59,174 nucleotides of DNA, taken from positions 1-59,174 of the forward strand of contig JAHBSH010000005.1 of assembly GCA_019639215.1 (NCBI GenBank). Reading direction: 5' to 3'. Each line of letters begins with the position of its first letter. Within the stretch, counting starts at the first letter, position 1. Positions 1-59,174 of this stretch are shown here, piece by piece. Below the pieces are notes generated by a model. That model had not been told where the DNA came from. It worked only from the letters and a program-made list of their open reading frames with translations, and ran no database searches. The stretch comes from Acidobacteriota bacterium. Its GTDB lineage: Bacteria > Acidobacteriota > Blastocatellia > Pyrinomonadales > Pyrinomonadaceae. The position numbers and the translations under genes are program-made.

Positions 1-850
1 GCCCTCTTTTTTCTGCCCCACACATACATACCGGCATTCTCGGTGGACATTCGCATTTTCCGGTAAGCTTGCGAAACCTTTGTTTCACGATACGATCCTC
101 AAGTGAATGGAACGTGATGACCGCAAGCACCCCTTCAGGTTTCAAAAGATCGAACGCCTCGATTAAAAACCGGTCAAGTATATCTAACTCGTTATTGACC
201 GCGATCCGTAAGGCCTGAAACGTCCGCGTGGCCGGATGAGTCTTATCACGTCCTTTTCCCGGAAATGCTCCTGCCACAAGCCTGGCCAATTCTCCTGTTG
301 TTTTCACAGGCTCGCCTCTTTCCCTGCGCTCGACGATACGACGAGCTATTCGCCTGGACGCTCTCTCCTCGCCATAGCGGTAAATAATGTCCGCGATCTC
401 TTCCTCACTTCGGTGGGCGAGGATGTCCGCCGCCGTTTCGCCGTCTGAGGCTGTATTCATTCGCATGTCAAGCGGGTCATTAAACCGAAAGCTGAATCCG
501 CGCCCTTCCGTATCAAGCTGTAGCGACGACACTCCCAGATCTGCCAAAACGCCTGAAACCTTCTCCACATCGTTCTCGCGTGTCACGTTGGCAATCTCGG
601 AGAAGTTGGAATGAACTATCCTAACTCTCCCGTCAAATGCCGCGAGATTCTCAGTCGCAATGGCGATGGCGGCCGTGTCCTGGTCCATACCCAAAAGGTT
701 CAGATCCGCATGCTCGCTCAGGATAGCTGATGAATGGCCGCCCATTCCCAATGTTGCGTCAACAAAGGTCCCGGACGGTATATCCTTGAAAACATTGAGT
801 GTCTCGTCCAGCAGAACCGGAATGTGAGGCGTTTTTTCGTCTGTCCTCAT
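1..850 (-). CDS. rsmH: 16S rRNA (cytosine-1402-N4)-methyltransferase RsmH, 3' end cut by window edge
   Basis: RsmH methylates N4 of C1402 in the 16S rRNA P site using S-adenosylmethionine. Reading the minus strand from the ATG at 848-850 gives an open frame of about 283 residues that runs off the left edge. The SAM-binding motif DATLGMGGHS lies near residues 32-41 and LLGMDQD near 53-59. The late motif ITFHSLEDRIVK is near residues 245-256, followed by a Cys-rich stretch (CECPPRMPVCMC). About 30 C-terminal residues should lie outside the window. The gene usually sits early in the division/cell-wall cluster, which would continue to the left. No mraZ is seen upstream, where it is often found. 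Identity is sure; only the C-terminus is missing. Confidence 0.95.
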   Translation of the reverse strand, partial: MRTDEKTPHIPVLLDETLNVFKDIPSGTFVDATLGMGGHSSAILSEHADLNLLGMDQDTAAIAIATENLAAFDGRVRIVHSNFSEIANVTRENDVEKVSGVLADLGVSSLQLDTEGRGFSFRFNDPLDMRMNTASDGETAADILAHRSEEEIADIIYRYGEERASRRIARRIVERRERGEPVKTTGELARLVAGAFPGKGRDKTHPATRTFQALRIAVNNELDILDRFLIEAFDLLKPEGVLAVITFHSLEDRIVKQRFRKLTGKCECPPRMPVCMCGAEKRG

Positions 851-1262
851 AATCTTCAAAGATCCGTTGTCCTGACACACGTCAGCCGTTCACCGATGTT
901 GTCGGCAGAATTCAAAAAAAGATGTTTATTGGGAAAGTTGGCCTGGCCGTCCGCGTTTTATCAAGCTATTCGATCCAACGGCCTGCTGTTGAAAGTATCA
1001 CCAAGATCCGGCGCTTAAAATGCTTAATAGATTAAACACTTACTGCTACTTTCTCCACCCCTCGCATTGACCAAACTTAGAAATATCGAATCGCAAAAGA
1101 ATATTACGCTGAGAGGCGCTTTAATGTCAAGACAAAATTTAATAATCTTCTTAATCATGCGCTTAATTAATGATTTACAGATTTCTATAAAAAAATGCTT
1201 TCTAAAAGGCAGATTTTCATTTTTGAAACGAATGCGATAAAGTTTCCTATTCGATTTGGGTA
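851..1262. other. Divergent intergenic region, no gene recognised
   Basis: About 410 bases separate rsmH (minus) from the ZIP transporter (plus). The half nearer the transporter is AT-rich and probably holds its promoter. I could not pick a convincing -35/-10 pair for either gene. Short open frames here have no family resemblance and overlap real genes in other frames. Confidence 0.5.
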
Positions 1263-2081
1263 ATGGACCAGAATGTCTTGCAATTAGTGTTATTTGGCTT
1301 GCTTGCCGCCCTTGCCAATGTGCTTGGCGGACTAGTGATCTTTCCATCTAAACTCCACTCTACATATAAGAATGCATTGAAATATCTGCTCGCCCTTAGT
1401 GCAGGTTTTATGCTGGCTGTCACGCTTTTTGAGATATTTCCCAGATCCATCGAGTTGTGGAACACCGTTCCACATTCACATAATGGCGAACATGGCCTTA
1501 CTGATATTTTCTTCTGGCCCATACTTTTGCTTTTAGGTGGATACCTGGCGACCCAGTTCTTTGAACACACGATCGCACCTCATTTCCACCTTGGGGCTGA
1601 GGTTCACTCTGACCATGTAATTTCAACAGGCTCGGCCTATGCAGGCATCGGCGGGCTGTTGATCCATACTTTTTTCGACGGTGTTTCCATTGCGGCAGCA
1701 TCTCAGATAGATCAAAATGTCGGCTTGTTGGTTTTTATCGCCATATTTCTTCATAAATTTCCCGAAGGTTTCACTGTTGGCTCAATGATGGTTTCTGCCG
1801 GAAAAGGCTTCCGCGAGGTTCTAACAGCCACATCCATAATTGGAGCCACCACATTGCTTGGTGTACTGACATTTTACGCAGTCGGCCTTTCAATACAGGG
1901 ATCGGTCGCGTACGCAATGCCTTTCGCCGCAGGCGTTATGCTCTACGTCGCCGCCAGCGATCTGATACCAGAAGTAAATCATCACGGCGGCAAAAAACCG
2001 CTTGTTTCACTCTCTGTCTTCGCGGGCGTCGCGATGTTTTTCTGCCTTCATTTCATAGTCCACGAACTCTTCGGACACTGA
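1263..2081 (+). CDS. ZIP family divalent metal transporter
   Basis: A 272-residue inner-membrane protein of the ZIP (ZupT-like) family, which imports zinc or other divalent metals. Hydrophobic helices cover about residues 5-27, 40-60, 84-100, 125-145, 153-172, 190-210, 215-235 and 248-268. The signature metal-site helices are visible as HTFFDG (135-140) and HKFPEG (164-169), with DLIPE near 233. A His-containing loop lies between helices 2 and 3 (HSHNGEH, 71-77) and another near 107-118, as is usual for metal-sensing ZIP loops. Length is normal. The gene stands alone, divergent from rsmH. Substrate cannot be told from sequence. Confidence 0.92.
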   Translation: MDQNVLQLVLFGLLAALANVLGGLVIFPSKLHSTYKNALKYLLALSAGFMLAVTLFEIFPRSIELWNTVPHSHNGEHGLTDIFFWPILLLLGGYLATQFFEHTIAPHFHLGAEVHSDHVISTGSAYAGIGGLLIHTFFDGVSIAAASQIDQNVGLLVFIAIFLHKFPEGFTVGSMMVSAGKGFREVLTATSIIGATTLLGVLTFYAVGLSIQGSVAYAMPFAAGVMLYVAASDLIPEVNHHGGKKPLVSLSVFAGVAMFFCLHFIVHELFGH

Positions 2082-2143
2082 TCTAAATTTCTGGAACAAA
2101 CCTAGACAATTCTTCGTTATCTATATCGGAGGTGTTAACGAAT

Positions 2144-2353
2144 ATGCGTGAACCAATAGTTGCGGGTTTTCTGAGTCTTCTGATACCGGGTCTCGGTCAG
2201 ATCTATAACGGCCGGGTTATAGTAGGAATAATATGGTTGCTCATAACCGGTTTTTCGTGGATCGGAAGCGCCGGACTGCTTGGATGGGTGATCCATTTGA
2301 TCGCGGCATGGTGTGCTTACAGTTATGCCAAGGATAATCCTGTGCGTGTATAA
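2144..2353 (+). CDS. Small two-helix membrane protein (TM2-like)
   Basis: A 69-residue protein with two hydrophobic hairpin segments separated by a short turn, and a PGLGQIYNG motif near the N-terminus. That motif resembles TM2-type small membrane proteins (FLG-G-H-FY pattern). I choose the ATG at 2144 rather than an in-frame GTG at 2132. A strong Shine-Dalgarno GGAGGTG lies at 2128-2134, nine bases before this ATG, and the GTG sits inside it. A rho-independent terminator follows directly, so this is a single-gene transcript or the end of one starting at the ZIP gene. Function unknown. Confidence 0.7.
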   Translation: MREPIVAGFLSLLIPGLGQIYNGRVIVGIIWLLITGFSWIGSAGLLGWVIHLIAAWCAYSYAKDNPVRV

Positions 2354-2380
2354 ATTCCCTCTAAATTCAATCCTCCTTTT

Positions 2381-2409
2381 GCCCGCTGTTCGGTAACAGC
2401 GGGCCTTTT
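2381..2409 (+). terminator. Rho-independent terminator
   Basis: A perfect 10-bp stem GCCCGCTGTT / AACAGCGGGC with loop CGGT is followed by CTTTTG. It ends transcription of the small membrane protein before psd. Confidence 0.85.
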
Positions 2410-2518
2410 GCATTCGCAAAAACCTTCCTATTCAGATAAAATCTCAAAGTACACCCCGAGACTAGACAGCTTATACCTAAAAAATGATGGTGTTCGATAT
2501 CTAGCCTCCGATCTTATT

Positions 2519-3118
2519 ATGGCCAAAGAAGGTTTCCCTTTTGTTTTGATCCCGGCTGTTATCGCCATGCTTATGGCATATCTACAGTTGTGGATAATTG
2601 CAGCTGTTTTCGCGGTGCTTGCCGCATTCATGGCATATTTCTTTCGTGATCCGTTCAGAAATATACCGACCGATCCTGATATTGTTGTTTCTGCCGCTGA
2701 CGGAAAGGTGACCCGCATCACTGAAGATGACAAAGGCAAACTCGTAAGCATATTCCTTTCGCCTTTGGATGTGCACATAAATCGCTCCCCGATTGCCGGA
2801 AGTGTTGAAAAGGCTGAACATATCCCCGGAAGGAAAGGGCCGGCGACCGATAATGCCGCCAGCTTGCACAACGAGCGAAATGCTCTGACAATAAAAGGCG
2901 ACAAAATAACTGTTGTTTGTACTCAGATCGCCGGACTGGTAGCCCGCCGTATCGTTTGCTGGAGTGGTGTTGGGGATGACCTGGAAAGAGGCGAAAGGTT
3001 TGGCTTGATAAAATTCAGTTCACGTACAGACATTCTTATGCCGAATAATGTTGAGCTTGCCGTTAAGATCGGTGACCGTGTCGTCGGCGGAGAAACAATT
3101 ATTGCCAGAATAAAGTAA
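2519..3118 (+). CDS. psd: Phosphatidylserine decarboxylase, short (archaeal/PsdA) type proenzyme
   Basis: Converts phosphatidylserine to phosphatidylethanolamine at the inner membrane; the proenzyme cleaves itself to make a pyruvoyl cofactor. From the ATG at 2519 it is 199 residues, the usual length of the short type, and starts MAKEGFPF as the family does. The frame stays open back to a TTG at 2408, but that lies in the preceding terminator. Two helices (about 8-45) are followed by YFFRDPFRN, the LDVHINRSP motif and IAGLVARRIVCW. At the cleavage site the normal Gly-Ser is Ser-Ser (KFSSRTD, Ser167-Ser168); the serine that becomes pyruvoyl is kept. It sits 15 bases before pssA, so substrate and product enzymes are coupled. 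Confidence 0.93.
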   Translation: MAKEGFPFVLIPAVIAMLMAYLQLWIIAAVFAVLAAFMAYFFRDPFRNIPTDPDIVVSAADGKVTRITEDDKGKLVSIFLSPLDVHINRSPIAGSVEKAEHIPGRKGPATDNAASLHNERNALTIKGDKITVVCTQIAGLVARRIVCWSGVGDDLERGERFGLIKFSSRTDILMPNNVELAVKIGDRVVGGETIIARIK

Positions 3119-3133
3119 CCCTGAAAATGACCT

Positions 3134-3997
3134 ATGGAAAATGACGCGCCACAACCCGTCCACAAGGGCCTGAAAAAAGGCCTTTATGTGATTCCGACCG
3201 CATTCACTGCGGCCAACATCGCTATGGGTTTTATGGCGGTCCTCTGGTCAATACGCGGCTTTCATCTGGCGTTCAGCGACCCATTGAAAGCGGCGGATTA
3301 TTTTGATTATGCTGCCGTAGCCATCGGTCTTGCCATATTGTTTGACACATTGGACGGACGCGTGGCTCGAATGACAAAGACGGCTACTGAGATAGGCGTT
3401 CAATTTGATTCCCTTGCCGATGTTCTCACATTTGGCATTGCCCCTATCGCTCTTATTTTCAGTTGGGGATTTGCCACGTCATTCGGCGAGAGCTCCACAG
3501 AATACGGCTTCGGCATTTTCCTGCTGTTCATGTATCTGATGTGCGGAGCATTCAGGCTTGCCCGATTTAATTTGCAGGCAACAAGGCCTCGTGTCCTAAA
3601 AGAAGGTTCGCCTAAGCTGGATAAAAAGAATTTCGTCGGACTGCCAATACCACCGGCTGCCGGGTTGATGGCATCTATCGTGCATTTTTCACCAACCCCG
3701 CTAAACTTCCATGGCGACGGCAATGCCCAGTTCTATGCGATGCTGATGATGGTCTTGCTGGCCGTTCTTGGCATTCTTATGGTCAGCACACTTAGATATA
3801 CGAGTTTTAAGACGACCGGAACAGGACGGAGCAACCTCTATTTGCTTCTCCTGATAGCAGGTATCGGAATGCTTATCTGGCTATATTCCAGATATATGCT
3901 TTTGATACTTTCCGCCGCGTATGTGTCGCACGGTGTGATCTGGTTCTTGTTAAGCCAGCTTAGACGAAGTTCGGCAAAGACCGAAGCAGAAGCCTGA
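3134..3997 (+). CDS. pssA: CDP-diacylglycerol--serine O-phosphatidyltransferase
   Basis: Makes phosphatidylserine from CDP-diacylglycerol and L-serine, feeding Psd encoded just upstream. The 287-residue protein has the complete CDP-alcohol phosphotransferase signature D-G-x2-A-R-x8-G-x3-D-x3-D. Its residues are Asp71, Asp74, Gly75, Ala78, Arg79, Gly88, Asp92 and Asp96. Several transmembrane helices follow (about 105-125, 195-215, 230-275). The start at 3134 lies 15 bases after the psd stop. The gene ends 11 bases from the convergent ligase-like gene on the other strand, with no clear terminator between. Confidence 0.95.
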   Translation: MENDAPQPVHKGLKKGLYVIPTAFTAANIAMGFMAVLWSIRGFHLAFSDPLKAADYFDYAAVAIGLAILFDTLDGRVARMTKTATEIGVQFDSLADVLTFGIAPIALIFSWGFATSFGESSTEYGFGIFLLFMYLMCGAFRLARFNLQATRPRVLKEGSPKLDKKNFVGLPIPPAAGLMASIVHFSPTPLNFHGDGNAQFYAMLMMVLLAVLGILMVSTLRYTSFKTTGTGRSNLYLLLLIAGIGMLIWLYSRYMLLILSAAYVSHGVIWFLLSQLRRSSAKTEAEA

Positions 3998-4008
3998 CCA
4001 TCTGGAAA

Positions 4009-5379
4009 TTATTGTGGGAAAGTAGCGACCTTTCCTGAAGACCTTGAACGGGAACGCCGATGACGCGAGCGACGGTCTTCTTCATCCTCGATGTCGTCTT
4101 CATACGTCTGCCTTGCGGCGTTCAACATCGCCATCAGTATCAGGAACAATATCGAAATAGCCGTTGTGTGGAGTACGAAATCAAAAAGGCTGTGCACCAA
4201 TATTGCGAAAATTCCTGAAGCTGCCCCGACCGCTATTCCTCGCCTGAACGTGTTCTCAACACCGACCGCTTTGCGTCCTGCCTGAAACAGGATGATCAGG
4301 AAAGCAGCCCCAATCATAAGCCCTATCAGGCCCGCATCAGCAAGAACCTGAAGATAATCATTATGAGCCTGCTCTACTCTTTCTAGCCCGCTCATATTGT
4401 CATACTGAGTATAAGCGACCCCAAATGCCCCAAATCCGGCTCCGAAAGGCAGATTTGCACCTATCACTTTGAGCGTGACGGACCAGATATTTGTGCGGTC
4501 GGTCGAAATATTCTCAGACATCGTTGTTTCAGCAATACGTGTCAAAGAGCTTTCGCCGCCGACAAAGAACGATCCGCCGATAATAGCGGCTAGCAGGGCC
4601 GTCGCCAGTCCGACCCTTACAAGAATACTTTTCTTTTTTCTTGAGCCGATCGTCAGGATGGCAGTTAAAAGAACAAGCGCAATGAAGGCAACAAACCCGC
4701 CTCTCGAACCGCTTAGAAGTAACGCAACTCCCATCAAAGCTGTGGCCGTAACGAACAGCAACCGTTTATCCCGGCTAACTGCTCCGGTAAAGAGCAAGCC
4801 TAGCGGCAAAGCAGCCGTCATTTCCATATAGGCAGCAAAATTATGCCTGTTTACAAACGACCCGAATGGCGTAGCTGCGTACGAGCTTTTATAAACGCCG
4901 TAGATCTTTTCGGGACTGAGAACAGATTGCAGTATCGCAAAGAATGCAAAACAAAAACCGAAAACCATTATGACGGTGCTTAGCCGACGAAGACGCTGAG
5001 CAGAATCGAGCAGAACAATCGTCAGGGAAAAGAAGACACCCAATGCAAGAAAATGAACAGCCGAAAGCTTAGTAGAGAATGGATCGACCGAGATAGTTCT
5101 TGGTATTTCAGTGACGCCTGCTAATTCTGCAATTGCCCCAAAAGGAACGACCTGAATGACAGCGTATGCAAACATGGCATAGAGCGGAAACTGGAGCAAA
5201 CTTGGGCTAAACCGTATCGTGCCTGTCTGTATGCCGTCCACTGCCCATAACAGCATCATTACAGCGATAAAAATATATAGAAGTAGTATGACAGGCAGGT
5301 GAACACCGCCGTATGCGAGGGCTGAGAAGATCAGCATCACACACAACATCACAAATGATAATTTATTCGCGATCGTCAT
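4009..5379 (-). CDS. O-antigen ligase / Wzy-type polymerase family protein
   Basis: A 456-residue polytopic membrane protein of the Wzy_C/WaaL superfamily, which transfers or polymerises undecaprenyl-linked glycans at the periplasmic face. About ten helices are visible. Family motifs are SGSRGG (223-228), the large periplasmic loop with QAHNDYLQ (338-345) containing the catalytic-type His339, and HSLFDF (396-401). The C-terminus (about 427-456) is a charged Glu/Asp- then Arg/Ser-rich cytosolic tail, not typical of the family. It is the last gene of a tight minus-strand operon: the TPR gene ends six bases upstream and the DegT aminotransferase leads. A ligase followed by a TPR protein often points to glycan transfer onto protein or a capsule-like polymer. 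Ligase versus polymerase cannot be decided. Confidence 0.85.
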   Translation of the reverse strand: MTIANKLSFVMLCVMLIFSALAYGGVHLPVILLLYIFIAVMMLLWAVDGIQTGTIRFSPSLLQFPLYAMFAYAVIQVVPFGAIAELAGVTEIPRTISVDPFSTKLSAVHFLALGVFFSLTIVLLDSAQRLRRLSTVIMVFGFCFAFFAILQSVLSPEKIYGVYKSSYAATPFGSFVNRHNFAAYMEMTAALPLGLLFTGAVSRDKRLLFVTATALMGVALLLSGSRGGFVAFIALVLLTAILTIGSRKKKSILVRVGLATALLAAIIGGSFFVGGESSLTRIAETTMSENISTDRTNIWSVTLKVIGANLPFGAGFGAFGVAYTQYDNMSGLERVEQAHNDYLQVLADAGLIGLMIGAAFLIILFQAGRKAVGVENTFRRGIAVGAASGIFAILVHSLFDFVLHTTAISILFLILMAMLNAARQTYEDDIEDEEDRRSRHRRSRSRSSGKVATFPQ

Positions 5380-5385
5380 TACGGG

Positions 5386-6699
5386 TCACTCTGCTGCAAC
5401 ATTGGAAACTCCTCGTTCCAAAACGAAATCGTCATACCACAATATGCCTGAGACAGGACAGGTATCGCCGCAATACACCCTGTTAGTCCTGATGAGTATG
5501 CCCTCGCAATTCGAAGGTGTCACAAAGGCAACAGTTCGCTCCTGCCAATCAAAGGTTCCGCCGTCGAACGGCTGAGATGATGCTAGCGGCACATCATCAT
5601 TTGCGTTGACTATCTGGATCAAAGGCGGACCTCCGGTCCTAAGGCCTTCTCCACGCACCCAAAAACGTAGTAAGTATGATGTATTGGGTTGGACAGCGAC
5701 CAGCTGTACAGGGTTTGCAAGATCAACGCCGAGATAATTCTTGAAGGTGACCCTCATGCTTCGAGTGCCGGAACGTTTCACCGCATTGTCCGATGAAACA
5801 TCCATCTTCCCTTCAGCACGGTGATATTTCCATCCGAAAAGAGAGTCGTTTCCGGCAGTAATGGCTTTTTCCATATCGCCATTGGTCACTGTTTCGATTG
5901 ACGAAGTTGGATCGATGCCTGACTGACGCGAAAATTCAACGGCCTCACGAAATTTTCGCTGGTCATGCAGTCCTTGCGCCAATGTACGCGGGATCTGTGG
6001 CTCTACCTGCTTTTCTTCTTCAGAAAGAAGATTCCAGTTTCTCAGTGCGTCTGCCGAAGCTCCTCTCTGTGCATAGAAAACCGCTAGGCTCCGGCGTACA
6101 GCAGGCGAATCATCCGCAAGCCTTTCAACCATTTCAGGATCTTTTCCATAAAAATCCCATGCAAGCGAAAAGACCTGCTCACGATACACACTGTTCTTCT
6201 GAGTGGCTGACCTTAATTTGGTAAAAGCTTCCTCAACCCGTCCGCGTCTGAGATAGAAGTTCCCCAGCTGCCATTTCGGAAAGGAATAGGACGGTGCGAG
6301 ACTTTCAGCCCTGAGAAGCGCTTTTTCGGCAGCTTCCATTCGCTCTGCGTGTTCATTTGCCCGTCCAAGTTCTATCCACCAGCGATGATCGTAAGGAGCA
6401 AGACGAACTATGTCTTCAAAAGAACGGGCAATACCTTCAACAGCGTCGGGGTTAAACTCCTGACGCTCTTCAGAGGCCTTTAACCAATGGGTCATGGGAT
6501 CGCCCGGTGAGAGGCTGATCGCCAATTGTGCCATCGCTTCGGTTTCCGGCTGGTTCAGATCGGTCTCTTCGGCAAATATACGACCGGCATGCCATGACAC
6601 AGCGTTCCATAAAAATATGGCCAAGCATATTATGACAGCCGCTAAGACAAACCACCCGATAGGTTTTGAAATGCGAACTATCTTTATCTGTCCATTCAT
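5386..6699 (-). CDS. Membrane-anchored TPR protein with C-terminal carbohydrate-binding-like domain
   Basis: A 437-residue protein with an N-terminal membrane anchor (about residues 15-35), then helical tetratricopeptide repeats (about 45-245; for example WIELGRANEHAERMEAAEKA and FPKWQLGNFYLRRGRVEEAF). The C-terminal part (about 260-437) is beta-rich. It reads like a jelly-roll carbohydrate-binding module, with SYLLRFWVRGEGLRTGG and a closing WYDDFVLE. It lies 11 bases after the aminotransferase and six bases before the ligase-like gene, so all three are probably translated together. The layout suggests a periplasmic scaffold holding the glycan or the ligase. Precise role unknown. Confidence 0.75.
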   Translation of the reverse strand: MNGQIKIVRISKPIGWFVLAAVIICLAIFLWNAVSWHAGRIFAEETDLNQPETEAMAQLAISLSPGDPMTHWLKASEERQEFNPDAVEGIARSFEDIVRLAPYDHRWWIELGRANEHAERMEAAEKALLRAESLAPSYSFPKWQLGNFYLRRGRVEEAFTKLRSATQKNSVYREQVFSLAWDFYGKDPEMVERLADDSPAVRRSLAVFYAQRGASADALRNWNLLSEEEKQVEPQIPRTLAQGLHDQRKFREAVEFSRQSGIDPTSSIETVTNGDMEKAITAGNDSLFGWKYHRAEGKMDVSSDNAVKRSGTRSMRVTFKNYLGVDLANPVQLVAVQPNTSYLLRFWVRGEGLRTGGPPLIQIVNANDDVPLASSQPFDGGTFDWQERTVAFVTPSNCEGILIRTNRVYCGDTCPVSGILWYDDFVLERGVSNVAAE

Positions 6700-6710
6700 G
6701 CTTGTTCTGT

Positions 6711-7829
6711 CTATTTAGCAAAAAATTCAGCAATTGAGTCAGTAACGTATTCGATCTGATCTGCTTTTAGTTCCGGGTAAATCGGCAAAGCAAGCGTATC
6801 CAACGCTGCCTTTTCTGCCTCAGGAAGATCACCTTTTTTATATCCCAGATATGCGAAGCACTCCTGCAAATGCAATGGTATCGGATAGTAAATATCTGTC
6901 CCGATATTCTTCTCGGCTAAATATGCCTTTAACTCATCTCGCCTGTCTTCAACTCTGATCACGAACTGATTGTATATGTGCTTTCGTCCTTCGAGTTCGG
7001 TTGGCAGGGTCACAAGATCAAGCAGCCCCTTGTCTGCAAATAACCTTCTATAGGTATCCGCATTCTGCCTTCGCCTTAGTGTCCAATCATCCAGATGCGG
7101 CAGCTTTACACGAAGTATCGCCCCTTGAAATCCGTCAAGCCGCGAATTTAGTCCGATCCAGCGATGGTGATATCGTTTTTCAGCTCCGTGAACGCGAAGA
7201 GCTTTTAGCCGGGATGCGAGGTTCTCATCATTGGTAGTTATGATACCGCCGTCACCCATTCCGCCAAGATTCTTCGACGGATAGAATGAAAAACACCCTA
7301 TCTTGCCAATAGAACCGGCTCTGCGTCCAGCTTCCTCAGAACCTATTGCCTGAGCTGCGTCTTCAACAAGATGAAGGCCGTGCTTTGCGGCAATACTTTG
7401 CAATTCTGTCATGTCGGAGCACTGTCCGAAGAGGTGAACAGGTTCTATCGCCTTTGTCCGCTCAGTTATCTTTCCCTCGATCTGGGATACATCGAGATTC
7501 ATATCAACCGGGTCGATATCAACAAAAACAGGTGTCGCACCAACCCTGGTTATCGCACTGACAGTGGCAAAAAAACTGTACGGCGTGGTTATTACTTCAT
7601 CACCCGGGCCAATATCGAGAGCCATCATCGCCAGAACTAGCGCATCCGAACCGGAAGCGCAGCCTATGGCAAAAGACGCGTTACAATACTCCGACAATTC
7701 TTTCTCGAACGCGGCGACCTCGTCACCAAGAATGAACGCATTCGCATCCAAAACCCTGCCGAGAGCAGCTTCGATCTCCGGCCTCAGAGTTTCATTCTGT
7801 TCTTTCAGATCAAGTAAAGGTACTTTCAT
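6711..7829 (-). CDS. DegT/DnrJ/EryC1/StrS family sugar aminotransferase
   Basis: A 372-residue PLP-dependent enzyme of the kind that converts keto-sugar nucleotides to amino sugars. The PLP lysine is Lys186 in SFYPSKNLGG. EDAAQAIG (156-163) gives the aspartate that pairs with the pyridine nitrogen, and ASGSDAL (58-64) binds phosphate. Length is normal and the protein is complete. It heads the three-gene minus operon with the TPR protein and O-antigen-ligase homologue, which supports a role in making a sugar precursor. The exact substrate cannot be read off; WecE/PerA-like enzymes look alike. Confidence 0.9.
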   Translation of the reverse strand: MKVPLLDLKEQNETLRPEIEAALGRVLDANAFILGDEVAAFEKELSEYCNASFAIGCASGSDALVLAMMALDIGPGDEVITTPYSFFATVSAITRVGATPVFVDIDPVDMNLDVSQIEGKITERTKAIEPVHLFGQCSDMTELQSIAAKHGLHLVEDAAQAIGSEEAGRRAGSIGKIGCFSFYPSKNLGGMGDGGIITTNDENLASRLKALRVHGAEKRYHHRWIGLNSRLDGFQGAILRVKLPHLDDWTLRRRQNADTYRRLFADKGLLDLVTLPTELEGRKHIYNQFVIRVEDRRDELKAYLAEKNIGTDIYYPIPLHLQECFAYLGYKKGDLPEAEKAALDTLALPIYPELKADQIEYVTDSIAEFFAK

Positions 7830-7851
7830 TTAAATAGATAATGTAAAAATC

Positions 7852-8049
7852 TAGCCACAGAGGGCACAGAGGGCACAGAGATCAATTAGAAATTCGTTTC
7901 ACTCCGTCGATAAGTCGCTTTTCACCAAAGTTTATTATTAAACCACGCTTAATCCGGTAACTTTTAGTTCAGCCCTGTCGCGGATCTTGAAATGTCCATG
8001 ATATTCAGAACTCAAAAAAAATTAAAAACCTCTGTGCGCTCTGTGGCTA
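7852..8049. repeat. 21-bp imperfect terminal inverted repeat around a GxxExxY remnant
   Basis: The left arm at 7852-7872 reads TAGCCACAGAGGGCACAGAG plus G; the right arm at 8029-8049 is its reverse complement with one mismatch (20 of 21). The left arm carries one extra GGCACAGAG-type unit (7873-7880). CACAGAG-rich inverted repeats like these are known to flank GxxExxY-family genes, and the decayed gene between them fits that. Confidence 0.8.
7882..8010 (-). pseudogene. GxxExxY-family protein, C-terminal remnant with frameshift
   Basis: Minus-strand translation ending at the TGA (7884-7882) gives a C-terminal stretch containing RGLIINFGEKRLIDGVKR, then ISN and stop. This matches the typical GLLINFG...DGIKR ending of GxxExxY proteins, which resemble PD-(D/E)XK nucleases. 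Just upstream the matching text (ELKVTG) is in a different frame, so a frameshift separates the two parts. No N-terminal half is present. Only about 40 residues' worth survive, inside the 21-bp inverted repeat. Family call is from motif memory. Confidence 0.7.
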
Positions 8050-8124
8050 AAATCTTTGTTGTAAATTTTACCTAATGTGATGAATATTTGCATTCCTGCC
8101 AAAGGTTCTTTAGCCTAAACCTAA

Positions 8125-8769
8125 ATGATATCAGACTTGAAAAAGCGGACAGCGGAGATCATAAAAAGACTTAAAAAGGCTTACCCTGATGCTCATTGCG
8201 CCCTTATTCATTCCAACCCTTTCGAACTGATGATCGCTACCATCCTATCTGCACAGTGTACCGATGAAAGGGTCAATATCGTCACGGCCGATCTGTTTCG
8301 CAAATACCGAACGCCGGAAGAGATTGCGAAAGCTGACTTAAGAGAACTGGAGAAAGACGTCCATTCGACGGGCTTTTTTCGGAACAAAGCAAAGAACATA
8401 AAAGCCGCCAGCAAGCGAATAATTGATGTATATGGCGGAAAAGTGCCGCAAACAATGGATGACCTGCTGACGCTTGGCGGTGTGGCGCGTAAAACCGCAA
8501 ATGTTGTATTGGGCAATGCCTTTGGCATAGCGTCCGGCGTTGTCGTCGATACCCACGTTTCAAGGTTGTCGCAACGGCTGGGACTTACAGAGCAGACCAC
8601 TCCGGAAAAGATAGAGAAAGACCTGACAATTCTTGTACCCAAAAAAGATTGGGTCATGTTCTCACACTGGCTGATATTTCATGGCCGTCAGGTCTGCAAT
8701 GCCCGTAAACCCAAGTGCGGTCAATGTTGTCTTGCTGACCAATGCCCCAGCCGAGTGCAATTTTCATGA
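8125..8769 (+). CDS. nth: Endonuclease III, DNA glycosylase/AP lyase
   Basis: Removes oxidised pyrimidines from DNA and cleaves the abasic site. The 214-residue protein has the helix-hairpin-helix LGGVARKTANVV with catalytic Lys123 and the catalytic Asp142 in VVVDTHV. The iron-sulfur cluster cysteines are spaced C-x6-C-x2-C-x5-C (191, 198, 201, 207). In the hairpin, LPGVGRKTAN is the usual text; here Pro and the second Gly are replaced (LGGVARKTAN), a mild departure. Full length, single gene, with AT-rich leader after the GxxExxY remnant. Confidence 0.97.
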   Translation: MISDLKKRTAEIIKRLKKAYPDAHCALIHSNPFELMIATILSAQCTDERVNIVTADLFRKYRTPEEIAKADLRELEKDVHSTGFFRNKAKNIKAASKRIIDVYGGKVPQTMDDLLTLGGVARKTANVVLGNAFGIASGVVVDTHVSRLSQRLGLTEQTTPEKIEKDLTILVPKKDWVMFSHWLIFHGRQVCNARKPKCGQCCLADQCPSRVQFS

Positions 8770-8770
8770 C

Positions 8771-8807
8771 AAAAATGGCGTGATACTTGATTGAAAGAAT
8801 CACGCCA
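8771..8807 (-). terminator. Rho-independent terminator of the M28 peptidase gene
   Basis: A perfect 9-bp stem, TGGCGTGAT (8776-8784) with ATCACGCCA (8799-8807), has a 14-base loop. On the minus strand it is followed by TTTTTG (8775-8770), so it ends transcription coming from the peptidase. On the plus strand no T-run follows, so for nth it would be weak. Confidence 0.8.
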
Positions 8808-8829
8808 GATCAACCGATTAACTATAGCT

Positions 8830-10443
8830 CTAATTACGAGCTGCCGGCGGTTTCGGCATCTTGTCTGCTGAGAACTTCGGCAGAAGTTCATCACGCATAG
8901 CCAATTCATAGACGGTCGTTGCGATGACAATGGCTCCCTGCTGCAGATCAGCCTCTATCACTCGCTCGAATGTATCAAAATTGGTGTGCCAGGTGTGTGA
9001 ACCGTATTCGATCGGGTCTAGCGTAGTTCCCACGCCGGGCAAACCTGCGTTATTGAACGACGTGTGATCAGAACCGCCGATGTTTCGGCTGCTTGTCGCA
9101 GAAACGCCTTCCATTCCCCAGAAAGAGAATTGACCGGTTATGCTTCGAAGAATACTTGCAGTTTCTGGCGGCCCGAACACGGTCATCGCGCGAATGCGGC
9201 CCGTTCCGGTGTCATGGTTGAAATATCCGCCGAATTTATGCCACGCCGGTTTCGGATTTTCTGCTGAACCAAAATGCTTTGCGACATAAGCCTGCGAACC
9301 GAGAAGTCCCTGTTCTTCACCGCTCCATAATGCAACACGGATCGTGCGTCGCGGCTTCAGGCCGAGAGCCTTGATGATGCGGGCTGCTTCCATCATTACA
9401 GCAATTCCGGTCGCATTATCTGTTGCTCCGGTAGCCGAATGCCAGGAATCAAGGTGTCCGCCGATGATGATGACCTCATCCTTTTTGTCAGTCCCAACTA
9501 TCTCTGCTGTCGTGTTGTACTGAGTTGCTCCTTCAGGATGAGTTGTATTGCGAATATCAAATTCGAGTTCAACCTCATGTCCGCCCTGTGTCAGACGAAC
9601 GATACGGCCAAAATCCTCATTACGCATAACGACGGTAGGAACAGTTTTGTTAACGTCATAATCGCCGCGTCCGTATGAGAATGCCCTGATCCTGCTGTGA
9701 GCAAAGCCAGCATCATTAACGCGAACTGCCGCTCCATTATCCATCAGGAATTTGTTGACCTGATCAACTACCTGCGCCGGAGGAAGTGCTCCCTCTTTTG
9801 GCTGAACCTGCGGCATTCCGCCCGGGCCGCCCGGAAAACCTTGCGGTCTGGCATTAGGATCCGGATACGGATTTACACGCTGCTTTATCGTATCAGAAGG
9901 TGCGCGTTTTGCTGGCGGGTTCATATCAACACCGGGTTCGGCTGGCTTTCCGTAAAAAACGATGTTGCCGTTTATCTTTGAACGAATGCCGGAGAGATAA
10001 GTATCCAATTCGGCCTGCGTCGGACGGTCAGGCAATATCATGCTGACTGCCTTGCCTCGCACCACGCCCTTTGTGCTTGGCGACCATGCCAAAACCTCGA
10101 ACACAAGATTGTCCTTTACCGGCGAGAGGATGTGGCCCGCAGCACGGTCATTTGACCATCCGGGAAATCCAAAATTCCATGGATCCTGTGTGGGATTTTC
10201 AAGGCCCCACTCGACCATTTGCTTTGCGGCCCATTCACCCGAAGCCTTGAGCTGCGGTGAACCGGTAAGACGCGGACCGTAAACATCCGTCAATATCTGA
10301 ACAGTACTGAGAACCTTTGAATTTTTGGTCCCTTCTTCATAAATGCGTGCGCTGATATCCGATTGTTGTGCATTTGCAATGCCTGACAATAGCAATCCTT
10401 GCAGCAAAAGAAGCGTGAGGAACTGTGTAAAATATCGTTTCAT
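8830..10443 (-). CDS. Secreted M28 family zinc metallopeptidase
   Basis: A 537-residue exported peptidase. The ATG at 10443 is chosen because AGGAAG lies a few bases upstream and a classic signal peptide follows (MKRYFTQFLTLLLLQG then LLLSGIANAQ, cut near residue 25). A longer frame adds 17 residues without sense. An insert at about 120-290 (PA-like region with a Pro/Gly-rich loop PGGPGGMP) precedes the catalytic domain. That domain has GGHLDSW (His330), ATDNATG (Asp342), SGEEQG (Glu376-Glu377) and GGSDHTSF, the co-catalytic di-zinc site of aminopeptidases and carboxypeptidase Q-like enzymes. It probably digests peptides in the periplasm or outside. A terminator lies directly downstream. Confidence 0.92.
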   Translation of the reverse strand: MKRYFTQFLTLLLLQGLLLSGIANAQQSDISARIYEEGTKNSKVLSTVQILTDVYGPRLTGSPQLKASGEWAAKQMVEWGLENPTQDPWNFGFPGWSNDRAAGHILSPVKDNLVFEVLAWSPSTKGVVRGKAVSMILPDRPTQAELDTYLSGIRSKINGNIVFYGKPAEPGVDMNPPAKRAPSDTIKQRVNPYPDPNARPQGFPGGPGGMPQVQPKEGALPPAQVVDQVNKFLMDNGAAVRVNDAGFAHSRIRAFSYGRGDYDVNKTVPTVVMRNEDFGRIVRLTQGGHEVELEFDIRNTTHPEGATQYNTTAEIVGTDKKDEVIIIGGHLDSWHSATGATDNATGIAVMMEAARIIKALGLKPRRTIRVALWSGEEQGLLGSQAYVAKHFGSAENPKPAWHKFGGYFNHDTGTGRIRAMTVFGPPETASILRSITGQFSFWGMEGVSATSSRNIGGSDHTSFNNAGLPGVGTTLDPIEYGSHTWHTNFDTFERVIEADLQQGAIVIATTVYELAMRDELLPKFSADKMPKPPAARN

Positions 10444-10563
10444 CTTTTGTCTTCCTATGTAAAGTTTATTGAGTTCCGATATCATCCGTTGCATAATTCG
10501 CCAATGTTAGGGCATGAATTCAGAACTTATTTAAGGTGTCCGGTAATTATACATTCAAGAAGA

Positions 10564-10610
10564 TAAAAAAAGAAAAGCGAGCCAAAGATCTTAGAAGATC
10601 TCTGACCCGC
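10564..10610 (-). terminator. Rho-independent terminator of the TonB-domain gene
   Basis: On the minus strand an imperfect 14-bp stem (11 paired positions, 10610-10597 with 10590-10577, loop TTCTAA) is followed by TTTTCTTTTTTT (10576-10564). It lies about 35 bases after the stop of the minus-strand TonB-type gene. Confidence 0.75.
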
Positions 10611-10645
10611 TCCATTGATCTCAAATCAATGAATTTCCCTGGCAA

Positions 10646-12064
10646 TTAGTAAATGGTAAATCCGTACTGAATGGACTTGACGACAGATTTAGGAACGCCG
10701 CCGTCCTTTCTCGGCTCAAACCGGATGCTTCTAGCTGACGCGATCGCCTTTTCAGTCAGTCCGTTCGGCAGCCCCCGCACCACAGTTATCTGGCCTATCT
10801 GGCCGCTTGCCAAAAATGTGACCCTGAGGGTGACTGTGCCTTGTACTGAGTTCTTTCTAGCCTCGTCAGTATAGCCGGGTTTCGGGTTGAACAATATCTT
10901 CAGATCTGTCGAAGGCCCTCTAGCAGCTATCGGCGGCGGTCCGCCACTGCCTGGACCACGACCGCTTCCCTCTCCGTCACCTACACCATCACCATATCCT
11001 GAACCTGTGCCGCTACCCGTACCGGTACCTCGACCACTTCCCTGTCCCGTGCCTCTGCCGGTACCCATACCGCCACCGGTTCCGGGACCGTCTGAAAAGC
11101 CGCCAAACCGTGAGTTAGGGTCACCGTATCGGTCATGTATCTGTTCAAACTGTCTTTTTCCTTCCGTGGATGCAGGAGGTAACTTCAGTTCTGTGTTATC
11201 TGATCGGTATGTCGTTGCACTTGGCGGCCTGACCGGATTCGGCGTCTGATTTGCAAGGTCTCCCAAAGACACAGGATCTTTCTGATCCTTGCCACCGCCG
11301 CCACCACCGCCGCCTTCATCGTCATTCTTTTTCTCCGGTTCGACATCCTCAACAGGCATCGGAACCGAATCGATCAAAGAAGAAAGCGGATACTCACCTC
11401 CGATCGAAGCGATAAAAAGATCTTTTTGGAAAAGCGATACGCCCCACGATACGATAGCCGTCATCAGGACAAAAGCCGTAGCACCAAGAAGAAGAGCATT
11501 TCTCTGTTTGCTGTTCTTTTCCTGAATAACGGTCACGTAATAGCCGCCGTCATCCTCATCAGCTTTTGAAACAGGCCTGTTCGCAAAATGGTCACGCGGT
11601 TCGTCCGCATGTACCGCCTCGGTCTGATAGAAAACACCTGTCGTCGGGATCGCTGTCGGGGTTGGGACAAAAACAGGCTCTGATTCTTCCTCAACCGCCT
11701 CAATGGTGTCGGCTTCACTCGCAGCCTCTATCTCAGGCTCCTCGACCGGTTCTTCAACTATCCCGACCGGCGGCACATCCGCGTTAAGATCGACAACATT
11801 CTCGGACGTTTCGAACATCATCGGCTTTTGTTCAGGACTATCTTCCAGTTCTAAAAGATCGTCAGCCGCAGCTATGAATCCCGGAGCTTCCGGGACTGGG
11901 ATCTCTTCCGCAACCGGATCTGATACCGTCTCCTGCTCGACCGGTTTCATCGCATACGCTTCCAACTGCGAACCGCAGTCAGGACAAAACGTGAACCGTT
12001 CAGCAAACCCCTCTTCGCAAGAACTGCAATACTTCATTATCTTTGCCATTTCTGTTTCTTCCAT
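10646..12064 (-). CDS. Zinc-ribbon / TonB C-terminal domain membrane protein
   Basis: A 472-residue protein in three parts. The N-terminus is a cytosolic zinc ribbon: YCSSC near residue 13 and FCPDCGSQ near 27 give two Cys-x2-Cys knuckles. A long acidic Pro/Glu/Val linker leads to a single membrane helix at about 190-212. The periplasmic side is very Gly-rich (about 250-390, GTGRGTGQGSGRGTG-type runs). It ends in a TonB C-terminal domain (about 395-472; PGYTDEARKNSVQGTVTLRV, ending YGFTIY). TonB domains transmit membrane energy to outer-membrane transporters, but ExbB/ExbD are not here. The zinc ribbon could allow sensing or regulation. Either ATG (12064 or 15 bases inside) is possible. It has its own terminator and a likely promoter at 12121-12151. 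Confidence 0.85.
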   Translation of the reverse strand: MEETEMAKIMKYCSSCEEGFAERFTFCPDCGSQLEAYAMKPVEQETVSDPVAEEIPVPEAPGFIAAADDLLELEDSPEQKPMMFETSENVVDLNADVPPVGIVEEPVEEPEIEAASEADTIEAVEEESEPVFVPTPTAIPTTGVFYQTEAVHADEPRDHFANRPVSKADEDDGGYYVTVIQEKNSKQRNALLLGATAFVLMTAIVSWGVSLFQKDLFIASIGGEYPLSSLIDSVPMPVEDVEPEKKNDDEGGGGGGGGKDQKDPVSLGDLANQTPNPVRPPSATTYRSDNTELKLPPASTEGKRQFEQIHDRYGDPNSRFGGFSDGPGTGGGMGTGRGTGQGSGRGTGTGSGTGSGYGDGVGDGEGSGRGPGSGGPPPIAARGPSTDLKILFNPKPGYTDEARKNSVQGTVTLRVTFLASGQIGQITVVRGLPNGLTEKAIASARSIRFEPRKDGGVPKSVVKSIQYGFTIY

Positions 12065-12120
12065 TCATTGCCCCTGATCAAAAGGGACAAGTTCAAACCT
12101 CAGCTAAATGACCAACCCAT

Positions 12121-12151
12121 ATTATAACGCGTTTTTTACGCAGATTGTAAA
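12121..12151 (-). promoter_or_regulatory. Likely sigma-70-type promoter for the TonB-domain gene
   Basis: On the minus strand TTTACA (12151-12146) and TATAAT (12126-12121) are 19 bases apart, a little longer than ideal. The start codon is about 57 bases downstream. Confidence 0.5.
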
Positions 12152-12161
12152 TCATTTACAA
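12145..12161. promoter_or_regulatory. 17-bp perfect palindrome, candidate operator
   Basis: TTGTAAATCATTTACAA has two 8-base arms around a central C. It overlaps the -35 of the likely minus-strand promoter and lies in the 282-base divergent region between the TonB-type gene and the M16 gene. Placement suggests a repressor site; the regulator is unknown. Confidence 0.5.
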
Positions 12162-12346
12162 AAAACACGGGTGCGAACTCAAGAAAATCAGCCGCTCAAT
12201 GATTGTAGATGCTGTCTGCCCTTGCAACGATGCCTGAGCCTATATCAAAAAAATGCTTATTTCGTCACCAAAAAAGCCGGGGCTGACAACACTTGAATGG
12301 AATTTTGCAACTAAAAGGGATAACATTCTCATTTCACAGATTCGTA

Positions 12347-13684
12347 ATGACATCAGTAATGAAAAAAATCCAGAAGACATTTGCGGCCGTGTTTGTACTT
12401 TTCCTGCTGGCATTGATCACAAATGCCCAAACGGCTCAGCGGCCGCCACGGCAGGAACGCCTCCTCAATGGTTTGAAGGTACTTATATGGAACGAGCCTT
12501 CAAACGATCGCGTTATGATCCGGCTCCGGATACATTCCGGTTCTGCCTTTGACCAACAGGGCAAGGAAGGAACTATGAGGATCCTTGCCGAGTCGATCTT
12601 TCCGGATGAACAGACTCGAACGTTCTTCACCGAAGACCTCGGCGGTCAGTTGGAAGTGATAAGCAATTATGATCATATTCAGATAAATGCATCTTCGAGA
12701 GCGGATGCTTTTCTTACAATGATCGAAACGATCGCCTCAGCGGTCGCGACGCCGACCATTGACAAACCAACGACAGACACGGTCAAACAACGTGTTTCAG
12801 CACTTTTGGACGAGGCGGAAAGCAGCCCGGAATATATAGCCGACCGAGCGGCAGCCGAACGCCTGTTTGGAACATTCCCGTACGGACGTCCTGAAATAGG
12901 CACACGAGATTCGATTGGCCAGATAGATTTTGCGGATATCCGCTTCGCGTACGACCGTTTTTTTGGTGCTGACAACGCAACGCTCACCATCAGCGGAAAG
13001 GTAGATCCGTCTCTCGCCTTTAGAGCAACGCGGCGATACTTTGGTGCCTGGAAGAAGTCCGATAAATTGATAGCCTCAACCTTCCGCCAGCCGGATGCTC
13101 CTAATACATCACTAAAAATGGTCGAGGCTCCCGGTTCCGGCCCTGGCGAAGTTCGTTATGCCTTTCGCGGCGTCGCCCGAAATGACAAGGACTACGCGGC
13201 CTTTACGATCCTGGCATCTATACTGGACAGCCGCATAAAGGCGAAAGCTCCCTCAGCAGAACGCGATCATGCCTTTGTAAGAAGCGATGCTTATGTATTG
13301 CCCGGGATCCTGCTATGCGGCCTTTCTCAGATTCAAACAGGTATTACCACATCATCAACTTCAGGATCTTCTGATGAAAAACGTTCCGGCGGGAACATAT
13401 CTCAAATATTCGGCGAAAAGATAACACAGCAGGAATTTACGGCCGCAACAGAACAGATCAGAATGATACGCAACGGCACCGATCCTGTCGCTCTCTGGCT
13501 GGATGTAGATACTTACGAACTGGCTTCGGTCAAAGCAGAAAACGATGCTTTTTCTTCTGTGACCATCGCTGACGTGCAGCGTGTAGCTGACAGAATAAAA
13601 ACCCAGCCGATGGTAACGGTTGTTGTCATTCGCGAAAATACTGACACAGCTAAAGAGGGTCAGCAGGAAACAACAGAACAATAG
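12347..13684 (+). CDS. M16 peptidase-like secreted protein lacking the zinc motif
   Basis: M16 (insulinase/mitochondrial processing peptidase) fold. From the ATG at 12347 it has about 445 residues; the ATG at 12359 is equally good and gives a clean signal peptide (MKKIQKTFAAVFVLFLLALI, then TNAQ). A TTG further upstream seems less likely. The N-terminal half shows the family pattern: LLNGLKVLIWNE, then a strand IRLRIHSGSA. The HxxEH that should follow is GTMRILAESIF, so both zinc histidines and the catalytic glutamate are absent. The second domain (about 235-430) is typical. Such inactive members normally pair with an active M16 subunit, which is not in this window. The stop overlaps the menG GTG by one base. 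Confidence 0.85.
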   Translation: MTSVMKKIQKTFAAVFVLFLLALITNAQTAQRPPRQERLLNGLKVLIWNEPSNDRVMIRLRIHSGSAFDQQGKEGTMRILAESIFPDEQTRTFFTEDLGGQLEVISNYDHIQINASSRADAFLTMIETIASAVATPTIDKPTTDTVKQRVSALLDEAESSPEYIADRAAAERLFGTFPYGRPEIGTRDSIGQIDFADIRFAYDRFFGADNATLTISGKVDPSLAFRATRRYFGAWKKSDKLIASTFRQPDAPNTSLKMVEAPGSGPGEVRYAFRGVARNDKDYAAFTILASILDSRIKAKAPSAERDHAFVRSDAYVLPGILLCGLSQIQTGITTSSTSGSSDEKRSGGNISQIFGEKITQQEFTAATEQIRMIRNGTDPVALWLDVDTYELASVKAENDAFSSVTIADVQRVADRIKTQPMVTVVVIRENTDTAKEGQQETTEQ

Positions 13685-14403
13685 TGGAACATCAGCAAAC
13701 CGCCGGCGAGATCGAACATTCCCGCGCCGTCCGAAAGATGTTTTCGGGCATTGCGGGGCGTTATGACCTGCTCAACCACCTGCTTTCGGCCAATATCGAC
13801 AAACGATGGCGAAAAAAGGTCAGACAGCTGTTGCAGGATAAATTGAATGATCCTAATGCATTGATACTTGATGTCGCCTGTGGAACGGGCGACCTTTCTA
13901 TCGAACTCAGCAGCAATTCCAATGCAAGCGTGCTCGGAACAGATTTTTGCCGGCCGATGCTGGACATAGCTCAGAAGAAAGCTCCGGGCATTCCCTTTAC
14001 TGAAGGTGATGCGATGTCGCTTCCCTATCCTGACAAAACATTTGACGCCGTCACAATAGCCTTCGGCCTGAGAAATCTGCCCAATTTCAAAGTAGGCTTA
14101 GCTGAGCTGAGAAGAGTTTTGAAGACAGGCGGAAAACTCGCCGTATTGGAATTCTCATCACCTGTTGTGCCTGGTTTCAGAGGTATATTTAATTTCTATT
14201 TTGCCAATGTGCTCCCGCGTTTGGGCGGTCTTGTAAGCGGTGAGCGTGGAGCGTACGAGTATCTTCCTGCTTCGGTCTCAAAATTTCCCGATCAAAAAGC
14301 TCTTGTAAATATGATCACCGAAACCGGCTTTTACGATGTCAAATATACTAATTTAACGGGTGGCATCGCTGCTATTCACGTCGCAACGCGTTCCGATGCA
14401 TAG
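13684..14403 (+). CDS. ubiE/menG: Demethylmenaquinone methyltransferase / UbiE family
   Basis: Adds the C-methyl group in the last step of menaquinone (or the C2 step of ubiquinone) synthesis. The 239-residue protein has the family opening MFSGIAGRYDLLNHLLS (about residue 19 on), SAM motif I LDVACGTGDLS, and the UbiE signatures FTEGDAMSLPYPDKTFDAV and AFGLRNL. The GTG start shares a base with the stop of the M16 gene (TAGTG), so the two are translationally coupled. No other quinone genes are in the window. Menaquinone is the more likely product if the host is an acidobacterium. Confidence 0.95.
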   Translation: MEHQQTAGEIEHSRAVRKMFSGIAGRYDLLNHLLSANIDKRWRKKVRQLLQDKLNDPNALILDVACGTGDLSIELSSNSNASVLGTDFCRPMLDIAQKKAPGIPFTEGDAMSLPYPDKTFDAVTIAFGLRNLPNFKVGLAELRRVLKTGGKLAVLEFSSPVVPGFRGIFNFYFANVLPRLGGLVSGERGAYEYLPASVSKFPDQKALVNMITETGFYDVKYTNLTGGIAAIHVATRSDA

Positions 14404-14461
14404 TTCTCATCATCTAATTTGCCGTCAAAGGCAAAACATATCAAAATAGTTCTGGTCACTA

Positions 14462-15444
14462 ATGAAATACAAGCTGTTGAACCTGGCTCGTCAGATCGGC
14501 CTCATCATATTGGTGATGTGGACGGTGGTGTCGCTTGTCACGCTGCTTATCGAATTTGTCCCAGGAACACCTGCGACAGCCATTTTGGGTGAGACCGCAA
14601 CGCAAGAACAGATAGAGGATTTCAACAGAAAGCACGGCCTTGACCGTCCCGGATTTTTTATCTCGGTATCAGAAAATGGAACTGTAACGTGGAACGGAAT
14701 GGAAAACCGCTATGTCGATTACTTTTCCGGTCTTCTTCGCGGCGATCTGGGCAGATCTTTCCGTACCGACCGTCCGATACTGGACATGGTGATGGAGCGA
14801 TATCCGGCAACTATCAAGCTTGCACTTGCCTCAATGCTGGTTGCTATTGCCATAGCCATTCCGCTCGGAGTGGTTGCCGGTACAAATAAGGGCGGCATCA
14901 TTGACAATTTTGCTTCGCTGGTCGCTCTGCTGGGAATTTCACTCCCGACCTTTGTTGTCGGCCCTTTTCTGGTCTATATCTTCGCCGTAAAGTTGGGTTG
15001 GTTTTCCGCAACCGGCAGCCTTTATCCTGAAGACATAATTCTTCCTGCTGTCACGCTTGGAGCTGCACTTTCGGCGATACTTACAAGAATGGTCAGATCC
15101 AGCGTGATCGAAGAGTTGGGTGAGGATTACGTTCGAACCGCACGGGCCAAAGGGCTGGGAGAAAGAACCGTCGTCTTCAAGCACGTACTGAAAAACGGGC
15201 TGATACCCGTTGTTACGATCCTCGGTTTGCAGCTTGGCGTATTGCTTGCGGGGTCGATAATTACCGAAAAGATCTTTAGCTGGCAAGGACTCGGCCTGCT
15301 TTTGCTGGACGAAGGCATTGCAAAGCGCGACTATCGCTCTGGTTCAGGGCTGCGTTCTGGTCATCAGTTTGACATATATCATTGCCAATTCACTGACCGA
15401 TCTTGTTTACTAAATGGCTGGATCCGAGAATAAGGCTGTCTTGA
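14462..15444 (+). pseudogene. Dipeptide/oligopeptide ABC transporter permease (DppB/OppB-like), frameshifted
   Basis: Residues 1-290 read as a normal DppB-type permease: first helix, periplasmic loop, then the inner-membrane permease domain. The EAA-type loop is EELGEDYVRTARAKGLGER. After KRDY (near 15334) the frame shifts. The expected continuation ALVQGCVLVISLTYIIANSL is found one base along (15336-15395) and stops at TAA (15411). The expected closing text KWLDPRIRLS is found after removing one more base and ends at TGA 15442-15444. Two single-base insertions within about 80 bases therefore break the C-terminus. The open frame itself runs to 15433 with a nonsense tail. No solute-binding protein or ATPase gene lies beside it. 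Confidence 0.85.
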
Positions 15445-15506
15445 TAGAGACTTTTTGAGAAGACACGGAAGTTCGCGAGTGGATCTAGCGATCTATCCGA
15501 TAGCAA

Positions 15507-16311
15507 ATGAGCAGGTTAACTTACGTCGGCATTTTCATCGTTGGGATCGTCATATTTGTGGCGGTGTTTGCCCCGTTTTTGGCTACACACGATGTCACCG
15601 TTCAAAACCTTGAATTGCGTTTTGCTGAACCTTCCGCCCAACACTGGTTCGGCACAGATGCTCTCGGACGCGACGTTTTCTCAAGAGTTCTGTTCGGAGC
15701 AAGGATCTCTTTGCAGGTCGGCATAATTGTTGTCGGAGTCTCTGCCGTGATCGGCATTTTTATCGGTTCGATAGCCGGATTTTACGGCGGATGGGTTGAC
15801 AAGATACTTTCAGGTTACGTTTTCAACGTTTTCCTCGCATTTCCCGGATTGCTGCTTGCCATCGCTTTTTGTTGCTTTCTCGGTGCGGGATTGAAATTAA
15901 TATTTTCGTTCTCGTACAATCGGTTGGTCGGTTATGTGCAGGTGATGCGCGGGCAGGTGTTGAAGGTCCGTAATACGATTTTTGTACGTAAGCGCCAGGG
16001 CTTTAAGCAGGGAAATATGAGGATCTTATTCACACACATTCTGCCAATGCGATCCAGCCCTTATCGTTCAATCGTCTCTCGGCATGGCAGGAGCCGTTCT
16101 TTCTGAGGCGTCACTTTCTTTCCTAGGTTTGGGAATACCACCGCCGGCTCCCAGTTGGGGTACAATGATCGATGAAGCCCGGCAATTCTTTTCGATCTAC
16201 CCGCATGTTCTTTTCTTTCCCGGGGCCGCGATCGCTTTAACCGTTCTTGCCTTCAATTTTCTCGGCGACGGACTTCGCGAGTATCTTGATCCGAAGCAAA
16301 GAACCCGCTAA
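15507..16311 (+). pseudogene. Dipeptide/oligopeptide ABC transporter permease (DppC/OppC-like), frameshifted
   Basis: The first frame (15507-16106) starts like DppC, with HWFGTDALGRDVFSRVLFGA near residues 50-69 and the permease helices. It then loses the family pattern. Between about 15900 and 16080 the conserved pieces appear in shifting frames: IGW next to VGYVQVMRGQVL, SARAL out of frame near 15990, and NAIQPL then VQSSLGMAG each needing one base. The C-terminal part from 16084 reads well again (AGAVLSEASLSFLGLGIPPP to GDGLREYLDPKQ, stop at 16311). At least three or four small indels are needed to rebuild one protein. With the adjacent dppB-like pseudogene this is a decaying transporter pair. 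Confidence 0.85.
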
Positions 16312-16613
16312 CTTGAAACCACATAAAACTGCGAAAGAAAATCTGCAACTTGACCCTCTATCTGACTCATCTATATCGATGACCGGTAAACGCAATTGAT
16401 GGTCGCTATTCAATTCCACTATCATTCGGAGTTGCATATAGTGACACTAGCGAACAAGGATCAGTAGCTAAAAGCGTGTTTTGCTGTGGATGGCGATTGT
16501 TTTTAACAAAAGTGTCGTAGGGAAAACAAAAGGATTTCCATAACTTGTGTTGTGTCACTATGTTACAGACTTTTTACATTTTGCTCCGTTTATGAAAATA
16601 CGGCAAGAAATCA
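16312..16613. other. Intergenic region with inverted repeat, no gene recognised
   Basis: This holds no credible gene. A 10-bp inverted repeat ATAGTGACAC (16438-16447) / GTGTCACTAT (16552-16561) encloses about 104 bases. An AAAGCGTG motif at 16471-16478 recurs downstream at 17311 and 17346. It probably contains upstream control sites for the exopolysaccharide locus. Confidence 0.45.
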
Positions 16614-16642
16614 TTGCGCTTAGCCTCGAAACAAGATATAAT
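16614..16642 (+). promoter_or_regulatory. Likely sigma-70-type promoter upstream of the PEP-CTERM gene
   Basis: TTGCGC (16614-16619) and a perfect TATAAT (16637-16642) are spaced 17 bases apart. It is placed to transcribe the small membrane ORF and the PEP-CTERM gene at 16915. Confidence 0.5.
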
Positions 16643-16883
16643 TACGGGTTTTGAAAGGGCAGATTTTGTTCCACAGGGATTGTCCGGACCTTATGCCGGA
16701 TACGCGATCTCTGTTTTGATCTGCCTATTATTGGTAGTTTTTGAAATTTGCATTGATTTAGGTGCAAAATTTTTAGGAATTCTCGTCTTTTTAGAGGTTC
16801 TAGTTTTTATTGGACTTGCGGAGATCGCCCCCCAATACATCGATCTCTTTAAGTTATTGAACAGACGACTGCGTTCTTTTTAG
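16614..16883 (+). CDS. Possible small hydrophobic membrane protein, start uncertain
   Basis: I do not recognise this frame. It encodes up to 89 residues with two strong hydrophobic stretches (about 32-48 and 52-70) and a basic C-terminus (LLNRRLRSF). The frame is open from a TTG at 16614, but that codon coincides with the -35 of a good promoter. If real, the protein more likely starts at the TTG at 16680 (67 residues). No clear ribosome-binding site is seen. It sits 31 bases before the PEP-CTERM gene at the head of the exopolysaccharide locus. It could be non-coding leader. Confidence 0.35.
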   Translation: MRLASKQDIITGFERADFVPQGLSGPYAGYAISVLICLLLVVFEICIDLGAKFLGILVFLEVLVFIGLAEIAPQYIDLFKLLNRRLRSF

Positions 16884-16914
16884 AGATCAGCAGTCGGCCA
16901 AGTGAGAAATTTGT

Positions 16915-17217
16915 ATGTCATACAAGGCCCACAACCGCTTCTTGATCAGCGCCAGTCTGATCATTACCTTTGCCGCAGTTGCAATAGGTGTCTTTCAGGG
17001 CTCTGCCAACGAGAGATCAATAGCAGCTTCTGACAATGTTTGTTCAGAAAGATTCGTCATATCCAACAAAAAAGATATCCAAAAACCGCAGCAGGCTAAT
17101 TGTGTCGAGAACCGATACGATCCTGAACCTTTTACGATGCTAATGTTCGGCATCGGACTGACCGGATTTGCCTACGGAGCGAGACGTCATTTTATCGGGT
17201 CGGCTGACCGGGGTTAG
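16915..17217 (+). CDS. Small PEP-CTERM sorting-signal protein
   Basis: A 100-residue exported protein. An N-terminal signal/anchor (about 9-28) is followed by about 40 polar residues with two cysteines (43, 63). A C-terminal sorting signal follows: Pro70-Glu71-Pro72, a hydrophobic segment (73-88, FTMLMFGIGLTGFAYG), then the basic pair Arg90-Arg91. That tripartite tail is what exosortase recognises and cuts. Unusually, nine residues follow the basic cluster (HFIGSADRG). Little mature protein would remain, about 40 residues, so it may be a small surface or matrix peptide. It lies directly before the XrtA-type polysaccharide genes, its expected setting. No exosortase is in the window. Confidence 0.75.
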   Translation: MSYKAHNRFLISASLIITFAAVAIGVFQGSANERSIAASDNVCSERFVISNKKDIQKPQQANCVENRYDPEPFTMLMFGIGLTGFAYGARRHFIGSADRG

Positions 17218-17279
17218 AGAGCCTTGATGATCAAGAAGCAGTGACCTGCTGTCATCGGCGAAAGTTAATGGATCGCAAA

Positions 17280-17320
17280 AACACGCTGAGAAAGTGACAG
17301 ATGATCACTGAAAGCGTGTT
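17280..17320. repeat. Nested inverted repeat (hairpin or operator)
   Basis: Outer arms AACACGCT (17280-17287) and AGCGTGTT (17313-17320) enclose inner arms AGTGA (17293-17297) and TCACT (17305-17309). It follows the PEP-CTERM gene by 62 bases and precedes the promoter of the chain-length gene. It could act as a terminator (a T/G-rich run follows) or as a protein-binding dyad. Confidence 0.5.
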
Positions 17321-17328
17321 GTTTTGTA

Positions 17329-17360
17329 TTGATAGAAAACCGCAAAAAGCGTGATATAAT
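17329..17360 (+). promoter_or_regulatory. Likely extended -10 promoter for the exopolysaccharide operon
   Basis: TATAAT at 17355-17360 is preceded by TG one base away (17352-17353), the extended -10 form. A poor TTGATA (17329-17334) lies 20 bases upstream. The extended -10 overlaps a copy of the AAAGCGTG motif (17346-17353), which could let a regulator control it. The chain-length gene starts about 88 bases downstream. Confidence 0.55.
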
Positions 17361-17447
17361 TTTGGATTTCACTCTGCTTTGAACATTTTGTAAGCGTGAC
17401 CGCTTTCATGGAAACAGATTAAGAGGCTAACCGCCCTTTATATTGAT

Positions 17448-19094
17448 ATGGCTGTTGAATTTAGAAAAAGATCTCTTGGCGATATCGTTAAGATCGCAAA
17501 ACGGAGAGGCTTGTTGATAGCCTTGCCGGCGTTAGCAGGTCTCGTCGCCGTCATTCTGGTATTGCCGGGACTGCCTAAAGTGTTTAGGTCCACGACATTC
17601 TTGACGTTGACGCCGCCGACGATCTCAGAAAAGGTCGCTCCATCACTTACGGATGAGACCATGTCGCACCGGCTTCAATCCATTGGTTCGAACGTACTTA
17701 GCAGATCTTCGCTTGAAGCAATAATTGACCAATTTGACCTCTACTCTGATAAAAAAGCCGCAGGCCTACCGAAAGAGGCCATTGTTGACGGAATGCGGAA
17801 CAATATCGAAGTTGACCCAGAAAAGGGTGACAACGAGGTTGTCGGGTTTCGGATCAGCTTTAATTATACTGATGCCCACACTGCTCAGTCTGTTACCGCC
17901 CATTTGGCTGACAGGTATATTTCGGACCAAAACAAGGAATCACAACAAAGCGCCGAGGTCACACGTGAGTTCATCGAAGCCCAGCTTGATCAGGCAAAGA
18001 CGCAGCTCGATACGATCGAAAAAGAACGTCTCGGCATAATGATGCGAAACGTCGATGCACTGCCTGAGTCGTCACAAGGCCTGATCGCACAGCTTACGGG
18101 CCTGCGTCAGCGTGAGCAGACCATATCAAAGGATAAAGAGACATTGATGACCGAACGCGGTCGCGTGCAGGAAAGCATAAGGGCTTTAAATAATCAGATG
18201 CGCCTGATAGATACCTACGGCACAAATGAAGGCCAGGAACCTGTTTTCCGTGTAGAAGATACTCCGGCATATGCTCAGCTTGTACAGAAACGTGCGGAAC
18301 TGACGGCCAAATTGGAAAATCTTCTTAAAAAGTTTCGCGATAAAGAGCCGGAGGTCGTACAGACAAGAACTGAGATAGAAAAGATCAACGACGAACTCAA
18401 TAAATTGGCCGGATCGACCGGCCAGAGAACAAAAGCATTGCAGGATGCAGCGGCTCGTAAAGCAGAGATCCAGAAACGCAGCCTTGAGATCGAACGTGAC
18501 AAGGCCGAAAGTCAGCTCAACCTGATAGCAACCCAATTGACCAATAAAGATGTCGAACTCCAGCAGAACTACGTTCAAATAGGACTACTGGAAAGCAAGA
18601 TAAATACGATACCGAACGTCAAGGTCGAACTTGAAGGCATAAGCAATGAATACGCCTCAGCTAAATCCAACTATGATGAATTGATAAAAAAATTCAACAG
18701 TGCTCAACAGCAGGTTCAGCGTGAAACAAACGAACAGGGAGAAACCATCAGGGTTGTTGATCCGGCGAGTCTTCCTGAAACACCGGAAAACGCTTCAAAA
18801 CGGCCGATGTTCCTTGGCTTAGGGGCCGGAGCCGGGCTGTTCTTCGGGCTATTGATCGCATCTTTTTTTGAAGTGCCGCGTTTATTCAAGATACAGAACA
18901 TCGTGGATACAGAGCATTACACCGGACTTCCCGTACTTGCGGCTGTTCCACCTCTGATGACTGAGGACGAAATGGCAAAGGCCAAACGTTATACATATCT
19001 AAAAGTTGCTGGCGGCGTAATATTGACAGTAGTTTCTGTCCCGGTATTGGTCGTATTACTGAACGTGACAAGAATATTGGAACGATTAAGTTAG
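17448..19094 (+). CDS. Polysaccharide chain-length determinant (Wzz/XrtA-system type)
   Basis: A 548-residue inner-membrane protein controlling polymer length and, with the kinase, export. It has a transmembrane helix at about 22-44 and a periplasmic Wzz-type domain. Long coiled-coil segments follow (about 165-270 and 285-425, rich in E/K/Q heptads). Further hydrophobic segments lie at about 455-477 and 520-542. The coiled-coil form is the one found beside XrtA-type loci. It is the first large gene of the operon and is followed by the AAA ATPase and autokinase that normally accompany it. Identity as a chain-length/polysaccharide co-polymerase family protein is firm; its partner exosortase is inferred. 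Confidence 0.9.
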   Translation: MAVEFRKRSLGDIVKIAKRRGLLIALPALAGLVAVILVLPGLPKVFRSTTFLTLTPPTISEKVAPSLTDETMSHRLQSIGSNVLSRSSLEAIIDQFDLYSDKKAAGLPKEAIVDGMRNNIEVDPEKGDNEVVGFRISFNYTDAHTAQSVTAHLADRYISDQNKESQQSAEVTREFIEAQLDQAKTQLDTIEKERLGIMMRNVDALPESSQGLIAQLTGLRQREQTISKDKETLMTERGRVQESIRALNNQMRLIDTYGTNEGQEPVFRVEDTPAYAQLVQKRAELTAKLENLLKKFRDKEPEVVQTRTEIEKINDELNKLAGSTGQRTKALQDAAARKAEIQKRSLEIERDKAESQLNLIATQLTNKDVELQQNYVQIGLLESKINTIPNVKVELEGISNEYASAKSNYDELIKKFNSAQQQVQRETNEQGETIRVVDPASLPETPENASKRPMFLGLGAGAGLFFGLLIASFFEVPRLFKIQNIVDTEHYTGLPVLAAVPPLMTEDEMAKAKRYTYLKVAGGVILTVVSVPVLVVLLNVTRILERLS

Positions 19095-19139
19095 TAGATA
19101 TGTCAGGGCCTAAAATCTTAGATAGGGTCTAGAGTTAAA

Positions 19140-20081
19140 ATGTACAAAGACCATTTTTCACTTAAGGAATATCCGTTCAGTCTGACGCCTGATCCGAAAT
19201 TCATTGTCTTCACGCCAAGTTATAACGAACTTTTGGCGGGATTGTACTACGGTATCGAAATGGCGAAGGGCCTCATTGTTTTAACAGGCGAGGTTGGAAC
19301 TGGTAAAACAACAGCTCTTCGATGGCTTATCCGCCGGCTGGATTCAAGCGTTCGTGCTGCATATATCTTCAATCCGCATTTGTCGATAGATGAGTTCTAT
19401 CATCACGTGACGGAAATGCTTGATATCACTGACTATGACAATAAGACGGACATGCTGCTTGAAATGGGCAAAATGCTCGAGGATCGGCATAGACGCGGAC
19501 TACGTACGCTATTGATAGTAGATGAGGCTCATGAGATCTCTGACGAGGTAATGGAAGAGATCAGGCTGTTACTCAACTTTGAATCGGACAGTGCTAAGCA
19601 CTTGCAGATCATCCTGACCGGCCAACCTGAGCTTCGTGAAAGGCTCCGTCAGAAAAATCTAAGGCAGTTAAAGCAAAGAGTTGCCTTGCGTTGTGAGATG
19701 CCCATTCTGCCGAATATCGACGAGGTAACCAGATATATCACCGAGCGTATGATGCTTGCCGGATCTTCGCAAAAGAATATTTTTACTCAGGAAGCAATAG
19801 ATTTTGTCTATCAGTGTTCAGAAGGAATTCCACGATTGATCAACAACCTCTGTGACAACGCTCTGATCGCTGCCTTTGCCGCGAATGAAAAGAAGGTCAC
19901 GAGAGAAATGATCGAAGAGGTTGCGGCGAATCTGGATCTGCTGCCGGATAAAGATGCCTTGATCGCAAGCGATCGGGCGGCTGATCGGATAAGTTCACGT
20001 ATTTTGACCACGTCAGGAGTTGAAGAGCTTCTTTCAGACAAAGGAAGAAAGACAGGTTTTGCGGCATCAGAGAATAACTAA
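19140..20081 (+). CDS. XrtA-type exopolysaccharide ATPase (AAA, ExeA-like)
   Basis: A 313-residue cytosolic ATPase. It opens with MYKDHFSLKEYPFSLTPDP, typical of the ExeA/general-secretion and PEP-CTERM-locus ATPase family. The Walker A motif is GEVGTGKTT (50-58) and Walker B LLIVDEAHE (124-132), with an arginine-rich AAA C-terminal region ending in PRLINNLCDNAL. It lies 45 bases after the chain-length gene. In exosortase-linked loci this protein is nearly always between the chain-length and polymer genes; its mechanical role there is not established. Confidence 0.9.
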   Translation: MYKDHFSLKEYPFSLTPDPKFIVFTPSYNELLAGLYYGIEMAKGLIVLTGEVGTGKTTALRWLIRRLDSSVRAAYIFNPHLSIDEFYHHVTEMLDITDYDNKTDMLLEMGKMLEDRHRRGLRTLLIVDEAHEISDEVMEEIRLLLNFESDSAKHLQIILTGQPELRERLRQKNLRQLKQRVALRCEMPILPNIDEVTRYITERMMLAGSSQKNIFTQEAIDFVYQCSEGIPRLINNLCDNALIAAFAANEKKVTREMIEEVAANLDLLPDKDALIASDRAADRISSRILTTSGVEELLSDKGRKTGFAASENN

Positions 20082-20230
20082 AGTCCTGCGTAAATATGTA
20101 GGCTGCATATTATAAACTGGAATTTTTTATTGTTTAACTCTTTTTTCGCATCAAATCCTCCGACGCAAATACCGGGGAATATCTCGGTCAAGTATTCGAA
20201 TAAATGTTTGATTTGGATTTATAACTTTCG

Positions 20231-21229
20231 ATGAGATTCTTAAAAACTTTACAAAAGGCTCACGAAGAGCGTCCGGAGGTGATATCGCCCTCTGATGCAA
20301 GTGAGAACATTGTCTCTGAAAAGACCTCCGTTCCACCTCACTTCGCGGCTGAACCTTCTTTCAAAATAGGAAGGCCATCTGCCGAGCCTGTGTCGGAACA
20401 GGATGTATCGACAGGACTTCCCCGTGTCGTCGAGGAGCTTCATTCCGTACCGAATAACAGCAATACGCATATAAGAACTCTGGAACAGGTCAGGCCGCAA
20501 TCACGGCCCGAAATGGCTTTTCAGACGTTCAAACTTTCTAAAGACGCAGTAAACCAGCGTCTGGTTGCTGTGAGTGACCCGAACTCGCCTTATTGTGAAG
20601 AGTACAGATCGCTTCGAACACAGATATTGCACCAGTCCGAACAACGATCACTACGGTCTCTTGTAGTACTGAGTCATGGACCGGGAGAAGGCAAAACCAT
20701 CACTGCGGTCAACCTTGCCTGCATGCTTGCCCAAACCGACGGTATTAAAGCTCTGGTTATTGACGGCGACCTGCGCATGCCGCATATAAGTGATTATCTA
20801 GGCATGGAAGCGACTGTAGGGTTATCAGAGGTGCTTTCCGGTAAAGCGGATCTGAGTAAAGCTATCATCCGACTCGAACCTACGGGACTTCATTTTCTAC
20901 CTGGCGGCAATGACCTGGATAACGCCGCTGAAATGGCATCAGGTCAGAAATTCAAGGATGTACTCGATGAGGTTTCTGACCACTTTGATTTTGTGATCAT
21001 TGATGCTCCGCCGCTAAATCTATTTTCAGATGGCGCCGCGTATTCAAATCACGCAGACGGAGCATTGTTGGTGATCCGTTCAAACCGTGTCAATTTTTCC
21101 GACACCGAACGATCGCTGGAGATGCTGCCGAAAGAAAAGATATTGGGTGTGGTGCTGAATGACTCTGAAGATGCCCTCTCGAGCAGAGGTTATCATGAGT
21201 ATTCATATTATAGGAGTCGCTCAGAATAG
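20231..21229 (+). CDS. Tyrosine autokinase for exopolysaccharide (CpsD/CapB/BY-kinase type)
   Basis: A 332-residue cytosolic BY-kinase that works with the chain-length protein to control polymer assembly. An unstructured N-terminal extension (about 1-100) is followed by the kinase fold. Walker A is GPGEGKT (150-156), Walker A' ALVIDGDLRMP (174-184) and Walker B FVIIDAPP (254-261). The C-terminus carries a tyrosine cluster (Tyr321, 324, 326, 327) for autophosphorylation. It is separate from the chain-length protein, as in Firmicutes and many XrtA loci, not fused as in Wzc. A 149-base gap precedes it. Confidence 0.9.
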   Translation: MRFLKTLQKAHEERPEVISPSDASENIVSEKTSVPPHFAAEPSFKIGRPSAEPVSEQDVSTGLPRVVEELHSVPNNSNTHIRTLEQVRPQSRPEMAFQTFKLSKDAVNQRLVAVSDPNSPYCEEYRSLRTQILHQSEQRSLRSLVVLSHGPGEGKTITAVNLACMLAQTDGIKALVIDGDLRMPHISDYLGMEATVGLSEVLSGKADLSKAIIRLEPTGLHFLPGGNDLDNAAEMASGQKFKDVLDEVSDHFDFVIIDAPPLNLFSDGAAYSNHADGALLVIRSNRVNFSDTERSLEMLPKEKILGVVLNDSEDALSSRGYHEYSYYRSRSE

Positions 21230-21267
21230 GCCTGATATAAGAGTGTTGGATTTACCGATAGAGAGCG

Positions 21268-22656
21268 ATGACGAGACGATTGAGCACACGTACAATGGTC
21301 CTTATTTGGGCCGATATAGTGATCATACTAGGAGGATTTTATCTAGGACTTCTCCTTCGTCTCGGGTCTGATGGCGCAACAGGTCAAATACTTGAAGATT
21401 TTGGCTGGCTAAAGGTATTGCTCATGGCGGTAATCTGTTTAGTCAACCTTTATATATACGATCTGTATGATTTTTCGGTGATAAACAGCCGCCGGGAACT
21501 GGTTCTTCGTCTCGTACAAGCTCTTGGCATTACTTGGGTTCTGTTAGCTGTTCTTTTCTACTTTTTCCCGCTTCTGCTCGTTGGACGAGGAGCCGCAGTT
21601 TATTCGGTCGTTATAATCCTTTTATCAATGTTGGGGCTAAGGATGACGATCCATTATTTAATGGGTCATCCTGAGCTAGGCGAAAGGATACTGATCGTCG
21701 GAAATGGTCCGATCGTGACAGAAGCAGCGTCTGCCGTTTCGTCCAGAAGAGACGCCGGTTACCGGATCGTCGGATATATGACGGACGAAAGGCTGGATAA
21801 ACCCAGCACTAACGGACGTCTGCGTAATTTTGGGGTTACTGCGACATTAGAAGACGTCGTTCACAGCGAAAAGATAGACCGGATAGTAATCGGCGTTAGG
21901 GAACGCCGCGGTTCCTTTCCCGCTGAGCCGCTATTGAGGCTTAGGCTTGCAGGAAACGTGAACATCGAGGAAAGTTCAAGCTTCTTCGAACGGGTTACGG
22001 GTCGCGTTCATTTGGATAATCTGCTGCCGTCGTGGCTCATATTTTCATTTAGGCCGCGCGACACACGAATAAAAACTCTGGTTCGCGAAGGCTTGCACCG
22101 AGGTCTTGCTGTGATAGGTCTTGTCGTCTCGCTGCCTTTTGCTCTACTGGTGGCGTTGCTTGTTAAGTTCACGTCACGCGGGCCGATCTTTTACCAACAA
22201 GACCGAGTTGGAAAGAACGGCAAGGTGTTCAAGCTTATAAAGTTCAGGTCAATGCGAGCTGATGCAGAACCTAATGGTCAGCCCGTTTGGGCTTCGACTG
22301 AGGATGATCGGACGACGTTTGTCGGACGTTTTCTACGAAAAACGAGATTAGATGAGATCCCACAGTTCTGGAACATCATCAAAGGTGAGATGAGTTTCGT
22401 AGGTCCAAGACCCGAAAGGCCGTTTTTCGTAGCGAAACTGGCGGAGGAAGTGCCGTATTACGAGTATCGTCATCTTGTCGCTCCCGGTTTAACCGGTTGG
22501 GCACAGATAAAATTTCCATATGGTTCATCCGTCGAAGATTCCAGACAAAAACTTCAGTATGACCTGTATTATATTAAGAACCAGAATTTGACCCTGGATC
22601 TTGTGATAGTTTTTGAAACGGTAAAGACAGTATTGTTCGGGAGGGGCGGGCGTTGA
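21268..22656 (+). CDS. Undecaprenyl-phosphate sugar phosphotransferase (EpsB/WbaP-type initiating transferase)
   Basis: A 462-residue membrane enzyme that starts repeat synthesis by moving a sugar-1-phosphate onto undecaprenyl phosphate. Four or five N-terminal helices (about 10-120) are followed by a CoA-binding-like domain (RILIVGNGPIVTEAA, about 139-153). A membrane re-entrant helix lies near 275-297. The C-terminal catalytic domain has KFRSMRADAEPNGQ and RKTRLDEIPQFWNIIKGEMS, then FVGPRPERP. That domain order is the polyprenyl glycosylphosphotransferase family found in exosortase loci. GAGAG ends three bases before the ATG. Which sugar is transferred cannot be seen. Confidence 0.92.
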   Translation: MTRRLSTRTMVLIWADIVIILGGFYLGLLLRLGSDGATGQILEDFGWLKVLLMAVICLVNLYIYDLYDFSVINSRRELVLRLVQALGITWVLLAVLFYFFPLLLVGRGAAVYSVVIILLSMLGLRMTIHYLMGHPELGERILIVGNGPIVTEAASAVSSRRDAGYRIVGYMTDERLDKPSTNGRLRNFGVTATLEDVVHSEKIDRIVIGVRERRGSFPAEPLLRLRLAGNVNIEESSSFFERVTGRVHLDNLLPSWLIFSFRPRDTRIKTLVREGLHRGLAVIGLVVSLPFALLVALLVKFTSRGPIFYQQDRVGKNGKVFKLIKFRSMRADAEPNGQPVWASTEDDRTTFVGRFLRKTRLDEIPQFWNIIKGEMSFVGPRPERPFFVAKLAEEVPYYEYRHLVAPGLTGWAQIKFPYGSSVEDSRQKLQYDLYYIKNQNLTLDLVIVFETVKTVLFGRGGR

Positions 22657-22709
22657 TGGTCTGACTGTCCATTGTCTTATCACAAGATACCTCGCCGAGG
22701 AGAATAAGT

Positions 22710-23480
22710 ATGAATATGAAGTGGCAATATTTTAGATCTGTAGCGGTCTTGATTCTGATGCTGGTTTTCGGAACGAGTATATTTGCCCAGTCACCTGATA
22801 ATTCCCAGTCGGGCGTAGGCCGTGGCGTGACTTCTCCTACACCACCACCGCCAGCTGGATCCATTATGTCTGACGAAGAAGCCGCGATACTTCCCTACTA
22901 CAATAATTATCTTCGTGAATACCATTTGGGACCCGAAGATGTCATATCAGTAGAAGTTTTTGGTCTGCCGCAGTACTCAAAAAGCAATGTAGTGGTGCCT
23001 CCGACTGCGAAAATAGCCTACCCCTTGATTCCCGGCGGAGTATTCGTTGGTGGTAAGACGACCGAAGAGGTCGCAAAGATAATTGCTCGTCATTTAGACG
23101 AATATATAATTGATCCGGAAGTTACTGTCACACTCGATAAGGTCGGATCAGCTCGATTCAGCGTTCTTGGTCTTGTAGGTTCGCCGGGCGTTAAGATGAT
23201 GAATCGACGGTACAATATTTACGAAGCGGTCGCTGAGGCCGGAGGAATCGCAAAGGAAGGCGATAAAAAACGGGTCATGCTCATCCGACTTGCATCTAAC
23301 GGCGAATTTACCCAAACGGTGATCGACTTCAATCAGCTTGTAAAAGGAAAAACCGAAGTTCCTTATATTCTTCCGGGAGACCAGATAATTGTCCCTGAAA
23401 AAGGATGGAGCCTGACAAAGGTGCTCGATACGGTCGGCCGGGTGAGTTCTTTGAGAATACTATTCGGAAACCCGTTATAA
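22710..23480 (+). CDS. Polysaccharide export protein (OPX/Wza-like, SLBB)
   Basis: A 256-residue exported protein of the outer-membrane polysaccharide export family. Shine-Dalgarno GAGGAGA lies at 22697-22703 before the ATG. A signal peptide follows (about 1-26, ending TSIFAQ; no lipobox cysteine seen). The poly_export domain begins YHLGPEDVISVEVFGLPQYS (residues 71-90), followed by an SLBB domain (about 155-230; SARFSVLGLVGSPG). It forms or caps the outer-membrane pore and would pair with the chain-length protein. A C-terminal helix for crossing the outer membrane, as in Wza, is not clear. Confidence 0.9.
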   Translation: MNMKWQYFRSVAVLILMLVFGTSIFAQSPDNSQSGVGRGVTSPTPPPPAGSIMSDEEAAILPYYNNYLREYHLGPEDVISVEVFGLPQYSKSNVVVPPTAKIAYPLIPGGVFVGGKTTEEVAKIIARHLDEYIIDPEVTVTLDKVGSARFSVLGLVGSPGVKMMNRRYNIYEAVAEAGGIAKEGDKKRVMLIRLASNGEFTQTVIDFNQLVKGKTEVPYILPGDQIIVPEKGWSLTKVLDTVGRVSSLRILFGNPL

Positions 23481-23537
23481 CCGTTGTTTTGCACAAACTC
23501 CCAAATGTCACAACCACTTGTTCTAGTTTAATTTGCG

Positions 23538-24557
23538 ATGGCAAGACCGTTCCCTAAAAGCTTTTTCCTAATGCTCTGGCTAAACGCCATGACATTATCG
23601 GCTGTTTTGGGAATGGCTTCTCTTTCCGTCAAAGCTAGTGACTGGGAACGCATCGATGCCGGAACGTTGGCATGGCTCAAGGCCGTAGATTTTATTGACA
23701 ATGATAACGGCTGGATCGCTGGTGGATCTGGAACACTTCTTAAAACAAGTGACGGCGGTAAAACTTGGCAGCGCAAAACTGTGACCCGTGACAACATTAG
23801 AGACGTGGTCTTTACTGATCGTGACAATGGCTGGCTTCTCTGTGAACAAAGTGTTTACGGCCCCGGCATCGCATCTCCTACTTATATTTTAAGAACAAGG
23901 GACGGTGGAGAATCTTGGGATAGGGTCAGTATTGAAACAGGACGCGAGAGGATGGTGCGTTTGGTTTTTTCCAGTACAAATTCCGCCGCCTATGCTGTCG
24001 GAGAAACTGGTTCGATTCTCTTCGCCAAAAAGCCGGAAGATACGTGGAAGCGCACTAGCCTTGCAACCCAGACAATGTTTACCGACGGCAAAATACTAAA
24101 CGACAACGAAGCTGTACTGGTCGGCGGCCGAGGCACGATCATGCGAACAGAAAATGCAGGAATCTCATGGACAGAGATTAGTACTCCAAATCCACTTAAG
24201 CTTAATTCCGTCTATTTCGTTAACGACAAGAAAGGCTGGGCAGTTGGTGTGAACGGAGCGGTGGTCATCACTGAGAATGGTGGAATCTCATGGATTTCCG
24301 TCGATTCCAATGAAAAAGCAGATCTTCTCGACTTGATATTCATTGATAGTATCGAAGGATTTGCAGTAGGCGACGTCGGCACTATTCTTCAGACAAAAGA
24401 TGGCGGAAGAACTTGGTTCAAACTGAATTCAGGATCCAAACATCGAATCGAACGCATAGGCAGATCAGGAAAGAAACTCATTGCCGTCGGCTTTGGAGGA
24501 ACGATACTGATAAATAATCAAAGCTATCGTGGAAGCAGTCCATCATTAGATCATTAG
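23538..24557 (+). CDS. Exported Ycf48/BNR-repeat beta-propeller protein
   Basis: A 339-residue protein with an N-terminal signal/anchor (about 10-30). Repeats of the Ycf48/Hcf136 type follow. Each has a GW(I/L/A)xG core and an LKTSDGGKTW-like turn (for example LLKTSDGGKTWQ near 74, LRTRDGGESWD near 123, GRGTIMRTENAGISW near 200, LQTKDGGRTW near 285). About six or seven blades are likely. Related proteins assemble photosystem II in cyanobacteria, but this fold is general. Placed between the export protein and the polymerase-like gene, it may be a periplasmic or surface scaffold for the polymer. Confidence 0.8.
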   Translation: MARPFPKSFFLMLWLNAMTLSAVLGMASLSVKASDWERIDAGTLAWLKAVDFIDNDNGWIAGGSGTLLKTSDGGKTWQRKTVTRDNIRDVVFTDRDNGWLLCEQSVYGPGIASPTYILRTRDGGESWDRVSIETGRERMVRLVFSSTNSAAYAVGETGSILFAKKPEDTWKRTSLATQTMFTDGKILNDNEAVLVGGRGTIMRTENAGISWTEISTPNPLKLNSVYFVNDKKGWAVGVNGAVVITENGGISWISVDSNEKADLLDLIFIDSIEGFAVGDVGTILQTKDGGRTWFKLNSGSKHRIERIGRSGKKLIAVGFGGTILINNQSYRGSSPSLDH

Positions 24558-24570
24558 TACGATAACACCG

Positions 24571-25971
24571 ATGTCCTCCAATACTGAAAAGATGTCGCAT
24601 CTTCGCGAAAACCTAGCGAAAGGAGTGCCTCACTCATCAGATCAGCCCGCCGCATCAAACCCACGTATAGTAAGTTCATCAGACAAAGATCAGAGATCAA
24701 CTGAACAACGCTATAGGGAAGAACTTCTAGCCGAACCCTGGATCGCCCGCAACGGCCATAGTCTTACATTCGTTGGATTGATGTCATTTACGATACTTTT
24801 GTTCTATCGTCCTTATGAGTTTTCAGGATCCCTTCTGTGGCTAAACTCTATGGTGTTTCCAATTGCGATTGGCACCCTAGCGATCTATGTTCCAACACAA
24901 TTCTATGTAGAGAACAGGCCGACCATATGGACCACCGAAGTAAAGCTTCTGCTCGCTTTCATAGGGCTGGCTTTGATCACGGTACCGATCTCAAAAAATC
25001 CAGCCGAATCGCTTTCTCAGGTGCAAGACGGGCTTTCCCGTATTGTTCTGATATTCCTAATCTTTGTAAATGCTCTTAGAACAAAAAAACGGTGGAACTT
25101 TCTAGCATTCACGCTTGTCGGGGTAGGTGTTATGCTATCGTACCAGACCATAAAGCTTTACAGGACCGGGGTATTCAATACAGAAGGTTATAGGGTCAGT
25201 CTTGACGCAGGTATGCTTGGAAATCCTAATGAGATGGCCCTGTTTCTCCTCCTCTTGATGCCAATTGCAATCACATTAGGCCTGAGTTCTCAGAAACAGC
25301 TTGCAAAAGTCGCATTTTTACTAATAGGGGCATTGTTGGCAATTGCAGTACTCCTCACTCAATCTCGGGGAGGTTTTCTGGGACTGACTACCATTGCAGG
25401 GATCTTTATATGGAAGCTTGGCAAAGCGAACAGAATAAAAACTTTTGTTTTAGTAGGAGTCATTTCTCTAGGCATTATCGCCTTTGCACCGGGAAATTAC
25501 GGAGTAAGGATCCTTTCAATATTTGACTCAAGCTTGGACCCGAACGGATCTTCCTCGGAAAGAGGGGACGCGTTAAGAAGATCGATTCTAGTCTCGTTAA
25601 GAAATCCTCAAGGCGTTGGCATAGGCAACTCACCGGCATTTGGACCTCGCGGACTTCAAACTCATAACGCCTTTACACAAGTATCTTCTGAGCTTGGGTT
25701 TGTCGGATTAGCGATTTATTTAGCACTTTTGTTTGCATCAATAAACAAACTCTACAAGATCGAAAAATTAACGAGACAGTGCCATAATGAAGAGTCCAAG
25801 TGGTATCATCTGACCTCTATCGGGATCCAAGCCAGTATTGGTGGTTTTATGGTTACAAGTTTTTTCGGATCGGTTGCTTATCAATGGTACATATATTATG
25901 TCATTATCTTGGCTATCGGTTTGAGAAGATTATATACTTTGCGTCTAGGACAATCTCCAGAGAAGCGATAG
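24571..25971 (+). CDS. O-antigen ligase / Wzy-type exopolysaccharide polymerase
   Basis: A 466-residue polytopic protein of the Wzy_C family. The first 70 residues are hydrophilic, then about ten helices follow. Motifs include LLTQSRGGFLGL (about 269-280) and THNAFTQVSSELGFVGL (about 367-383), which carries the catalytic-type His. In this setting, between export and transferase genes, it is probably the polymerase that joins repeat units in the periplasm, separate from the ligase-like gene on the minus strand at 4009. It starts 14 bases after the propeller gene and the GT2 gene follows 25 bases later. Confidence 0.87.
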   Translation: MSSNTEKMSHLRENLAKGVPHSSDQPAASNPRIVSSSDKDQRSTEQRYREELLAEPWIARNGHSLTFVGLMSFTILLFYRPYEFSGSLLWLNSMVFPIAIGTLAIYVPTQFYVENRPTIWTTEVKLLLAFIGLALITVPISKNPAESLSQVQDGLSRIVLIFLIFVNALRTKKRWNFLAFTLVGVGVMLSYQTIKLYRTGVFNTEGYRVSLDAGMLGNPNEMALFLLLLMPIAITLGLSSQKQLAKVAFLLIGALLAIAVLLTQSRGGFLGLTTIAGIFIWKLGKANRIKTFVLVGVISLGIIAFAPGNYGVRILSIFDSSLDPNGSSSERGDALRRSILVSLRNPQGVGIGNSPAFGPRGLQTHNAFTQVSSELGFVGLAIYLALLFASINKLYKIEKLTRQCHNEESKWYHLTSIGIQASIGGFMVTSFFGSVAYQWYIYYVIILAIGLRRLYTLRLGQSPEKR

Positions 25972-25996
25972 TAATGATACAAATTTAAGATTTTCG

Positions 25997-27166
25997 ATGA
26001 CTCTAATTCAAGCGTTAATGTTTTCTATTTTTTGGATATGTGTAACGGCAATCTTATACGTGTATTTAGTTTATCCGGGAATCATATACTTTCTTAGCAA
26101 ATGGCGGCCGCGTGCAGTTCAGAAAGCAGAAAGAGAACCTCCTGTTACCTTTCTTATCACTGCCTATAATGAAGAACTCTCCATTGAGAAGAAGATAGTG
26201 AACACCCTGCATCTCGATTATCCTCCCGACAAAATAGAGATCATAGTAGCATCTGATGCATCAACCGACAGAACGGATCAAATAGTTCGGAAATACCGTG
26301 ATCGACGAGTTAGGTTGATTAGACAAGAGCATAGATTGGGTAAGACATCCGCGCAAAACAATGCAGTTAAACACGCCGTTGGAGAGATCATACTCTTTTC
26401 AGACGCAACGACAATATATGAAGCAAACGTGATTCGAAAGATCGTCCCAAGTTTTGCAGATACTTCTGTTGGGTGCGTTGCCGGGCGCTTGGTTTACCAT
26501 GACCCGGATGATTCTGCGGTAGGAAAAGGTGCCTTGAGTTACTGGAATTATGAATCCTTATTACGTCAATGGGAAAGCGAAGCGTGCTCACTTATCGGGA
26601 CTTCCGGTTGTCTTTATGCTGTTCGCCGTTCGGCTTATACTCCCATGTACCCTGAGGCGTGTTCTGACTTCCTTATTGCCACTTTACTTTATCGGCAAGG
26701 TCTGAGGTCGGTCTATGAGCCAGATGCAGTGTGCGTAGAAGAAACCAATAAAGACAGCTCAAAAGAGTTCACAATGCGAGTTCGAGTGATAGCCCAAACA
26801 TTTTCGGATCTTTGGCGAAATCGAGATATGATCAATCCATTAAGATCGGGCCTTTTTGGATTTGAACTTTTTTCGCACAAGCTTTTGCGCTATTGCATGC
26901 CAATATTTCTTTTTGGGACTTTTTTAAGCTCAGGTCTTCTGGCAACTTCTTCAAATTTGTTTTTAGCTTTTCTTATTTGCCAGATCCTTTTCTACCTAGC
27001 CGCGTTTATTGGCTTTTTTTCCAATGGAAATAGCCTTATTACAAAACCACTTACAATTCCCTTCTATTTTGTATTAGCTAACCTAGCCTCCATTGTGGGA
27101 TTCTACAAATTTCTTAGAGGAGATCGATATGCCTATTGGGAAACTATTCGTTCTGAGACACAATGA
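25997..27166 (+). CDS. Membrane glycosyltransferase family 2
   Basis: A 389-residue processive-type GT2. An N-terminal helix (about 5-30) is followed by the GT-A domain: VTFLITAYNEELSIEKK (49-65), IEIIVASDASTD (81-92), and GEIILFSDATTIYEANV (about 129-145). A late LLRQWES motif near 188 resembles the QxxRW region of processive enzymes. Three C-terminal helices (about 290-385) anchor it. It adds a sugar to the lipid-linked repeat at the cytosolic face. Donor unknown. Confidence 0.9.
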   Translation: MTLIQALMFSIFWICVTAILYVYLVYPGIIYFLSKWRPRAVQKAEREPPVTFLITAYNEELSIEKKIVNTLHLDYPPDKIEIIVASDASTDRTDQIVRKYRDRRVRLIRQEHRLGKTSAQNNAVKHAVGEIILFSDATTIYEANVIRKIVPSFADTSVGCVAGRLVYHDPDDSAVGKGALSYWNYESLLRQWESEACSLIGTSGCLYAVRRSAYTPMYPEACSDFLIATLLYRQGLRSVYEPDAVCVEETNKDSSKEFTMRVRVIAQTFSDLWRNRDMINPLRSGLFGFELFSHKLLRYCMPIFLFGTFLSSGLLATSSNLFLAFLICQILFYLAAFIGFFSNGNSLITKPLTIPFYFVLANLASIVGFYKFLRGDRYAYWETIRSETQ

Positions 27167-27349
27167 AGTTGCCGATGTAAATGTTGAAGTGTTTGGTCTC
27201 ATGTCTCCCTTAATGGATTTTTAAGCCCCGTACGCCATGTTAAAAACAGATATTTGCAATTGAGCTTTCATATTCATTAGGATCCAGTTACTTGGGGATC
27301 ACATTATATCTACTTTTTCAGTCCTTCAGATAACCTCACATAGCCAAAA

Positions 27350-28933
27350 ATGGAAGATACTAAGGTTCAAGAACAATCCCTGACGAGCCAGAGCATTTCG
27401 ATACTTTTTGCCAAACTTGTTTCATTTGTACTGAGCGTCCTCCTTCCCCTTTTAGTTGTCCGCTTCATGACACCTCACGAAGTTGGCGTCTATAGGCAAG
27501 TCTTTTTAGTCAGCAACTATTTGGTAGATATACTCCCCCTGGGACTCTCGATGAGCGCGTACTACTTTCTTAATCGCGAAAATCAGAAAGAAAGATCATT
27601 GTCTATATTAAATATTCTGATCTTTAATTTTATATTGGGTGGATTAGCCTGTCTTAGCCTTGTCTTATACCCCGGAATACTTATTTCGCTTTTCCAAAAC
27701 GACGAAATGATATCGTATGCCGCTCCCTTAGGCATTCTAATATGGCTGAGGATCTTTGGGGGATTTCTTGAAATCGTCGCTCTTGCAAACCGTGAAGCAA
27801 AGACCGCTTCAGTCATGATAATCTTGATGCAGATGATTTATATGGCTTTGATGGTAGGAGCTATATTAGTTTACAATTCGGTCAATTCGCTGATAGTGGC
27901 AGCTCTTATTCATAGTGTCATACAAACTGCGACTCTATTTCTCTACATCAACACTAGATTCCCTGGATTTTGGAAACATTTCGACCTGAAATTCATGCGG
28001 CAGCAACTGACCTATGCTCTTCCATTTGGTCTGGCTGCGTTGCTTTATTCGAGTCAAACGGATGTGCACAATTTTTTTGTTGGGAATAAGTTCTCGGCAG
28101 CTGATTTTGCGGTTTATTCCATCGGGTGTTTTCAGTTACCGCTAATCTGGGTATTATATGAATCTGTAAGCGCCGTCGTAATTCCGAAGATGAGCGAACT
28201 TCAAGCCAATGGAGAGAAGCGGCAAATGATTGCACTCTCAGTAAATGCGATGCTCAAATTGGGCCTTGTCTACTTTCCAATGTTCTTCTTTCTGATGATA
28301 ACGGCAAAGGATTTCATAATCACACTTTTCACGCCGACATATGTCGATAGTGTTCCAATATTTCGAATAAATCTTATACTCTTACCCTTGATGTGTATAA
28401 TGGTAGATCCAATCGGTCGTGCATTCGCGGAGGTGGGTAGTTATCTGCTAAAAATACGAGCTGTACTATTTCTTCTACTTTCGGCCTCTCTGTGGTTAGT
28501 AATTGACGACCTTAATATGTTCGAAGTGATAGGCCTAGTCGTAATGTTTATTATCGTTGAAAAAGCACTTACCGTCTGGAAATGTCTTAAACTACTTGAA
28601 GTTTCGCGAGCCGACATTGGCTTGCTCAAAGATACTTTGGTCGCATTCTGCACAGCGGGAGCGGCGGCCTTGCCGTTGTTATTCATCTATTTGGTGCTTC
28701 ATGATCTTCTCGTCGAAATATACTTAAAAGTCGGAGAATATATTCTCTCTTTTTTAGGGATTTCCAGAGAAGTCTTACTTTTTGAGGGGCTTTTGCTGCT
28801 AGGAACAATGATGGTTGTATATCTTATCTTTTATGGACTGCTCCTTGAACGCACTGGCTTGATCGACGCCGAAGCAAAGAACAAAATGCTGTTTAGGATT
28901 AGACGTCTGCTACAGCCCAAAACAGTGAAGTGA
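27350..28933 (+). CDS. Polysaccharide flippase (Wzx/MATE-like)
   Basis: A 527-residue protein with about fourteen hydrophobic helices, the pattern of oligosaccharide flippases that turn undecaprenyl-linked repeat units to the periplasm. The opening LTSQSISILFAKLVSFVLSV and the FMTPHEVGVYRQ loop (about residues 39-50) are typical Wzx text. A 183-base AT-rich gap separates it from the GT2 gene. With the polymerase and chain-length proteins it completes a Wzx/Wzy-type pathway. Confidence 0.88.
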   Translation: MEDTKVQEQSLTSQSISILFAKLVSFVLSVLLPLLVVRFMTPHEVGVYRQVFLVSNYLVDILPLGLSMSAYYFLNRENQKERSLSILNILIFNFILGGLACLSLVLYPGILISLFQNDEMISYAAPLGILIWLRIFGGFLEIVALANREAKTASVMIILMQMIYMALMVGAILVYNSVNSLIVAALIHSVIQTATLFLYINTRFPGFWKHFDLKFMRQQLTYALPFGLAALLYSSQTDVHNFFVGNKFSAADFAVYSIGCFQLPLIWVLYESVSAVVIPKMSELQANGEKRQMIALSVNAMLKLGLVYFPMFFFLMITAKDFIITLFTPTYVDSVPIFRINLILLPLMCIMVDPIGRAFAEVGSYLLKIRAVLFLLLSASLWLVIDDLNMFEVIGLVVMFIIVEKALTVWKCLKLLEVSRADIGLLKDTLVAFCTAGAAALPLLFIYLVLHDLLVEIYLKVGEYILSFLGISREVLLFEGLLLLGTMMVVYLIFYGLLLERTGLIDAEAKNKMLFRIRRLLQPKTVK

Positions 28934-29021
28934 ACGGTCAAACAGTAAATTCGCAAGGAACTGTTTTCAATTTTAAGATTCGGTCATTACGTTGATTGCT
29001 TTATTTTTTTAATAGCTAAGA

Positions 29022-30371
29022 ATGAATCCGTACCCATATATATATACGTTATCTGATTTTCGCCGATTATTAGATCATCGGACGCGAGCAGTTTATAGCG
29101 CCTATAAACAGGGACTTAAATTTCGGTATGCAACAGCTAATTGGAGTAGTATTCAAAGAAAGCAGTGGATTCTATCTAGACTTCAAGAGCTAGTTAGAAC
29201 GGCCGGCAGAAATGTGCCTTATTACATCGAATTGTTCAATCAGATAGGATTTGATGCAGAAGCCCCATTTACGTTCTCCGATTACGCGAAACTCCCGATT
29301 CTGACCAGAGAGATTATTCAAGAAAACAAAGAAAGTATGCTTAATGTGAGGTTTCCTCGCGATACTCTTTTGAAAGATTCAACCGGAGGTTCAACGGGAA
29401 TACCAACCAACATCTATCTTAGTCCGAATGAAAGGGGCTGGAAAGAGTCTGGTGCTGAGTATTTTTTACAAAAGGTTGGTGTTAGGAGAGGCAGTCGCAT
29501 CGCTTACTTTTGGGGGCATCACTTGGATCCTAATGGAACTGATGGATTTTATTCAAAGTTACGTAGTCGACTCTTAAATGAAAAATGGTTCGATTGTTTC
29601 CGCCTAGGTCCGGAAATGCTCACGAGATATCACAAAGAGTTCACGCAATGGAACCCTGACTGTATAATCGCGTATTCAAGTGCATTAAGTAGCCTGGCGG
29701 AATTTCTTTCTGAGGAAGACGTCAACGCGAATGAATATCCAAATATTTGCTTCATCACGGGAGCCGAAAAATTATATGAGAGAGACCGGGAAATAATCGA
29801 GAAAGTATTTAATCGACCCGTTTATGAACGTTATGGGGGCAGGGACTTCGGTGGGCTCGCAATGCAAACTTCCGCTTCACGCGACTGTGGTTTTGAAGTG
29901 GATTGGGCTTGGGCTTTAGTTGAACCTCGGACGACTGAACAAGAATCACCTATACTTGTTACAAAACTACATTCCGATGGAATGCCAATGTTAAGATACG
30001 ATAACGGCGATTTGGGACGCTTTGCTCCCAACTCTTGCCCCGGCGAACCTTCTTATGTGATCGAAGAGATAATTGGTCGCACTCTTGACCGAATTTACCT
30101 TCCGTCAGGAAAGTGGGTGTTAGGAGCCGAGTTTCCTCATATGTTGAAAGACTTTCCGATTCGTGAGTTTATGATTGTACAAGACGAGAACTATCGAGTA
30201 GAAGCTAAGATCGTCCCTGCACAGAACTTCACGGATAACGACAGTGATCGAATCCGTCAGGTTATGGAAGCAAATCTAGTTGACATACCTGTTTTTGTTT
30301 CGTTAGTAGAACATATCGAGCGGACTAAGGCGAATAAACGTAGACCGGTTATTTCTAAAATCAAGCATTGA
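29022..30371 (+). CDS. CapK/phenylacetate-CoA-ligase-like adenylate-forming enzyme
   Basis: A 449-residue member of the adenylate-forming family that includes phenylacetate-CoA ligase, coenzyme F390 synthetase and capsule protein CapK. The ATP-binding P-loop is KDSTGGSTGIPTN (118-130). The family motif YERYGGRDFGG (about 266-276) and a C-terminal IIGRTLDRIYLPSGKWV (about 348-364) are visible. CapK-like members in capsule loci are thought to activate an acid for attachment to the polymer. The pairing with the DUF362 gene 44 bases on and with an AsnB-type enzyme suggests amide or acyl decoration. Substrate unknown. Confidence 0.87.
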   Translation: MNPYPYIYTLSDFRRLLDHRTRAVYSAYKQGLKFRYATANWSSIQRKQWILSRLQELVRTAGRNVPYYIELFNQIGFDAEAPFTFSDYAKLPILTREIIQENKESMLNVRFPRDTLLKDSTGGSTGIPTNIYLSPNERGWKESGAEYFLQKVGVRRGSRIAYFWGHHLDPNGTDGFYSKLRSRLLNEKWFDCFRLGPEMLTRYHKEFTQWNPDCIIAYSSALSSLAEFLSEEDVNANEYPNICFITGAEKLYERDREIIEKVFNRPVYERYGGRDFGGLAMQTSASRDCGFEVDWAWALVEPRTTEQESPILVTKLHSDGMPMLRYDNGDLGRFAPNSCPGEPSYVIEEIIGRTLDRIYLPSGKWVLGAEFPHMLKDFPIREFMIVQDENYRVEAKIVPAQNFTDNDSDRIRQVMEANLVDIPVFVSLVEHIERTKANKRRPVISKIKH

Positions 30372-30415
30372 TTTGTTATCCACTTTCTAAAGAATTGATA
30401 CGCTGTTATCTTTAA

Positions 30416-31843
30416 ATGGCCAGTAATAATTTCCAAAAATCTGAATTGGCTGCCCCGGCTTCAAAAGAACTTGAGAATCCACTTGTCGCCACGGCAAAGG
30501 TTTCTGATGCGAAGTACGATTGGCCCGATCGAGATAATGAACTGAGAGCTGCTATCGAGAACACTTCGAAACTGCTAAATTGGTTCGACCCCTCTCGAGG
30601 TTGCTATGGAAACGTAATACCAAAAGGTTCAAAGGTGGTTATAAAACCAAATTTTGTTCTCCATTACAATCAAGGAACGGACAATTTGCTTCCATTGATA
30701 ACGAATGGTCAGATTATCAAGATCATTGTCGAGGAGGTGCTGAAATCATCCCCTAAGCATGTACTGGTCGGCGACGCACCGGTTCAGGGTTGTGACTTTA
30801 CATCTCTTTTGCACTCAAGTGATCTGACTGAATGGGCCGATGACTTAAAAAAAAGAGATGAGCGCTTTCTGGGCGTATTTGACTTTCGAAGGACGATCAG
30901 TCTTTTTACAAAAGGAATACGCATACCATCCGAAGATGTAAGGCCATTGGATGAGTATGTGTTGTTCAATCTAGGTGAAGATAGTTTGTTAGAAGATATC
31001 ACCACTCATCAGAAGCTTTTCCGAGTCACGAACTATCCCCCGGAGTTAATGGCGAAGACTCACTCTAAAGCTAATCATCAGTACTTAATATCTAAGTACA
31101 TTATTGACGCTGACGTAGTCATCAATTTGCCAAAGCTAAAAACCCATAAAAAGGCCGGAATTACATGTGCTCTTAAAAATCTGGTAGGTATAAATGGTAA
31201 TAAGGAGTATTTACCACATCACAGGGTAGGTGGCTCTGCCAATGGAGGTGATTGTTACCCGGGGTCAAGTATTGTTAAACAGGTTATAGAAACAATGAAG
31301 GACTGGCAAAATTCCACTCAGTCCCGTAGAATCATGAAGTTTCTGGAAGTATTTGAAAGGCCCTTTCAGAAATTCCTTCACCTTCGGGGAGATAAGATAG
31401 GTATTGAAGGTTCTTGGTCAGGAAACCAAACCGTGCCGAGGATGACAATTGATCTTAACAGGATCGCAATATACGGCAAGTCAGACGGAACTCTAGATAC
31501 ATACCCTCAGCGAAGTTTGATTCATGTGGTCGATGCGATCATAGCCGGTCAGGGTGACGGCCCCCTGGCTTCAGAGCAGTATCCTATTGGCCGCATATTC
31601 GCCGGTTCAAACGCACTAGCGGTTGACTGGGTCGGATCTCATTTTCTCAGTCTGAATCCAGAAAAAGTCCCTCTACTAAAGCTAGGATTTAATGATTTTA
31701 GGTGGGCCATTGCTCGATTTCAGGCTAAAGACATAGATTTGGTTTCTAAACCAGAAGACCAATTGGATCGATCTTTGGTCGACATTGCTAAAAACTCTTG
31801 TGCGAGACTTCCAGAAGGGTGGATATCCGCACAAATGAGTTGA
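30416..31843 (+). CDS. DUF362 domain protein
   Basis: A 475-residue protein of the DUF362 family. Recognisable text includes KVVIKPNFVLHY (about 73-84), HVLVGDAPVQGCD (about 119-131), and DVVINLPKLKTHKKAGITCA (about 233-252), then LKNLVGING. The C-terminal [4Fe-4S] ferredoxin-like cysteine motif seen in some DUF362 proteins is not present. Function is unknown. It directly follows the CapK-like gene and is likely part of the same modification step. I cannot assign a reaction. Confidence 0.82.
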   Translation: MASNNFQKSELAAPASKELENPLVATAKVSDAKYDWPDRDNELRAAIENTSKLLNWFDPSRGCYGNVIPKGSKVVIKPNFVLHYNQGTDNLLPLITNGQIIKIIVEEVLKSSPKHVLVGDAPVQGCDFTSLLHSSDLTEWADDLKKRDERFLGVFDFRRTISLFTKGIRIPSEDVRPLDEYVLFNLGEDSLLEDITTHQKLFRVTNYPPELMAKTHSKANHQYLISKYIIDADVVINLPKLKTHKKAGITCALKNLVGINGNKEYLPHHRVGGSANGGDCYPGSSIVKQVIETMKDWQNSTQSRRIMKFLEVFERPFQKFLHLRGDKIGIEGSWSGNQTVPRMTIDLNRIAIYGKSDGTLDTYPQRSLIHVVDAIIAGQGDGPLASEQYPIGRIFAGSNALAVDWVGSHFLSLNPEKVPLLKLGFNDFRWAIARFQAKDIDLVSKPEDQLDRSLVDIAKNSCARLPEGWISAQMS

Positions 31844-32033
31844 TAGTTTTCTTACTCGTTTAATCTAAAGTAGTAATAGTCCACTTAGCTAAACTTTCGA
31901 AATATTACCAAACTTGTTCGCTGTATCTTAATGCAAAGAAAAAGGCCTAAAACTTCAATACGATTTTCCGATAGTAAATCTGGATAAGAAAATAAATTCT
32001 GAAAAGTCCAATAATCAGCAGTATATTAGTATA

Positions 32034-32813
32034 ATGCAATTTCAAACAGACAAAACGGAACATCTAAACTATCTTCGACAAGAATTAGCGTTATACGAAG
32101 AAGAAGCGGCCTCCGCCAATAACCTGAGTAGTTTTAATGCTACTGTTGATCTGAAAATCGGAAAGGTCCTTGATGTCGGATGCGGAGCCGGCCAACAATT
32201 GCTGCCTTTTTCTAGAATGAACAATGTCCAATGTTTTGGGCTAGATGTGATGGCAGAAGCAGGAGAAATATTTTCAGATTTTTTTTCCCTATCTGGCGAG
32301 AATGTTTCTAATGTGGCGTTTATCAGATCAAGCGGTGAGGAGATTCCTTTTGAAGACAATACCTTTGACGTGGTTATTTGTCGTGTTGCTCTTCCCTACA
32401 TGGACAATAAGAAGGCTATCTCTGAGATTGGCCGAATTCTGCGTCCAGGTGGCAGACTGCTATTAAAGACACATACTCCTATGTTCTACATTGGAATGAT
32501 GAAGAGACGCATTAGAGATCTAAGTATCAAACAAATGATATATCCGGTTATATGTCTTATTGGGGGAACATGGCATTGGCTAACCGGCAAACAGTTAAAG
32601 GGTGGGCTGTGGAAGGGAAAAGAGGTTTTTCAGACCACGGGAATTGTTACTCGAGAAGCTGGAGAATCCGGTATGAGAGTAGTGAGTGAAGAAACTAGCT
32701 CCGACCGCGAGGCAAAATCTTATATTATTGAAAAAAGTTACTTATGCAATTTGATAGCGGCCTATTATTACGAATTAGACGTTCTCTTCCTTGGCTTGTT
32801 CGTTATCCATTGA
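32034..32813 (+). CDS. SAM-dependent methyltransferase (class I)
   Basis: A 259-residue class I methyltransferase. Motif I is VLDVGCGAGQQLLPF (about 43-57), the acidic loop FGLDVMAE (67-74), and later motifs IPFEDNTFDVVIC (about 104-116) and ILRPGGRLLLKTH (about 137-149). It probably methylates a sugar or an attached group of the polymer. The ATG overlaps TATAAT-like sequence, so regulation cannot be read. Its last 70 bases overlap the start of the next gene in another frame, an unusually long overlap. Confidence 0.85.
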   Translation: MQFQTDKTEHLNYLRQELALYEEEAASANNLSSFNATVDLKIGKVLDVGCGAGQQLLPFSRMNNVQCFGLDVMAEAGEIFSDFFSLSGENVSNVAFIRSSGEEIPFEDNTFDVVICRVALPYMDNKKAISEIGRILRPGGRLLLKTHTPMFYIGMMKRRIRDLSIKQMIYPVICLIGGTWHWLTGKQLKGGLWKGKEVFQTTGIVTREAGESGMRVVSEETSSDREAKSYIIEKSYLCNLIAAYYYELDVLFLGLFVIH

Positions 32814-33985
32814 CGCGAGCGAAGACGATTTTCGAAGGTAGAGACACCGGCAAGAAGCATATTATTTTTTCCATCGCAAACCATTTTGAACCTGCCTGGA
32901 AAGAATCAGGGCTACATGATATAGATACCCAACTCCGACGTCTCGATACGTGGTGTGAAATGGCTCGCAGCACCGGTGAAGCGGTATTGGATGCCGACGG
33001 AACAAAATTTAGACACACGAACTTCTATCCTGCCGAACAATACGATAAAGAGATACTAAATAAGCTTGCCGATCTTCAAAAAGATGGCTTGGGAGAGGTA
33101 GAGGTTCATCTACATCATGGTATACATGAAGCAGACACAACCGAAAATCTCAGAAGCCAGCTTGTTGAGTTCCGAGACAAACTCGCCGAAGAACATAACT
33201 GTCTATCTAGACTGGATGGCGCCGGTTCACCGATGTATGCATTTGTACATGGGAACTGGACGCTTGGAAATTCCGCATCAGGGAAATACTGCGGCGTAGA
33301 TGACGAATTTGTGGTTCTTAGCGAAACCGGTTGCTACCTTGACATGACTCTTCCTTCTGCTCCTCACGAAAGTCAAGTTCCAATGTTAAATAGCATATAC
33401 GAGTGTTCTAAGCCTTTTCATCAGCATTCGCCGCACCGCAGTGGACGACGGTTATCGGTCGGCGACCAAACCCCGAAACTTCCTGTTATGGTCACGGGTC
33501 CACTCATGTTCAATTGGCAGAATCTCAAGCGCGGTATTCCCTTTCCCAAACTTGAAGTCGGAGAACTTGCCCATTTTACCCCAACAGATATCAATAGGGT
33601 TCAGAGATGGATACGAGCGGGAGTTTCTGTTAAAGGGCAACCCAATTGGATATTTGTAAAACTCTATTGTCATGGTTTTTTTGATCAAGATCAAAATGCA
33701 TGTATAGGCGATGAAGCTAAGAGATTCTTTTCAGACATCATAGAATACGGCCAGATGTCAGGAGAATATGATGTTCATTTTACATCAGCACGTGAGACCT
33801 TCAATATCATCTTGGCAGCTTTAGCCGGTGAAACTGGAACCCCCGGACAATTTCGGGACTATCGTTTAAAGTCTATAATGAATGAGGCGGCCAAACGCAA
33901 CTGGACAACGTCTCCCCTATCGGGCTTTGTCATGCAATTTTCAGGCATACTGATCCTTGGCGAGCACCTTGCTCGATTAGCGTAA
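32744..33985 (+). CDS. Uncharacterised 413-residue protein, possible NodB/TIM-barrel carbohydrate enzyme
   Basis: I do not recognise a named family with certainty. It begins LLLRIRRSLPWLVRYPL, without a signal peptide. Strand-like segments with His/Asp/Asn follow: HIIFSIANHFEP (about 39-50), FRHTNFYPAEQYD (about 88-100), EVEVHLHHGIHE (about 118-129), AFVHGNWTLGN (about 165-175) and WIFVKLYCHGFF (about 302-313). The order of metal-ligand-like residues on strands suggests a polysaccharide-deacetylase or barrel hydrolase acting on the polymer. It overlaps the methyltransferase gene by 70 bases and precedes an AsnB-type gene. Confidence 0.7.
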   Translation: MQFDSGLLLRIRRSLPWLVRYPLTRAKTIFEGRDTGKKHIIFSIANHFEPAWKESGLHDIDTQLRRLDTWCEMARSTGEAVLDADGTKFRHTNFYPAEQYDKEILNKLADLQKDGLGEVEVHLHHGIHEADTTENLRSQLVEFRDKLAEEHNCLSRLDGAGSPMYAFVHGNWTLGNSASGKYCGVDDEFVVLSETGCYLDMTLPSAPHESQVPMLNSIYECSKPFHQHSPHRSGRRLSVGDQTPKLPVMVTGPLMFNWQNLKRGIPFPKLEVGELAHFTPTDINRVQRWIRAGVSVKGQPNWIFVKLYCHGFFDQDQNACIGDEAKRFFSDIIEYGQMSGEYDVHFTSARETFNIILAALAGETGTPGQFRDYRLKSIMNEAAKRNWTTSPLSGFVMQFSGILILGEHLARLA

Positions 33986-34135
33986 TTCACTCCGGTAAAA
34001 TACCTTTGCCGAGATGCATTTTCAGTGAATGACCGATCGGTAAACTCCTTCCTCTCTTTCCCTCCACGAAATTGAAAATCTGATAGTATTTAAAGTTGTG
34101 GATTTAATCCTCAAATAATAGTTTTTATATCCGTT

Positions 34136-35992
34136 ATGTGTGGTATAGCAGGAATTGCAGGGTTTCCCGACCAATCGCAATCATTTGAGCGAGTGGAGAG
34201 GATGGTCGTTCAGTTAGAGCGGCGTGGTCCGGATGATTCGGGGATCGAGTCGTGGCATGAAGCCGTGCTCGGACACCGTAGGCTGTCTATATTCGACCTA
34301 TCATCGGCCGGTCATCAGCCCATGCTGACACCAGATGGAGAAGTTGGCATCGTTTTTAATGGGGCCATCTATAATTTCCGGTCACTTCGTTCTGAATTGG
34401 AAGATGTTGGATATAATTTCGTGAGCCTGACTGATACCGAAGTTCTTATTCACGGCTATAAGGAATGGGGCATAGATAAACTTGTATCAAAGATCGATGG
34501 AATGTTTGCTTTCGCGATCTGGGACAACGATCTATCTCGACTGTTTCTTGTTCGGGATCGATTGGGAGTAAAACCATTAGCCTTCTATCAAAACGGTGAA
34601 GAATTTGCATTTGCTTCAACCGTACGGGCCCTAAAGCAAGCCTGTTACCCGCTGGAATTGGACAAAGAGGGACTGCTTGAATACCTGGAATTTGGATTTA
34701 TAACGGATCAAAGGTCGATCTACAAAGGCATTAGAAAAGTTGCAGCGGGCTCGATTGTCGAATGGCACAAAGGATCGTGCTCAGAACGGATTTATTGGAC
34801 CCCTCCGCAGATCGGATCTCAAACAGCTTCATTCGAGGAAGCTATTGAGCAAACTGAAGAGTTATTTTTAACCGCGGTAAGAAAAAGGCTTGTAGCAGAC
34901 GTACCTGTTGGGGCATTACTTAGCGGAGGTATAGATTCCAGTCTCGTCTGCTGGGCTATTTCTGAACTAGGCAACAATGTTACCGCCTTCACCATCGGAA
35001 CCCCCGACGAAAGCTTTGACGAAAGTGGCGTAGCTCGCCATACGGCTAAGCACCTTGGGATCGATCACGAGATATTGTCACTATCGAGTTCTTTTCTTCC
35101 AGACCCTACAATGCTTGCCAAAGCATATTCTGAACCCTTCGCCTGTTCATCCGCTCTTGGCATGCTAGCTATCTCGGAACGCATTTCCGATTCAGCAACA
35201 GTTCTCTTAACTGGGGATGGAGGCGACGACGTGTTTTTGGGCTACCCCGAACATAAGCACTTTTATATGTCTCAAAACACGGCGAGATATCTGCCAGAGC
35301 AGAGTGCAAGCATTTGGAAAGGTGTTAGAAATGTCTTACCAAACTCAGGTACCATGAAAAGGTTTCGATCATTTGTTGATTTCTCCACAGGCGGCTTAGG
35401 GGCTGTTTCTCAAGCTCGTGACGGGCTTCCTTTCTATATCCACAACGAACTACTCACTCCCCTATTAACCTCGATCAAGTTCGAGCATCGTGAGATCGAC
35501 TGGAGCAAAAGTTCTGCAAACAACCTGCTTGACGAATTTTTGGTGTATGACCGCCGCACGAGATTTGTAGGAGAATATCTCCCAAAAGTTGATGGTGCAA
35601 CAATGTATCATGCTTTGGAATCGAGATCACCTTTTCTTGATATAGATCTTTGGGGTTATGCAGCTTCTCTACCGTATTCGATCAGACTTAAAAGCGGGCA
35701 ACAGAAAGCCGTTCTTAGACGGATAGCAGAAAAGCGGCTTGGAAAGTCTCTGGCTGGTCAAAAGAAACAAGGATTTCTGGTTCCAGCCCAGAAGTGGCTT
35801 GCAAATGAATGGAAAAATGATTTTTTGGAATGTATTTTAAACAGCAGACTGGCAAATTTAGGCCTATTGAATGCCGAACAGACCATTGAATCTTTTTTAA
35901 AAGCTTCTGAAAACGGACGACCTGTGCCTAGACAATATTGGTTCATATATGTTCTTGAACTTTGGCTTCGAGAGGAGAAATTAGGAGAGTAG
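34136..35992 (+). CDS. AsnB-type glutamine-dependent amidotransferase (first copy)
   Basis: A 618-residue asparagine-synthase-like enzyme. The mature nucleophile is Cys2 (MCGIAGIAG), followed by a glutaminase domain (RRGPDDSG 29-36, GHRRLSIFD 46-54, FNGAIYNFR 74-82). The synthase domain has the ATP PP-loop SGGIDSS (263-269). In polysaccharide loci such enzymes are thought to amidate uronic acids or attach amino acids, not to make free asparagine. It lies eight bases before a GT4 gene and after the CapK/DUF362 block. Homologue of the gene at 40725 but clearly different in sequence. Confidence 0.88.
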   Translation: MCGIAGIAGFPDQSQSFERVERMVVQLERRGPDDSGIESWHEAVLGHRRLSIFDLSSAGHQPMLTPDGEVGIVFNGAIYNFRSLRSELEDVGYNFVSLTDTEVLIHGYKEWGIDKLVSKIDGMFAFAIWDNDLSRLFLVRDRLGVKPLAFYQNGEEFAFASTVRALKQACYPLELDKEGLLEYLEFGFITDQRSIYKGIRKVAAGSIVEWHKGSCSERIYWTPPQIGSQTASFEEAIEQTEELFLTAVRKRLVADVPVGALLSGGIDSSLVCWAISELGNNVTAFTIGTPDESFDESGVARHTAKHLGIDHEILSLSSSFLPDPTMLAKAYSEPFACSSALGMLAISERISDSATVLLTGDGGDDVFLGYPEHKHFYMSQNTARYLPEQSASIWKGVRNVLPNSGTMKRFRSFVDFSTGGLGAVSQARDGLPFYIHNELLTPLLTSIKFEHREIDWSKSSANNLLDEFLVYDRRTRFVGEYLPKVDGATMYHALESRSPFLDIDLWGYAASLPYSIRLKSGQQKAVLRRIAEKRLGKSLAGQKKQGFLVPAQKWLANEWKNDFLECILNSRLANLGLLNAEQTIESFLKASENGRPVPRQYWFIYVLELWLREEKLGE

Positions 35993-35999
35993 TCTTCAC

Positions 36000-37151
36000 A
36001 TGGCAAAACCTAAAGTCCTCCACTTGATTGGAAGCTTTGAAAGTGGAGGATCTGAAATACAGGCAATCGATCTGGCTAAAAATCTTTACAGAGACGGGGC
36101 TTTCGATACATATATTGCTTGCCTGGATAAAAAGGGTCCGTTGCTCAAGAGGGTTGATTGGATCGAGCATGACATATTACCTGAATTTAAGCTGTCAAGT
36201 TTCTATGATAGGAATTTTCTTTCTCAGCTTAATCTCGCTGCGGACTATATAAGACGCAATGGCATAGATATAATCCACACTCACGATTTCTATACCAACA
36301 TTTTTGGAATGTTCTCAGCGGCCAGAGCGGGTCTTAAGCCCAGGGTTGCTTCAAAGCGTGAAACTTTGAGCAAGTCTAAAATGCAGTTCTTTGCTGAGAA
36401 ACAGGCCTTTAAATTAGCTAAGAAGATCGTAATTAATGCAGAAGCTGTTGGTGCTTTCTTAATAAAAAGAGGTGTGCCGAAGAAAAAGCTTGTGACGATC
36501 TATAACGGCGTTGATCCGATACGAGTAGCTGCTGGGAACGGGTCACTATTCGAGGATATTGTAGTTGCAGATGGCGGAGAACATATTTCCGGATCCTACT
36601 ATGTAACTATCGTGGCCAATATGAGAAGCGATGTGAAAAATCACAAAATGTTTCTTCGAGCCGCTAGGATAGTAAGTGAGCAAGTTCCTGAAGCAAGATT
36701 TATACTTGCTGGAGAGGGTGAGTTACAGCAAGAATATGAGAAGTTTTCTGAAGAACTTCAAATTCGTCAACTCTGTCTGTTTACGGGAGGCAAGGTTCCA
36801 ATACCTACTGTTCTCGCATTCTCATCGATCGGTGTGTTGACATCATATTCAGAGGGCTTTTCAAACGCTATAATCGAATATATGCTTGCAGGACTTCCGG
36901 TAGTCGCAACCGACGTTGGTGGAGCAGCAGAAGCTGTTTCAGATGGCATATCGGGCTTTCTGGTAAATTCGGATGACCACCAAAAACTTGCTGCCAGACT
37001 TATCGAATTATTAAAAAACAATGATAGAGCAAAGCTATTCGGACAGGTCGGACGGCAACATGCTATCGATAAATTTTCCTGTCAAACACAGCTGAACTCG
37101 GTTAAGGCAGTATATGCTGAATGCCTGGCAACGCGAGGTCGGAGCATATAG
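36000..37151 (+). CDS. Glycosyltransferase family 4
   Basis: A 383-residue GT-B enzyme. The N-terminal domain opens KVLHLIGSFESGGSEIQ (4-20); the C-terminal GT4 motif is SYSEGFSNAIIEYMLAGLPV with the EX7E-type glutamates (about 282-300), followed by VATDVGG. It adds one sugar to the lipid-linked repeat. It follows the AsnB gene by seven bases. Donor sugar unknown. Confidence 0.92.
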   Translation: MAKPKVLHLIGSFESGGSEIQAIDLAKNLYRDGAFDTYIACLDKKGPLLKRVDWIEHDILPEFKLSSFYDRNFLSQLNLAADYIRRNGIDIIHTHDFYTNIFGMFSAARAGLKPRVASKRETLSKSKMQFFAEKQAFKLAKKIVINAEAVGAFLIKRGVPKKKLVTIYNGVDPIRVAAGNGSLFEDIVVADGGEHISGSYYVTIVANMRSDVKNHKMFLRAARIVSEQVPEARFILAGEGELQQEYEKFSEELQIRQLCLFTGGKVPIPTVLAFSSIGVLTSYSEGFSNAIIEYMLAGLPVVATDVGGAAEAVSDGISGFLVNSDDHQKLAARLIELLKNNDRAKLFGQVGRQHAIDKFSCQTQLNSVKAVYAECLATRGRSI

Positions 37152-37167
37152 GATCACCCCGTGGCAA

Positions 37168-38253
37168 ATGAGTAACGACAAACAAGAAAGGCCGTTGAAA
37201 ATCCTACTGGTCGCACCTACGTTACCTATAGTAGGCGGGCAAACCGTTCAGGCTGAAAGGCTGTTTTTGAGACTGAAAGAAGAAACTGTGATAGAAGTGT
37301 CGATCCAGTCGATCAACCCACGTTTCTTACCGTCTTTCCAACGCGTTAAGTATCTCCGAACTGCTGTTACATCGTTAAAATACTGGTTCGATCTATTACG
37401 ACGTGTACCACGCCATGACGTGATTCACATTTTTTCTGCGTCATATAGTTCTTTTGTTATAAGTCCGACGCCGGCTTTGCTCGCAGCCAAGCTTTTTGGC
37501 AAGCCAACAATTCTAAACTATCGTAGCGGCGAAGCTGACGATCACCTAACAAGGTGGAAAAAGACTGCTATCCCGACGATCAAAGCATTTGATAGGATCA
37601 TAGTCCCATCAGGCTACCTTATTGAGGTATTTAAAAACCACGGATTAGAAGCATGTTCGATCTTCAATTTCATTGATATTTTGCGTTTCCCTTTTCGAAA
37701 ACGCGATCCCTTAAAACCTGTATTTCTTTCGAATCGCAACTTTGAGCCTCATTATAATGTCTCTTGTGTTCTGAGGGCATTTGCAATATTGCAAAATGCT
37801 TATAGTGAAGCAAGATTGATAGTGGTAGGCGACGGTTCGCAAAGAGAGGAGTTGTACAGAATCGCTAATGATCTCGACCTAAGAAATGTCGATTTCAGAG
37901 GAGCAATTCCCCCTTCGGAAATATCCTCAATTTATAGGGAGGCTGACATATATCTTAATACCCCTAGCATAGACAATATGCCCAGTTCTATATTGGAAGC
38001 TTTTTCCGCTGGGTTACCTGTGGTTTCTACCAACGCCGGCGGCATTCCGTATATCGTCGAAAATGAAAGGACAGGGTTACTTGTTGATATTGATGACCAT
38101 GAAGCTTTGGCTGCTGCCGCACTAAGGCTGTTAAATGACAATGCATTTGCCCAAGGTCTGATAGAGAATGCCCACGAAGAGGTAAAAAGGTATTCTTGGG
38201 AAAAGGTGCGTGATCAATGGTTGTCTGTTTACAGGGAGTTGGCGAACAAATAG
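37168..38253 (+). CDS. Glycosyltransferase family 4
   Basis: A 361-residue GT-B enzyme from the ATG at 37168, 16 bases after the previous stop. The frame is open back to 37114, which would overlap the previous gene by 38 bases and add 18 residues without family character. The N-terminal LLVAPTLPIVGGQTVQAER and the C-terminal NTPSIDNMPSSILEAFSAG, then LPVVSTNAGGIPYIV, are clear GT4 text. The next gene's ATG directly abuts its stop, so the two are coupled. Confidence 0.92.
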   Translation: MSNDKQERPLKILLVAPTLPIVGGQTVQAERLFLRLKEETVIEVSIQSINPRFLPSFQRVKYLRTAVTSLKYWFDLLRRVPRHDVIHIFSASYSSFVISPTPALLAAKLFGKPTILNYRSGEADDHLTRWKKTAIPTIKAFDRIIVPSGYLIEVFKNHGLEACSIFNFIDILRFPFRKRDPLKPVFLSNRNFEPHYNVSCVLRAFAILQNAYSEARLIVVGDGSQREELYRIANDLDLRNVDFRGAIPPSEISSIYREADIYLNTPSIDNMPSSILEAFSAGLPVVSTNAGGIPYIVENERTGLLVDIDDHEALAAAALRLLNDNAFAQGLIENAHEEVKRYSWEKVRDQWLSVYRELANK

Positions 38254-40224
38254 ATGACGGGCAAGCTAGGCAAATTAAAGGGTAGAAGCACCAAGGAATT
38301 GGCCGAACGCTTAAGACAGGGAGCGGCGATTATGCACGAACGCCTTGGCCTTGGTCGTTTCGATTCTCCTGATCTAGGGGAAACTGTAACAATTAATTCC
38401 GCCATCTTTCCTGTCTTGGCTGGCCAGAACAAGTTCGCCAACCTTATCTCTCAACATGAAAAAGAGTATATCTTGACCAGAGCAAAGCGAATCTGTGAAG
38501 ACAAGTTCGATCTGCTTGGTTTTGAAGGTCTTGATTTTGGCGAGCAGATACCGGACTGGCATTTTGATCCAACAACCGGAAAAACGTCACCAAAAACACA
38601 CTGGTCGCGGATAAATGAGGTCAGTGCGCTGGAAACCGGTGACAAAAAGGTTATTTGGGAGCTAAATCGGCACCAGTATTTTGTGACGTTAGGTCAGGCA
38701 TATTGGCTAACAGGAGATGAGCGGTATGCCGAAGTATTTGTCAGGCATCTTGGAAGCTGGTTTGAAGAAAATCCGCCGAAAATAGGCGTAAATTGGCTGT
38801 CGAGTTTGGAGCTTGCATTCCGCTCTATCTCATGGATAACAGCATATTCCTTTTTTCGAGGATCATCTGCTTTTGAAGCGGATACCCAAGAACGAATGCT
38901 GAAGTTTTTGTATCTTCATGCTCGGCATATCGAAACATATCTATCAACCTATTTCAGTCCGAATACACATCTGACAGGTGAAGCTCTAGGCCTTTATTTT
39001 ATCGGGACATTTATGCCTGGGGTTAGAGAGGCAAGTCGTTGGAAAGAAAAAGGCTATAAGATCTTGATGGAAATGTTGGATGTTCACATTCTGGGTGATG
39101 GTTCCTATTGTGAACAGGCGAGCCACTATGCCAGATACACGGCTGATTTCTATGCAACACTGATGATATTAAGGCAGCGTGAAGGGCTGCCGATAGAAAC
39201 TAAGCATTGTGAGAAATTGGAGCTCCTATATGAATATCTGATGCACCTGACGCAGCCAGATGGCAAGACGCCGCTTTTTGGAGATGACGACGGGGGTAAA
39301 TTTTATTTTTTTGACCATCGACCAATCTCTGACATGCGCTCTACATTGGCTTTAGGAGCTGTTTTGTTCGATCGAGGCGACCTAAAATACGCTTCCGGCG
39401 AACCAACCTGTGAATTACTTTTCCTATTAGGTGAAGAAGGTCTGAAAAAGTATAACGAGATCGAGTCCTATAAGCCTCAACCATGTGCAAAGGCCTTTCA
39501 TAACGGAGGTGTTTTTGTAAGCAGAAGTTCATGGGAAGACGATGCTGATCACATCATTATCGATTGTGGACCGCATGGATTCATGAACGCCGGACATGCT
39601 CATGCTGACGCTCTTGGGATGGTACTAAGTATTGCGGGCAGGCCTTTATTCGTTGATTCCGGCACCTTCGTTTACACCGCAGATCTTGCTGCCCGAGATA
39701 AATACCGATCCTCAGCCGCACACAATTGTGTGACAGTAAATGGTGAATCGTCATCCGTGACAGACGGGCCTTTCTCCTGGAAAACGAAGGCAAATGCCCG
39801 TTTACTGCATTGGAGCATGGAAAGCGATACGGTACATTTTGCCGGCAGCCAAGATGGATTTGAAAGATTCGGGGTCAAATATGAACGAAAGGTTGTTCAC
39901 GAAATAAATAGTGGGTTTACTATAACCGACACCGTTGACAGCGAAAACGAAAATAGTTTTAGCGTAAATTTCATATTGGCTGCGAACACGAAAGTAGAAG
40001 TGCTTGGAAAAGAAGTGCGATTTTCTGATCCGGAAAAGCCAACATGGCAGGCAGTGTTACGAACGAGCGTAAATGGCTCTTCAATCACAAAACTCAAAGG
40101 CTGGTCAGTTGAGGAATGGAAAATCTCACCTGTTTACGGTAAGCAAATATCGACTCAAAAGCTCGTCTTTAGCTTTTGCGGCAAAGGTAACGTAAATGTT
40201 CTGACTGAAATATCGCGAAGCTGA
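38254..40224 (+). CDS. Heparinase II/III-like polysaccharide lyase
   Basis: A 656-residue protein with the two parts of the heparinase II/III (and alginate lyase PL15/PL17) fold. The N-terminal alpha/alpha toroid covers about 60-400 (WHFDPTTGKTSPKTHWSRIN near 101-120, YFSPNTHLTGEALGLYFIG near 229). The C-terminal beta-sandwich starts near 410 and holds HGFMNAGHAHADALG (about 442-456). No obvious signal peptide is seen. Lyases inside polymer loci usually trim or free polymer, and substrates are uronic-acid glycans; with AlgD nearby, a mannuronate-containing polymer fits. The ATG abuts the preceding stop. Confidence 0.88.
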   Translation: MTGKLGKLKGRSTKELAERLRQGAAIMHERLGLGRFDSPDLGETVTINSAIFPVLAGQNKFANLISQHEKEYILTRAKRICEDKFDLLGFEGLDFGEQIPDWHFDPTTGKTSPKTHWSRINEVSALETGDKKVIWELNRHQYFVTLGQAYWLTGDERYAEVFVRHLGSWFEENPPKIGVNWLSSLELAFRSISWITAYSFFRGSSAFEADTQERMLKFLYLHARHIETYLSTYFSPNTHLTGEALGLYFIGTFMPGVREASRWKEKGYKILMEMLDVHILGDGSYCEQASHYARYTADFYATLMILRQREGLPIETKHCEKLELLYEYLMHLTQPDGKTPLFGDDDGGKFYFFDHRPISDMRSTLALGAVLFDRGDLKYASGEPTCELLFLLGEEGLKKYNEIESYKPQPCAKAFHNGGVFVSRSSWEDDADHIIIDCGPHGFMNAGHAHADALGMVLSIAGRPLFVDSGTFVYTADLAARDKYRSSAAHNCVTVNGESSSVTDGPFSWKTKANARLLHWSMESDTVHFAGSQDGFERFGVKYERKVVHEINSGFTITDTVDSENENSFSVNFILAANTKVEVLGKEVRFSDPEKPTWQAVLRTSVNGSSITKLKGWSVEEWKISPVYGKQISTQKLVFSFCGKGNVNVLTEISRS

Positions 40225-40230
40225 TATAAT
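40201..40230 (+). promoter_or_regulatory. Likely extended -10 promoter inside the end of the lyase gene
   Basis: CTGACT (40201-40206), an 18-base spacer and TGATATAAT (40222-40230) form a good promoter with the same extended -10 text as at 17352. It is placed about 90 bases before the mannose-6-phosphate isomerase gene. Confidence 0.5.
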
Positions 40231-40320
40231 TTCATTTTTACGTGCACGAAGGTTTTGTCGGCACGAAGAGGCTATGTCTGGAAAGATCGTTATTAACCAG
40301 AAAGGATTAGAGTTGGCCAT

Positions 40321-40695
40321 ATGAGCAACGAAATGCAAAACGACAACTTCCCTACTTTTGACCAACGTCCTTGGGGTAGTTTTACCGTCCTTGATGAGGC
40401 AGAAGGATATAAGGTCAAGCGTATTGAGGTGCTTCCCGGAAAACGCCTTAGCTATCAGAAGCATTTCCGGAGGGCAGAACATTGGTACGTTGTGACCGGA
40501 ACCGCTAGGATCACGCTTGACGGCAATATTATAGACAAAACTTCCGGTGAAGCGATCGATATTCCTTTGGAAGCGGCTCATCGCGTTGAGAATCCCGGCG
40601 ATCAACTGCTCGTTTTTATTGAGGTTCAACGAGGCGATTATCTTGGCGAAGACGATATAGTTCGCTTTGAAGACGATTTTGGACGGTCAGAATAG
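40321..40695 (+). CDS. Stand-alone cupin mannose-6-phosphate isomerase (type II C-terminal domain)
   Basis: A 124-residue cupin equal to the isomerase half of bifunctional AlgA/ManC proteins. Signature text: RPWGSFTVLDE (16-26), PGKRLSYQKHFRRAEHWYVV (about 39-58) with the metal-binding His/His/Glu set, and the late AAHRVENPG (about 84-92). It interconverts fructose-6-P and mannose-6-P, feeding GDP-mannose. No guanylyltransferase half or separate manC is in the window. It follows a likely promoter and precedes the second AsnB gene by 29 bases. Confidence 0.9.
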   Translation: MSNEMQNDNFPTFDQRPWGSFTVLDEAEGYKVKRIEVLPGKRLSYQKHFRRAEHWYVVTGTARITLDGNIIDKTSGEAIDIPLEAAHRVENPGDQLLVFIEVQRGDYLGEDDIVRFEDDFGRSE

Positions 40696-40724
40696 CTCAA
40701 AACGCCTTTCGAAAGCCCTGAAAT

Positions 40725-42632
40725 ATGTGTGGAATAAACGGGATTATCTATCCCTCATCATCTGGACGCGTTGTTAATGCGGACACTCTTGTCCGTATGC
40801 GTGATGTATTGCATCACCGCGGTCCGGATGAAGAAGGGCTTTTCGTAAAGAACAATGCAGGCCTTGGTCACCGGCGTTTATCCATTGTTGACCTTAAATC
40901 AGGGCAGCAGCCGATGTTCAACGATGACCGGTCATTGGTCATTGTCTATAACGGTGAGGTCTATAACCACATGGATCTCCGACAAGACCTTGCAGACAAA
41001 GGTTTACGATTTCACACCACATCCGACACCGAAACCATCCTAAAGGCCTACGAGGCTTATGGTCCCGATTGCGTTCATAAATTTCGTGGAATGTTCGCGT
41101 TTGCGATTTGGGACGATAAAAAGCAGGAACTTTTCATCGCCCGCGACCGCCTCGGCGTAAAACCGCTCTACTACCACCTGGCTGATGACGGAAGTTTCTA
41201 CTTCGGCTCCGAAATAAAGGCTATAATGAAGGCCGGTGCTGTGAAACCCGCGTTAGAGTACGCAGCGTTATCGGATTATCTTGCAAACCACGGCACATCG
41301 GGCGAACTAACTCTATATGCAGGTATAAAACGGCTCTTGCCCGGACATATACTGAACTTAGCCAATGGCAATATCTCCATCGAGCGATATTGGGATCTTT
41401 CTTTTGAAAAGGCTGATAATGCGGGCAGAACCGATGCTGAATGGATCTCAGAATGGTCCGAACTATTCAGAAAAGCCGTTGAGATCCGACTAATGGCAGA
41501 CGTTCCGTTGGGAATGTTTCTTTCAGGGGGCATCGACTCGAGCGCGATTGCAGCCGTGATGTCGGGTTTAGTTAAAGAACCTGTAAAAACATTCTCCGTG
41601 GCTTTTGCAGAACGAGAGGCCAATGAGTTCCAATATGCCCGACTGGTTGCGAATACTTTTAAAACTGATCATCACGAGATCATTGTCTCTCCAAGTGATT
41701 TTTTTGAGAAGTTACCTGAATTGATCTGGCATGAAGACGAACCTATCGCTCACCCTTCTAGCGTAGCCCTATATTTCGTATCAAAACTTGCTGCCGATCA
41801 TGTAAAGGTTGTGCTGACTGGTGAAGGCAGTGATGAAAGTCTTGCCGGATATGGCAGATACGCCAAAACGCTTACAAATCTACGGCTGGGCAAGCTATAT
41901 CATGGAGTTGTGCCTGCGTTTGCTCGCCAAATTGCCGCTAACGGCATAGACAGGCTTTCCCTGGATTCCAAGCTCAGGCACAAGCTGAAGAAGAGTTTTT
42001 TTACGAATGCCCCGACCATCGATGATCTGTATTTTGACAATTTTGCTGTCTTTTCGCGGTCTGCGCAGACAGATTTACTCTCTGCCGGATCGAAGGAACA
42101 AATGAACGGTTCCGGCGATCCTTATGCAGAGATGATTCGTCTTTTCGAATCCGCCCAATCATCAGATCTACTGGACAAGATGCTTTATGTGGATACTAAA
42201 ACTTATCTACACGAGTTATTGATGAAACAGGATCAGATGTCGATGGCAGCTTCTATAGAAAGTCGTGTACCGTTTCTCGATCATAAATTGATGGAATTTT
42301 CCGCAAGTATGCCGCGGGAAATGAAACTGCGGGGGAATACAACCAAATATGTCCTCAGAAAGGCAATGGAAAACATACTGCCGTCGGAAATATTAACACG
42401 CGGTAAAATGGGCTTTCCCGTTCCGGTCGGGAAATGGTTCCGAGGCCCATACAAACAATTGATCGATGAATATGTTTTGTCGGAAAGAAGTTTGTCTCGC
42501 GGATTGTTTGAGCCTGATGCAGTCAGGTTACTTGTAAATCGGCATACGCAGGGCGAAAATCACGATGAAAGACTGTGGGCCCTTCTTAACTTGGAAATGT
42601 GGCAGCGACGATTTTTTGATGCTGAAGTCTGA
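40725..42632 (+). CDS. AsnB-type amidotransferase, exosortase-locus type (second copy)
   Basis: A 635-residue asparagine-synthase-like enzyme. Cys2 nucleophile (MCGINGIIYP), HHRGPDEEG (30-38), YNGEVYNH (75-82), ATP PP-loop SGGIDSS (267-273). Closing text RGKMGFPVPVGKWFRGPYKQ is typical of the amidotransferase found in exosortase-A loci. It probably amidates the polymer or a precursor. It is more like classical AsnB in spacing than the copy at 34136. A GAAA-loop hairpin follows before the next gene. Confidence 0.9.
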   Translation: MCGINGIIYPSSSGRVVNADTLVRMRDVLHHRGPDEEGLFVKNNAGLGHRRLSIVDLKSGQQPMFNDDRSLVIVYNGEVYNHMDLRQDLADKGLRFHTTSDTETILKAYEAYGPDCVHKFRGMFAFAIWDDKKQELFIARDRLGVKPLYYHLADDGSFYFGSEIKAIMKAGAVKPALEYAALSDYLANHGTSGELTLYAGIKRLLPGHILNLANGNISIERYWDLSFEKADNAGRTDAEWISEWSELFRKAVEIRLMADVPLGMFLSGGIDSSAIAAVMSGLVKEPVKTFSVAFAEREANEFQYARLVANTFKTDHHEIIVSPSDFFEKLPELIWHEDEPIAHPSSVALYFVSKLAADHVKVVLTGEGSDESLAGYGRYAKTLTNLRLGKLYHGVVPAFARQIAANGIDRLSLDSKLRHKLKKSFFTNAPTIDDLYFDNFAVFSRSAQTDLLSAGSKEQMNGSGDPYAEMIRLFESAQSSDLLDKMLYVDTKTYLHELLMKQDQMSMAASIESRVPFLDHKLMEFSASMPREMKLRGNTTKYVLRKAMENILPSEILTRGKMGFPVPVGKWFRGPYKQLIDEYVLSERSLSRGLFEPDAVRLLVNRHTQGENHDERLWALLNLEMWQRRFFDAEV

Positions 42633-42653
42633 TATCTAAGGTAATGAAATCAA

Positions 42654-42677
42654 CCGGCGAAAAGCCGGTAACTTTTT
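42654..42677 (+). terminator. GAAA-tetraloop hairpin with T-run between two genes
   Basis: ACCGGC and GCCGGT pair around a GAAA loop, then AACTTTTT and at once the GTG of the next gene. It reads as a short terminator or attenuator that would also block ribosome loading on the downstream gene, which has no other visible Shine-Dalgarno. Confidence 0.55.
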
Positions 42678-43907
42678 GTGAAAATTCTCTGGTTAAAAAC
42701 TGAATTGCTCCATCCCGTTGATAAAGGCGGAAAGATACGCACGTATCAGATGCTTAAAGAGCTTCGTAAAGAGCATCACATCACCTATCTTACACTTGAC
42801 GATGGCAATGCGGCGCCGGATGCTATCGAAAAAGCACAAGAATACGCTCATGAAGTAATTACGATACCTCATAGCACTGCACCAAAATTCAGCGGACGCT
42901 TTTATTCTGAAATTGTAGGAAATTTATTTTCAAACGTGCCCTATTTCATGGCGAAATACAGATCCCCGGACATGCGAGAAAGCCTTGTGCGAACGGTGAA
43001 TAAGGAAGATATCGATGTGATCGTGTGTGATTTCCTAATGCCTTCCATCAACGTACCGGAAAACCTTGATGTTCCATCAATTCTCTTTCAACACAACGTT
43101 GAGGCAATGATATGGCAAAGACACTGTGAGGTTGCGGCAAATCCCTTAAAAAAAGCATTTCTTAAGGCTCAGTGGCAGCGGACTTTGGATTATGAGCAAA
43201 ACGTCTGTCGCAGGTTCGATCGTGTTATATCCGTTTCACCGGAAGACACTGATTTTTTTGCACGAGAATATGAAGTAAAAAACGGTGATCATGTTCCAAC
43301 CGGTGTTGATACCGAATATTTCTCACGAACCGGAACTCAGGAATTGAAGGATGCAAATATAGTTTTTACCGGATCGATGGATTGGCTACCGAATGAAGAT
43401 GCGATCAAATGGTTCATAGAGGATGTCTTTCCTATCATTAGGAAGGAGGTCGCACATGCCTCACTCACTGTAGTCGGACGAGACCCTTTCCCTGCCCTGG
43501 TCCAGCTTGCGGAACAGGATGAACAAATAAACGTCACCGGCAGAGTGCCTGATGTGCGTCCATTTATGGAGCAGGCAGCGGTTTACGCGGTACCAATAAG
43601 AATAGGCGGCGGAACGCGTCTAAAGCTTTATGAAGCAATGGCCATGGGACTGCCGGTCGTTTCAACCACTATAGGAGCCGAAGGACTTCCGCTCATAGAT
43701 GGCGAGGATATTCTCTTTCGTGACAAGGCAGAAGACTTTGCCCGTGCTGTCATTGAAATTATCAAAAATAAGGAAATGGCAGTTGAACTCGGTCAAAGGG
43801 CAGCACAACGAGTCAGAAAAGATTTTGGCTGGCAGCAGGTTGCACGTCGATTCGCTAAACTTTGTCAAGAGACAATTGAAGCGGTCAATAACGACAGATC
43901 TGCATAG
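42678..43907 (+). CDS. Glycosyltransferase family 4, exosortase-locus type
   Basis: A 409-residue GT-B enzyme with GTG start placed directly after the hairpin T-run. Opening text MKILWLKTELLHPVDKGG then KIRTYQMLKEL matches the sugar transferase family seen with PEP-CTERM/EpsH loci. The C-terminal half has GSMDWLPNEDAIKWF (about 233-247) and VPIRIGGGTRLKLYEAMAMG (about 304-323), then LPVVST, the GT4 donor site. Donor sugar unknown. The next gene follows 31 bases on. Confidence 0.9.
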   Translation: MKILWLKTELLHPVDKGGKIRTYQMLKELRKEHHITYLTLDDGNAAPDAIEKAQEYAHEVITIPHSTAPKFSGRFYSEIVGNLFSNVPYFMAKYRSPDMRESLVRTVNKEDIDVIVCDFLMPSINVPENLDVPSILFQHNVEAMIWQRHCEVAANPLKKAFLKAQWQRTLDYEQNVCRRFDRVISVSPEDTDFFAREYEVKNGDHVPTGVDTEYFSRTGTQELKDANIVFTGSMDWLPNEDAIKWFIEDVFPIIRKEVAHASLTVVGRDPFPALVQLAEQDEQINVTGRVPDVRPFMEQAAVYAVPIRIGGGTRLKLYEAMAMGLPVVSTTIGAEGLPLIDGEDILFRDKAEDFARAVIEIIKNKEMAVELGQRAAQRVRKDFGWQQVARRFAKLCQETIEAVNNDRSA

Positions 43908-43938
43908 GAACTCAAAGTCATTAGGGTAGTTGAAGAAT

Positions 43939-44751
43939 ATGAGAACGGTCTTGATCTATCACGAAGATGACATTATCGACCGTGATATAACAGCTCGATG
44001 GCTGGCGTCATTTTCGGACCTCGCCGGATTGGTAATCTTGCGTGAAAACTCAACCAGAATGAAAACCCGTGTAAAACGGGAAATAAAACGCGTAGGACTG
44101 TTAAGATTCCTTGATGTTCTGGCATTCCGGCTGTATTACAAATTTGTTCTAAGCGAAAGAGACCAGAAATGGAAAGAAGAAACTGCTGATCATTACCGAA
44201 AGTTGCTGGATGATGTCGAAAATGTCCCGCTGATACTGGCATCTAGTCCTAATAGCCAGGAAGTTAGGCAGTTTTTGGAGGAGACTAGGCCAGACATCGT
44301 GATTGCCCGATGCAAGACCATTTTAAGAAAGGAAATATTCTCTTTGGCAAAAACTGGTACATTCGTTCTTCATCCAGGTATCTGTCCTGAATATCGAAAT
44401 GCTCACGGTTGTTTCTGGGCTTTGGCAGAAAATGATGACAAAAAGGTTGGGTTAACTCTGTTGAAAATAGACGAAGGCGTCGATACTGGACCCATTTATG
44501 GATATTTCTCATATGATTTTGATCCTGAAAAAGAATCTCATATAAGGATTCAAAATCGCGTGTTTATCGAGAATCTTGGAAATCTGAGTGCAAGGCTGAC
44601 GGAAGTATGGCAGGGCAAGGCCTCGCCAATAAGGGTAGAAGGTCGTGACTCAAAAACATGGGGACAACCATGGTTGAGCAAATATCTCCGTATAAAAAAC
44701 AGAGCAAATTCTAGATTCTTGAAAGAAGATAGTGGTAGTTTAGAAACATAA
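43939..44751 (+). CDS. Formyltransferase-like protein
   Basis: A protein of 270 residues from the ATG at 43939; a TTG nine bases upstream is in frame. The fold is the methionyl-tRNA/GAR formyltransferase type: HPGICPEYRNAHG (His148 in the longer numbering) and LLKIDEGVDTGPI with Asp185. In formyltransferases the catalytic trio is Asn-x-His and Asp. Here the Asn position is Val146 (FVLHPG), so the Asn is missing while His and Asp remain. Relatives in polysaccharide loci N-formylate amino sugars. Whether this one is active is open. Confidence 0.8.
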   Translation: MRTVLIYHEDDIIDRDITARWLASFSDLAGLVILRENSTRMKTRVKREIKRVGLLRFLDVLAFRLYYKFVLSERDQKWKEETADHYRKLLDDVENVPLILASSPNSQEVRQFLEETRPDIVIARCKTILRKEIFSLAKTGTFVLHPGICPEYRNAHGCFWALAENDDKKVGLTLLKIDEGVDTGPIYGYFSYDFDPEKESHIRIQNRVFIENLGNLSARLTEVWQGKASPIRVEGRDSKTWGQPWLSKYLRIKNRANSRFLKEDSGSLET

Positions 44752-44779
44752 GGAATTGGCTTTGTAGCCGCCTAATATA

Positions 44780-45562
44780 TTGACGAAGCGTGTGATTACA
44801 TTGATGTATCATGATATCTGCGATAACGCAGAGACAAGTGGATTCCCCGGTGGGGACGCCGCTCTATATAAAATCTCCGTCTCGGATTTTAAAGAGCAGA
44901 TGTCAATGATCGCGGCAATTCCTGATCGTAATCCTTCTATAGTAGCCAACCTTGATATCGCAAATCCTGATATTGAGCTTTTGATAACATTTGACGATGG
45001 CGGCAAAGGAGCGATGACCGCTGCCGATATTTTAGATGAACAAGGCTGGAAAGGGCATTTTTTTATCACTACAGGACGTATAGATAGTAATGGCTTTCTG
45101 ACAAGCAAGAACATTGTAGATCTGTACAATAGAGGTCATGTCATTGGCAGTCACTCTGATTCACACCCGCTCCGTATGGCCGCACTGAGCAGAAAACAAA
45201 TTAATCAGGAATGGAAACTCAGTATAGAAAAACTCCAGAACTTAATAGGAGATAACATTCTTACAGCATCGGTACCGGGCGGATATTATTCCAATGAAGT
45301 TCGAGAGGCCGCAATGCAAAACGGCATTAGATTCTTGTTCAACTCAGAACCTAAAACCCGTGTTGAAAAAACGGGAAACGGCTTCACATTTGGACGATAC
45401 GCAGTTACGTCCCGCATGCATTCGGAAGAGATCCGCCAAATTACGCTCGGAAAAAAAATCCCAAGATTAAAGCAGTCATTTACTTGGACACTAAAGAAAC
45501 CTCTGAAGAAGCTTGGAGGCGATTCATTCCTGAAAATACGTAAAATGATACTGAATAGATAA
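44780..45562 (+). CDS. Polysaccharide deacetylase (NodB, CE4)
   Basis: A 260-residue NodB-domain protein. The frame starts at a TTG at 44780; a GTG at 44792 is also possible, and no strong Shine-Dalgarno decides. Motif 1 is TFDDGG with catalytic Asp72 and metal Asp73; motif 2 is HSDSH (125-129), the metal histidines; SVPGGYYS (about 164-171) is motif 3 with Arg replaced by Pro-Gly text. It should remove N-acetyl groups from the polymer or a precursor. No signal peptide is seen, so it may act inside the cell. Complete, unlike the damaged deacetylase domain at 56711. Confidence 0.85.
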   Translation: MTKRVITLMYHDICDNAETSGFPGGDAALYKISVSDFKEQMSMIAAIPDRNPSIVANLDIANPDIELLITFDDGGKGAMTAADILDEQGWKGHFFITTGRIDSNGFLTSKNIVDLYNRGHVIGSHSDSHPLRMAALSRKQINQEWKLSIEKLQNLIGDNILTASVPGGYYSNEVREAAMQNGIRFLFNSEPKTRVEKTGNGFTFGRYAVTSRMHSEEIRQITLGKKIPRLKQSFTWTLKKPLKKLGGDSFLKIRKMILNR

Positions 45563-45615
45563 ATTGTGTTCAAAACTCCGCAAAACATCCTCATCACTTC
45601 CAGAAGGTGAAACAT

Positions 45616-47157
45616 ATGAATGACTCTCTTACGAGATGGAACAACAAAAAGACAACCTTGCTTGCAATATCTATACTTGTCTTTGTTGTTTTATCGGTCG
45701 GTACAAGCCTTACGAAAAGACCTTGGAGTGATGAGGGGTGGTTCGCGGGCGCCGGATATAATCTTGCTTTTCATAATGATCCAGGCACGCTGGTTCTTGA
45801 GCCGCGTGATTTTCGTGAAGGAATCGATAGATATACTTATTGGACAGCTCCACTCTACTATCCCGTACAAGCCGTCTGGTATAAGACGTTTGGTTTTAGT
45901 CTCTTTTCTTTGCGGACCCTCTCAACGGTCTTTGGGCTTATCTATATTCTGGCTTGGTTTCTAATCGCCTATGAGCTAATTGAAGATAAAAGCGTTGCTC
46001 TGTTAACCGGGATCTTGCTTTCCGTCGACTATGTCGTTGTGATGGGGTCTTCCTTCGGAAGGATGGACATTATGTGCTCCTCTTTCGGAGCAGTGGCCTT
46101 TGCCGCGTATCTTATTCTAAGGAATAAGCATCTTCCTACAGCTCTCGTTACCGCTCAGATATTCGTAATGTTCTCGGGTCTTACTCATTTTCTAGGGATA
46201 TTATATTTTATAGGGCTTTCTATCATCGTTTTTAGTATGGATAGGAAAAGGATAACAATACGACTTGTCCTACTATCGTTTATTCCGTACTTACTTGGAG
46301 CAAGCCTATGGGGACTTTATATATTGCAGGACCCCTCTTTGTTTCTCAAACAATTTTTGGGAAATGCCTCTGACAGTGGAAGAATGAATTCGTTGTATCA
46401 TCCTCTTCAAGCCATCTCTGACGAGATCTTCAAGCGCTACTTTGTCGCTTATGGATTAGGAAATCATTCAGCTGGAAGTGCTGGACCGGTAATCTTAAAA
46501 AGTTTTGTTCTGGTGATGTACATCGTCGGAATATTAGGGGTGCTGTTTGTAAAGAAAATTAGAACTCAGGCAGGAATAAAATTACTCCTGGTTATTTGCA
46601 CTTTGTTTTTAATCATTATTACTTTTCTCGATGGCCAGAAGTTGTCATATTATCTGCTTAATTTTGTACCACTCTACACTATATTTTTAGCAATTTTTTT
46701 GGTGTTTTTATGGCATAACAGATCTATATGGAGATTGGCCGCCATCGGTATTTTGTCAGGATTGATGTTGCTTCAAACAACGGGCCTAGCATACAGAATG
46801 CGGATTGATGGGTATGGTAATCAGTTTATGCCTGCGGTAAATTTTATACGACAGCACTCTGATGGCAATACATTGACCATGGCTAGTGCTGAAATGGCTT
46901 TCGAGCTAGGATTTGACGGATCTGTGATCGACGACAATCAACTCGGTTATGAAAGAAATAGAAGGTTGCCGGATTTTTTTGTCGTAGAAGAAGTGTATAA
47001 GATTGCCATTGAGGGCAGCCGCCTTCAGAGACCTCAAGTGTATTCATATATTCAGAACACCCTGAATTCTCACTATGTTCTCGTTTATGATCAGAATCAC
47101 TATCTTATCTATAAGCTTAAGGGAAGCCCTGAAAATAATTCCGAAGAAAATCCTTAA
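45616..47157 (+). CDS. GT-C glycosyltransferase (GT39/ArnT-like)
   Basis: A 513-residue membrane protein. The ATG at 45616 is chosen because AGAAGG lies eight bases upstream; a GTG at 45607 overlaps it. About eleven helices are seen. The GT-C first-loop acidic motif is RPWSDEGWFAGAGYNLA (about 32-48), and GRMDIMCSSFGAVAF lies on a later loop. It moves a sugar from a polyprenyl-phosphate donor at the periplasmic face. It is the first of several GT-C genes here. Confidence 0.85.
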   Translation: MNDSLTRWNNKKTTLLAISILVFVVLSVGTSLTKRPWSDEGWFAGAGYNLAFHNDPGTLVLEPRDFREGIDRYTYWTAPLYYPVQAVWYKTFGFSLFSLRTLSTVFGLIYILAWFLIAYELIEDKSVALLTGILLSVDYVVVMGSSFGRMDIMCSSFGAVAFAAYLILRNKHLPTALVTAQIFVMFSGLTHFLGILYFIGLSIIVFSMDRKRITIRLVLLSFIPYLLGASLWGLYILQDPSLFLKQFLGNASDSGRMNSLYHPLQAISDEIFKRYFVAYGLGNHSAGSAGPVILKSFVLVMYIVGILGVLFVKKIRTQAGIKLLLVICTLFLIIITFLDGQKLSYYLLNFVPLYTIFLAIFLVFLWHNRSIWRLAAIGILSGLMLLQTTGLAYRMRIDGYGNQFMPAVNFIRQHSDGNTLTMASAEMAFELGFDGSVIDDNQLGYERNRRLPDFFVVEEVYKIAIEGSRLQRPQVYSYIQNTLNSHYVLVYDQNHYLIYKLKGSPENNSEENP

Positions 47158-47213
47158 TCTCAAAATAACTGTTTTCGCATACATGGAGAATCTCTACTAA
47201 GCCGATTGAGACA

Positions 47214-48674
47214 ATGTCGATCAAATATCAGATAACACTAATAGGCGTCCTGCTATCAGCCTTGATCATACCTATCTGGGTGACTGAGATTCCTCCCCTT
47301 GTTGATCTACCTAACCATGCGGCACGAATTCACATTCTTGCGAATTACGAGACTGTGCCTTTTTTTAAGGAAGTGTTCGCTGTTACGTATGCTCCGATCC
47401 CGAATATGGCAATGGATCTGGTAATGGTTCCGATCACAAATGCCGTTGGTATCTGGAATGCCTCTAGGATATTTCTGACATTGACAGTAATACTTTTTGT
47501 ACTTGGATGTTTTTTGATAAGTTCCTATAAAGAAAATACGTTTTCATACGGTCCGTTTCTCGCTCCATTTTTGATTTACGGCGGAACCTTTTTTTATGGC
47601 TATTTAAATTATGTCTTCAGTGTTTCGATGTTTCTTATTACACTCGGACTGTGGCTGAGATGGCGAAAAAAACTCACACATTTGCGGATTGCATGTCTAT
47701 GCATCATTACATTTGGGGTTTATCTTTCACATCTATCTTCCATCGCCTTTCTAGCTATGGCAATCACGATCATCAACGTGTATGATCTCGTGGAATTAGA
47801 TCCCTCGGAAAAAAGAAGTAAAACGGATCTAATGAAGGACATGGTCATTTTTATTGCCCCGGCAGTTGCATTCCTGAGCTTTATCGAAGGTTCCGGTTCT
47901 GGCACAGTGGGAACTTTGGCATGGAACTCCCTCAGCGGAAAAATCGTTGGACTTGCTTCTCCTTTTAGAAGTTATGATCTCTGGGCCGATATAATCACCG
48001 TACTTTCAGTCCTCATTACCTTTATACTGCTTAAAATAAAAAGAACTTTGGAGTTCGACCCTAGACTACTTCTCGTGGCGTCTTTGTTCTTACTGACATA
48101 TATCTTTGCTCCCGAAAGATTCTTTACAAATGATGCAGATATTAGGATCGTGTTACCGGCATTCGTTCTGTTGATACTTGCCTTACGTCCGATAGTCCGG
48201 TCAAAAGCTATTCTAGGCATTATACTCGTCCCTCTGCTTCTACTTACGGTACGACAAGGAGCAATCGTATATCGTTGGGTAGAAATGGGAAATCAATTCA
48301 ATAGTGAGAAGAGACTGTTGTCCGAAGTCCGGGGAAACAATACGATCTACCCGATTTTCGGAAAGGGTCTCGTTGAACATCTAGAAAAGAAGCAGCGGCC
48401 ATTGCTGCATATTATCAATATGGCCGCGATAGAAAAAGGAACCATCTCACCGAACTTGTTTGCTATTAAGGGACAGAATCCCTTGATATTTAGAAGTCCG
48501 ATGCCATATGCATCACTGGATGCTATCGATAAGAACGAGTGGATGACCTATATCGCCGAGTATGATTATGTGCTAACATTCGGAACTTCTCCGGAAGTTG
48601 AGGTAATAGTGTCTCGGAAGGCTACTCTGGTTGATTCGACGGAAAAAATGAAACTCTGGGAAGTAAAGAAATAA
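47214..48674 (+). CDS. Polytopic membrane protein, probable GT-C type
   Basis: A 486-residue protein with about ten to twelve helices. The first loop reads TEIPPLVDLPNHAARIHIL (about 24-42), an acidic loop after helix 1 as in GT-C enzymes. I cannot name a family. A C-terminal soluble part (about 385-486) holds MTYIAEYDYVLTFG. The last codon TAA directly precedes the ATG of the AlgD-like gene, so they are coupled. Function by context: a periplasmic sugar transfer step. Confidence 0.65.
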   Translation: MSIKYQITLIGVLLSALIIPIWVTEIPPLVDLPNHAARIHILANYETVPFFKEVFAVTYAPIPNMAMDLVMVPITNAVGIWNASRIFLTLTVILFVLGCFLISSYKENTFSYGPFLAPFLIYGGTFFYGYLNYVFSVSMFLITLGLWLRWRKKLTHLRIACLCIITFGVYLSHLSSIAFLAMAITIINVYDLVELDPSEKRSKTDLMKDMVIFIAPAVAFLSFIEGSGSGTVGTLAWNSLSGKIVGLASPFRSYDLWADIITVLSVLITFILLKIKRTLEFDPRLLLVASLFLLTYIFAPERFFTNDADIRIVLPAFVLLILALRPIVRSKAILGIILVPLLLLTVRQGAIVYRWVEMGNQFNSEKRLLSEVRGNNTIYPIFGKGLVEHLEKKQRPLLHIINMAAIEKGTISPNLFAIKGQNPLIFRSPMPYASLDAIDKNEWMTYIAEYDYVLTFGTSPEVEVIVSRKATLVDSTEKMKLWEVKK

Positions 48675-49988
48675 ATGAGAATTAGTGTATTTGGATTAGG
48701 ATACGTAGGAGCAGTCTCCGCTGCCTGTTTGGCGAGTGAAGGGCATGATGTTGTAGGTGTTGACGTAAGTCAACAGAAGGTTGATTTGATCAATGCTGGC
48801 CACTCACCAATTATTGAAGAGGGTATTGCTGAAATGACATCCGAGGTTGTCACTGATGGTCGTTTAAAGGCAACAACGGACGTCCGTGAAGCTATCTTCG
48901 CAACAGATATTTCTCTAGTCTGTGTAGGGACCCCTTCAAATGATAATGGATCTTTGAAATTAGATTATGTCGAACGTGTAAGCCAGCAGATAGGCCTAGT
49001 GCTTGCCGAAAAAGCGGAAAATCACATTGTGGTAATGCGAAGTACAATGCTTCCGGGTACTATAGACAAACTGGTTCGGCCTGCTCTTGAAAAGTTCTCA
49101 GGAAAAAAATCAGGTGATGGATTTGACCTATGTGTGAATCCTGAATTTCTGCGAGAAGGCACTTCGATCAAAGACTTCTATTCGCCTCCGTTTACTTTGA
49201 TCGGTGCCGACCGTGAGGAAGCTGGTGAACAATTAACAGCACTTTATCAGAGAGTCATAGCTCCTACATACGTGGTTCCTGTAAATGCGGCGGAAATGGT
49301 GAAATATGCCTGCAATTGCTTTCACGGATTAAAGGTATCATTCGCTAATGAGATCGGCAATATCTGTAAGGAATCAGGAATAGATAGTCATCAGGTAATG
49401 GAAGTTTTCTGCAAAGACACCAAATTAAACCTGTCACCTTATTATCTTAAGCCCGGATTCGCTTTCGGCGGCTCATGTTTACCGAAAGATCTCCGAGCTT
49501 TAGTTTACAAAGCAAGAGAATTGGACGTGCAAGTACCTGTTCTGGAAGCAACTCTGGCTAGCAACCTTATACAGATCGAAAGAGCTGTTCAGATGATAGT
49601 TAAAACGGGTAAAAAGAAGGTAGGTTTTCTGGGTTTTGCATTCAAAGCAGGAACAGACGATCTGCGCGAATCCCCTGTCGTCACCGTAATTGAAAGACTA
49701 ATCGGAAAAGGCTATGATGTCAGGCTCTATGATAAAGAGGTGTCGCTGGCTCGGCTAATTGGCGCAAATAAAGAATATATTGAAAATGAAATACCTCACA
49801 TCGCAAAGTTAATGGCCGATTCGGTCAATGAGGTCATCGAACATTCCGATGTGGTGGTAATAGGAAATAAGGCTGAGGAATTCAAAGAGGTTTCGGAAGA
49901 TAAAGAAGAGGGATCTATGATTATTGATCTAGTCAGAATATTCGGTGACAGGACGTCTGATCAAAGATATCAGGGAATTTGTTGGTAG
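48675..49988 (+). CDS. algD: GDP-mannose 6-dehydrogenase, AlgD-like
   Basis: Oxidises GDP-mannose to GDP-mannuronate with two NAD, the committed step for mannuronate polymers. The 437-residue protein opens MRISVFGLGYVGAVSAACLA with the NAD Rossmann glycines. It carries VNPEFLREGTSIKD (154-167) and the catalytic Cys268 in FGGSCLPKD, and ends with the third domain (FKAGTDDLRESP). The serial text is closer to AlgD of Pseudomonas than to UDP-glucose dehydrogenase Ugd, including Cys at 268. I infer the GDP-mannose substrate from this and the nearby mannose-6-phosphate isomerase. Its ATG abuts the previous stop. Confidence 0.9.
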   Translation: MRISVFGLGYVGAVSAACLASEGHDVVGVDVSQQKVDLINAGHSPIIEEGIAEMTSEVVTDGRLKATTDVREAIFATDISLVCVGTPSNDNGSLKLDYVERVSQQIGLVLAEKAENHIVVMRSTMLPGTIDKLVRPALEKFSGKKSGDGFDLCVNPEFLREGTSIKDFYSPPFTLIGADREEAGEQLTALYQRVIAPTYVVPVNAAEMVKYACNCFHGLKVSFANEIGNICKESGIDSHQVMEVFCKDTKLNLSPYYLKPGFAFGGSCLPKDLRALVYKARELDVQVPVLEATLASNLIQIERAVQMIVKTGKKKVGFLGFAFKAGTDDLRESPVVTVIERLIGKGYDVRLYDKEVSLARLIGANKEYIENEIPHIAKLMADSVNEVIEHSDVVVIGNKAEEFKEVSEDKEEGSMIIDLVRIFGDRTSDQRYQGICW

Positions 49989-50013
49989 TTTTCGGTCGAT
50001 ATTGTTTCCATAA

Positions 50014-50649
50014 ATGAGTAGGATTTCCAAGATCGCAAAAACAGCGGGGTTATCTATTGCAATAATTGCGATTATCTGGCTGCCGCTTGCATGGTTTTTG
50101 GGGCAGTGGCTTGTTGTTGAAAAACCGATGGAAAAAGCCGACGCGATCTTGGTTCTGGCTGGTTCGGCAAATTACGTCGAACGAAATACTGAGGCAGCAA
50201 GGCTATATAAGATGGGAGTAGCTCCAAAGATACTGCTTACAGACGACCGTCTCGAAGGTGGTTGGAACAATGCTCGGCAACGAAACCCGTATTTTGTGGA
50301 AAGAGCCAGGTGGTTGTTGATGGAAAATGGGGTTCCGGAAGAAAAGATTGAAATTTTGCCCGATATTGTTAGCGGCACCGACGATGAAGCAGATGCTCTG
50401 GCCAGCTATTTGGAGAAAGATCCATTAATGTCCGTATTGATCATCACATCAGCGTTCCATACCAGAAGAGCCATATGGACTTTCGAGAATACGTTGACCC
50501 TTCGGAAAATAACGGCCAACCTCGGAATGACCGCTCCAACACCACCCAAAGGAATGCCACCAGACGCTTTCTGGTGGCTGTCCCGAGAAGGGCTAAAAGT
50601 GACCATATCAGAGTATATGAAACATTTGTATTATTTCGTTCGCAAATGA
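50014..50649 (+). CDS. YdcF/ElyC-like (DUF218) membrane protein
   Basis: A 211-residue protein with an N-terminal membrane helix (about 13-32) and a DUF218 domain: KADAILVLAGSANYVERNTE (42-61), APKILLTDD, TDDEADALASYL and TSAFHTRRAIWTF (about 148-160). This family includes E. coli ElyC and SanA, linked to envelope polysaccharide or undecaprenyl-phosphate handling. It lies 25 bases after algD and is probably part of the same operon. Exact role unknown. Confidence 0.85.
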   Translation: MSRISKIAKTAGLSIAIIAIIWLPLAWFLGQWLVVEKPMEKADAILVLAGSANYVERNTEAARLYKMGVAPKILLTDDRLEGGWNNARQRNPYFVERARWLLMENGVPEEKIEILPDIVSGTDDEADALASYLEKDPLMSVLIITSAFHTRRAIWTFENTLTLRKITANLGMTAPTPPKGMPPDAFWWLSREGLKVTISEYMKHLYYFVRK

Positions 50650-50782
50650 GAATTGAAAATGGCTGAAGCGAGACTTGCCCATTGATATGGCTAGTAAAGG
50701 CTTCATAGTGTGCATTTAAAGATTTCGCCTGAAAGGTAAGATTGACAGAAAATTAAATCGTCAAACAGTATCAAAAGAGACA

Positions 50783-52180
50783 GTGAAAACAGTTGAACGG
50801 AAACTGAATAGGAAATGGCTTGTATTTGTCGTAATAACCCTCACCATGTTGGCTGTGAGCGGGTCGATAAAGCGTGGAGTCCGAGCATTCCATGCAATTG
50901 ATCCTTACGCATTTTCTTTCATGGGCGATTTCAAAGTTTACTATACTGCCGGTCTGGTTGCTTTAAGTGAAACTGACCGCAATCTCTACACTCTGACGAG
51001 TGTTCCCAATCCAAACAGTCCGACTGGAGAATCGCATCTAAATCCTCAATTGCGGCCTCCTAACCCCAATTCAACATATGCCCACTTTGATCAGGAAAGT
51101 AACTCTAGGTTGCAGTACCTTTATCCTCCGCTTTTCGCACTGATAATATCTCCAATTACCTTTTTTGGATTAGGTAAGGCAATGCTATTGTGGCATATTC
51201 TGATAACAACGTTCCTTGCTGCTTCCTGCTTTTTGATTGCGAAGTGGCTTACCAGAAATACAATAGTTAGCATTTTGCTAACCATAGGACTATCCGGCAT
51301 TCTTGAGTTCACATTGCCGGTTCAGGATAATTTTTTATTTGGAAATGTAGGAACTGTGATCTTATTATTATGCTCACTAGGGATCGTGCTGCACTCTCGC
51401 TTTCCGGTAGCAGGCTCTTTTCTATTCGCAATAGCAGCAGCGATAAAGTTAACTCCTCTAGCAGTATTACCGCTTATGATCGTTAAGCGCGAATGGAAAT
51501 GGGTTGCCGGCTTCATTCTTTCATCATCGGTTTTGCTCATGATAAGTATTTGGCAACTTGGATTACAGAATCATGTTGATTTCGTTACAAAGGTCGTCCC
51601 GTCAATGTCAGGAGGATCTCCGATCGAGGCCAATCGCTCGGTCTCGACAATCACGTACTTAATGCTTGAGGGCAATTTATTGAATGACGATGATATTCGG
51701 AATTCTGACGAAGAACTGAACAAAACTGCCTCATCAACCATTGCCAAAATAGCTGCTGCAGCTTCTTTCGCTGGATTGCTATTATTCATCTTTATTCGTA
51801 ACCGAGGTTCCAACGAACTTCATATTGACATATCAGCCGTAATTCTGTGGTCAATAGTATTTTCTCCCATCAGCTTTCGACACTACTACACGGTGGCTAT
51901 CGCTCCGCTATTAATCGCCTGGCTAGAGCCGCGGACGAGGTCGGCCTCGAGTTTTCGGCTGTCGGTACTTTCAATTTCAACCTTCCTAATATTAAGCATA
52001 CTGCCCAGCTATGCGGCGGCAGCATCACCTTCATTCTATGTTGATTTTGCAAGCCTGGTCGCGATGCCTGCCGGAGCGATCATGTGTATGTTTTATCTTC
52101 TAACCATAAGTCACTCGACAGAAAAACAAATGGATACCTGTACAACAGAAAATTCAAATCTTATGGAAAACGGAGTTTGA
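50783..52180 (+). CDS. GT-C mannosyltransferase-like protein (GT87/DUF2029)
   Basis: A 465-residue polytopic protein; GTG start with AGAGA just before it. About ten helices are seen. The first loop contains YAFSFMGDFKVYYTAGLVAL (about 43-62), the acidic site typical of GT87. QYLYPPLFALIISPIT (about 111-126) and KLTPLAVLPLMIVKRE (about 223-238) are further family features. It transfers a sugar from a polyprenyl-phosphate donor. The adjacent gene downstream is convergent on the minus strand. Confidence 0.85.
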   Translation: MKTVERKLNRKWLVFVVITLTMLAVSGSIKRGVRAFHAIDPYAFSFMGDFKVYYTAGLVALSETDRNLYTLTSVPNPNSPTGESHLNPQLRPPNPNSTYAHFDQESNSRLQYLYPPLFALIISPITFFGLGKAMLLWHILITTFLAASCFLIAKWLTRNTIVSILLTIGLSGILEFTLPVQDNFLFGNVGTVILLLCSLGIVLHSRFPVAGSFLFAIAAAIKLTPLAVLPLMIVKREWKWVAGFILSSSVLLMISIWQLGLQNHVDFVTKVVPSMSGGSPIEANRSVSTITYLMLEGNLLNDDDIRNSDEELNKTASSTIAKIAAAASFAGLLLFIFIRNRGSNELHIDISAVILWSIVFSPISFRHYYTVAIAPLLIAWLEPRTRSASSFRLSVLSISTFLILSILPSYAAAASPSFYVDFASLVAMPAGAIMCMFYLLTISHSTEKQMDTCTTENSNLMENGV

Positions 52181-52336
52181 GGTGTGCTTTGGATAACTTA
52201 CCTTTTCCGGAATCGGGCTTCAGGAGACTATGTGATTATATACAATAAATAATCCCCATCTCAGTCACAATGCTCTTTATGAAACTTACGCATCGTAGCT
52301 GAAACGGGGAAAGTCGTACTTGAAATAGAGCAACCA

Positions 52337-54790
52337 CTACCTGGAGAATGCGGCACTAATAGGCACATCCCCCCTCATGCCGAAATTCATTGCGTTGAAG
52401 CCTTCAGTGCTCTTTTGCAGATACCACACTCCCGTCGAGGGACGGAAAACAGCAATGTCGGCTTTACCGTCACCATCGAAGTCTGCCGGAGACGGAATGT
52501 CTTCGCTGATCCCGAACCTGAATGCAGAGAAATTGGTTGCCGACCCTGGTTCCAAACGATACCAAATGCCTGTTGAAGCACGGAAAACCGCAATGTCAGT
52601 CTTTCCATCACCATCAAAATCGGCCGGAGTGATCTTATCAGTTGGAAGGCCAAAGCGAACTGCATAAAATCCTTCTGTTGACCGCTGGATATACCACATA
52701 CCTGACGAAGGACGAAAGACCGCATAATCTGAAATACCGTCACCATCATAGTCCCCAACTGCCGGCCGGTCAGTTGCCAAGCCAAAATGATATCCAGTAA
52801 ATTCTCCGTTAGAACTATTCAGTTTATACCAAACTCCCGTCGAAGGTCTCCAAACAGCCACGTCGGCCTTCCCGTCGCCATCATAATCCGCTTGAACGGG
52901 AATATCTTCGCCAATACCGAAATAGACTACATCGTAGGTCATTGTAGAACTTTTTAGTATGTACCATCTATTGCTTTCAGCCCGAAACACGGCAATGTCC
53001 GTTTTCCCATCTCCATCGTAATCCGCTGGAGCAATGTGGTCATTCGGAGATCCCCAATTCATACCTCCAAACCCCTCAGAGCTCTTATTCAGATACCATA
53101 TCGAACTCGAGGGCCGGAATACACCTATGTCGGCGCGTCCATCACCATCGAAATCATAGTTTGAGAAGGAAACACGTCTGACTCCTGAGCAATCACTTTG
53201 TTTGCCGGACTCAACACAAGCGGTTTTCTCATTTAAGCCCGCAATATCCGCACCAATATCTTTGCCATCTGTGGCGGCCCCTTTGTAAGGAGAACTCGTT
53301 TTCAATTCGTAATCATGCTCATTCGGATTCTGAAATCCGAAACTACTTAGGTTAGCGACATATGTTGATGTTGCCGGATATCCAGCTGAACTTCGTTGCA
53401 ATACATTCTTATTAAAGGTCCAGGATCTTGCAGCTCTGTTTAGCCCCTCTGTTCCAGGGTAGCCACTTCCAGTTACCCCCCAAACTGTGCCACTTGATGC
53501 AGCAAAGATATTATTGTCGAATACTAAATTTTCAACTAAGTTTGAGCCATCCATTGCGAATGACCGGTATTCCCAAGAACCACCTGTAACGAATGTATTG
53601 TGGTTAAAGATAATATCTTTCGCACTCGGGTTCATTCCTGGTACGAGAATAACTATGTTTCCCTGTCCCCCTTGGCTCGTGCCTGAGAGTAAAACCAGGT
53701 TGTTCTTGATGTTTATGTTCTTGAGCGAAGGTGTTAATGAATAGTCATTGTCCGTCAACATCTGAAATCCATTACCAGCATTTCTGATGATATTGTATTC
53801 AAAGGTTATATTATCAACCTTCGCAACCTCATTCTCGTCGCGCGGGGTCATTACTATTGCCCAGCCAGTTTGAGCCTCGGCCCATACATTCTCAAATATG
53901 TTGTTTCGGACAATAATTTGGGTGCCATTCTTAAACTCAAGAAGGTTTTTCACGCCTAAGCCTTGTCCTTTCCATGACATCGGTTTAAAGAAGTAATTTC
54001 CTTCGATTAGAATATTGGTGATCACGGTAGGCAAATCAATATCTGCCCCTCCAAACATTACGTTTTCTGATGCCGCTTCTAAGTAGTTATTTCTGATAAT
54101 AATCTCGCCCGGAGTGTTCCATCCCAAAATTGCTTGCGAATCCGCACCCGGTTCGTGAAACTTTGAAAAATAACTATTGACTATCTCTACTTGTCGTGCA
54201 TTTAATGACAATCCTCGTCTCGTGTTTCGACCATCTTCGCCGTGGACATAACATCGGTCTATCACAAAATTGTGCGGGACCTCCGCAAGCGTATCCTGGC
54301 TACTTCCTTGGGTACCAAGTTCTATCAATGCGGAAAGTTGTCCAGTCAGCGACGATGCTCTTGCAATTTCAAGACCGACCAGTTTGTAATGATGAGACGG
54401 GGTTGAACCCGACTGAGTCGAGAAAACCGTGGAACCTGACCCAGAGGACGTTTGAATCCTTGGCATGTTCACAGCATCCGCCGGCGAGACCCTGTTACCC
54501 TCAGCAGGTAACAAATGCAGATTCGATGACTGTATCGTTATCCATCCGCTACCCGTAGATTTATGTCTTAAAACTAGGTTTTCTGTATATGTTCTTCCAG
54601 CTTGAACGACAATCGTATCGCCCAGATTGGCTGCGTTGATCGCGGATTGGATCGTTGGATACTGAGTACTGGGAACTTGTAAAGTAGCCGCATCTGCCGG
54701 TCCATTCAACGCACCGAAACACGATACGGCAGCCAAAACCATGAAAAACCCCTTAAGTCCATATACACGAAGAGTCTTTGGTGAGAACAT
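52337..54790 (-). CDS. Secreted right-handed beta-helix protein with FG-GAP repeats
   Basis: A 817-residue exported protein. The ATG at 54790 follows the strong Shine-Dalgarno GGGAGGAAAG and starts a signal peptide (about 1-37, ending NGPADAA); the longer frame adds 12 residues. A parallel beta-helix region covers about 40-520 (repeated IIRNNYLE-, ILIEGNYF-, IIVRNNIF- type turns), as in polysaccharide lyases and epimerases. Next a linker with four cysteines. The C-terminus has six FG-GAP/VCBS-like repeats of about 46 residues, each with a calcium-loop (Y/F)DGDGK(A/T)D and VFRPSTGVWY. It is likely a surface enzyme or adhesin acting on the polymer. It is the only minus-strand gene inside the locus. 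Confidence 0.87.
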   Translation of the reverse strand: MFSPKTLRVYGLKGFFMVLAAVSCFGALNGPADAATLQVPSTQYPTIQSAINAANLGDTIVVQAGRTYTENLVLRHKSTGSGWITIQSSNLHLLPAEGNRVSPADAVNMPRIQTSSGSGSTVFSTQSGSTPSHHYKLVGLEIARASSLTGQLSALIELGTQGSSQDTLAEVPHNFVIDRCYVHGEDGRNTRRGLSLNARQVEIVNSYFSKFHEPGADSQAILGWNTPGEIIIRNNYLEAASENVMFGGADIDLPTVITNILIEGNYFFKPMSWKGQGLGVKNLLEFKNGTQIIVRNNIFENVWAEAQTGWAIVMTPRDENEVAKVDNITFEYNIIRNAGNGFQMLTDNDYSLTPSLKNINIKNNLVLLSGTSQGGQGNIVILVPGMNPSAKDIIFNHNTFVTGGSWEYRSFAMDGSNLVENLVFDNNIFAASSGTVWGVTGSGYPGTEGLNRAARSWTFNKNVLQRSSAGYPATSTYVANLSSFGFQNPNEHDYELKTSSPYKGAATDGKDIGADIAGLNEKTACVESGKQSDCSGVRRVSFSNYDFDGDGRADIGVFRPSSSIWYLNKSSEGFGGMNWGSPNDHIAPADYDGDGKTDIAVFRAESNRWYILKSSTMTYDVVYFGIGEDIPVQADYDGDGKADVAVWRPSTGVWYKLNSSNGEFTGYHFGLATDRPAVGDYDGDGISDYAVFRPSSGMWYIQRSTEGFYAVRFGLPTDKITPADFDGDGKTDIAVFRASTGIWYRLEPGSATNFSAFRFGISEDIPSPADFDGDGKADIAVFRPSTGVWYLQKSTEGFNAMNFGMRGDVPISAAFSR

Positions 54791-55438
54791 TCTTTCCTCC
54801 CATTGCCGGCATATAGCCAACAACAAAAATTTATTTTTTTATAGATTGATCTGTTCGTTAGGGGATACGGTCAAGAAGTTCATGCCTGTCACAACCTCGA
54901 CGATAACTCGGTCATTATGACTAAAACAATCCTTCACTACGAACGAACATATGGGGCTTTTAATGGTCAGAAAGTTGATCCAACAAGGTCAATTAACGCG
55001 ATATATTCATTTGGGGAATGAAACATATTTAGTTAAGGGGGATGACCAAAAGGCTTGAAGCTCAGTTTTTTAGTTTTATAGAGTGTGCGTTATATATTGT
55101 TTAACGCTATTATACAAAGAACAATAATGCTTACACCTTTCCAGTTTTTTTTTTAATAACGAGGATCTCTTGGGGGTTTGTGGGGTAAATAAAGAGTATC
55201 CTTATACAAAGGCGTCTGTCAATATGACCGAACAACTTTATATAAAGTGTTTGTCTAATGCGAGAGATAAACAAAATTACTGGTTTCTATCATCAACTTT
55301 TTAACGGGTCGACAACAAAATAGCCTTAGGATACGAATCTCAGTGATGCAATTCAACATTTTTTTAACACGAAACGAATTCTACCCAATGTAGAATGGAA
55401 TGTTTTATCTGTTAATACTTTGTGATAACTTCTGATAC
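54791..55438. other. AT-rich intergenic region, no gene recognised
   Basis: About 650 bases between divergent genes (beta-helix on minus, wecB on plus). I see no protein-coding frame worth naming and no known riboswitch or RNA gene pattern. Poly-T runs at 55144-55153 and 55370-55376 and several AT-rich blocks suggest promoters for both sides, without a decisive -35/-10. Confidence 0.5.
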
Positions 55439-55456
55439 TTGCTAGATGTCCAACAA

Positions 55457-56641
55457 ATGAAAAGCTCTCGTTCAATAAATTCACTGGTCCTTTTTGGAAC
55501 ACGACCAGAGATAATAAAGCTCGCCCCGGTGATTCATGAGCTTAGGGCTCGTGGGATTGGAACGACCGTTGTTTCATCCAGCCAGCATACACACCTTTTA
55601 CTGCCTTTTTTAAAGATGCTTGGTGTGACGGTTGATCATGACCTGAAGGCCGGAAAGGCGAATCAGGGGCCAAATGACGTCTGTTCGCGGGTGGTCGCCA
55701 AACTGGACGCATTATTTCAGGCAAAAAAACCTGACGTTGTTCTTGTACAGGGCGATACCACAACCGCTCTAGCGGGAGCGATCGCGGCTTTTAATCGTGG
55801 GATAAAGGTCGGACATGTTGAAGCCGGGCTGCGGTCCGGCAATCGTCTTAGCCCGTTTCCTGAAGAGATGAATCGCCGCCTGATCAGTCAGATAGCTGAC
55901 CTTCACTTTGCTGCTACCCGTGATAATTATGACGTTCTTGTTGGAGAAGGGATCAACCGCCGTCATATCTCTGTAACCGGCAATCCGGTCGTCGATTCCC
56001 TTATATCGATATCCGAGCGACTTGGTCTCGACAAAAAAGCGGGCAAAAAAAGAAGAAACAGAAGTGATAAACAGATTTCTCCATTGGCGGTGTCGGGCAA
56101 AATCCAGAAAGTACTTGATATGACCTCGGACCGGCGATCCATTTTGCTCACAACCCATCGTCGGGAAAGCTTCGGTGAGACGATGTCGGGCAACCTTGGT
56201 GTTCTTCGTGACTTCATAGCAAAGCACGAAGATACGGCGCTTTTATTTCCTGTTCACCCAAATCCGAATGTGCGTAAAGTGACGGAAGAGATCCTTTCGA
56301 AACAAGAGAGAGTATTTTTACTGGAACCGCTGGACTATAAAGACTTTATAGCGGTTATGAGATCGGCTTGGCTTATTGTTTCTGATTCCGGCGGCGTTCA
56401 GGAAGAAGCTCCCACTCTTGGAAAGCCCTTGCTGGTACTTCGTGATAATACAGAACGCCCCGAAGCTATCAGAGCCGGTGTTGCCAGGCTCGTCGGCAGC
56501 GATCCGAAGAAGCTTAAAATGATGCTGAACGAATGTTACGAAGACGAAACTTGGGTAAGATCTGTGAAAAAGGTTAAAAACCCGTTCGGTAACGGCCGAG
56601 CCGCCCAAAAGATAGTCGATTTTCTTGAAAAGAATCAGTAA
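55457..56641 (+). CDS. wecB: UDP-N-acetylglucosamine 2-epimerase (non-hydrolysing)
   Basis: Interconverts UDP-GlcNAc and UDP-ManNAc. From the ATG at 55457 it has 394 residues; a TTG 18 bases upstream adds six. Signature text: FGTRPEIIKLAPVIHELR near residue 13, VQGDTTTALAGAIAA (about 89-103), VGHVEAGLRSGN (about 111-122), PFPEEMNRRL and the late SDSGGVQEEAPTLGKP. A basic insert (about 190-220, KKAGKKRRNRS) is longer than usual. It supplies ManNAc for the polymer together with the two DegT aminotransferases. Neither start has a clear Shine-Dalgarno. Confidence 0.93.
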   Translation: MKSSRSINSLVLFGTRPEIIKLAPVIHELRARGIGTTVVSSSQHTHLLLPFLKMLGVTVDHDLKAGKANQGPNDVCSRVVAKLDALFQAKKPDVVLVQGDTTTALAGAIAAFNRGIKVGHVEAGLRSGNRLSPFPEEMNRRLISQIADLHFAATRDNYDVLVGEGINRRHISVTGNPVVDSLISISERLGLDKKAGKKRRNRSDKQISPLAVSGKIQKVLDMTSDRRSILLTTHRRESFGETMSGNLGVLRDFIAKHEDTALLFPVHPNPNVRKVTEEILSKQERVFLLEPLDYKDFIAVMRSAWLIVSDSGGVQEEAPTLGKPLLVLRDNTERPEAIRAGVARLVGSDPKKLKMMLNECYEDETWVRSVKKVKNPFGNGRAAQKIVDFLEKNQ

Positions 56642-56710
56642 AATGTATAATTGATATTCGCAAACTGACCCGACCTCACACGTCAGATAATAGCGTTGTT
56701 GTAATAAAGA

Positions 56711-58417
56711 ATGACTTCTATTCCCCCAAATAGAAAGCACGTTCTGACTGTCCTTGTTGAGGATTATTTTCAGGTCGGTGCATTCGAAAAATTGATCCAG
56801 GAAAGAAACTGGACCAATTTTGTTCCCCGTTACGAAAGCAATACGCTTAAGGCACTCGATCTGTTGGACGAATACGACACGCGAGCCACATTTTTTGTGC
56901 TCGGTTGGATCGCCGATCAAAATCCTTCCCTGATAAAAACCATATCCGAACGCGGCCATGAAGTTGCCAGCCGCGGGTACTACCATCGTGGGCTGACGAA
57001 TCTGTCACCGGAAGAGTTTCGTGAAGATCTTTTACGAACTAATAGAGCCATTGAATCAGCTACGGGACAAAAAGTTTTAGGCTATCGTGCCGCAACAAAG
57101 CTTAATTTTACTGAAGATGCGTGGGTGCTTGATATTTTGGCGGAAGAAGGGATGCATTACGACGCGTCTTTCATGCCGAATAGACGTGATCGCTCAAATA
57201 CCCGTTATGCTCGCGAAATATCGACCAAGAGTGGCTCAATACGCGAATTTCCTTATTCAACATTAAATACGGGTCTCGGTTTGCTGCCGATCTCCGGAGG
57301 AAACTATTTACGTCAGATTCCCCATTCTTTTATTCGCCATGCCATATCAAACTGGGACCGAAAGATCAAAGAACCTTTCATGTTCTATTTTCACGTTTGG
57401 GAATTAGATCCGGAACAACCCCGAATTTCTGCCGCCAGTTATTACAATCGAATACGCCATTACCGAAAACTGGAAAAGATGGAATGGGTAATTCGCGAAA
57501 ATCTTAAGGCATACGGCTTCACAAGCATTGCCAATACGATGAAACTGACCGCCGGAAAAAGCTTGGCAGAAGCTGCAGTTCCATCAACAGCAGGACTTAG
57601 AAACGAAAATAAAGCCCAAGTATCACCCGAAGGAATTCTTACACCAGTTTCGGTGGTGATGCCTTGCTATAACGAGCAAGAATCTCTTCCCTATTTGGCT
57701 AATACACTGAAAAAGGTAGAAGAGAATTTCCGTGAAAATGGTTATGAACCGAGTTTTATCTTTGTTGATGATTGCAGCAAAGATAATACTTCTGACGTTC
57801 TTAAAGAACTTTTTGGAGGAGATGAGAGTTTTACAATTATTTCTCACGAAGCCAACAAAGGCGTAGCCGGGGCCATAATGACCGGAATTGTAGCAGCCGA
57901 GACCGAGATCGTATGTTCGATGGATTGCGATTGCACCTACGATCCGCTTGAACTCTCAAAGATGATCCCCTTTTTGGAGCGTGGTGCGGACATGGTAACT
58001 GCATCGCCATATCATCGCGACGGTGGTGTCCGAAATGTCCCGGGATGGAGACTTTTTCTTTCAAAAGGCGCGTCGTTCCTTTATAGACGTACACTCAAGA
58101 CAAAATTAGATACATACACAAGCTGTTTTCGTGTTTATCGCAGATCAGCGGTTGTTAAATTGAACATCCGGGAAACTGGCTTTCTGGGTGTAGCGGAAAT
58201 GCTTGGACTGTTGGATATGCGTGGCGGCCGAATTGTTGAGTATCCCGCTGTTCTCGAGGTCAGGCTATTTGGAAGTTCAAAAATGAAAACCCTAAAGACG
58301 ATCGGAGGTCATTTAACACTTCTTTCCCGTCTTAATAAGATACGTTTTTTCGGAAAACCGGATGAAATAGAAGTTTCTCTACCCGAAAAGATGGCAAAAA
58401 TACCAACAAATAAATAA
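56711..58417 (+). CDS. Fusion: PEP-CTERM-locus polysaccharide-deacetylase domain (likely inactive) plus GT2
   Basis: A 568-residue two-domain protein. Residues 10-290 match the exosortase-locus NodB family (DUF3473): VEDYFQV (16-22), RATFFVLGWIADQNP (58-72), GHEVASRGYYHRG (82-94), GYRAATK (124-130), FYFHVWELDPEQPR (about 224-237). Three catalytic positions differ. The Asp before VED is Leu15, the metal His in ASHGYxH is Arg88, and RAP is RAA. Residues 315-560 are a dolichyl-phosphate-mannose-synthase-like GT2 (VSVVMPCYNEQESLP near 315, IFVDDCSKDNTSD, CSMDCDCTYDP). The GT2 part looks complete. It may make a polyprenyl-phosphate sugar for the GT-C genes, with the first domain as a glycan-binding module. 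Confidence 0.85.
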   Translation: MTSIPPNRKHVLTVLVEDYFQVGAFEKLIQERNWTNFVPRYESNTLKALDLLDEYDTRATFFVLGWIADQNPSLIKTISERGHEVASRGYYHRGLTNLSPEEFREDLLRTNRAIESATGQKVLGYRAATKLNFTEDAWVLDILAEEGMHYDASFMPNRRDRSNTRYAREISTKSGSIREFPYSTLNTGLGLLPISGGNYLRQIPHSFIRHAISNWDRKIKEPFMFYFHVWELDPEQPRISAASYYNRIRHYRKLEKMEWVIRENLKAYGFTSIANTMKLTAGKSLAEAAVPSTAGLRNENKAQVSPEGILTPVSVVMPCYNEQESLPYLANTLKKVEENFRENGYEPSFIFVDDCSKDNTSDVLKELFGGDESFTIISHEANKGVAGAIMTGIVAAETEIVCSMDCDCTYDPLELSKMIPFLERGADMVTASPYHRDGGVRNVPGWRLFLSKGASFLYRRTLKTKLDTYTSCFRVYRRSAVVKLNIRETGFLGVAEMLGLLDMRGGRIVEYPAVLEVRLFGSSKMKTLKTIGGHLTLLSRLNKIRFFGKPDEIEVSLPEKMAKIPTNK

Positions 58418-58457
58418 TGGGAAACCATCATAATAATTAAGGATATAGACAGAAATC

Positions 58458-59174
58458 ATGACACCTTCAACACAGATCGAAACAAACATCAAATTACCGT
58501 CAGATCAGGACGCATCAGGTCGCTCGTTCGGAGCCGAGGAGCTTGCAGCCATTAAGGAGGTGCTGGATTCCGGCACGTTGATCACCACCAAGGGAAAATA
58601 TGGAAGTTTGCTGGAAAAAGCATTTGCAGCCAGAATGGGTGTCAAATATGCCTATGCCTGTAACTCAGGTTCAGCTGCCGTGCACGTCGCTGTAGCTGCG
58701 ATCAACCCAAATCCCGGTGATGAGATAATCACGACTTCTATTACAGATATGGGAGCTCTTACACCGATAGTTTTTCAGGGAGCTATTCCAGTATTTGCCG
58801 ATGTAGATCCGAAAACGTTGAATGTAACTGCCGAGACCATCGAAAAGGTGATCTCTGACAAAACAAAGGCCATAATTGTAACGCACCTTTTTGGTAATCC
58901 ATGTGAGATGAAGGCGATCATGGAGCTTGCCGATGCAAAAGGCATCCCGGTGATCGAAGATACTGCTCAGTCATTCCTTGCTGAATGTGATGGAAAATAT
59001 GTTGGGACAATAGGTAAGATCGGTGCTTTTTCCTTCCAGCAGGGTAAACACATGACAACCGGCGAAGGCGGCATCGTTGTGACAAACGATGATGCTATTG
59101 CCCGCAGAATGTACCTCTTTATCAACAAGGCGTGGGGATATGGCGATCCAAATCCGGATCATTATTTCGCCTCA
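58458..59174 (+). CDS. DegT/DnrJ/EryC1/StrS aminotransferase, 3' end cut by window edge
   Basis: The ATG at 58458 opens a frame that runs off the right edge after 239 residues. It reads as a PLP sugar aminotransferase. RSFGAEELAAIKEVLDSGTL lies near residues 22-41 and the phosphate site ACNSGSAAVHV near 70-80. VIEDTAQSFLAE (about 170-181) gives the Asp. The PLP lysine is in FSFQQGKHMTTGEGG near 195-209. It differs from the copy at 6711 (SFYPSKN there). It follows the fusion gene by 40 bases and probably makes an amino sugar donor for the polymer. Fewer than half of the residues are missing. Confidence 0.88.
   Translation, partial: MTPSTQIETNIKLPSDQDASGRSFGAEELAAIKEVLDSGTLITTKGKYGSLLEKAFAARMGVKYAYACNSGSAAVHVAVAAINPNPGDEIITTSITDMGALTPIVFQGAIPVFADVDPKTLNVTAETIEKVISDKTKAIIVTHLFGNPCEMKAIMELADAKGIPVIEDTAQSFLAECDGKYVGTIGKIGAFSFQQGKHMTTGEGGIVVTNDDAIARRMYLFINKAWGYGDPNPDHYFAS

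Follow-up and report, generated by a model that had tools for sequence, protein, structure and literature searches.

Two gene modules of separate inheritance, side by side in an acidobacterial exopolysaccharide locus

Do five genes that stand side by side in a polysaccharide locus make up one system, or have they merely come to share a place? The question is raised by positions 29022-35992 of a 59,174-nucleotide stretch, here called the window (contig JAHBSH010000005.1, positions 1-59,174; assembly GCA_019639215.1), from an Acidobacteriota bacterium (Pyrinomonadales; Pyrinomonadaceae). The host is a soil-type acidobacterium whose assembled genome (2.9 Mb, 135 contigs) is 92% complete, and the cassette lies inside an exopolysaccharide (slime-polysaccharide) gene cluster. 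The preliminary description had grouped an acid-activating enzyme (CapK), a DUF362 protein, a methyltransferase, a barrel-like protein of 413 residues (P413) and an asparagine-synthase-type amidotransferase (AsnB1) into a single set that might place an unusual amide or ester decoration on the polymer. The genes are real and placed as it had them: an open reading frame check returns five uninterrupted plus-strand frames filling exactly this interval, with spacings of 44 to 190 bp and one overlap; Pfam recognizes a Polysacc_synt_3 flippase at one border and two GT4 genes at the other; and the families hold for every protein except P413, for which there is none (Table 1). Internal promoters and terminators are about as frequent in the cassette as in shuffled sequences. 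Since homologues of each of the five genes recur in polysaccharide loci, the gene set is not a product of chance. A role in polymer modification is supported. The claim that failed is that of one five-gene system: the cassette is a patchwork of two separately inherited modules. A reading that we put forward tentatively, and hold to be somewhat short of an even chance, is that the cassette serves to modify sugars within an XrtA-like, flippase-type exopolysaccharide locus, in which P413 would act as a deacetylase, AsnB1 would form a uronamide, the methyltransferase would add a methyl cap and the CapK-DUF362 module would supply an acyl group.

Table 1. Genes of the cassette and its surroundings, with their coordinates in the window
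Feature	Position	Strand	Evidence
Chain-length protein, relative of XrtA-associated exopolysaccharide genes	17448		
ATPase, relative of XrtA-associated exopolysaccharide genes	19140		
Tyrosine kinase, relative of XrtA-associated exopolysaccharide genes	20231		
EpsB_2-type sugar transferase	21268		
Export protein, exopolysaccharide locus	22710		
O-ligase-like protein, exopolysaccharide locus	24571		
Wzx-type flippase, upstream border	27350..28933	+	Polysacc_synt_3, PF13440, 71 bits
CapK, PaaK-like acyl-adenylating enzyme, 449 aa	29022..30371	+	phmmer to PaaK 4r1l, E 3.7e-18
Long-form DUF362 protein, 475 aa, predicted LarA-like fold	30416..31843	+	PF04015, 91 bits (cut-off 24)
Class I SAM methyltransferase, 259 aa	32034..32813	+	Methyltransf_11, PF08241, 68 bits
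P413, putative NodB/CE4-fold deacetylase, unnamed family, 413 aa	32744..33985	+	AlphaFold model; no sequence family
AsnB1, glutamine-dependent asparagine-synthase-type amidotransferase, 618 aa	34136..35992	+	TIGR01536, 389 bits (cut-off 267)
GTa, GT4 glycosyltransferase, downstream core gene	36000..37151	+	PF13692, 108 bits; gene order conserved
GTb, GT4 glycosyltransferase, downstream core gene	37114..38253	+	PF00534, 112 bits; gene order conserved
Heparinase II/III-type lyase, core partner of P413	38254..40224	+	PF07940, 124 bits; PF16889, 114 bits
AsnB2, second asparagine-synthase-type amidotransferase	40725..42632	+	TIGR03108, 607 bits (below cut-off 817); TIGR01536, 538 bits (over cut-off)
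stp1-type GT	42678		
Nucleotide-sugar dehydrogenase	48675-49988		

What kind of locus houses the cassette? The chain-length protein, ATPase, EpsB_2-type transferase, stp1-type GT and AsnB2 are members or relatives of families known from XrtA/PEP-CTERM loci (TIGR03007, TIGR03013, TIGR03015, TIGR03087 and TIGR03108), the closest family for AsnB2 being the XrtA eps_aminotran_1 group. Unlike in those loci, most matches fall below the family cut-offs, and a profile search of the 92% complete genome gave no match to exosortase (EpsH; PF09721); the locus is hence XrtA-like in its polysaccharide genes, with no sorting enzyme detected. Uronic acids for the locus could be supplied by its nucleotide-sugar dehydrogenase. 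Farther along, a formyltransferase-type gene (PF00551) is followed by a PF01522 polysaccharide deacetylase gene (43930-45562, the latter at 44780-45562), possibly a second amine-modifying pair of the same locus, and 47214-48674 encodes a 486-residue protein that has no Pfam or NCBIfam match.

The methyltransferase, P413 and AsnB form part of a locus core together with the GT4 glycosyltransferases, the heparinase II/III gene and a second AsnB. Eighty loci with P413 relatives were fetched, and a script found the P413 reading frame in 73 of them; 57 of these contain an AsnB relative, 38 a heparinase II/III relative and 62 one or the other, while GT4 genes occur in 54, flippases in 24, CapK in five and DUF362 in four. 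Heparinase lies directly downstream of P413 in 19 of the 73 loci, and a methyltransferase relative is the next gene upstream in 16. The nearest relatives, which are congeners (L053, L054, L056 and L057), keep the order methyltransferase-P413-AsnB1-GTa-GTb-heparinase-AsnB2, and at L053, L054 and L056, where the upstream side was fetched, other genes replace CapK and DUF362 between flippase and methyltransferase. In the window the 3' end of the methyltransferase gene extends 70 nt into P413 (32744-32813); in the closest relative (L003) the frame closes with TAATG where P413 begins. The methyltransferase of the window has thus seemingly acquired a short C-terminal tail through loss of the stop codon. 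AsnB1 opens with MCGIAG, which carries the Cys2 nucleophile, and has the PP-loop SGGIDSS at 263, and it belongs to the type of amidotransferase that serves in making uronamides; AsnB-type enzymes in loci of this kind convert uronates to uronamides. Against TIGR03108, the equivalog of the XrtA amidotransferase with WbpS and WbqG as relatives, it reaches 404 bits, below the cut-off.

CapK and DUF362, for their part, are a conserved pair and constitute a separate, patchily distributed module. CapK resembles the phenylacetate-CoA ligase PaaK in its sequence match and in intact adenylation motifs, identified by eye (P-loop STGGSTG, YGGRD (A5), RYDNGD (A7) and the C-terminal lysine in ERTKANKRRP); it differs in scoring far below the cut-off of every PaaK-type NCBIfam model. 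Long DUF362 proteins (E below 1e-30) were matched 29 times in 396 acidobacterial genomes, and 24 of these 29 loci have a CapK match no farther than 3 kb away, 23 of them at no more than 451 bp. Over 19 loci, the distances between CapK proteins rise with those between their DUF362 partners (Mantel r 0.75; permutation p 0.0001), a correlation to which shared species history contributes. Where the surroundings are annotated they consist of polysaccharide genes, namely glycosyltransferases, AsnB, heparinase, UDP-sugar dehydrogenase and flippases. The partners are exchangeable: at L098 a close DUF362 (46%) stands with a distant CapK (28%), and at L198 DUF362 adjoins a RimK-like ATP-grasp protein and no CapK was found. 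DUF362 is present in one of 41 congeners, so that the pair looks like an exchangeable insert within the conserved core. Recent foreign import, judged by composition, was rejected (42% GC for the pair and 39 to 45% for its neighbours, hence no contrast), and no DUF362 relatives were found on plasmids. Some CapK-DUF362 loci also encode a family of 568 to 668 residues (L195:11960-13966, L195:16523-18229 and L196:5673-7442) whose repeats look like a right-handed beta-helix; the two of the three members tested lack a Pfam match, and one of those at L195 stands directly upstream of CapK.

Do the two modules nonetheless work on the same sugar? The conserved-neighbourhood search that had been proposed for CapK, DUF362 and P413 gives a divided answer: CapK does recur with DUF362, whereas P413 joins the pair in no more than four of the 73 other P413 loci, so that the full set is rarely found together elsewhere and its two sub-sets are. 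The four loci differ in gene order, which is P413-CapK-DUF362-AT3 at L087 (an AT3 acyltransferase directly after the pair), DUF362-CapK-P413 at L088 and L089, which are close to each other and may reflect one event, and P413-methyltransferase-x-AsnB-CapK-DUF362 at L098. As P413 and CapK-DUF362 are apart in nearly all genomes, they need not share a sugar. It is conceivable, if rather unlikely, that the five genes are mere neighbours responsible for at least two unrelated decorations, a uronamide and a methyl group from the core and an acyl group from CapK-DUF362, which would sit on separate sugars within the repeat unit and share no pathway. This finds support in the rarity of such meetings and in the unequal distribution of the modules, the near-absence of DUF362 from the congeners contrasting with the presence of P413 in 14 of 17 sampled genomes of the genus (the window's included); what speaks against it is the direct adjacency of the two sets where they do meet (L087; L088 and L089).

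What might P413 contribute? The protein matches nothing in Pfam, NCBIfam, PHROGs or the PDB by sequence, nor by profile in the latter two; a search with PF01522 (Polysacc_deac_1) at E 0.1 likewise gave no match, although the neighbouring gene at 44780-45562 does match, and a Lyase_catalyt hit (E 0.029, 35 residues) was put down to chance. The suspicion that it is barrel-like is borne out by an AlphaFold model (pLDDT 91.5, pTM 0.90) that confidently predicts the distorted alpha/beta barrel of NodB/CE4 deacetylases. Foldseek matches this model best with an insect chitin deacetylase (E 1.1e-4), and structural alignment places deacetylases first: the putative hydrolase/deacetylase 3lm3 (Z 16.8), then H. 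pylori HP0310 and insect chitin deacetylase (both Z 16.5), with 236 to 265 aligned residues at Z 16 to 17 for 3lm3, 3qbu and 5zns, and with human heparan sulfate N-deacetylase/N-sulfotransferase at Z 14.6. Residues invariant in 58 relatives (H47, E49, E98, H122, H124, H125, H169, N171, D200 and H310) cluster, by model and alignment, at the C-terminal ends of the barrel strands, the usual site of a barrel active site. P413 thus resembles CE4/NodB polysaccharide deacetylases in its predicted fold and in having conserved polar residues where the strands end; it differs from them in lacking a sequence-profile match and in a His/Glu pattern unlike the canonical Asp-Asp and His-x3-His. The position of the canonical motif-1 aspartate is apparently taken by Asn46 (Asp or Asn in relatives), and, compared by location with the metal-binding Asp-His-His triad and catalytic histidine, P413 offers invariant His, Glu and Asp (H47, E49, H122, H124, H125, H169, D200 and H310) at the strand ends.

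The failure of P413 against the Pfam deacetylase profile and the apparent Asn46 speak against a deacetylase. GH57 and GH38 glycosidases have the same barrel (Z 12 to 15), which makes a hydrolase possible, one that would trim the polymer alongside the heparinase encoded directly downstream in 19 of the 73 loci. We consider this improbable: the GH57/GH38 structures rank below the deacetylases, their chains run to 500 to 1000 residues with extra domains that P413 lacks, and polymer trimming would take place outside the cytoplasm, whereas a simple hydropathy scan finds in P413 no clear signal peptide, no hydrophobic N-terminal signal and no transmembrane helix, which makes it more likely that the protein is cytoplasmic and acts on precursors. 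Relatives of P413 occur in 39 of 396 acidobacterial genomes, the nearest named ones in Acidobacteria and Pyrinomonadaceae metagenome assemblies; the family, widespread in acidobacterial polysaccharide loci, reaches beyond Acidobacteriota into Planctomycetota, Nitrospiraceae, Gemmatimonadales and Colwellia, and none was found in viral contigs. Public annotation lists P413 as a 'hypothetical protein', and likewise a relative from a planctomycete, which again adjoins AsnB, glycosyltransferase and methyltransferase genes.

Returning to the two-module sugar-modification reading, we infer every reaction, substrate and step order from gene content, modules, conservation, models and the CapK and AsnB motifs. 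P413, as a cytoplasmic and probably metal-dependent enzyme of NodB/CE4 fold, would strip an amino sugar in the nascent repeat unit of an acyl group, AsnB1 would turn a uronate into a uronamide, and the methyltransferase would cap one position. CapK would adenylate a carboxylic acid, which the LarA-fold DUF362 protein might adjust or hand on, and the acyl group would then be placed on the amine exposed by P413 or on a hydroxyl. What speaks against this proposal is that no acyltransferase dedicated to the CapK product is seen in the cassette; at L087, the AT3 acyltransferase that adjoins the pair agrees with an acyl product. By analogy, P413 and AsnB1 would fit deacetylase and uronamide roles as in the Wbp/Vim pathway of Porphyromonas gingivalis, where, in the excerpt of PMC7468200 that serves for this comparison, an AsnB-type enzyme (WbpS) makes a uronamide, deacetylation of that sugar is proposed to fall to the CE4-type VimE and its re-acylation to VimA, and gene sets of a similar kind are noted for XrtA loci. 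Both pathways would thus combine an AsnB-type amidotransferase with a CE4-like deacetylase in making a uronic-acid surface polysaccharide; they differ in that CE4 profiles recognize VimE and not P413, and in that CapK and DUF362 are not among the Wbp/Vim components described in that excerpt (PMC7468200). No VimA-type GNAT/FemAB transferase was found among the five genes or the neighbours tested (Pfam and NCBIfam scans).

The DUF362 protein is the hardest to place. The literature searched yielded no functional study linking DUF362 with polysaccharide and no named reaction for DUF362. A LarA-like fold is suggested, with lower confidence, by a model built from five sequences whose mean pLDDT (66) is middling and lowest at the H-x9-K motif; it aligns with LarA 2yjg at Z 15.6 over 217 residues and with lactate racemases and their relatives at Z 14.4 to 15.6, the next unrelated structure reaching 6.0. 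This fits the Pfam clan, CL0471, that DUF362 shares with DUF2088 (PMC11770544). The conserved motif K-T-H-K-K-x-G-x-T-x3-K sets a histidine and a lysine at the spacing of LarA H174/K184 (LarA residues after PMC7583248), H244-x9-K254 and H268 being invariant in the alignment; profile-profile comparison pairs H244-x9-K254 with H174/K184 at a weak score (E 0.05 to 0.1), and H268 or H269 falls one or two places off the spacing of LarA H200. In contrast with the LarA superfamily, the protein belongs to another Pfam family and shows no recognized counterpart of LarA H108; a DUF362 profile found no match among PDB sequences. The iron-sulfur form of DUF362 is unlikely here, as the five cysteines are scattered and make no CxxC. 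Profile searches found no LarB, LarC or LarE above cut-off in the window's genome, so that a nickel-pincer cofactor is unlikely here unless the genes sit in the unassembled part. LarC is present in 22 of 24 genomes with long DUF362 and in 281 of all 396 (Fisher p 0.013, uncorrected for relatedness), a weak link given that 71% of genomes have LarC anyway. That the protein is a LarA-like nickel-pincer-nucleotide (NPN) enzyme epimerizing a 2-hydroxy acid ahead of CapK activation, as the fold, the His-Lys pairing and the LarC frequency would suggest, is thus very doubtful in view of the absent Lar proteins, the weak profile score and the lacking H108 counterpart. The window's genome (G000) carries LarA-type (Lar_N) genes on contigs C25 and C135 (L226) although LarB, LarC and LarE were not found, and a close relative (G227) has two Lar_N matches with no LarC and no LarE over cut-off. 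Conversely, LarC occurs without a Lar_N match in acidobacterial genomes G339, G259, G247, G119, G059, G136, G355, G199 and G208, where the nickel-pincer cofactor, if made, would need another user.

What, then, is new in this locus? Taken singly, its proteins belong to known families or yield models of known fold; it is the P413 family and the CapK-DUF362 pair that stand out. Naming P413 as a CE4-fold family would improve the annotation of many exopolysaccharide clusters, and for DUF362 the conserved partner CapK, the LarA-like fold model and the lysine-histidine motif together provide a concrete handle. As a long shot, CapK-paired long DUF362 proteins might be LarA-fold cofactor enzymes (NPN or related) acting on a hydroxy acid whose activation falls to CapK, a so far undescribed route of decoration for bacterial surface polysaccharides; if true, this would be the first reaction for the large DUF362 family and could explain the genomes that have LarC and no LarA.
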